In this document: piece by piece, positions 1 through 37,016 of the stretch
How positions within the stretch are numbered: the stretch's first letter is position 1
Layout of the letters: each line of letters opens with the position of its first letter
Assembly: GCA_943325145.2 (NCBI GenBank)
Contig: CALPOI020000002.1
Span: 1 to 37,016 of the forward strand
Direction: 5' to 3'
DNA: 37,016 bases
Source of the DNA: Candidatus Planktophila lacus
Lineage (GTDB): Bacteria > Bacteroidota > Bacteroidia > Flavobacteriales_D > Crocinitomicaceae
The notes under the pieces: generated by a model
Database searches by the model: none
What the model saw: only the letters and a program-made list of their open reading frames with translations
Told to the model about the DNA's origin: nothing
Translations under genes and position numbers: made by a program

Positions 1-42
1 AATTAAAATTACTTGCCAAGGACCTACTACACCTAGTATCAT
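1..42 (-). CDS. Partial CDS, N-terminus of a probable Sec-independent translocase TatA/TatE family subunit (MILGVVGPWQVILI...)
   Basis: Reading the minus strand from 42 to 1 gives ATG-ATA-CTA-GGT-GTA-GTA-GGT-CCT-TGG-CAA-GTA-ATT-TTA-ATT, open to the window edge. The G-PWQ-(I/V)ILI start resembles TatA N-termini. A TAnnTTTG promoter element lies just upstream. Only 14 residues are visible. Confidence 0.5.
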   Translation of the reverse strand, partial: MILGVVGPWQVILI

Positions 43-65
43 AAAAATAGTTTTATATAACTCAG

Positions 66-73
66 CAAAGGTA
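66..73 (-). promoter_or_regulatory. Bacteroidota-type -7 promoter element (TACCTTTG on minus strand) for the TatA-like CDS
   Basis: Plus-strand CAAAGGTA is the reverse complement of TAnnTTTG, 24 nt upstream of the ATG. Confidence 0.5.
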
Positions 74-233
74 CTGAATAAAAAGAAGAAAATAGAATGA
101 GATAAATGCAAAAATAAAAATTCACATTTTTTAAATTTATGAAACCGAAATACATCAAATGACAACAGTATAAATATTCCGAAAAAAATGCTGTTATTTT
201 TCTGTGATTAAATAAAAAATGAATGATTTATTT

Positions 234-3200
234 TTATAATCCTCCTAGATTAATTCTTAATCGAATTCCCGCATTGATATTACCCGTAGGATAAGTCATC
301 GCTACTTTTGGAGTATTAATCACCTGATCATAATATAATTGAGCAGTAACATTTTGTCCAACATTGTAATCTACCGAAGATTTAATTGAATAAACAACTT
401 GTCCAGCTGTAGCCTGATTTGTGTTTTCTAAAATCTTGCGAATAACCGTTGCATTGTCTCGAATTGAGAAATCAAAACGAATGTTTAAATCATTTTCTAT
501 GACTTTACCTTGTATTTTAAAAGGAAGCTTAACTTTTGAGAATTTAACACCTGAACCAATGACCCATTCTTTTGTATAATTCTCTGTTATCTGTTGGTTA
601 CTTAATGCCAATGAAGAACTTCGATCTTTTTTATACTCGAATTTTGTAATTAACCCTTGACCTAAAAAATTCCATGTTGCATCAAACCCAACCAAAGGAG
701 AAAAACGTTCTGACAAAGTCACATTCTGAATCTGGTTTCTCACTATAAAATTTTCATTCAAATCTAAACTTGTAGGATTACCACCATCGTCAAATTTTGC
801 ATTTAAATTTGTCTGGATTCCTGATATACTTACTGATGAACTATACCCATGTCTAACAGTAATATTTTTTGTTCGTTTTTTAAAAAATTCAAACTTATTT
901 AACCCATTATAATTCATCGTCCAATTTGGTAAAGGCAATGCCGAAATTGGATTAATGTTTTTCTTTGTTACGGATGTATTAGTATAAGATGTTAAAAAGG
1001 CCCCTATTAATACATCTTGATGTCCTCCTCCATAACCCTTCGAAAATCCTTTGGTAACTATTACAGAATTAGGATTTTCTCTTCCTAACAATTGACTTAC
1101 TTCCTCACGACGTGAACGCAATGTTGTAAATGAACTTGAAGAATAATCACTTCCTAACTGTACAAAAGAAGATTTCAACGCAATGGTTGAATAAGTTAAT
1201 GTGGCAGTTTGAACAAAGCTTTGGCTTTCATATTGTTTTGAAGAATCACTCCAACGGAAAAAATCATTCGAATTCACCGTATAATTTCTATTCATTGATA
1301 AATCAATAGACACATCTTTTAATGGTTCAATTGTAGCTCTTGCTGAAAAATTCTGTGTATTGGACAATGTGTGTTGTTTATTAATAGCAGAATTTTTTAC
1401 CAACCAGCCTTTATTTGCAGCTTCTCTAGCAAAATCATAATTGGTTTTATTTCCATAAATATCAAACGATTGCTGCCCAAATAAAAATCCTGAAAGTGGG
1501 TTTTCAAAACTTCCATTCGCCCCTAATATTCGTGTCTCTTGATTGTATCCAGGTAACAATGTTCCATTATTCACACTGTATGTTCCTGAAACGGATCGCA
1601 CACTTATAATTGATCGCGCAATGAAAGAAACAACAGGATTAATTGGTTGACTTAATCTTTTCTCACGAGCCTCTTGACGTTTTTTTCTGCGACGAATTCT
1701 ATCTTCTTTTCGTTTTTCTCTTTTTGTGAGTTGATTGTAAGGCTTACCAAAAGAAGTCATATTTGGATCTGAATTACTTTTATTAGTAGGTGTTTCTTTT
1801 TCACCCACTTTTTGTCGCGTTTGTTTACTTTCCGAAATAATTTTCTTTAAAAAGGGAGATTTGTTATAGAGATTTGTTAGATTAAAATTTGCAGTATAGT
1901 TTACTGCTCTACTATTCTGAACCGTATTTCCATATTCACTTTGTCCTAAAGGAGCACGTTGCCAATTATAGGTACCATTGTACTTTACATTTGATGTTAC
2001 CCAATCTAAAGCAGGAATTTTATCTAAAGGTAAATTATAGGCCAATGAATAATCATGGGTATAATCCATGGTTTTCCCTAATGTTTTTATTTGTCTTCTA
2101 ATAGTGTCTAAAAAGATGCCATAACCAACAGGATCAATATCTTTATCAACACGTCCATTCCCTTCATCAAAAATTGCCCTATTCGTTGCATTGAAAGTAA
2201 ACTTCAAGTTTTTAGTAATGTCATACCCTAAACCATAAGTCCTATTCCAATTAAATGATTTTATATACACTGGATCAAATGGGAAATCAGGAGCTAGGTT
2301 ATTTCTTACTTGACGTTCATTGTAATTCCTCAAAACATCATTTGAAAAAGAAATTGTTTTTGGTGCCAATGAAAGATTCATGTCCCGAATAATGCCCCAC
2401 CATTTTGACTTCTGCATGAATTCCACTTTTTTAAATGGCTCTATTGGCTTTACATCAAAAGTATAGGTATACATTAAATCTGTTTTCCAAGATTTCGTTC
2501 TATCGTACTCCGTATTAAAATCTCTTCGGTAATTTTCACTGTAACTGTAACCTAATGTAAAATTCGATAATCGAAACATATTTGGTTTTACATCTGGATT
2601 TGCTTCTTTTCTAATATTCGTAAAATTAAATGATTTACGTTCTGTAAAATCCTGCCCTTTTTTAGCGCGCTCCATACGTTCTGCAAATGGATAATCACTC
2701 AATTTAATATCTGGATTAAAAGGATCGTATTCAGGATTAACTATCCCTAAAGAATATCCATAATAAAATGGTAAAGAAAGTTTTAAACGTGATCCAAAAA
2801 ATTGACCTAATTGCATTGTGGTATTAAAATCAAAGCCAATTTGCTCGTTACGTTGGCGATCTTGCACCCTACTTTCAATGCTTCCCCAATTCACTCCACT
2901 ATAATTTCCTGATAAAGAAACTGTAGCGAAATCAGCTGCTTGAACTTGCATTCTACCTACGGCAGCCGAACCACCTTCATTTTGAAAATCAGTCAAGCGC
3001 ATTTCATTGATCCAAACAATTCCACATTTTGGTTGGCCATCTTCCTTCCAAGTTTTATTAGTAGATTTCGAAGGATTTCGAAGACCAATCATTACAGTCT
3101 TTAACGCTTGTAAATTAGGATTTCCTTTTATTTTTATTTTCCGTTTTGGATTGGCAGGATCTACCATAATAAACTCTGTAAATGCAGTGGATGTTGATGA

Positions 3201-6200
3201 TGAATTACCAGTTACCGCATTTCTTTTTTTCTTAGCTTCTAATAAATTATCAAAAATAATTTCCACATTGTTTTCTTCCAACCAAATATCTTCTGGAGAA
3301 TTTGCTCCCCATTGTGTAGGGGTTAATGGCATTTCATATTCATAATAATTATCCGTAAAATCTGAACCTAAACGAACAAACAATGTCATATCTTCTTTTT
3401 GCAAAGGACTAGATTTAGATACTTCTTCAGCATGAACAAACAGTTTTAATTTTTTATAAGTTCTTACATCAAATTGAATATTCTTATAAGCCGCTTGTGC
3501 ATTTCCATCTTGTAAGTTACACACCTCTAACGACAACGCTTGTTCATTTAATTGTCTTGTTTGAACTTGTGATGGATCTATTTCACGTGTAATTCCTGGA
3601 GGTATGACATAATTTATTGGTGTTCTTCCTCCATTCTCTTCTATGTTTACTGCCGCGATATTGAAAGACGTTAAATTTGGATCTGTTTGAATGTTCTCAC
3701 CTGCAGAATTCATAGTACCCAAATATTTTCTCCATTCACCTCGAATAAACTCAAGTCGCGCAAAACGTAAAACAACTTCTTCGTTAAAATCTTTTAAAAA
3801 CATACGCATAAAACGAATGGATCTAAAATCAGAAATTCCATTCACCGCTTTTTGTGGTTGTCGAATAGGAATCTTAAATTGAATCCAACGTTCTGTTTTG
3901 TTTCCGTTTTGATAAGATTGAATATTGGTAATATAATTTTTACCAATTTCTATTTCATTAGGACGTAAACCAATTTTATATTGAAAGTAACTTTCAGACT
4001 CAGATAAGTTATTGTCTTGGTTAATATCTTCAACATCTGGTAAATTAGATGCTTGTGTAGGATACCCACCAGCATTAATTGAAGCGGACATCTCAACTGT
4101 TGGTGAATTTCCTTCTGTGCGATTGTACCTTTTATAACGTGTTAAAATATCTGCTTTTTCAGCATCATAAATATCATCTCTATAAAACTTATAATCATCA
4201 TTTGATGGATCTGATACCATTCGCTGTTTTACTTCTGGTGTAAGTGTTGGATGTTTTTCGACCCAAGCTACATACTTTTTATAAAACTCTTTTTCAATTT
4301 CGTTGTTCCATCCATCTAACCCTACATCTTGATTTTTCAAATTATCTGCATTCATATCAAAAGCGTTTACAACGACATTTTGAGTACTCACTCTTGCCCA
4401 TGATGTAGTATCGATGTTATCTTGAGCGGCAGAAGCATTAATAGGCAATCCATTTTCAAAAGACTTTCTAGAATCAGGTAAAATATCTTCGGAAACGTTT
4501 CCTAAGTTGAAATATAAATCTCCACCTGCATGTTGAGAATTTGGATCCACTTTTTCAGCATCTTCATTAAAAGGATCTAACATCCAAAACTGAATAAATT
4601 CTATATTACTTAATTCGAAATCATTTGTTGTAATCGAACGCATAATACCACCCCATTTCTTTTCTGGATTTGTAAATCGACCTAATTTATCAATTGCTGA
4701 AAGAGTATCGTAATTATACATTCCACGCTCTTTTGGATAGTAGGCTAACTCTAATATTGGAATATTCGTAAAAGTTCCATATTGTTGCTGTAAGTTCGGG
4801 AAAATTTCTTTTTGATTTACCATTCTCATTCTACTATCTGTCAACATTTCAGGGGTGTCCTTAATATGAGAAGGTGTTAATGTATTTCCTTGATAAAACA
4901 ATGGATCAATTAAATACCAAGCTATATTTGAACGATTAAAACCTGCTTTTAAATCTTTTACAGTAGATTCAGGAAACAAATCAGGTTGACCTTGCGGAAT
5001 TGATGCCAATCTCCAAGCATTTGGGGACCTTAAATCAATGGTACTCTGACTTCCCTCAAAATCATCAATATAAGATATACCTGTACTTGATATAACATTC
5101 GGTGATCCCGGAATTAAATGGGCTACTTCTCCCGTTATTGAAATAGATGACTTAGCTTTAGTTGAAATTATTGGCAATAAATCAACCAATTTAGTAAGAA
5201 CAGGAAGATCTTTTTTAAACGAAAAATCTAACCCTAATACATTGTTTTTAAATGGTTCAGATCCCATATCTACCTTTTGGGTGATTGGAGTCTCTGCCAT
5301 CCGTAGCCAAGTAGCACCTAAATTAATGTCTTTATTAAACTGATAATTTAAATGTGTTCCAATAAATGTTTTGGCCTGAAATCCAAATACTGAATTACTT
5401 TCAACGGAAACTTTTATTGGGGTATTCGATTCTAGAATTCCGTTATTCAATATTTTTACTCTTCCTAAATTATAATCTACAGTATAATCTGTTCCTTCTA
5501 TCAATTTTATTCCACCTGCCATTACACTAACCGCTCCTTGTGGAACATTTAAAGCATTCAATGGAATATCTGAACTTACTGATGATTGGTATTGGCCTTT
5601 AAACATAAACCTATTTTTTGCAGGAATTTGTTGCGCAGCTGTTCTCGTAGAATCATATAATTCTGTAAATACTATTTTATTGATAATCGTTGGATCAATA
5701 TTTTTTTCAATCATCTTATTCTTCAAAGTTTGACCAAAAGGTTCCACTGTTGAAAAATAAATTCGTCCATTTTTCGGATTGATTGTACCGCCGTTATCTG
5801 CTTTATTGCCATTAAAATTAATTGGAGCAAAATCGAATAATCCATCTGAAAAAGGTTGATTGTTCACATTCATCTTATCCATACCTAACATTGATACCAA
5901 CTGAGTTTTATCCAAACCTTCAAACGGGAAAAAATTAACTGGCAATCCAGTAGCTGGATTATTATATAGAACGTCTAATCGAAAACCATTTCGGTCTACT
6001 TGGTATGCACCTATGGAATAAACATTCTTCATCATTAAATCCCAGATATGATTCTTAGGATTGGTTAACGTAGGCTTCAATAGTTTTAAGACCAGTGCAT
6101 TTTTTCCATCTACACCATCTGTTGAGAATTGTCCAACTTGATAGGTTTTACCTTGAAACGTATACTCAAAAGAAACGGCCAATACCTCATCGTTCATCAA

Positions 6201-7565
6201 TGGTTGATTCAATGAAATAAATCCTAACAATGGGTTATAGGAGAATTCTTGTTCTGTCAAACGTCGCGCATTTTCAATTTTTTCATAATCAATCGCTTGT
6301 CTGAATGGTCCAGGAGTAGTAGCTTTTGAATTCAAACTTGAAACGGCGCCAGAAAATGATTTTACACCTGGATCTTTCGATGCCCAATCGTATAAATTAT
6401 TCGCATCATTATTAGGTAAACTTCCAACGAAACCACTTACCTTCCCATCAACTTTCATGGGGTCTTGTTCTCCCAAATCAGTAAATGCAATTATATTTCT
6501 AGTATTTAACGGGCTATTTATTCGGTTTGTTACCCATACTTCTAATCGTGTGATATTTATTTGAGATTGCACAATTGGTAATTGAGACATCGCTGAATCA
6601 TAATCATCTCTAAAATTATGTGCTAAAAAATAATGTCGGTTCGTTTCATAGTTATCAGCAATAAACTCAAAGTTTTGAACTTGGGCTTTTCCAGTGATAT
6701 TTATTTCTTGACGTTTACCTTTAGACTGGGATAATATATTATCTACTGTTAATCTTCCAAACTTCAATTTAGTTTTTACCCCAAATAAAGTCTGAGAACC
6801 TTGAATCAATGAAGTATTCAATGGCATTGAAACATTCCCCAATTCTAAACTTTGTAAAATTTGATCCTCATCTCCAGTATAAGCTAATTTAGTGACATTC
6901 TCAAAATCAAATGCTGCTTGACTATTATAACTTGTAGATATTTTTAATTTGGTACCAATCATACCAACCAAATTAATTTGCATATTTTGCTGAAAATCAA
7001 ATCTTGTTACCGTACGTTGACTAATCGGTAATACAGGATTATCGTAACGAGATGAATTAATTCCTAAAGATGCTTCCACTGTACCTTGAGGTTTAATCAT
7101 AATTTCATCTGATCCAAAGAAATTTACAAATCCTTTACCTCCAATTTTTATTGGTGGAATCAACGAACCTCCTGCACCACTTTCTGAATCACCTAATTGT
7201 TCTGATTTTTTACTTTCCCAATTTCGTAACTCAGCTTTCTTACGATCGTATTTTAAGTATTCCTCCAATGTCATCATTGAAGGATTTCTATAATTCACGG
7301 AAGAATTTGAATTTAATTTTTCTTGGAAAATATATTTTCTTGTTATTGGATCATAAACGATTGTTTTCTCCACCTTAGATGGATCACCTAAATCAAAACG
7401 TTGATTACCAGATTGTGATGGATCTAATGTTTTTTGAATTGGAAATACTAAATTATTTTCCTTTTCTTGAGCAAAAACTGAAGAAATAAATAGAACAGAA
7501 CAAAAAATCAAATAATTTTTTATTCCATTAAAAAACAACGATATTTTAATAACTTGTTGCTGCAA
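234..7565 (-). CDS. sprA: Cell surface protein SprA, type IX secretion system outer-membrane translocon
   Basis: 2443-aa ORF with signal peptide and large beta-barrel/SprA-type sequence; directly downstream of ruvA. Size and sequence character match the SprA family. Confidence 0.95.
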   Translation of the reverse strand: MQQQVIKISLFFNGIKNYLIFCSVLFISSVFAQEKENNLVFPIQKTLDPSQSGNQRFDLGDPSKVEKTIVYDPITRKYIFQEKLNSNSSVNYRNPSMMTLEEYLKYDRKKAELRNWESKKSEQLGDSESGAGGSLIPPIKIGGKGFVNFFGSDEIMIKPQGTVEASLGINSSRYDNPVLPISQRTVTRFDFQQNMQINLVGMIGTKLKISTSYNSQAAFDFENVTKLAYTGDEDQILQSLELGNVSMPLNTSLIQGSQTLFGVKTKLKFGRLTVDNILSQSKGKRQEINITGKAQVQNFEFIADNYETNRHYFLAHNFRDDYDSAMSQLPIVQSQINITRLEVWVTNRINSPLNTRNIIAFTDLGEQDPMKVDGKVSGFVGSLPNNDANNLYDWASKDPGVKSFSGAVSSLNSKATTPGPFRQAIDYEKIENARRLTEQEFSYNPLLGFISLNQPLMNDEVLAVSFEYTFQGKTYQVGQFSTDGVDGKNALVLKLLKPTLTNPKNHIWDLMMKNVYSIGAYQVDRNGFRLDVLYNNPATGLPVNFFPFEGLDKTQLVSMLGMDKMNVNNQPFSDGLFDFAPINFNGNKADNGGTINPKNGRIYFSTVEPFGQTLKNKMIEKNIDPTIINKIVFTELYDSTRTAAQQIPAKNRFMFKGQYQSSVSSDIPLNALNVPQGAVSVMAGGIKLIEGTDYTVDYNLGRVKILNNGILESNTPIKVSVESNSVFGFQAKTFIGTHLNYQFNKDINLGATWLRMAETPITQKVDMGSEPFKNNVLGLDFSFKKDLPVLTKLVDLLPIISTKAKSSISITGEVAHLIPGSPNVISSTGISYIDDFEGSQSTIDLRSPNAWRLASIPQGQPDLFPESTVKDLKAGFNRSNIAWYLIDPLFYQGNTLTPSHIKDTPEMLTDSRMRMVNQKEIFPNLQQQYGTFTNIPILELAYYPKERGMYNYDTLSAIDKLGRFTNPEKKWGGIMRSITTNDFELSNIEFIQFWMLDPFNEDAEKVDPNSQHAGGDLYFNLGNVSEDILPDSRKSFENGLPINASAAQDNIDTTSWARVSTQNVVVNAFDMNADNLKNQDVGLDGWNNEIEKEFYKKYVAWVEKHPTLTPEVKQRMVSDPSNDDYKFYRDDIYDAEKADILTRYKRYNRTEGNSPTVEMSASINAGGYPTQASNLPDVEDINQDNNLSESESYFQYKIGLRPNEIEIGKNYITNIQSYQNGNKTERWIQFKIPIRQPQKAVNGISDFRSIRFMRMFLKDFNEEVVLRFARLEFIRGEWRKYLGTMNSAGENIQTDPNLTSFNIAAVNIEENGGRTPINYVIPPGITREIDPSQVQTRQLNEQALSLEVCNLQDGNAQAAYKNIQFDVRTYKKLKLFVHAEEVSKSSPLQKEDMTLFVRLGSDFTDNYYEYEMPLTPTQWGANSPEDIWLEENNVEIIFDNLLEAKKKRNAVTGNSSSTSTAFTEFIMVDPANPKRKIKIKGNPNLQALKTVMIGLRNPSKSTNKTWKEDGQPKCGIVWINEMRLTDFQNEGGSAAVGRMQVQAADFATVSLSGNYSGVNWGSIESRVQDRQRNEQIGFDFNTTMQLGQFFGSRLKLSLPFYYGYSLGIVNPEYDPFNPDIKLSDYPFAERMERAKKGQDFTERKSFNFTNIRKEANPDVKPNMFRLSNFTLGYSYSENYRRDFNTEYDRTKSWKTDLMYTYTFDVKPIEPFKKVEFMQKSKWWGIIRDMNLSLAPKTISFSNDVLRNYNERQVRNNLAPDFPFDPVYIKSFNWNRTYGLGYDITKNLKFTFNATNRAIFDEGNGRVDKDIDPVGYGIFLDTIRRQIKTLGKTMDYTHDYSLAYNLPLDKIPALDWVTSNVKYNGTYNWQRAPLGQSEYGNTVQNSRAVNYTANFNLTNLYNKSPFLKKIISESKQTRQKVGEKETPTNKSNSDPNMTSFGKPYNQLTKREKRKEDRIRRRKKRQEAREKRLSQPINPVVSFIARSIISVRSVSGTYSVNNGTLLPGYNQETRILGANGSFENPLSGFLFGQQSFDIYGNKTNYDFAREAANKGWLVKNSAINKQHTLSNTQNFSARATIEPLKDVSIDLSMNRNYTVNSNDFFRWSDSSKQYESQSFVQTATLTYSTIALKSSFVQLGSDYSSSSFTTLRSRREEVSQLLGRENPNSVIVTKGFSKGYGGGHQDVLIGAFLTSYTNTSVTKKNINPISALPLPNWTMNYNGLNKFEFFKKRTKNITVRHGYSSSVSISGIQTNLNAKFDDGGNPTSLDLNENFIVRNQIQNVTLSERFSPLVGFDATWNFLGQGLITKFEYKKDRSSSLALSNQQITENYTKEWVIGSGVKFSKVKLPFKIQGKVIENDLNIRFDFSIRDNATVIRKILENTNQATAGQVVYSIKSSVDYNVGQNVTAQLYYDQVINTPKVAMTYPTGNINAGIRLRINLGGL

Positions 7566-7568
7566 TTA

Positions 7569-8144
7569 CTACAATATTTTTAACGCAGCTTTTATTATTT
7601 GCTCCACCGTATCATTTTCTTGAACCACTTTATCAATTGCCTTTTCTGCATTTTTTTTATCAAAACCTAAAGAAGTTAATGCTATTAACGCATCAAACTT
7701 AATTGTATTGTGTACAACCGGAAATTCAGTTGAAGAAAACTGCATTTTCTGCATTTTATCCTTTAAATCCACAATAACACGTTGTGCTGTTTTTATTCCT
7801 ATTCCTTTTATTCCTTGAATAATTCGAACCTCTTCAGAGATTATAGCACGTGCAATTTCTTCTGGTGTCAATGAAGACAACATAATCATCGCAGTATTTG
7901 GCCCTATCCCTGAAACAGAAATCAATTGTAAAAACATTTCACGTTCCTCTTTTTGGGAAAAACCGTATAGTAACTGTGCATCTTCTCGCACAATAAATTG
8001 AGTGAAAATTTTCACCTGCTCCTCATTGCCCAATGAAGAAAAAGTATTTAAAGAAATTTTAACTTCATAACCTATCCCACCACATTCAATTACTAAACTA
8101 GTGGGATTTTTTTCAATAAGTCTTCCTGATAAATGAGTTATCAT
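7569..8144 (-). CDS. ruvA: Holliday junction branch migration protein RuvA
   Basis: 191 aa; MITHLSGRLIEKNPTSLVIECGGIGYEVKIS and HhH motifs (SVSGIGPNTAM, IKGIGIKTAQRVIVDLKDK) are diagnostic of RuvA. Confidence 0.97.
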   Translation of the reverse strand: MITHLSGRLIEKNPTSLVIECGGIGYEVKISLNTFSSLGNEEQVKIFTQFIVREDAQLLYGFSQKEEREMFLQLISVSGIGPNTAMIMLSSLTPEEIARAIISEEVRIIQGIKGIGIKTAQRVIVDLKDKMQKMQFSSTEFPVVHNTIKFDALIALTSLGFDKKNAEKAIDKVVQENDTVEQIIKAALKIL

Positions 8145-8147
8145 TTC

Positions 8148-10415
8148 CTATTTATTTTGTGCGTCTACTACGGCAACTTTTACCATATTTACTATTTCTC
8201 GAACACTTGCACCCATTTGAACTACATGAATGGATTTTTTTAAACCAACTAAAATTGGACCTATTGTTTCCCCATCTAGCATTTCCTGAAGTAATTTATA
8301 GGCAATATTTCCAGATGATAAATTTGGAAATATTAATGTATTTACTTGTTTGTTAGCTAAAGAAGAAAAAGAAAACTTCTCCATCATTAAATCGTTATTC
8401 AAAGCAAAATTTGCCTGAACTTCCCCATCCACAATCAAAGAAGGATATTTTTCATGTAAGATATCTACTGCTTTTGCCATTTTATTCGAATCTACTCCAG
8501 GAGAAGAACCGAAATTAGAGTAACTTAACAATGCAATTTTAGGAGTTACTTTGAACTTACGAATTGTCTTAGCAACATTATTAGTGATCTCCGCAATTTG
8601 ATCAGCTGTTGGATCCATATTGATTGTAGTATCTGCTAAAAACAATGGACCTCGTTTTGTCATTAAAATATACAAACCAGCTACTACGTTAACATCTTTT
8701 TGAGTTCCTATCGTTTGAAGCGCAGGTCGAACAACATCTTTATAATTTCTTGTAACTCCAGAAATCATTGCATCTGCTTCACCCGTTTCAACCATCATTG
8801 CACCAAAATGGTTTCTTTCACGCATGATTTGAATCGATTCAAATTCTGTAAATCCTTTACGTTTTCTTTTTTCAAAGAAAGATTTTCCATAAAGAATTCT
8901 ACGTTCTGTTTCCTCTTCTGATTTAGGATCAACAATCTGAAATTCATTGAATTCTAAAGCGTATTCCGCAATTATAGACTCAATTTTACGTTTATTACCG
9001 AGTAAAATTGGAAACGCCACACCTTCTTCGTAAGCAAACTGAGCTGCTTTTAACACTTTATAATTATCTGCTTCTGCAAAAACAACACGTTTTGGATTTG
9101 ATTGCGCTTTCACTGTAATGTTACGTAACAGTTTATTATCTAATCCCAATCTATTTTTTAATTCAGATTCATATGCTTTCCAATCTGTAATTGGTTTTTT
9201 AGCAACACCCGACTCCATTGCAGCTCTCGCTACAGCCGGAGCAACATAATAAATTAATCGGTTATCTAAAGGTTTAGGAATTATTGATTCTCTACCAAAA
9301 GAAATATTGTTTCCTCCATACGCTTCAATTACTTCCTCAGGAATTGATTCTTTTGCTAAAGAAGCGATCGCATGCACAGCAGCCAATTTCATTTCTTCAT
9401 TGATCGTAGTTGCCCTTACATCTAATGCACCTCTAAAAATAAATGGAAACCCCAACACATTGTTTACTTGATTAGGATGGTCAGATCTACCTGTTGCCAT
9501 GATAATGTCTTTTCGAACAGAAATTGCATCTTTATAGGAGATTTCAGGCTCTGGATTCGCTAACGCAAAAACAATTGGATTCTCTGCCATTGATGCGATC
9601 ATCTCTTTGGAAACTAGATTCCCTTTTGATAATCCAACAAAAACATCTGCATTCACAAACATGTCTTGCAACGATTTATCTCCAGTTGTATGAGCGCCAA
9701 ACAATAATTTATTATCCTCTAAATCTTTTCTTCCTGAATGTAACAAACCTCTACTATCAAACATATAAATGTTCTCAAGTTTTGCTCCCAAACAAGTATA
9801 CAATTTTGCACATGACATAGCAGCAGCTCCAGCTCCAGAAATTACAATCACTACGTCTTCAATTTTTTTATTTGCTAACTCTAACGCATTCAAAAGTGCA
9901 GCAGAAGAAATAATTGCAGTTCCATGCTGATCATCGTGCATCACAGGAATATCTAACTCCTCTTTCAATCTGCGTTCAATTTCAAAAGCTTCAGGAGCTT
10001 TAATATCTTCTAAATTAATCCCGCCAAAAGTTGGGGCAATCGCTTTAACTGTTTGAATAAACAGTTCTGGGTCACTCGCATCCACTTCAATATCAAACAC
10101 ATCAATATCTGCGAAGATTTTAAATAAAACCCCTTTACCCTCCATAACTGGTTTAGATGCCTCAGGACCAATGTTTCCCAAACCTAAAACAGCTGTTCCA
10201 TTAGAAATAACAGCAACTAAATTTCCTTTAGAAGTATATTTATAAACATCATCAATATTTTCCGCAATACGAATACAAGGCTCAGCTACACCTGGAGAAT
10301 AAGCCAATGACAAATCACGTTGAGAAGCATAGGGTTTTGTAGGAACTACTTGAATTTTACCTGGTCTTCCTGAAGAATGGTATTCCAACGCATCTTGTTT
10401 TCTAATTTTTGCCAT
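8148..10415 (-). CDS. maeB: NADP-dependent malic enzyme with C-terminal phosphotransacetylase-like domain
   Basis: 755 aa; SLAYSPGVAEPC, GTAVLGLGNIGPEASKPVMEGK, MHDDQHGTAIISSAALLNAL; C-terminal PTA-like half (SGVTRNYKDVVRPALQTIG). Confidence 0.96.
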   Translation of the reverse strand: MAKIRKQDALEYHSSGRPGKIQVVPTKPYASQRDLSLAYSPGVAEPCIRIAENIDDVYKYTSKGNLVAVISNGTAVLGLGNIGPEASKPVMEGKGVLFKIFADIDVFDIEVDASDPELFIQTVKAIAPTFGGINLEDIKAPEAFEIERRLKEELDIPVMHDDQHGTAIISSAALLNALELANKKIEDVVIVISGAGAAAMSCAKLYTCLGAKLENIYMFDSRGLLHSGRKDLEDNKLLFGAHTTGDKSLQDMFVNADVFVGLSKGNLVSKEMIASMAENPIVFALANPEPEISYKDAISVRKDIIMATGRSDHPNQVNNVLGFPFIFRGALDVRATTINEEMKLAAVHAIASLAKESIPEEVIEAYGGNNISFGRESIIPKPLDNRLIYYVAPAVARAAMESGVAKKPITDWKAYESELKNRLGLDNKLLRNITVKAQSNPKRVVFAEADNYKVLKAAQFAYEEGVAFPILLGNKRKIESIIAEYALEFNEFQIVDPKSEEETERRILYGKSFFEKRKRKGFTEFESIQIMRERNHFGAMMVETGEADAMISGVTRNYKDVVRPALQTIGTQKDVNVVAGLYILMTKRGPLFLADTTINMDPTADQIAEITNNVAKTIRKFKVTPKIALLSYSNFGSSPGVDSNKMAKAVDILHEKYPSLIVDGEVQANFALNNDLMMEKFSFSSLANKQVNTLIFPNLSSGNIAYKLLQEMLDGETIGPILVGLKKSIHVVQMGASVREIVNMVKVAVVDAQNK

Positions 10416-10440
10416 CTTTGATTGAAATTAATATTCAACA

Positions 10441-10448
10441 CAAAATTA
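10441..10448 (-). promoter_or_regulatory. Candidate -7 element (TAATTTTG on minus) for maeB-ruvA-sprA
   Basis: Plus CAAAATTA matches reverse TAnnTTTG, ~25 nt upstream of the maeB start. Confidence 0.35.
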
Positions 10449-10508
10449 GCAAAATATAGCGTTAATAATACGTGGTTTTAATGAATAGATAGTTAATTTA
10501 AAACTAAA

Positions 10509-10835
10509 TTAATGACGAACAATCAAACGCTCTGTTTTTACACATTCGTTATCTAAGTAAAAATTCACGATATAAATATTACTTTTAAACTCAGACAAAT
10601 CAATTTTTTTAACTGCATCAAGATCATCAGAATAAACTTCAACTCCAATGCTGCTATAAATCTTAAAAGTCAAACTTGAATATTGTTTTTTAGGAGTTAT
10701 AATTAAGAACTCACTTGCAGGATTAGGATAAATAGAAATTGAAACTTCTGTTCCTACTATGTCTTCCATGTTTTCACCAAAAGATACAAAAGAAAGAAAA
10801 CTCCCTAAACTTAATACTAGTATAAAAATCCTCAT
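10509..10835 (-). CDS. Small T9SS type A sorting-domain protein (signal peptide plus C-terminal sorting domain with little passenger)
   Basis: 108 aa; hydrophobic N-terminus (MRIFILVLSLGSFLSFVSFG), then SISIYPNPASEFLIITPK ... IYSSIGVEVYS ... LSEFKSNIYIVNFYLDNECVKTERLIVRH, a typical Por secretion/T9SS CTD pattern. Confidence 0.85.
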   Translation of the reverse strand: MRIFILVLSLGSFLSFVSFGENMEDIVGTEVSISIYPNPASEFLIITPKKQYSSLTFKIYSSIGVEVYSDDLDAVKKIDLSEFKSNIYIVNFYLDNECVKTERLIVRH

Positions 10836-10925
10836 AATTAAATTGTAATAAATTATAGCATCATAAATACTCTAAGGTATTTTAACTTATACAATAAATA
10901 TAAGATTTTTTTCTAAAAAAAGAAA

Positions 10926-11909
10926 TTATTTATTAGATAAAAATGATTTTAATCGATTGATTACATCGATTTCTATTGGATCAACATCATTTAAATCAGA
11001 CAAATAAAATGAAGCCCAATCAACGACATTGATAAAATAAATAGCACGTTCAATTAAGGAATCACCCTCTGGTACCAATCTAAATATATGAGGCGTTTTT
11101 GTTTTAAAATGATCAATGGAAAATTCTAAACGTAACTGATTTTTTGGATGTAAATCTTTAGAATCAAAAATCAACACTCCACAACGCTCATCTGCTAATC
11201 CCCAACCAACAAGTTCATTGTGATTCATCTCAGGAATTACATGGTGATTACATAAAATTTTAGCATTTTCATTGAATTGTTGACGTGCTCGTATAGCTAC
11301 TGCTTCGTAATTTGATGCGGAATACATCAACACTAACTTATTCTTTAAAAAAGCTGCTAATTCTTTTGCTGAAGCATGAATCTGTTCATTAAAATCTACT
11401 AATAGATTTTTAGATGATTGATAATCTTTTATAAAAGTATCGTTCGTTAATCCTAATTGAAAGAAAATTGTAAGCAATTGTCCCACTGAAAAAGCCAATG
11501 CTGTTCTTGGAGGATTTCCACTTGGGATTTCCATGCAATCGTAATTATTCTTTTCACAAAAAGCAACCAATGCACCACCAGATGATATACCTATTATGAA
11601 AGCTTTTAACTCTTTTGCTTCATGAAGACAACTTAATGTCTCTTCCGTTTCACCGGAATAAGAAGAACAAATAACTAGGGTAGAACTATTGACAAATTTT
11701 GGTAGAGTATAATCTTGACAAACAACCACAGGTATTTGTAATGAATTCTCTAACCATTGAGCGACTAATTTACCGCCGATTCCTGAACCACCCATCCCAC
11801 ATATCACCACACTCTTTAATTGTTCAGATGGTTTTTTTAATGTATATGATGCTGCTATACGTAACGATTCTTCAATATTTTCAGGAAAAGAAGCAATTAA
11901 ATCTCTCAT
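10926..11909 (-). CDS. Bifunctional phosphoglucose/phosphomannose isomerase (SIS-domain protein)
   Basis: 327 aa; VVICGMGGSGIGGKLVAQWL, SSYSGETEETL, EMNHNELVGW are characteristic of the PGI/PMI SIS family. Confidence 0.92.
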   Translation of the reverse strand: MRDLIASFPENIEESLRIAASYTLKKPSEQLKSVVICGMGGSGIGGKLVAQWLENSLQIPVVVCQDYTLPKFVNSSTLVICSSYSGETEETLSCLHEAKELKAFIIGISSGGALVAFCEKNNYDCMEIPSGNPPRTALAFSVGQLLTIFFQLGLTNDTFIKDYQSSKNLLVDFNEQIHASAKELAAFLKNKLVLMYSASNYEAVAIRARQQFNENAKILCNHHVIPEMNHNELVGWGLADERCGVLIFDSKDLHPKNQLRLEFSIDHFKTKTPHIFRLVPEGDSLIERAIYFINVVDWASFYLSDLNDVDPIEIDVINRLKSFLSNK

Positions 11910-11970
11910 AATCTATAATTAAGTTACGAAAATAATTTTTTTATTTAAAATAACACTGAATATAAAATAA

Positions 11971-11997
11971 AAAAGCCCATTAAATAATGGGCTTTTC
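11971..11997 (-). terminator. Rho-independent terminator downstream of rplY
   Basis: Stem AAAAGCCCATT/AATGGGCTTTT with short loop, followed on the minus strand by a T-rich tract. Confidence 0.85.
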
Positions 11998-12016
11998 CTA
12001 TTTAGACTAAAAAAGA

Positions 12017-12604
12017 CTATTCTTCGTCATCATCATCTCCAGCATCAGAACCTTTTGCAGCTCCTCTTGCCATTCTTACAGATACAACAACTGCGTTTGT
12101 AGGCTCTAAAAACTTCAAACCATTCGACTCAATTTGTCCAACACGAATTGATTGACCGATACGCAATTTAGTAATATCTAAAGTAATCGCTTCTGGTAAA
12201 TCAGTCGGTAAACCAACTACTGTTAAACGACGGAATACTTGTAATAATTTACCACCCGCTAACACACCTCTAGAAGCTCCAGTTAAACGAACAGGTAAAG
12301 CAACTTTAACAGGTTTTGAATCATTTAATTCATAAAAATCAACGTGTTTTACTGCTCCAGTAATATTATCTTGTTGTAAATCTTGAATGATAGCTTTCGC
12401 AACTTTACCTTCAACATCGATTTCAACTTGATAAACATCTGGTGTGAAAACTAATTTTTCAACCTCAATTTTTCTAACAGAAAAATGTACTTGTGTACCT
12501 TGTCCATAAAGAACACATGGTACTCTTTCCTCTTTTCTCAAAGCGTTAGCATCTTTTTTCCCTACGTTTGTTCTTAACAAACCGCTCAATTTTGATACTT
12601 TCAT
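12017..12604 (-). CDS. rplY: 50S ribosomal protein L25/general stress protein Ctc
   Basis: 195 aa; LRTNVGKKDANALRKEERVPCVLYGQG, QDLQQDNITGAVKHVDFYEL, PVRLTGASRGVLAGGKLLQV; acidic C-tail; follows prs. Confidence 0.95.
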   Translation of the reverse strand: MKVSKLSGLLRTNVGKKDANALRKEERVPCVLYGQGTQVHFSVRKIEVEKLVFTPDVYQVEIDVEGKVAKAIIQDLQQDNITGAVKHVDFYELNDSKPVKVALPVRLTGASRGVLAGGKLLQVFRRLTVVGLPTDLPEAITLDITKLRIGQSIRVGQIESNGLKFLEPTNAVVVSVRMARGAAKGSDAGDDDDEE

Positions 12605-12625
12605 TATAAATTATTTAGTTTAAGT

Positions 12626-13564
12626 TTACGAAATTACAAAATGTTTACTTATAGATTGATTATTAATCAAACTTTTTATTACATCTGCAAACAATACATC
12701 TACTGGTAAAACATGAATTTTAGGAGATGACTTTTTAAGAGGAATTGTATCAGTCACATAAAGTGCTGTTAAATCAGAATTTTCAATTCGTTCGTAAGCA
12801 GGGCCTGATAAAATAGGATGCGTACAAAATGCCCGAACACTTTTTGCGCCTTTTTGCATAAATAATGTTGCAGCAGCTGTGAGAGTACCTGCTGTATCAC
12901 ACATATCGTCTACCAATAAAACATCTTTCCCTTCAACATCTCCAATCACAGTCATTTCAGCAACTTCATTGGCCTTCTTTCTATGTTTATGACACAAAGC
13001 TAACCCAACATTAAATACCTTTGCATATGAATTCGCTCTCTTTGCACCTCCTGCATCTGGAGCTGCAATGACTAAATTTGAAGTTTTACTCAATTCTTCC
13101 ATTACAGGTAAGAAAATGGTAGAACCATATAAGTGATCTACAGGAACTTCAAAAAACCCTTGAATCTGGTCTGCGTGTAAATCCATTGTAATAATTCGAT
13201 CTACTCCAGCAGCCATTAACATATTTGCTACCAATTTAGCGCCAATCGCAACACGCGGTTTATCTTTTCTATCTTGTCTTGCAAAACCAAAATAGGGCAT
13301 CACCGCAATAATTTTTCGTGCCGAAGCTCTTTTTGCTGCATCTACCATCAATAATAATTCAAATAAATTATCACTTGGAGGCATTGTAGATTGAACTAAA
13401 AAAACATCCATCCCACGGACAGTCTCCTCAAAAGATGGTTGAAACTCCCCGTCACTAAAACTCAAAACATTTACATCTCCAAGTTCAACTCCATAAGAAT
13501 GAGCGATTCTATTTGCTAAATCAACAGATGCTCTACCTGCAAAAATTTTTACTCCATTTGGCAT
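12626..13564 (-). CDS. prs: Ribose-phosphate pyrophosphokinase
   Basis: Start moved to internal ATG (MPNGVKIFAGRASVDLANRIA) at 13564; YFGFARQDRKDKPR, DLHADQIQGFF, VLLVDDMCDTAGTL are hallmark PRPP synthetase motifs. Confidence 0.96.
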   Translation of the reverse strand: MPNGVKIFAGRASVDLANRIAHSYGVELGDVNVLSFSDGEFQPSFEETVRGMDVFLVQSTMPPSDNLFELLLMVDAAKRASARKIIAVMPYFGFARQDRKDKPRVAIGAKLVANMLMAAGVDRIITMDLHADQIQGFFEVPVDHLYGSTIFLPVMEELSKTSNLVIAAPDAGGAKRANSYAKVFNVGLALCHKHRKKANEVAEMTVIGDVEGKDVLLVDDMCDTAGTLTAAATLFMQKGAKSVRAFCTHPILSGPAYERIENSDLTALYVTDTIPLKKSSPKIHVLPVDVLFADVIKSLINNQSISKHFVIS

Positions 13565-13587
13565 AATATCTTCTTTATTACTAATGT

Positions 13588-13595
13588 CAAAATTA
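13588..13595 (-). promoter_or_regulatory. Candidate -7 element (TAATTTTG on minus) for prs-rplY
   Basis: Plus CAAAATTA, 24 nt upstream of the revised prs start. Confidence 0.35.
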
Positions 13596-13863
13596 GAGGT
13601 AATTATTGAATTGGTACACGCTATGGTGCAATTATTTTTTTTTGTTAAACACATTATTATTTTGTAAATTTAATATGAGTTCATTGAAAAACATTTTATC
13701 TCAATTCATTTGATAATTATCTACAATTCAAGAATTAATAGACTCCTGAATATTAATTAATTATTAATGATTTAGATATTTTTTGCTATTCACATTGTCT
13801 TTGGGAAAAGTCATTGCGTTGACAGTAAACGTGAATTCTTTCACACGTACTTTTAGTAAAAAA

Positions 13864-15195
13864 ATGATCATGGCTAAGAAACAAAAAGTCTATGTATTAG
13901 ACACGTCCGTGTTATTACACGATCATCACTCTTTGATTAACTTCAAAAAAAGTGATGTTGCTATTCCAATTACGGTATTGGAAGAGTTAGATAAATTCAA
14001 AGTTGGAAACGATATAAAAAACTTTGCAGCCCGAGAGGTGATTCGTTTCATTGATAAAATTGCAGGTAAAGGAAATCTTCAAGATTGGATAAAATTAGGA
14101 CACGATTTAGGTAAATTTAAAATCGTACTTGATTCCTCCCCAAAAGAAATAAACGCGGAATACATTTTTTCAGTCGGTAAAAACGACCATAAAATTCTAA
14201 ATTCAGCATTGGTGCTTAAAGAAGAGCTTGGTTCGAAAGATGTTATCTTAGTTACGAAAGATATCAATCTAAGAATCAAAGCAAAAGCTTTGGGTTTACT
14301 ATCTGAAGATTATGAAACAGGAAAAGTGGATGGAGAATTTTTAGAAGAAACTTCATACAATCAAATTGAAAACTTAGAATCTGAAGTAATTCGTTCTATT
14401 TACACAAAAGAAAGTATCCCTGAAGATGGTATTTTAGGTGATAAAAAAATTGCGAATGGCTACTATATTCTTAAAAATGGTAAGACCTCTACATTAGCAT
14501 ATTACAACCCAACTAATGACCACATTGAAAAAGTAGATAAACCATTTGTGTACGGAATCAAAGCTAAAAATGCAGAACAAGCATTTGCATTACATGCTTT
14601 ACTTAACAACGACATCAAACTTGTCGCATTACAAGGCGTAGCTGGTACAGGAAAAACACTTTTAGCTTTAGCAAGTGCTTTAGAAATGCACAATCAATAC
14701 CAACAAATAATACTAGCAAGACCATTAGTACCTCTTTCAAATAAAGAAATTGGTTTTCTTCCTGGAGATGCAAATGAAAAAATATCTCCTTACATGGAGC
14801 CACTATGGGATAATTTAAAATTTATTAAATCGCAGTTTGGAGAAAATGAAAAGAAACACAAAGCGATTGTAGAAATGGAAAAAGAAGGCAAATTAATGAT
14901 AACTCCTTTAGCGTTTATCAGAGGAAGAAGTTTGTCCAATATTCTTTTTATCATAGACGAAGCACAAAATTTAACACCTCATGAAGTTAAAACAATTATT
15001 ACTAGAGCAGGTGAAAATACTAAAATCATCTTTACAGGAGACGTGAAACAAATCGACACACCCTATTTGGACGAACATAGTTGTGGTTTATCTTACATTA
15101 TTGAAAAACTAAAAAATCAACCATTGTTTGCACAAGTAAAACTTGAAAAAGGAGAACGCTCAGAATTAGCGAATCTTGCAAATGAATTACTGTAA
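13864..15195 (+). CDS. PhoH family protein with N-terminal PIN domain (PhoH2/YlaK-like ATPase)
   Basis: ORF 13783..15195; likely start MIMAKKQK at 13864 or 13870. N-terminal PIN (VYVLDTSVLLHD ... VLEELDKFK); C-terminal PhoH Walker A GVAGTGKTLLALA and Walker B FIIDEAQNLTPHEVKTIITRAGENTKIIFTGD. Confidence 0.94.
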   Translation: MIMAKKQKVYVLDTSVLLHDHHSLINFKKSDVAIPITVLEELDKFKVGNDIKNFAAREVIRFIDKIAGKGNLQDWIKLGHDLGKFKIVLDSSPKEINAEYIFSVGKNDHKILNSALVLKEELGSKDVILVTKDINLRIKAKALGLLSEDYETGKVDGEFLEETSYNQIENLESEVIRSIYTKESIPEDGILGDKKIANGYYILKNGKTSTLAYYNPTNDHIEKVDKPFVYGIKAKNAEQAFALHALLNNDIKLVALQGVAGTGKTLLALASALEMHNQYQQIILARPLVPLSNKEIGFLPGDANEKISPYMEPLWDNLKFIKSQFGENEKKHKAIVEMEKEGKLMITPLAFIRGRSLSNILFIIDEAQNLTPHEVKTIITRAGENTKIIFTGDVKQIDTPYLDEHSCGLSYIIEKLKNQPLFAQVKLEKGERSELANLANELL

Positions 15196-15198
15196 ATT

Positions 15199-15234
15199 AC
15201 TATTCCTCTGAAATTATTTGGAGGAATAGTTTTT
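15199..15234. terminator. Terminator between convergent phoH-like and S4 genes
   Basis: ACTATTCCTC-(loop)-GAGGAATAGT followed by TTTTT on plus; lies between the two stop codons. Confidence 0.8.
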
Positions 15235-15604
15235 AAAAATCTAAAAAATCATCCAATGATCTTCTGTCTTTTTTAGTTGGTTTACCTGTACCATTTTGTC
15301 GATAAACACTCTGGGAATCAACATAGAGTTTGAATTTTTCAATTTCCTCTAAAGGTGTAATATCTTCTAAATAATCTATTACTAATTTTGGACCAACTCT
15401 TTTATCGATTAAAGCCTTTATCTTGTAAGTAAATACTGCCGAGTTTTTTAATACGTGAATTACATCGCTTACTTTTACATCTTTAGATGGTTTAACATCT
15501 AATCCGTTGATTCTAATTTTACCTTTTGAAATTAATTCTGTTGCAATGCTTCTTGTTTTTGTTAAGCGAACAGACCAAACAAACTTATCGAATCGTATTG
15601 CCAT
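15233..15604 (-). CDS. RNA-binding S4 domain-containing protein (Hsp15/HslR-like)
   Basis: Likely start MAIRFDKFVWSVRLTKTRSIATELISKGKIRINGLDVKPSKDVKVSDVI, a typical S4 domain. Upstream codons of the listed ORF overlap a terminator. Confidence 0.9.
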   Translation of the reverse strand: MAIRFDKFVWSVRLTKTRSIATELISKGKIRINGLDVKPSKDVKVSDVIHVLKNSAVFTYKIKALIDKRVGPKLVIDYLEDITPLEEIEKFKLYVDSQSVYRQNGTGKPTKKDRRSLDDFLDF

Positions 15605-15627
15605 AAAACTGAAAGTTAAAAGACACA

Positions 15628-15653
15628 AAAAACCTCAGCTTGAAAACTGAGGT
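15628..15653 (-). terminator. Terminator downstream of the desaturase gene
   Basis: Minus strand ACCTCAG-TTTTCAAG-CTGAGGTTTTTT: perfect stem with T-tract. Confidence 0.8.
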
Positions 15654-15664
15654 AGCAATTAATT

Positions 15665-16771
15665 TTAGTGAATTCCTGGAGCAAAATCTTTTGTTCCTAA
15701 ATCGCGCAACATTTTTGTATGCTCTTTCAATGCACCATAAAATGTGTTGAATGAAAAATAAGGCAGATTATACTCTTTCGCAGTATTCTCAACTATTTTA
15801 GATAATTTCTTGTAGTGTACATGACTAATATTAGGAAACAAATGGTGTTCCACTTGAAAATTTAACCCACCAACATACCAAGAAAACCAAGTAGATTTAG
15901 GAGCAAAATTCGCTGTATTGTATAATTGATTCACAGCCCAGTCTGCCTCAACTTCACCTGACTCATTTGGAACTGGATAAGTAGAAGAAGGAATCACGTG
16001 AGCAGGCTGAAAAATTGCTGCTAATACTAAACCTGCAACAAAATGCATACTTAAAAAACCAAGAATAATTCCATACCAAGGCAATGTTGAAAAAAAGAAA
16101 GGTAGTCCAAGAACTATAGTAAAATACAACACTTTTGTGATAATAATATTTCTTACCAAACGACTGTATGTAATATTTTGAGTTTTTAATAAATCTTGCC
16201 CTTTAAATCGTTTTGCTTGCACAAAATCTTTCACTGTACACCACATCAAAGTCATCATTCCATAAAAAAACCAAGCGTAAAAATGTTGGTATTTATGGTA
16301 TTTTAACCTTTTTGCATGAGGAGTAAAACGCATTAAAAAACCAGGGTTAATATCCTCATCCATACCAGTAACATTGGTATAAGTGTGGTGTAACACATTG
16401 TGTTGAATTCTCCAATTAACATCAGAACCACCTACACCATTGATAACCAATCCTAACAATTTATTGATACGATCATTCTTAGAATACGCACCGTGATTTG
16501 CATCATGCATAATGGATAAACCAACACCCGCCATACCTAACCCCATAACAATCCACATCAAGAATGAAACCCATGTAGTAGTAATGATGGTATTCATCAA
16601 AATAAATGGTGTAACATAGAGTGAAATCATGAATATGGTTTTAATAACCATACCACTATTGGCATATCTAGATAAATTATTTTCTTTGAAATATTCTCTA
16701 ACACGTGATTGAAGAGTTTTATAAAACTCTGCATTGTGATTCTTAGCGAACGTAACTGTAGGTAAACTCAT
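15665..16771 (-). CDS. Membrane fatty acid desaturase / acyl-CoA desaturase family
   Basis: Likely start MSLPTVTF at 16771; histidine boxes HDANHGAYS, HNVLHHTYTN, and FQVEHHLFPNISH. Confidence 0.94.
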   Translation of the reverse strand: MSLPTVTFAKNHNAEFYKTLQSRVREYFKENNLSRYANSGMVIKTIFMISLYVTPFILMNTIITTTWVSFLMWIVMGLGMAGVGLSIMHDANHGAYSKNDRINKLLGLVINGVGGSDVNWRIQHNVLHHTYTNVTGMDEDINPGFLMRFTPHAKRLKYHKYQHFYAWFFYGMMTLMWCTVKDFVQAKRFKGQDLLKTQNITYSRLVRNIIITKVLYFTIVLGLPFFFSTLPWYGIILGFLSMHFVAGLVLAAIFQPAHVIPSSTYPVPNESGEVEADWAVNQLYNTANFAPKSTWFSWYVGGLNFQVEHHLFPNISHVHYKKLSKIVENTAKEYNLPYFSFNTFYGALKEHTKMLRDLGTKDFAPGIH

Positions 16772-16788
16772 AAGTTTTAAATAAAAAA

Positions 16789-16796
16789 CAAAGTTA
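16789..16796 (-). promoter_or_regulatory. -7 element (TAACTTTG on minus) for the desaturase gene
   Basis: Plus CAAAGTTA, 18 nt upstream of ATG; matches TAnnTTTG. Confidence 0.5.
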
Positions 16797-16920
16797 TGCG
16801 ATTTTAACCGAATTTTTTTAAAATAATTTAAATAAACAAACAATAAATAGTTAAAAACTTTAAAATATTGATTACTAACCATCAACAAATATGATTGGTC
16901 ATAAACAAATAAATTTCAAT

Positions 16921-16928
16921 TATTTTTG
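16921..16928 (+). promoter_or_regulatory. Candidate -7 element (TATTTTTG) for ispG
   Basis: Matches TAnnTTTG upstream of the ispG start. Confidence 0.4.
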
Positions 16929-17006
16929 TTTCAACAACATTAATTGATAGTATTGCAATTATCAACTAATAGAAATGATTTCAATTTGCCACTAACAAAA
17001 AATACA

Positions 17007-18920
17007 ATGAAAGACTCACAAAATTACTGCTTAGATTATTTTAATAAGAAAAGAGTAAACACTATAGAAGTTCAAATAGGTTCAGTAAAAATTGGTGGAG
17101 AAAATAATATTCTTGCGCAATCTATGACCACAACAGATACGATGGATACCATAGGTTCTGTTGAGCAGTCAAAAAGAATGATTGATGCAGGCTGTGAACT
17201 AGTTCGACTTACTGCTCCATCCAAAAAAGAAGCAGAAAATTTGGGTGAAATAAAACGTTTACTCAATGAAGCAGGTTATAACAAACCCCTTGTTGCTGAC
17301 ATTCATTTTACACCAAATGCAGCAGAAATTGCAGCTCAACTAATTGAAAAAGTTCGTGTAAATCCAGGAAATTATGCTGATAAGAAAAAATTTGAAGAAA
17401 TTGATTTTACTGAAGATACTTACAATGAAGAACTTAAGCGCATTGAAGAGAAATTCACTCCATTAGTTGAAATTTGCAAACTACACGGAACTACACTACG
17501 CATTGGAACAAACCATGGATCACTCTCAGATCGAATACTAAGTAGATTCGGTGATACACCTGAAGGAATGGTTGAATCAGCAATGGAATTCCTTCGCATA
17601 TGCAAAAAAAACAATTTTCATAAGATTGTTATCTCTATGAAAGCAAGCAATACGCTTGTTATGGTGCATGCTTATCGATTATTAGTAAAAACCATGCATG
17701 AAGAAGATATGTATTATCCACTTCATCTGGGAGTAACTGAAGCAGGGGATGGGGAAGACGGTAGAATTAAATCAGCAGTAGGTATCGGAGCTTTACTTGA
17801 AGATGGTCTAGGAGACACATTAAGAGTATCACTTACTGAAGATCCAGAATTTGAAATACCTGTTGCTAAAAAACTAATTGAAAAATCTTTATTGGAAAAT
17901 ACTCTACCGATAAATCAAAACAATGAAATAACATACAATCCTTTTGAATACAACAGAAGAAAATCTTATAAAATTCATACAATTGGAGAAAAAAATGTTC
18001 CTGTTGTAATTGCAGATTTATCTTCAAAATCAACAATTACACCCGCTAATTTTTTTGGTTTAGGTTACAATTACAGTATTGAATTAGACAAATGGCACCT
18101 TCAAGATTTAGCTGCGGACTTTGTGTTTATTGGTAATAACAATCTAGAATTTGAACTTCCGGGTACTCTAGGCGTAATTCAAAACTACTCTAAGTGGAAT
18201 GAATCGAGTAAACACAAACAAAACTATTATCCACTATTTTCAAGTGACGAAGAAATTTATGAAACCAATAATGTTCCATTTTTTATTGAAATAAAAGACA
18301 CGAAAATTCCGATCGAAAAAATTAAAAACAATCCCAATGCAATTCTTGTATTGACAACAGATTATTCAAACAAAACTCAAATCTATCGTAAGATAAGAGT
18401 AACACTGGACAAGGAAAACATACTTAACCCAGTTATTTTAAAGTACAATTACCAAATCGATGACGAAGAAAAGTTTCAACTATATGCTTCAAGTGATTCA
18501 GGAAACCAATTTATAGATGGATTTGGTGATGGAATTTGGATTACTGGAAATTCATCTACTGTATTTTTAAACTCTCTTTCGTTTGGAATTCTCCAAGCAA
18601 CACGAACAAGAATATCGAAAACTGAATATATTTCTTGTCCATCTTGTGGAAGAACACTATTTGATTTACAAGAAACTACAGCAAAAATTAGAAGTAAAAC
18701 ATCTCACTTAAAAGGAATAAAAATTGGTATAATGGGTTGCATTGTGAATGGACCTGGAGAAATGGCTGATGCTGATTACGGTTACGTAGGAACAGGACCA
18801 GGAAAAATCCATTTATACAAAGAAAAAACAGTCGTTCGTAAAAACGTTTCAGAAAACGAAGCTGTTGATGCCTTAATTCAGTTAATAAAAGAAAATGGTG
18901 ATTGGATAGAACCTAAATAA
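17007..18920 (+). CDS. ispG: (E)-4-hydroxy-3-methylbut-2-enyl-diphosphate synthase, long form with inserted domain
   Basis: ORF track starts at a TTG at 16944; ATG (MKDSQNYCLDYFNKKRVNTIEVQIG) at 17007 is more likely. QSMTTTDTMDT, GCELVRLTAPS, C-terminal ISCPSCGRTLFDLQ and GCIVNGPGEMADADYGYVG [4Fe-4S] motifs. Confidence 0.96.
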   Translation: MKDSQNYCLDYFNKKRVNTIEVQIGSVKIGGENNILAQSMTTTDTMDTIGSVEQSKRMIDAGCELVRLTAPSKKEAENLGEIKRLLNEAGYNKPLVADIHFTPNAAEIAAQLIEKVRVNPGNYADKKKFEEIDFTEDTYNEELKRIEEKFTPLVEICKLHGTTLRIGTNHGSLSDRILSRFGDTPEGMVESAMEFLRICKKNNFHKIVISMKASNTLVMVHAYRLLVKTMHEEDMYYPLHLGVTEAGDGEDGRIKSAVGIGALLEDGLGDTLRVSLTEDPEFEIPVAKKLIEKSLLENTLPINQNNEITYNPFEYNRRKSYKIHTIGEKNVPVVIADLSSKSTITPANFFGLGYNYSIELDKWHLQDLAADFVFIGNNNLEFELPGTLGVIQNYSKWNESSKHKQNYYPLFSSDEEIYETNNVPFFIEIKDTKIPIEKIKNNPNAILVLTTDYSNKTQIYRKIRVTLDKENILNPVILKYNYQIDDEEKFQLYASSDSGNQFIDGFGDGIWITGNSSTVFLNSLSFGILQATRTRISKTEYISCPSCGRTLFDLQETTAKIRSKTSHLKGIKIGIMGCIVNGPGEMADADYGYVGTGPGKIHLYKEKTVVRKNVSENEAVDALIQLIKENGDWIEPK

Positions 18921-19808
18921 TTATATCTTTTCTTTTTTGAAAACATAAATTTGAGAGCTATAACCGTGATTTTTAGCGTATAAATTTGATTTTAAACCAT
19001 TTATAACACCATTAACTACGGATCCATTCTTATATTTCTCTGATAACATACTTACATAGTAAGCATCGAACTTCATTGGAAGAATTTCAATACAATTCAT
19101 ACCAAAAGATTTTAATAGTAATTGTATCGTGTTTTTCTGAAAGTGATAAAGGTGACGTGGAACATCATAAGCTGCCCAATAAGACTTATAAAACTTAGCA
19201 TCCCAAGAATCCATATTTGGTACAGCAACAAACAAGTAACCTCCTGTTTTTAAAACTCTTACAATTTCAGAAAGGTCCCGTTTAAGATGGTAAACATGTT
19301 CTAATACATGCCACATTGTAACTATATCTTTAGAATCAGAAGGAATACTTGTCAACTCTTCTAAGGTATCTAACGATAAATTAAAATTTTGTTTTGCGTA
19401 TTTTCTCGCATCTTCATCTGGTTCTAAACCTTGAATTTCATATCCTTGAGTTTGAGCCAAATTTAAAAAATGTCCAGTACCAGCTCCAATATCTAACAAT
19501 GAATTTCCTTTGGAATAATTAGAAAGTAATTTTACCTTCTGTTTTAGTGTATAATTTCTTACAATAGAATAAACACGATTTATAATTCCTTTATTTGAAG
19601 AGGAGTGTGAAACATATTCTTCACTTTTATAATAATTTCCAATAGTAGTTTCAGCTGGTATTGGATTTGTAAAATGAAAACCACAACTAGAACATTTCAC
19701 AATAGTGAATTCCTCTTTTGTAATCATCCAATCTTTTAAATCAATAAAAGATTCGAATTCTGCATGTTCACAAACTGGACATGCGTTTATTGTATTTAAT
19801 TGTTCCAC
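18921..19808 (-). CDS. Class I SAM-dependent methyltransferase with N-terminal CxxC zinc-ribbon-like motif
   Basis: 295 aa, apparent GTG start; CPVC...CSSCGFHFTNP, LLDIGAGTGHFLNLA, MWHVLEHVYHL. Confidence 0.9.
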   Translation of the reverse strand: MEQLNTINACPVCEHAEFESFIDLKDWMITKEEFTIVKCSSCGFHFTNPIPAETTIGNYYKSEEYVSHSSSNKGIINRVYSIVRNYTLKQKVKLLSNYSKGNSLLDIGAGTGHFLNLAQTQGYEIQGLEPDEDARKYAKQNFNLSLDTLEELTSIPSDSKDIVTMWHVLEHVYHLKRDLSEIVRVLKTGGYLFVAVPNMDSWDAKFYKSYWAAYDVPRHLYHFQKNTIQLLLKSFGMNCIEILPMKFDAYYVSMLSEKYKNGSVVNGVINGLKSNLYAKNHGYSSQIYVFKKEKI

Positions 19809-19816
19809 GTGAAACT
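19801..19816. promoter_or_regulatory. parS: parS-like centromere site 1 (TGTTCCACGTGAAACT)
   Basis: 15/16 match to TGTTNCACGTGAAACA; spans the mnmG stop / methyltransferase GTG start junction. Confidence 0.85.
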
Positions 19817-21689
19817 ACCTTCCTAAATAAATTAATAAAACAGATATATCACTAGGGGATATACCACTAATTCTAGATGCTTGACCAATAGTAGCAGGAC
19901 GAATTAAATTGAACTTTTCACGAGCTTCTAGTGATATACTGAATAAATGAGAATAATCTAAATCGGATGGAATAGCTAATTCATCCAATTTGTTCATTTT
20001 TAAAGCCATTTCTTGCTCTCGTTGAATATAACCGTCGTATTTAATTTGTATTTCTGTTTGTTCAGAAATGCTTTCATGAATTTGATCGAATTCATTAATC
20101 ACCGATAAAACATTAGAATCCATAGATTTAATATGCTCTAAGGATAAATTAGGTCTAACTAAAACTGAAGTAAGCTTAACTTGTTGATTTATTGGGGTGC
20201 TATCTAAAGATTCTAAAACAGGATTAGCTTGATTCGGTTTTATACCTGTGATTGATAAATAATTTCTTAGTTCTGAAACGCCTTTAATTTTAGAATTAAC
20301 TATCGCTAAAGTACTGTCATCCACCATGCCAATTTGATGAGCTAAAGGAGTTAAACGAATATCAGCATTATCTTGTCGTAACAAAATTCTATATTCAGCT
20401 CTACTCGTAAACATTCTATATGGTTCCTTAGTTCCTTTTGTAATTAAATCATCAATTAAAACACCGATATATGCATCTGAACGATTTAGAATAAATGGAT
20501 CTAATTCATTAATTTTTCTATGTGCATTAATACCAGCCATTAAACCTTGACAAGCTGCTTCTTCATAACCAGTAGTACCGTTTATTTGACCAGCAAAATA
20601 TAAACCATTTATTAATTTAGTTTCAAGAGTATGTTTTAACTGAGTAGGGGGGAAGTAGTCATATTCAATCGCATAACCAGGACGAAACATTTTAACATTT
20701 TCAAAACCAGGAATCGTTTTTAAAGCACTTAATTGTACTTCCTCTGGTAGAGAAGTGCTAAATCCATTTAAATAAATCTCAACAGTTTTCCAACCCTCTG
20801 GCTCAATAAATAATTGATGTCTATCTCTTTCTGCAAAACGATTAATTTTATCTTCTATACTTGGGCAATAACGAGGGCCTGTACTTTTTATAGCACCATT
20901 AAACATTGGAGAACGATCAAAACCTGAACGTAATATCTCATGTGTAAGAGTAGAAGTATAAGTTATATGGCAAGAATGTTGGTGTTTCAAAGCAGAAGTA
21001 GACGATGAATAACTAAATTTTGAAGGTTTCTCATCACCCTGTTGAACTTCGAATTTTGAATAGTCCAAAGATCTACCATCCAAACGAGGTGGAGTTCCTG
21101 TCTTCATTCGTCCAGCTTCAAAACCCAATTGAACTAAATCTTCTGTAATTCCAGTAGAAGCACGTTCAGCTGCACGACCACCTCCAAATTGTTTATCACC
21201 TAAATGAATTAAACCATTTAAAAAAGTACCATTGGTTAATACAACAGCAGAAGAATAGATACTAATTCCTAAACTTGTTTTTACTCCTTTAACAGATCCA
21301 CCTTCAACAATCAAACCGGTACACATATCTTGCCAAAAATCAACATTTGGATTTTGTTCCAAATAAAGTCGCCATTCTTCAGCAAACAACATTCTATCAT
21401 TTTGAGTACGCGGAGACCACATAGCAGGACCTTTAGAACGATTTAACATCCTAAACTGAATAGCACTTTTATCACTTACTATTCCTGAACCACCACCCAA
21501 AGCATCAATTTCACGAACTATTTGACCTTTAGCAACACCACCCATAGCAGGATTACAACTCATTTGAGCAATTGTATTCATGTTCATTGTTATCAACAAA
21601 ACAGAACTACCTAATTTGGCAGCAGCATTAGCAGCTTCACAACCAGCATGACCACCACCAACAACAATAACATCGTATTTCTTTAACAT
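19815..21689 (-). CDS. mnmG: tRNA uridine-5-carboxymethylaminomethyl(34) synthesis enzyme MnmG (GidA)
   Basis: 624 aa; [67 protein letters not shown]. Confidence 0.97.
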
Positions 21690-21695
21690 AAATAT

Positions 21696-21711
21696 AGTTT
21701 CACGTGAAACA
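21696..21711. promoter_or_regulatory. parS: parS-like centromere site 2 (AGTTTCACGTGAAACA)
   Basis: 15/16 match to parS consensus; contains the 14-bp palindrome GTTTCACGTGAAAC; in the 72-bp mnmG-ybeY spacer. Confidence 0.9.
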
Positions 21712-21743
21712 AAATTAACTGATGGGGTAGGGTAGATATAATT

Positions 21744-21759
21744 TGTTTCACGTGAAACA
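21744..21759. promoter_or_regulatory. parS: parS centromere site 3 (TGTTTCACGTGAAACA, perfect palindrome)
   Basis: 16/16 match to parS consensus; extends to a 20-bp perfect palindrome TTTGTTTCACGTGAAACAAA (21742..21761); centre 48 bp from site 2. Confidence 0.93.
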
Positions 21760-21761
21760 AA

Positions 21762-22172
21762 CTATATTATAGACAAATAAAAATCTTCTTTAGAGCGCAT
21801 GATTTTTTCTTCACTAACTGACTTGTCTCCGTAACCACATAGGTGTAAAACACCATGAACTAAAACACGATAAAGTTCAGTTAAAAAAAGAACATTGTAG
21901 GTTAAAGCATTTTCTTTAACTCTGTCAATACTAATAAATAAATCTCCTGAAACTTCTGAGTCTGCAGAATAATCAAACGTAATTATATCAGTATAATAAT
22001 CATGGTCTAAGTATTCCTTATTAACAGATAAAAGGTAATCATCTGAACAAAAAATAATTGAAATTGGACCGCAAACTTTGTTTTCAGAAACACAAACGTT
22101 AGTTAACCAACTAATAATCAAATCATTATTTAATTCAAAAACATCAATTTGCTCAAAAGTAAAATCTATCAT
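21762..22172 (-). CDS. ybeY: Endoribonuclease YbeY (16S rRNA maturation)
   Basis: Likely start MIDFTFEQ at 22172; conserved LVHGVLHLCGYGDK metal-binding H-x3-H motif. Confidence 0.93.
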   Translation of the reverse strand: MIDFTFEQIDVFELNNDLIISWLTNVCVSENKVCGPISIIFCSDDYLLSVNKEYLDHDYYTDIITFDYSADSEVSGDLFISIDRVKENALTYNVLFLTELYRVLVHGVLHLCGYGDKSVSEEKIMRSKEDFYLSII

Positions 22173-22173
22173 T

Positions 22174-22587
22174 TTATTTATTGAATACAATTATAGCAGA
22201 AGCACCATTGTTTTCATAAATCAATTCGTCTGCTAAATTCTTAATTAAGAAAATACCTCTACCGTTTTCTTTTTCTATGTTTTCGGGTGCTGTAGGATCA
22301 GGAAGATTCAAATAATCAAAACCTAAACCTTCATCACTGATACGAAAATAAAAAGATGATTCATCTTCAGAAACTTCAATAGAAACAATTTTAGATTCTG
22401 AATATTGATTACCATGAATAATTGCATTATTTACAGCTTCAGTTACACCAATAAGGACATTTCCATATACATCTTCATTTACATGAATTGTATTACAAAC
22501 TCTATCAATTAAAGATTCTACAAGAACTAAACTTGTTAAACTAGAAGGAATCGTTAATTTTTCAATTATTATAGAATCTATGCCCAT
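22174..22587 (-). CDS. ATP-binding protein, RsbW-like anti-sigma regulatory/serine kinase HATPase
   Basis: 137 aa; N-box VTEAVNNAIIHGNQYSESK, G-box DEGLGFDYLNLPDPTAPENIEKENGRGIFLIKNLAD. Confidence 0.88.
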   Translation of the reverse strand: MGIDSIIIEKLTIPSSLTSLVLVESLIDRVCNTIHVNEDVYGNVLIGVTEAVNNAIIHGNQYSESKIVSIEVSEDESSFYFRISDEGLGFDYLNLPDPTAPENIEKENGRGIFLIKNLADELIYENNGASAIIVFNK

Positions 22588-22612
22588 TACTTTTCAATTT
22601 GAGTTCACTGAA

Positions 22613-25600
22613 TTATAAAACTTCATTGAAATAACTACTCGATTTGTCTTTATAATATTTCTTATAAACAGGTTCAATCGTTTTAATTAAATCAATTTGT
22701 TTTAGCTTTTTTTGATTATACTCATTTATCGATTTAAGGTTACTATTTTTATAATCTTTTCCTGATTTTGATTGTCTTTTTTCATCAAAACCTTTTTCTC
22801 TTAAGGCTTCTTCACTTTCCAATAAACGTGTTAATATTTCTTTTTGACGTTTAATTAAATCTGAATTTTTAGTGCGATTAATTAAATCTTTTTCTTGTTG
22901 TTCAAGAGATTTAATTAGAGGATTAAGTTTGTTACCTGAACCTTTACCATCATTGTTTAATTCTTTCTTTAATTGCTCTAAACGTTGTCTAAGAGCAGAT
23001 TGTTGAGCAGCCATTTTAGCTATTTCTTTACCAGACATACCTTGACCTTCTTTTCCATTAGGTAATGAACCTCCTGGTTTGTCACCCGGTTTTTTTACTC
23101 CCTGTTGTTTTGCTTTTTCTAATTTTTCAAGTTGCTTTTTTAACATTTCCTTCATGTCGTCAACATCACCTGCAGAACCTGATTTACCAGGTTTAGGATT
23201 AGGACAAGAACCATCACCCTTACCATCAGCATTCATTTCAGATTGCATATTTTGTAAAGATTCATTCAATAATAAAGCTAAATTATTGATACCAGTCATC
23301 GCAAACTGTAAATAAGTTGTTATTCTATTTTTTTGATGTTCATCAATCGCTTCAATTGATGAATTAAAATTTTCATTGATTGTATTTAATTCCTTGTCTA
23401 TAAATGTTGCAATAGATGCTTGTCTTTTTGCTAAGCGCAACAAACTATCTTCTACAAGTTTAAAATCATCCATTAAGGAGCGTTGTAAACGTCCTTTAGA
23501 CTTATAAGATGGGTCATTGGTAGATAAAGAGGTGAAATCCTTTAAAATTGATTCTTGATTAAAACTAAGGGTTATTAGATTCTCTAATAAAAGACGAATA
23601 GATTCCATATCTTCTCCCTTTTGTTTTTTATTTGCAGAGGATTGCTTTTTATTTAATTCATCAGAAAGTTTTTTCATTTCAGAAGCAGCCTTTTGCTGAT
23701 TTTTTGTAGCTTTTTTTTCATTTCCTTTTTCTAGAGCATCTTTTGCATTGTTTAATTCATTCTGTATGTCTTTCTCTGTTTCAGTAGAAGGAGTAAGTGG
23801 AAGAGGTGCTAATAATTGATCATTTAGTTTATTTAATTCTTTTAAATCTTCTTTTAAGTCCTCAAAACGTTTATTTATTTCATTCTGCTTTTTTATAGAA
23901 CTTTCTTTATCAATTTTGTTATTGTCCAATTTATCTTTCAAAGATTCTTGTTCTTTTGAAAGTTCATTTAATTCCTTTTCAACAGCGTCAATTTTTTCAT
24001 TGACTTGCATCTTTTTCAAAAGTTCTAAAGATCTATCTAACTGTTTCTGCATATCTTGAGATTTCACTTCAAGTTTTTCTAATTTTTTATTTAAATTTTC
24101 ATTATCATTTGACTTCATTAATTCTTCCAATTTATTTAATAAATCTTTCAATTCATCGTCCATGACCTTATCTAATAAATCTTGAATCATTTCCTGTTTT
24201 GCAATTAATTCTTTATCTAACTCTGAAAGTTCATTCTTGTTTTCAATACTTTCATTCATTTGATTTTGAAGAGAATTTAATTCTTTTTCAATAGATTTTT
24301 GTTGTTCTTTAAGTTGTTGTAATTGATTTAACTTATTCCATTCAGATGATTTATCATTCAGTAAATCTTTTTTTAATCTGTCAACATTTTTTTCAAACTG
24401 TTGGGCTTTTGTAAACAATTTATTCATTTTGTCTTTCGCTAAATCTTGTTCAGAATCTCTTTGTTCATTCAATTTATCTAAACTAGGAAGTTGAAAAGAA
24501 CTTAATGAAGATTTAGAAGATTTAGGTCCGTTCACTCCATCATTGTCAAAAACTTCAAAATAATAATCAATGCGATCGTTTAATGAAAGATTCTCTTCTT
24601 TAAAATCGATTGCAAAATTAAACTGTTGGTGAGTGCTTGAAAGAACACTAATTTTCTTTTTCTTTTCAATTAGTTTACCAGAGGAATTTATTTTGTAAAC
24701 AAAATACAATTGTGAAATACCATAATCATCTATTAATTCACCAGTAAAATAACGAACTGAAGTTATAAGAGAATCTTTTAACTCATGCGTATGAATTTCA
24801 GGAAAGGCATCTTTAGTAACTTGATAAAAATAGTTAACAGAGTCAATTTTGCTAACAAATGCATTCTTGTAGATTAATTTTAATTGTTGAGAAGATTTAA
24901 ATACTTTGCTAAATTCAATATCAGTAGTAGAAAAAGACTCTTTTTTATTTCCCAAATTAAACACTACAGATGAAGTATTTTTTGTTTTAACAAACCATGT
25001 CACTTTAGTACCCTCAGGAATGTCAATATCACCAATATTCTCTATAAATTCATCTTTTCTTCCAATGTAAGAAGGAAAATTTAATTGTGCATTTAAAACT
25101 CCAATTGTAGCTTTAGGTTGAACTTTAACAAAATAACTTGCACTTGTAAACCCATTTGCTTCAAAATGAAATTTTAAATCAGTCGATAAACGTTCTAATA
25201 AAAAAGAATTATCAATACGAGTAGACTTTTGCATTAAGAATTTGCCTTGAGAGGAAACCAAATAAACTTTAGATGGTAATAAATTACCTATTGTTTGAAC
25301 ATTAATTTGTAAATCTTCTCCCTCCTGTAATTGAAAATTCGTATTCTTTAAAATAAACTCAAATGGAGCATCCATTTTAAATTCCTTATCATAATTAACA
25401 ACTCGTTTTGTGCTTTGAGTAAAAATGGCTGGAAAAAATAATGCTAATAAAAATGTAACTAAAAGAAGTGGAAAAATCCATTTAAAATATTTATAGTTCT
25501 TTTTTAAATCAATACCATTAACGAATGGAATAGATGAAATTGATTTAGATCTTTGTTCAATACTCGCTTTTACTAATTCATAACTTGCGCCTTTACTTGT

Positions 25601-25954
25601 TAATAAAGATGATAACTGTAGAGTATTTATTAATCTATCTGATATTTCAGGGAAAAATTCACCAATAATAGTTGAAGCTTGTTCACGTGAAATTGTTTTA
25701 CCAAAAGAAAATAATTTTAACAATGGTATGATAACATAAAATGTTAAAATAAAAGAATTAATTAATAGAAAAGTAAAAAATAAAAAAGCTCTAATCAGAG
25801 AATTAAATCGCCCAAAAAATTCTAAAGATGTAACAAATAAAAATGAAAGTAAAAAAACACCAACTAAAAGAATTAATCCTTTAACTAATTGATTTTTATA
25901 ATATTTTCTTATAAATGAATCAATTTGATGGAGTAAAGTATTGAATGAATTCAT
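22613..25954 (-). CDS. DUF4175 family protein (large membrane-anchored, coiled-coil, Bacteroidota)
   Basis: 1113 aa; N-terminal transmembrane helices, central region rich in K/E/L/Q/N, GKGDGSCPNPKPGKSG-like low-complexity C-terminal part; typical family architecture and neighbourhood. Confidence 0.85.
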   Translation of the reverse strand: MNSFNTLLHQIDSFIRKYYKNQLVKGLILLVGVFLLSFLFVTSLEFFGRFNSLIRAFLFFTFLLINSFILTFYVIIPLLKLFSFGKTISREQASTIIGEFFPEISDRLINTLQLSSLLTSKGASYELVKASIEQRSKSISSIPFVNGIDLKKNYKYFKWIFPLLLVTFLLALFFPAIFTQSTKRVVNYDKEFKMDAPFEFILKNTNFQLQEGEDLQINVQTIGNLLPSKVYLVSSQGKFLMQKSTRIDNSFLLERLSTDLKFHFEANGFTSASYFVKVQPKATIGVLNAQLNFPSYIGRKDEFIENIGDIDIPEGTKVTWFVKTKNTSSVVFNLGNKKESFSTTDIEFSKVFKSSQQLKLIYKNAFVSKIDSVNYFYQVTKDAFPEIHTHELKDSLITSVRYFTGELIDDYGISQLYFVYKINSSGKLIEKKKKISVLSSTHQQFNFAIDFKEENLSLNDRIDYYFEVFDNDGVNGPKSSKSSLSSFQLPSLDKLNEQRDSEQDLAKDKMNKLFTKAQQFEKNVDRLKKDLLNDKSSEWNKLNQLQQLKEQQKSIEKELNSLQNQMNESIENKNELSELDKELIAKQEMIQDLLDKVMDDELKDLLNKLEELMKSNDNENLNKKLEKLEVKSQDMQKQLDRSLELLKKMQVNEKIDAVEKELNELSKEQESLKDKLDNNKIDKESSIKKQNEINKRFEDLKEDLKELNKLNDQLLAPLPLTPSTETEKDIQNELNNAKDALEKGNEKKATKNQQKAASEMKKLSDELNKKQSSANKKQKGEDMESIRLLLENLITLSFNQESILKDFTSLSTNDPSYKSKGRLQRSLMDDFKLVEDSLLRLAKRQASIATFIDKELNTINENFNSSIEAIDEHQKNRITTYLQFAMTGINNLALLLNESLQNMQSEMNADGKGDGSCPNPKPGKSGSAGDVDDMKEMLKKQLEKLEKAKQQGVKKPGDKPGGSLPNGKEGQGMSGKEIAKMAAQQSALRQRLEQLKKELNNDGKGSGNKLNPLIKSLEQQEKDLINRTKNSDLIKRQKEILTRLLESEEALREKGFDEKRQSKSGKDYKNSNLKSINEYNQKKLKQIDLIKTIEPVYKKYYKDKSSSYFNEVL

Positions 25955-26063
25955 TTCAATTTTATCTAAAATTTAAACTCACTAAATTAAATAATATTAT
26001 CAAACAAAAATCAAACGGTATTGCCTATATAGAAATAACGAAAAATAAATATGAAAAGACATT

Positions 26064-26071
26064 TATATTTG
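26064..26071 (+). promoter_or_regulatory. -7 element (TATATTTG) for gltX
   Basis: TAnnTTTG, 15 nt upstream of the gltX ATG. Confidence 0.5.
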
Positions 26072-26086
26072 TAGAAAAATTATAAA

Positions 26087-27598
26087 ATGTCTGAAAAACA
26101 AGTTCGCGTAAGATTTGCGCCATCACCGACAGGACCACTTCATATGGGTGGAGTAAGAACAGCTCTTTACAACTATTTATTTGCAAAAAAAAATAATGGA
26201 ACTTTTATTATCCGAATAGAAGACACTGATCAAACAAGATTTGTTCCTGGAGCACAAGATTATATTTTAGATGCACTAAAATGGTGTGGTATTCTTCCAA
26301 CAGAAGGACCAGGAATTGGTGGTGATTTTGGACCTTATGTTCAAAGTGAAAGAAAAGAAATGTACAAGCCTTATGCTGAACAACTTGTTGAAAATGATAA
26401 AGCATATTATGCCTTTGATACACCTGAAGAATTAGATAAAGTTAGAGAACAAGCGAAAGAAATGGGAATGCCTAATTGGCAATACAACAGCGTTACTCGT
26501 TCTTCGCTAAAAAATTCATTGACATTACCCGCAGATGAAGTTGCTAAAAAACTAGCAGCAGGAGAACCTTATGTTATTCGTATGAAAATGCCGCGAGATA
26601 CAGACATAAGATTTGAAGATATGATTCGTGGTTGGGTAATTGTTAACACAAATAATCTAGATGATAAAGTTCTATTCAAAAGTGATGGAATGCCAACATA
26701 CCATTTAGCGAATATTGTTGACGATTACACAATGAAAATAAGTCATGTGATACGTGGTGAAGAATGGTTACCATCAGCGCCATTACATGTATTACTTTAT
26801 GAAGCATTTGGTTGGGAAGCGCCAAAATTTGCCCATTTACCTTTATTACTTCGACCAGATGGAAATGGAAAACTTTCAAAAAGAGATGGAGACCGACTTG
26901 GTTTTCCTGTTTTTCCTACTAACTGGACAACAGCTGAAGGTGAATTATACTCAGGATATAGAGAAAAAGGATATTTACCTGAAGCTTTTATAAACATGCT
27001 CGCTTTCCTTGGATGGAATCCAGGAACAAACCAAGAGTTATTTTCTTTGACAGAATTAGAAGAAGCTTTTACGCTAGAAAGAGTTGGTAAAGCAGGTGCT
27101 AAATTTGATGCGGAAAAAACAAAATGGTTCCAACAACAACATTTGCGTAATAAATCAAATGAAGAAATTGTAGAGTTATTTCCGCAAAATATAATTGATA
27201 AATACGGAAAAGATAAACTTATTACTGTTTGTGGCCTAATGAAAGAACGAGCAACGTTTGTTGAAGATATTCTCACAGAAGGTAATTATTTACTAGATCG
27301 ACCAAATAGCTATGACGAAACCGTTGTTTCAAAAAAATGGAATGATCAATCTCCGCTATTAATGAATGAATGGATTAATATTTTAACTACTATTCCTTCA
27401 TTCGAAGCTGGAGAAATAGAAAAGGAATTCAAACAATTTTTAACAACAAATAATTTAGGAATAGGTGCTGTGCTTCCATTATTTCGATTATTAGTTACAG
27501 GTGTTGGTATGGGTCCGAGTATGTTCGAAATAGCAAACTTTTTAGGAAAAGAAGAATGTATTGAACGTATGGAAGAAGGATTAACCAAACTAAATTAA
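26087..27598 (+). CDS. gltX: Glutamate--tRNA ligase
   Basis: 503 aa; VRVRFAPSPTGPLHMGGVRTALYNYLFAK (HIGH region), GKLSKRDGDRLGFPVFP (KMSKS-like). Confidence 0.97.
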   Translation: MSEKQVRVRFAPSPTGPLHMGGVRTALYNYLFAKKNNGTFIIRIEDTDQTRFVPGAQDYILDALKWCGILPTEGPGIGGDFGPYVQSERKEMYKPYAEQLVENDKAYYAFDTPEELDKVREQAKEMGMPNWQYNSVTRSSLKNSLTLPADEVAKKLAAGEPYVIRMKMPRDTDIRFEDMIRGWVIVNTNNLDDKVLFKSDGMPTYHLANIVDDYTMKISHVIRGEEWLPSAPLHVLLYEAFGWEAPKFAHLPLLLRPDGNGKLSKRDGDRLGFPVFPTNWTTAEGELYSGYREKGYLPEAFINMLAFLGWNPGTNQELFSLTELEEAFTLERVGKAGAKFDAEKTKWFQQQHLRNKSNEEIVELFPQNIIDKYGKDKLITVCGLMKERATFVEDILTEGNYLLDRPNSYDETVVSKKWNDQSPLLMNEWINILTTIPSFEAGEIEKEFKQFLTTNNLGIGAVLPLFRLLVTGVGMGPSMFEIANFLGKEECIERMEEGLTKLN

Positions 27599-27611
27599 GA
27601 AACATAAACCT

Positions 27612-27965
27612 ATGAAAAACCACATACAAGTCAATGGTATTCGTATATACGCTCATCATGGTTGTTTACCAGAAGAAACAAAAATCGGAGGAAATTATAT
27701 TGTAGATGTTGCAATAGAAACAAATTTTTTAAAAGCAGCAAAAAATGATAGTTTAAGCGATACTATTGACTATGTAATCATCAATAAAATAGTTACAGAA
27801 GAAATGGAAATTCCATCGAAACTTATTGAACATGTGGGATATAGAATATACCAAAGTATCCAAAAAGAATGTAACAATATTGATAAATTAACAATTAAAA
27901 TAACTAAAATTTGTCCACCGATAAATGGTGATGTTGCGAATGTTGCAATTATTATTAGTGAATAA
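27612..27965 (+). CDS. folB: Dihydroneopterin aldolase
   Basis: 117 aa; IQVNGIRIYAHHGCLPEETKIGGNYIVDVAI, SDTIDYVIINKIV, KITKICPPINGDVANVAI. Confidence 0.93.
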   Translation: MKNHIQVNGIRIYAHHGCLPEETKIGGNYIVDVAIETNFLKAAKNDSLSDTIDYVIINKIVTEEMEIPSKLIEHVGYRIYQSIQKECNNIDKLTIKITKICPPINGDVANVAIIISE

Positions 27966-27988
27966 TAATAAAGAATTAAAATAATTTT

Positions 27989-27996
27989 TACATTTG
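27989..27996 (+). promoter_or_regulatory. -7 element (TACATTTG) for tRNA-Cys
   Basis: TAnnTTTG, 10 nt upstream of the first base of the tRNA. Confidence 0.6.
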
Positions 27997-28006
27997 CAAC
28001 GTAAAT

Positions 28007-28077
28007 GGTCTCGTGGCCGAGCGGCTAGGCACCGGTCTGCAAAACCGTCTACAGCGGTTCGAATCCGCTCGAGACCT
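28007..28077 (+). tRNA. tRNA-Cys (anticodon GCA at 28039-28041)
   Basis: Acceptor GGTCTCG/CGAGACC; T-arm AGCGG-TTCGAAT-CCGCT; anticodon loop CTGCAAA; discriminator T (U73) typical of tRNA-Cys; CCA not encoded. Confidence 0.97.
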
Positions 28078-28079
28078 CT

Positions 28080-28111
28080 AAAAAACCTCTAATTTATTAG
28101 GGGTTTTTTTT
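28080..28111. terminator. Terminator after tRNA-Cys, probably shared with the convergent LytTR gene
   Basis: AAAAAACCTCTA-ATTTAT-TAGGGGTTTTTTTT hairpin with A-tract on one side and T-tract on the other. Confidence 0.85.
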
Positions 28112-28847
28112 ATACCAAACAAAGTTTATTCATCAAAAGATCTTTATAAGATCCACCAATAGGTAATAATAGCTCCTTATTTTCTAAACGTAAATTTGAA
28201 AATTCAATGGATTCTATTTTACTAATATTAACTATATATGATCTATGAATTCTTATGAACATTGAAGAACCTAATTTTGATTCAATGTCTTTCATTGTTG
28301 TATGAATGATATACTTTTTGTCTATAGTGAAAAGTAAAACGTAATCTTTTAAAGCCTCAATATAAATGATATCTTCTTTATTTATTTTAATTAGCTTGTT
28401 ATTCGACTTTACAAAAATTTCTTTTTTTTCTGCTTCAGAAGAGTGTTTTTTAGATAATGATGAGTTCAATAAAAATTGTTCGTGTTTATAGATAGCTAAA
28501 GTGATCTGAATACGTAAATCAATACTTTTAAAAGGTTTTACAATATATCCGTAAGAGTTTGTATACTTTGCTCTTTCTACAGTCGCTAAATCAGTATAAG
28601 CGGATAAAAATATTACAGGAAGAGAATACTTGGAATTGACATACTCTGCAAGCTCAATTCCGCTTTCATCGTTCTTTAGCATAATATCCATTAGAATTAA
28701 ATCTATTTTGGAAGATACTAAGAAATTTTCAACTTCAGTTTTACAAGAAGCAATACCAACTACATCAAAATTTAATTTTTTTAAATTAAATTCAATATCA
28801 TTGGCAACAATAATTTCATCTTCAACAATAAGTATTCTATTTTTCAT
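28110..28847 (-). CDS. LytTR family response regulator (REC + LytTR DNA-binding)
   Basis: Likely start MKNRILIVEDE at 28847; RILIVEDEIIVANDIEFNLK, LILMDIMLK, VIFLSAYTD; C-terminal IYIEALKDYVLLFT...FIRIHRSYIVNISKIESIE LytTR domain. Confidence 0.93.
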   Translation of the reverse strand: MKNRILIVEDEIIVANDIEFNLKKLNFDVVGIASCKTEVENFLVSSKIDLILMDIMLKNDESGIELAEYVNSKYSLPVIFLSAYTDLATVERAKYTNSYGYIVKPFKSIDLRIQITLAIYKHEQFLLNSSLSKKHSSEAEKKEIFVKSNNKLIKINKEDIIYIEALKDYVLLFTIDKKYIIHTTMKDIESKLGSSMFIRIHRSYIVNISKIESIEFSNLRLENKELLLPIGGSYKDLLMNKLCLV

Positions 28848-28876
28848 TGGATACTGATTTTTCAATTCATTCACTG

Positions 28877-28884
28877 CAAATATA
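28877..28884 (-). promoter_or_regulatory. Candidate -7 element (TATATTTG on minus) for the LytTR regulator
   Basis: Plus CAAATATA, 30 nt upstream of the revised start. Confidence 0.4.
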
Positions 28885-29477
28885 CTTCTGTTTTCTATTT
28901 AAAATAAAAATATTCAATTATTTAAACGATTGATTTAATAAGACTTAACTTTTTTGTTGATTTAAGATAATTCTTTCATTTTTAAAAAACAAATTATCAT
29001 CTAAAAGCTCTTTTTATAATAAAGAATAATTATTTATTTAAATTTTAAAAAACTTACTACTATTATTAAGGCTGTTGATATGTGTGAAAAATAGTTACTA
29101 TATAGTTTGATTATTCACTTATTAAAAAATAGGTTTAGTTTACTAACAATAATAAATTTATAAAAGACTTTATTTAAGTTATTTACATCATTATTAACAA
29201 AATCTGATATATGTTGTGTGTGAATTAATAAATAGTAAAATACACCATATTTTTTGTTATTAAGCATGTGTGAATTTAAATATAACTCTATTTAACTTTA
29301 CTTGTTTTATATAAATATTACTTGGTTTGGAATTATATTCATTAAATGCAAATTTTATTTTCATATTTAATTAACATTTTATTTATAAATAATGAGTTTT
29401 TATGTTTAATAACTATTTTTTTAATTATTTGATAAATAGATTATTAATTTTTATGTTTTTTAGCATTTGTCAATAAC
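28885..29477. other. Gene-free, extremely AT-rich intergenic region; candidate oriC/regulatory region
   Basis: No ORF in the supplied track; visibly very AT-rich; repeats TGTGTGAAAA (29081-29090), TGTGTGAATT (29217-29226), TGTGTGAATT (29267-29276); TTATTCACTT (29111-29120). Confidence 0.4.
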
Positions 29478-29508
29478 TTGCTTGATTTGTTAATATAGAT
29501 TAACTTTG
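29478..29508 (+). promoter_or_regulatory. Candidate promoter for rpiB (TTG -33-like, TAACTTTG -7)
   Basis: TTG at 29478, then 20 nt, then TAACTTTG at 29501-29508, 17 nt before the ATG. Confidence 0.5.
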
Positions 29509-29525
29509 GTAAAAATTCTATTTAT

Positions 29526-29957
29526 ATGTTGATTCCTATAGGTTCTGATCATGCAGGTTTTGCTTTAAAAACAAAAATTATTTCTTATTTAATTGAAAAA
29601 GGGTACCAAATCGATGATAAAGGTTGCTACAATGAAGATAGTATAGATTATGCAGATTATGCTCATCCTGTGGCTTCATTGATTGAAAATAATAAAGGTA
29701 TGAAAGGTATCTTATTATGCGGAAGTGGTAATGGGATTAATATGACTGCAAATAAACACCAAGGTGTTCGAAGCGCTTTATGTTGGTCTGCAGAGATAGC
29801 TAAATTAGCAAGAGAACATAATGATGCTAATATTCTTACATTGCCTGCACGTTTTTTAACTGATGAAGAAGCACTTCAAATTGTAGATGTGTTTTTTAAC
29901 ACTGAATTTGAGGGTGGAAGACATCAAAAAAGAATTGAAAAAATACCTTGTCTTTAG
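29526..29957 (+). CDS. rpiB: Ribose-5-phosphate isomerase B
   Basis: 143 aa; IGSDHAGFALK, ILLCGSGNGINMTANKHQGVRSALCW, REHNDANILTLPARFL. Confidence 0.95.
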   Translation: MLIPIGSDHAGFALKTKIISYLIEKGYQIDDKGCYNEDSIDYADYAHPVASLIENNKGMKGILLCGSGNGINMTANKHQGVRSALCWSAEIAKLAREHNDANILTLPARFLTDEEALQIVDVFFNTEFEGGRHQKRIEKIPCL

Positions 29958-30325
29958 TGAAAAAATATAAAGTATACTTTTGGATATCAACAGGTTTTAT
30001 TTTCTTGATGGAAGGAGTAATGCCTGCGTTAACTTCTCAAACAGAGTTAGCAAAAGAAGGAATCAGTCATTTAGGTTATCCACAATACTTTGGAAATGCG
30101 TTGGTTATTTTTAAAGTCTTAGGGGTATTGGCATTGATAATTCCTAATTTACCGAAGCGAATTAAAGAATGGGCGTATGCTGGTTTTGTTTTCGATTTTT
30201 TGTTTGCTTCTATTAGTCATGGAGTAGTAGATGGTATAAATTTTCAAACATTTCTACCATTAATTGTTCTACTAATATTAATGGTTTCTTACGTTAATTA
30301 CAATAGGTTGTATACACAGCATTAA
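29957..30325 (+). CDS. DoxX family membrane protein
   Basis: ~122 aa with four hydrophobic segments; GTG start at 29957 overlaps the rpiB TAG stop (TAGTG). Confidence 0.75.
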   Translation: MKKYKVYFWISTGFIFLMEGVMPALTSQTELAKEGISHLGYPQYFGNALVIFKVLGVLALIIPNLPKRIKEWAYAGFVFDFLFASISHGVVDGINFQTFLPLIVLLILMVSYVNYNRLYTQH

Positions 30326-30338
30326 TAGTTAAATAAAT

Positions 30339-31109
30339 ATGCAAACAGCGTTAGTTACAGGAGCTTCAAGCGGAATAGGTTATGAAATTGCTAAAATTCA
30401 CGCTTCGCGAGGTGGTCATTTGGTAATTACTGCACGAAATGAAGCAAAGTTAAATGCTTTAAAATTAGAATTAGAAGCAAAATACACTATTTCAGTTCAC
30501 ATTATAGTGAAGGATTTATCGCTGAACAATGCTGCTTTAGAAATTTACAATGAACTAAAAACAAATAATATACAAATCAATTACCTTATCAATAATGCAG
30601 GGTATGGATTGTATGGTTCGTTTCAATCAACAGATTGGGAATTGGAAAGTAAAATGATTCAGTTAAATATTGTTGCTTTAACACAATTAACAAAGTTGTT
30701 TTTACCATCAATGATTGAAAATAAATTTGGTAAAATTTTAAATGTTGCTTCAACTGCTGCGTTTGTTCCAGGTCCAATGATGGCTGTATACTGTGCTACA
30801 AAACCTTATGTATTAAATTTTTCAGAAGCAATTAATAATGAAGTTAGTAAGTACGGTGTTTCTGTAACTGCACTTTGTCCAGGCGCAACAGCAACTGGAT
30901 TTAGTAAAGCAGCAAATGCTGATAAAAGTGCATTATTTACTAAAACTAAATTAGCAAGTTCTTACGATGTTGCTTTATATGGATACGAAGCAATGTTGAA
31001 AGGAAAACAAGTTGCTATTCATGGATTTGTAAATAAGCTATTAGCTTTTATTGTTCGGTTAACACCAAGAAGTTTGGTGGTAAAAATTAGTAGAAAAGTG
31101 ATAGAGTAA
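30339..31109 (+). CDS. SDR family NAD(P)-dependent oxidoreductase
   Basis: 256 aa; TGASSGIGYEIAK, INNAGYGLYG, YCATKPYVLNF. Confidence 0.95.
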   Translation: MQTALVTGASSGIGYEIAKIHASRGGHLVITARNEAKLNALKLELEAKYTISVHIIVKDLSLNNAALEIYNELKTNNIQINYLINNAGYGLYGSFQSTDWELESKMIQLNIVALTQLTKLFLPSMIENKFGKILNVASTAAFVPGPMMAVYCATKPYVLNFSEAINNEVSKYGVSVTALCPGATATGFSKAANADKSALFTKTKLASSYDVALYGYEAMLKGKQVAIHGFVNKLLAFIVRLTPRSLVVKISRKVIE

Positions 31110-31111
31110 AC

Positions 31112-32035
31112 TCAGTATTTTTCAAACCAAGAAAAATATTTACTGATAATAGTAGCTTTTTCGCTCGTAAGAAATTCTAAGTATGCTTTTGCTACGGGTG
31201 AAAACCCTTTGTTTTTTGACCAAATTAAATGCCAATTGGTTGTTATTGGTAGTCCTTTTATGTTAATAATTTTCAATTCTCCATTGTTTAATTCATTTTT
31301 GATGCCAATTAGCGGCATAATAGAAGAACCTAAACCTGCAATTATTGCTTGTTTTACGGCCTCATTAGATGTTAATTCCATTTGTTTGTTAAATACAATA
31401 CCTTTATTTTCAAAGTATTGCTCCATTGTATAACGAGTTCCTGAACCGTTTTCTCTAAAGATAATTGGTAGTTCATTAAAAATAGATTCATCGTATTTTT
31501 TATTGGAGTAGATAGAATCTTTCCCTGTTACGAGATATAATTTATTTTGTAATAATTCTAAATTATTGATATTCAAATCAGTAGGTAGTATTGAAACCAA
31601 AGAAAAATCTACTTCATTTTGAATTATATTTTCGGATACTTTTGATTTATTGGTTACATCTAATTTTAAAGAAACGCCAGGATGTAATTTTATAAACTCT
31701 TTTAAAAAGAAGGGTATTACATATTTTCCAGTTGAAACAACAGAAATTTTTAATTGTCCTGTTAGTTCTCCTTTATAAACCATTGATTTATAGTTTATTT
31801 CTTCAACTTGATTTAATATTTCTTCTGCTGCAATTGCAATTTCTTTTCCAAAATCTGTAATGTATAATTGTCGGCCAATTATCTCTGTTAGAGGAATACT
31901 AAATTGATTTTGAAAATTTTTTAATTGGATAGAAACAGCTGGTTGGGTTAAATGTAGTTCTTCTGCTGCTTTAGTAATGCTTTTGGTTTGTGCAATTTTC
32001 CAAAAAATTTGCAATTGATTTAACGTATAATTCAT
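31112..32035 (-). CDS. LysR family transcriptional regulator
   Basis: 307 aa; FWKIAQTKSITKAAEELHLTQPAVSIQLKNFQNQF wHTH, followed by LysR substrate-binding domain; divergent from the permease. Confidence 0.95.
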   Translation of the reverse strand: MNYTLNQLQIFWKIAQTKSITKAAEELHLTQPAVSIQLKNFQNQFSIPLTEIIGRQLYITDFGKEIAIAAEEILNQVEEINYKSMVYKGELTGQLKISVVSTGKYVIPFFLKEFIKLHPGVSLKLDVTNKSKVSENIIQNEVDFSLVSILPTDLNINNLELLQNKLYLVTGKDSIYSNKKYDESIFNELPIIFRENGSGTRYTMEQYFENKGIVFNKQMELTSNEAVKQAIIAGLGSSIMPLIGIKNELNNGELKIINIKGLPITTNWHLIWSKNKGFSPVAKAYLEFLTSEKATIISKYFSWFEKY

Positions 32036-32114
32036 AAAATAATTTTATGTTTTGTATTTTAAATATAAATAAAAATTATTTAATAATAACTCTGATTTTT
32101 GTAAAAAATTTTAA

Positions 32115-33071
32115 ATGAGTTATAAATTATTGATAGACAATCTCACTAACCCAGCATTATTATTTTTTGTATTAGGTATAATTGCTGTTAAATTAAAAAG
32201 TGATTTAGAAATCCCTTCGTCTACCTCTAAATTTATTTCACTTTATCTTTTATTTTCAATAGGATTCAAAGGTGGTCAGGAGTTAGCTCATAGTAGTTTA
32301 TCTACAGAAATTATTTGGATAGTTTTATTCGGAGTTTTCTCAGCCTTAATTATTCCTATATATACTTTTTTTATTTTAAAAAAGAAATTATCGAATGAGA
32401 ATTCCGGCGCAATTGCAGCAGCATATGGCTCTGTGAGTGCAGTAACATTCGTAACAGCAATCGCTTTTTTAGAATTTCATAAACTTAAAGCAGATGGGTA
32501 TATGGTTGCGGTTATGGCACTAATGGAAGCACCTGCGATAATTATTGGAGTTATGTTAATTCGTTTTTTTAGCTCAGAGAAAAATCATACCACAAAAATA
32601 AGAAGTCTAATATTTCATTCATTTACAAATGGAAGTGTGCTGCTTATACTGGGAAGTTTATTGATAGGTTTTGTTGCGAATGATAAAGCAGCAGAAGGAA
32701 TAAAGCCTTTTACAACAGATATGTTTAAAGGTTTTCTCGCTATTTTTTTGTTGGATATGGGTATAACAAGTGGAAAAAAATTAGACGACTTTTTTAAAAA
32801 TGGATGGTTTACTGCAATTTTTGCAATTGTTATTCCTTTAGTTAATGGTTCTATTGTAGCTTATTCCAGTCAATTTGTAACAGATGAAATTGGAAATAGA
32901 TTTGTTTTAGCTGTATTAGCAGCAAGTGCATCCTATATTGCCGTACCAGCCGCCATGAAGATAGCGGTTCCAAAATCAAATCCAAGTATTTACCTTCCGA
33001 TGACTTTGGCTATAACCTTCCCTTTTAATATTACGATAGGTATGCCTATTTATTTATCAATTATTTGGTAA
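32115..33071 (+). CDS. Sodium-dependent bicarbonate transport family permease (SbtA-like)
   Basis: 318 aa; NPALLFFVLGIIAVKLKSDLEIP, LYLLFSIGFKGGQELA, YGSVSAVTFVTAIAFLE, DMGITSGKKL, SASYIAVPAAMKIAVP. Confidence 0.9.
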   Translation: MSYKLLIDNLTNPALLFFVLGIIAVKLKSDLEIPSSTSKFISLYLLFSIGFKGGQELAHSSLSTEIIWIVLFGVFSALIIPIYTFFILKKKLSNENSGAIAAAYGSVSAVTFVTAIAFLEFHKLKADGYMVAVMALMEAPAIIIGVMLIRFFSSEKNHTTKIRSLIFHSFTNGSVLLILGSLLIGFVANDKAAEGIKPFTTDMFKGFLAIFLLDMGITSGKKLDDFFKNGWFTAIFAIVIPLVNGSIVAYSSQFVTDEIGNRFVLAVLAASASYIAVPAAMKIAVPKSNPSIYLPMTLAITFPFNITIGMPIYLSIIW

Positions 33072-33104
33072 CTAAATGTTTTATAATATATTAAGTAAAA
33101 AAGT

Positions 33105-33938
33105 ATGTTTGAAAACAGAAAATTAATCATTGCAACACAACATCAAAAGGATGTGATGATGGCACCTCTTTTAGAAAAAGAATTAGGTGTAATATGTTTT
33201 AAAAATAGTTTATTTGATACAGATATTTTAGGAACTTTTTCTGGTGAAATAGAAAGAAAAGAGAATGCATATTTAACGGTAAAGGAAAAATGTTTGAAAG
33301 CTATGCAGTTACATAAAACCAGTTTAGGTGTTGCTAGTGAGGGGTCTTTTGGAACTCATCCCTATGGTTTTTTTCAAAGTAACGAGGAAATAGTAGTTTT
33401 CATTGATACTGAAAATCAGTTAGAAATATATGCTTCACACTTAAGTTTAGATACAAACTTCAATGCTAAGACTATAGCTAGTTTTCAGGAGTTAAAAGAT
33501 TTTGCGATTAATAGTCAATTTCCTTCCCATGGTTTAATTATTAGGGAATCAAAAGAACAATACGATCTTGTCTCAAAAGGAATTCGTTCTTGGGAAGTTT
33601 TAGAAGAAAAGTTCAATGAGTTAATGCAAAAAAATTCAAGTTGTTACATTGAAACGGATATGCGTGCAATGTATAATCCTACTAGGATGAACAACATTGA
33701 AATTGCAACGAAAAAATTACTTGATAAAATTAAATCTTTGTGTCCATCTTGTCAAACACCTGGATTTTCTATTGTAAAATCTAATCCTGGTTTACCGTGC
33801 GAACAATGTGGTTTACCAACAAATTCTATTCTAAATTATGAGTATAAATGTGTTAAATGTGAATTCATAGAAATAAAGGACCATTCGAATGAAAAAACAC
33901 ATGAAGACCCAACGTATTGTGGTTTTTGTAATCCTTAA
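33105..33938 (+). CDS. DUF6671-like protein with CxxC zinc-binding C-terminus
   Basis: 277 aa; four CxxC motifs (CPSC, CEQC, CVKC, CGFC) in the C-terminal part; N-terminal (LIIATQHQKDVMMAPLLEKELG) domain recalled as DUF6671, family name not verified. Confidence 0.6.
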   Translation: MFENRKLIIATQHQKDVMMAPLLEKELGVICFKNSLFDTDILGTFSGEIERKENAYLTVKEKCLKAMQLHKTSLGVASEGSFGTHPYGFFQSNEEIVVFIDTENQLEIYASHLSLDTNFNAKTIASFQELKDFAINSQFPSHGLIIRESKEQYDLVSKGIRSWEVLEEKFNELMQKNSSCYIETDMRAMYNPTRMNNIEIATKKLLDKIKSLCPSCQTPGFSIVKSNPGLPCEQCGLPTNSILNYEYKCVKCEFIEIKDHSNEKTHEDPTYCGFCNP

Positions 33939-33947
33939 ACAATTAAT

Positions 33948-34901
33948 ATGCCTCAAGTAACAAAAGATATCGACACAATTGTTAATCAATTAATTAATAA
34001 TGAGATAGTTGCAATCCCTACTGAAACTGTGTATGGATTAGCAGCATCAATGATGAGTACTTCTGCTATTAATAAAGTTTTTCAAGCAAAAAAAAGACCA
34101 CATACAAATCCTTTAATTGTTCATATAAAAGATAAAAATGAAGTTTTAAAGTACGTAAAATCCTGTCCGGAAAAAGCTCAAATTTTAATGGAAAAATTTT
34201 GGCCAGGATCACTTACGATTCTCTTTGAAAAAAACGAAATCATTTTAGATCTCATAACTGCAGGTAGTACTTTAGTTGCATTACGTGTTCCAAATCATCC
34301 TATTACCTTACAATTGTTGCAAGAGATTGATGTTCCTTTGGTTGCTCCAAGTGCAAATCCATTTACACGTATAAGCCCCACCACTTCAAAGCATGTAATG
34401 GATTTATTTACAGATGAGTTTAACTATGTATTAGAAGGTGGTGCCTGTGAAGAAGGCATAGAGTCAACCATTATCGGTTTTGAAGAAAATCAACCTATTG
34501 TTTATCGTTTAGGTGCTATTGGAATCAATGAAATAGAAAAATACATTGGTAAAGTGTATTTAAAAAATGTAAATCAAAAATCTTTACCAGGAAATTCAAA
34601 AAAACATTATTCACCAAGAACTCGGTGTGTAATCACACAAAACATAGACAATGAAATAATTAAATACAAAAATGAAAAAATAGGGGTATTACTATATAAA
34701 AAAAGGAATTTAGCTATTTCTCCATTCAAAACGGTCGTTTTATCACCAAATGGAACTACAAAAGAGGCACTTTTTAATTTGTATGCATCGTTGCATTGGT
34801 TGGATCAAGAAGGGGTTGATATTATCATTATGGAAGAGTTTCCAAATGATGAATATGGTTTAGTAATCAATGATAGGTTACAAAGAGCTAGTAATAATTA
34901 A
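33948..34901 (+). CDS. L-threonylcarbamoyladenylate synthase (TsaC/Sua5 family)
   Basis: 317 aa; IVAIPTETVYGLAASMMS, KKRPHTNPLIVHI, FWPGSLTILFEK, APSANPFTRISPTTSKHV, ESTIIGF; C-terminal SPGNSKKHYSPRTR-like Sua5 region. Confidence 0.94.
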   Translation: MPQVTKDIDTIVNQLINNEIVAIPTETVYGLAASMMSTSAINKVFQAKKRPHTNPLIVHIKDKNEVLKYVKSCPEKAQILMEKFWPGSLTILFEKNEIILDLITAGSTLVALRVPNHPITLQLLQEIDVPLVAPSANPFTRISPTTSKHVMDLFTDEFNYVLEGGACEEGIESTIIGFEENQPIVYRLGAIGINEIEKYIGKVYLKNVNQKSLPGNSKKHYSPRTRCVITQNIDNEIIKYKNEKIGVLLYKKRNLAISPFKTVVLSPNGTTKEALFNLYASLHWLDQEGVDIIIMEEFPNDEYGLVINDRLQRASNN

Positions 34902-34912
34902 AAATCTAAATT

Positions 34913-36268
34913 ATGAATCAAACGATTATAAAAAACGCAACAATTGTAAATGAAGGTAAGATAGTTGTTTCAGATGTTTTAATTGTAAATGAACGCATTG
35001 AAAAAATACAAACGACAATTTCAGTTCCAAATTTAGCAAATGTACGTGTAATTGAGGCAGATGGAAAATACTTAATACCTGGAGTCATTGACGACCAAGT
35101 TCATTTTAGAGACCCAGGATTAACCCATAAAGGGGATTTATTTACAGAGTCAAAAGCTGCCGTTATTGGTGGAGTGACTTCTTTTATGGACATGCCAAAT
35201 ACACTACCAAACACATTGACTTGTGAACTGTTAGAAGAAAAATATGAATTAGCTTCTTATAAATCATTGGCAAATTTTTCTTTTTTTATGGGGATTACTC
35301 AACACAATCTGGAAGAGGCGCTTCGTATTGATACATCCAAGGTTTGTGGAATTACGGACGATGGATTGTATTTTAATGCTGAAAATGGAATATTGGCCAA
35401 TCATCCTGAATTTTTAGAAAAATTATTTCAAAACAGTAATTGTTTAATTGCTTTACACAGTGAAAACGAACCCTTAATTCATTCTAATTTTTCGAGTTAT
35501 TATGAGCAATATGGCGCATCTATTCCGTTTGAATTTCATCCGAAAATACGTTCTCAAGAAGCGTGTGTTTCTTCCACAAAAACAGTGCTTGAAATAGCAA
35601 AAAAATGGAATACGCGCCTACATTTTTTTCATATTTCCACACTGGAAGAAGCGTTGTTATTTGACAATTCATTACCCATACATCAAAAGAAAATTACAGC
35701 AGAAGCGTGCGTTCATCATTTATGGTTTTCAGACCAAGATTATGCTCGTCTAGGCGGGTTAATAAAATGGAACCCAGCCATTAAAACCCAGGAAGACAAA
35801 GAAGGTTTATTACAGAGTTTATTGACGGATCATTTGGATTTAATTGCAACAGATCACGCGCCTCATACTTACAGTGAAAAATCAGGTAATTATAGTGAAA
35901 CCCTATCAGGTGGTCCGCTAGTTCAGCATTCATTGTTAGCAATGCTTACCCTCTATAAAAACAAAAAAATTTCTCTTGAAAAAGTAGTAGAAAAAATGTG
36001 TCATGCACCTGCGATTGCATATAGGATTCAAGAAAGAGGCTTTATTCGTGAGGGTTATTTTGCTGATCTTGTTTTGTTAGATTTGGAACAGAGTACACAT
36101 GTAACTCCAGAACAATTAGCTTATAAATGTCAATGGTCTCCTTTTTTAGGAGAGAACTTTAAAGCAAAAATTTTAAAAACGTTTGTAAATGGAAATTTAG
36201 TTTTCGATGAGGGAAAAGTAAATCTTATTTATAATGGTAAACGTTTAACTTTTAATCCATTAAATTAG
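34913..36268 (+). CDS. pyrC: Dihydroorotase
   Basis: 451 aa; YLIPGVIDDQVHFRDPGLTHKGDLFTESKAAVIGGVTSFMDMPNTLP, LIATDHAPHTYSEK. Confidence 0.92.
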   Translation: MNQTIIKNATIVNEGKIVVSDVLIVNERIEKIQTTISVPNLANVRVIEADGKYLIPGVIDDQVHFRDPGLTHKGDLFTESKAAVIGGVTSFMDMPNTLPNTLTCELLEEKYELASYKSLANFSFFMGITQHNLEEALRIDTSKVCGITDDGLYFNAENGILANHPEFLEKLFQNSNCLIALHSENEPLIHSNFSSYYEQYGASIPFEFHPKIRSQEACVSSTKTVLEIAKKWNTRLHFFHISTLEEALLFDNSLPIHQKKITAEACVHHLWFSDQDYARLGGLIKWNPAIKTQEDKEGLLQSLLTDHLDLIATDHAPHTYSEKSGNYSETLSGGPLVQHSLLAMLTLYKNKKISLEKVVEKMCHAPAIAYRIQERGFIREGYFADLVLLDLEQSTHVTPEQLAYKCQWSPFLGENFKAKILKTFVNGNLVFDEGKVNLIYNGKRLTFNPLN

Positions 36269-36275
36269 TAAAGTG

Positions 36276-36905
36276 ATGAAAAAATTATTTATAACAGGAA
36301 TTGGAACAGACATAGGTAAAACAATAGTTTCTTCTATTATTGTTGAGGCGTTAAAAGCAGATTATTGGAAACCAATTCAATCTGGAGATTTAAGTTTTAC
36401 GGATACAATGAAGGTCCAGTCGTTAATAACTAATAGTACTTCTGTCTTTCATCAAGAGAGCTATAAATTTGTAAATCCATTATCTCCTCATGCAGCTGCA
36501 GCATTAGAAGATACAAGAATTGACTTAGAAAGAATTAAATCACCAGAAACGACCAATAATTTGATTATAGAGGGTGCTGGAGGTTTATTAGTTCCTTTGA
36601 ACGATAAACATTTTATTATTGATTTAATAACACATCTTGATGCTGAAGTAATACTTGTTTCTAGAAACTATTTAGGAAGTATCAACCACACATTATTGAC
36701 CTATGAGGCCCTTAAACAAAGAAACATCAAAATTAAAGGATTGATTTTTAATGGGAATGAGAATTTAGCTACAGAAAACAGTATTATAAACTACACTAAA
36801 CTTCCTGTTCTATTAAGTGTGAATCAAGAAACCATACTTACTAAAGAGATAGTAGCAGCGTATGCAAAGTCTTTTTTAACGAATTACAAATCAAGCTTTG
36901 TCTAA
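36276..36905 (+). CDS. bioD: Dethiobiotin synthase
   Basis: ~210 aa; KLFITGIGTDIGKTIVSSIIVEAL, YWKPIQSGD, IIEGAGGLLVPLN. Confidence 0.95.
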   Translation: MKKLFITGIGTDIGKTIVSSIIVEALKADYWKPIQSGDLSFTDTMKVQSLITNSTSVFHQESYKFVNPLSPHAAAALEDTRIDLERIKSPETTNNLIIEGAGGLLVPLNDKHFIIDLITHLDAEVILVSRNYLGSINHTLLTYEALKQRNIKIKGLIFNGNENLATENSIINYTKLPVLLSVNQETILTKEIVAAYAKSFLTNYKSSFV

Positions 36906-37016
36906 TTCAGAATTGTATCGAATAAAAAAGTTCAACCAAATTAATCGTGCGCTTCTATATACGATAGTTGCCATTCCTAGAATTCCTGAAATAACTAAAA
37001 TAATAAATCCTGTTGA
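36891..37016 (-). CDS. Partial CDS, C-terminal end of a membrane protein (family undetermined)
   Basis: Minus strand open from window edge to TGA at 36891: STGFIILVISGILGMATIVYRSARLIWLNFFIRYNSELDKA*; overlaps the last 15 nt of bioD. Confidence 0.6.
   Translation of the reverse strand, partial: STGFIILVISGILGMATIVYRSARLIWLNFFIRYNSELDKA

Follow-up and report, generated by a model that had tools for sequence, protein, structure and literature searches.

Three 16-bp sites that flank mnmG in the window (the whole 37,016-nucleotide stretch of DNA analyzed here) very probably constitute the chromosomal parS cluster of a ParABS segregation system (Table 1). Judged by its sequence and setting, this cluster is an ordinary chromosomal centromere that occupies a conserved position. 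A previous reading of the same DNA, made from the sequence only, had scored the sites as ParB-binding matches at 15/16, 15/16 and 16/16 that bracket mnmG. All of these coordinates and scores were reproduced using the chromosomal parS sequence TGTTNCACGTGAAACA as the reference consensus, and the bracketing arrangement holds: one site overlaps the stop codon of mnmG, and two, with a spacing of 48 bp, lie inside the 72 bp that separate ybeY and mnmG.

Table 1. Coordinates of the parS sites, their neighboring genes and the proposed origin (window positions unless a locus is given)
Feature	Position	Strand	Description
parS1	19801..19816	+	TGTTCCACGTGAAACT, 15/16, 1 mismatch
parS2	21696..21711	+	AGTTTCACGTGAAACA, 15/16, 1 mismatch; 6 bp before mnmG start codon
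parS3	21744..21759	+	TGTTTCACGTGAAACA, 16/16, perfect 16-bp palindrome, directly after ybeY stop codon
SAM-dependent methyltransferase (Methyltransf_23)	18921..19808	-	downstream of mnmG
mnmG (gidA)	19815..21689	-	gene flanked by parS sites
ybeY	21762..22190	-	conserved neighbor upstream of mnmG
proposed oriC	28875..29525		84% AT intergenic region with six 1-mismatch DnaA-box-like sites, between LytTR response regulator and rpiB
rpiB	29526..29957	+	landmark adjoining proposed oriC
f7 parS sites	L260 2927, 5741; L261 5080		genomes G121, G095; at or near thrC

The sequence-only reading had considered a chance origin of these matches very unlikely, in agreement with our simulations. Among 100 shuffles of the window, matches with up to two mismatches averaged 0.08 with a maximum of 2, compared with six strand-matches at three places in the real sequence. 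It had also proposed a genome-wide scan allowing one mismatch, which we ran on the draft genome (2,277,461 bases in 297 contigs, 85.8% complete). The three mnmG sites, all within 2 kb, were the only matches, forming one cluster with no scatter, and a reversed control pattern searched in the same draft genome at the same threshold returned 0 matches. When up to three mismatches to the strict palindrome were allowed, the remaining matches in the draft genome were dispersed, with the control pattern itself giving 15 per strand.

The site at the 3′ end of mnmG is embedded in coding sequence. On the minus strand, parS1 reads AGTTTCACGTGGAACA. The TAG stop codon of mnmG is completed by the first two of these letters, and the site also provides the GTG with which the methyltransferase gene starts, in the mnmG frame and separated from the TAG by two codons. 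This GTG is the only usable start ahead of the CPVC motif of the methyltransferase, and the frame relation between stop and start is kept in all 15 loci examined. Sites of the parS1 type usually contain GTGGAAC when the methyltransferase gene follows and GTGAAAC when it is absent, with one exception (L056) where the open frame is retained with GTGAAAC. The 3′-end site is therefore retained whether the methyltransferase gene is present or absent.

The closest relatives of this mnmG are found in Crocinitomicaceae-type records (Fluviicola and uncultured relatives), with 84% identity across the full length and 93% across a partial one. The nearest records (L024, L025 and L026) have the same two- or three-site layout, and one more (L029) is without the 5′ end. 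We carried out the comparison of mnmG borders across related Bacteroidota that had been suggested from the sequence. Counting sites with up to two mismatches, and permitting C or T and G or A at two variable positions, 76 of 80 related loci have a site no more than 75 bp from mnmG, many of them on both sides. No parS-like site was found in the fetched DNA of the other four mnmG loci (L088, L090, L097 and L103), and two loci (L095 and L102) have two-mismatch sites only. In a phylum-wide sample, sites with at most one mismatch occur in 112 of 118 genomes, while the control gives 0–2 matches per genome. A site within about 520 bp of mnmG is present in each of 12 genomes opened from other orders, 10 of them from other classes; two of the 12 (G061 and G145) have two-mismatch sites only. 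This distribution bears on the idea that the matches arose by chance or are inactive relics of an ancient gidA-gidB-parA-parB cluster. The window does lack parAB, and the parAB genes of relatives lie far from the sites, as might be expected of remnants. However, relics would decay, whereas near-perfect multiple copies persist across the phylum and the shuffled windows contain almost none, leaving either explanation extremely improbable.

Position relative to the gene presents a different alternative. In most Crocinitomicaceae loci, one copy ends 5–11 bp ahead of the mnmG start codon, and in most Algoriphagus/Roseivirga-type loci the site lies 13–21 bp ahead. Such a near-constant distance would suit a palindrome that controls mnmG, alone or together with the methyltransferase gene, as an operator or leader element recognized by a different regulator or by a ParB whose main role is repression. 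We regard this as very unlikely, given that the sequence is the complete parS consensus, that the site also occurs at the 3′ end of mnmG regardless of the methyltransferase, and that the sites track the origin (see below). In addition, two genomes of one family of the class (f7) have an mnmG without a site and carry parS at and near the end of a putative thrC in what we take, from the look of the proteins, to be a thr operon. The site is therefore not inherently linked to mnmG, a point against an operator specific to that gene. The parS cluster may still have a dual role, as a centromere with an effect on mnmG.

As the sequence-only reading had stated, neither parA nor parB was found among the genes of the window. 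ParB and a cognate ParA were also not found in the strain's own draft genome, which most likely reflects the incompleteness of the assembly. A ParA-like ATPase on contig C22 (L211 1495–2250) was rejected as the cognate ParA, having 39% identity and STAS-like and CheY-like neighbors. A genome lacking ParB had been named as evidence against the parS assignment; ParB is present in 59 of 60 family genomes, with the window's own incomplete assembly as the sole exception. The phylum sample has ParB in 117 of 118 genomes and the order sample in 205 of 219. When the latter was searched for relatives lacking ParB, most negatives proved to be incomplete assemblies (10 of the 14 exceptions are less than 90% complete). 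Four other species of the genus carry ParB, with the gene order parA-parB-(one short gene)-dapB-lepB.

Solved structures of both ParB and Noc can be aligned with the ParB proteins of relatives. All 12 relatives compared retain the GERR(F)xA motif, a feature of CTP-binding ParB, together with the counterparts of R173 and G201 (KSR...GHAR). In Caulobacter numbering, these are the two positions that separate parS from Noc-site specificity; both residues are reported to be invariant in ParB and altered in Noc (PMC7383237). Noc and ParB being close paralogues, and Noc structures aligning with the relatives' ParB, one could suppose that the three sites are of the Noc type (NBS). This is scarcely credible, however, as the sites show the bases of parS, and at the two specificity positions the protein of relatives carries R and G where Noc would have Q and R. 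Moreover, genomes in the family and phylum samples as a rule have one strong ParB-family match each, and the genus has so far shown no additional ParB/Noc protein bearing the Q...R signature.

An origin-proximal location of the parS cluster had been expected from the sequence, and GC skew agrees with it in the window and in the four complete relatives that we sampled from three families of the order (G059, G192, G177 and G004). The cluster is within 5 kb of the fitted skew origin range in G059 and within 10 kb in G192. In G177, where the fitted range wraps around the contig start, the skew is consistent with an origin at the cluster, and in G004 the skew origin is 189 kb from the cluster in the coarse sample and about 20 kb at fine scale. 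In G059, the densest cluster of DnaA boxes within 165 kb, at about 1,757,100–1,757,800, falls in the same place as the local skew minimum (1,757,843), 12 kb from parS. G004 has its skew minimum at 2,741,365; one box cluster is found at about 2,742,850–2,743,650, and other clusters there score equally. Both box clusters are immediately upstream of rpiB.

On the basis of base composition, box content and an rpiB-side position like that of the box clusters in G059 and G004, we propose that oriC in the window occupies the intergenic region adjoining rpiB, 7 kb from the parS cluster. The boxes there are imperfect, about 1% of equal-length segments have a box score as high, and relatives G059 and L197 match better. 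The GC-skew minimum of the window is at about 25.4 kb, about 3.5 kb from the proposed oriC. A further 14 loci have rpiB 4.7–4.9 kb upstream of mnmG, and most of the rpiB-side regions are box-rich, those of L028 and L047 being the exceptions. The rpiB-oriC-LytTR block of G059 has the reverse orientation to that of the window. In two of the four complete genomes, G004 and G059, dnaA is at the contig start, 0.38 of the chromosome from parS. The origin appears to be marked by mnmG/parS and the AT-rich stretch beside rpiB, often not by dnaA. A study that used parS clusters and GC skew, with supporting read coverage, to place the origins of 12 gut species, including two Bacteroidetes, similarly warns that dnaA and the origin can lie apart (PMC10197239). 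Those two species, Bacteroides caecimuris and Muribaculum intestinale, belong to the same phylum and are described there as having an origin marked by a parS cluster and GC skew. They are from another order, and the corresponding passages do not mention mnmG.

For eight genomes of the order that have parS and parB on a single contig, the separation between them is 0.28–0.50 of the chromosome (mean 0.43). The corresponding range is 0.08–0.44 for eight genomes from other orders of the class, and 0.11–0.47 from mnmG, taken as a proxy for parS, to parB in ten further genomes; several of the genome lengths behind these distances are rounded, and genomes were counted without regard to kinship. The remote parAB of relatives in the order fits the sequence-only view of a centromere separate from its partition operon. 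We dropped a terminus-side parAB as a general rule because other orders show intermediate distances, and describe it as a tendency within the order only.

The parA-parB genes are near the origin in classical ParABS cases. The systems of Bacillus subtilis (Spo0J) and Caulobacter (ParB) have the same 16-bp parS site clustered near the origin, and the ParB of relatives here shares with them the parS-specificity residues and the CTP motif. They differ in that parA-parB of this order is distant, as given above, and in that the sites bracket mnmG. Similarly, gidA-gidB-parA-parB forms the origin region of many bacteria; gidA/mnmG beside the origin and parS is the part shared here, while gidB and parAB do not adjoin mnmG.

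We infer that the strain has a ParB that binds and loads at the sites, and that the complex so formed is moved. ParB dimers would load at the parS sites, close as CTP-dependent clamps and slide onto adjoining DNA. Shortly after origin replication, ParA would then move this ParB-DNA complex, which lies about 7 kb from the proposed oriC. With parS staying beside mnmG and the origin, the distant parA-parB operon would need to act in trans over much of a chromosome arm. It is conceivable, but in our estimate unlikely, that the arrangement in relatives is a selected dosage or timing feature, in which the ParA and ParB genes, relocated in this order toward the terminus half, are copied late while parS is held at mnmG and the origin across Bacteroidota, the sites perhaps influencing mnmG.

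Literature searches for parS together with mnmG or gidA returned nothing on Bacteroidota, and the conserved parS position beside mnmG appears to be little described in the literature searched. Our additions are modest: a phylum-wide association of parS with mnmG, the remote location of parAB, and a site spanning the mnmG stop codon and the next start codon. The mnmG-parS cluster gives a simple origin landmark for Bacteroidota genomes, where dnaA often misleads, and a defined target for work on chromosome segregation in the phylum. One study detected no homologues of known condensins in the two members of this phylum that it covered (PMC10197239). Close to the partition operon itself, no parS-like site was seen upstream of parB in three of the genus relatives opened; the other (L193) has a one-mismatch parS-like sequence, TGTTTCACCTGAAACA, at 3648–3663, ~1.6 kb upstream of the gene.
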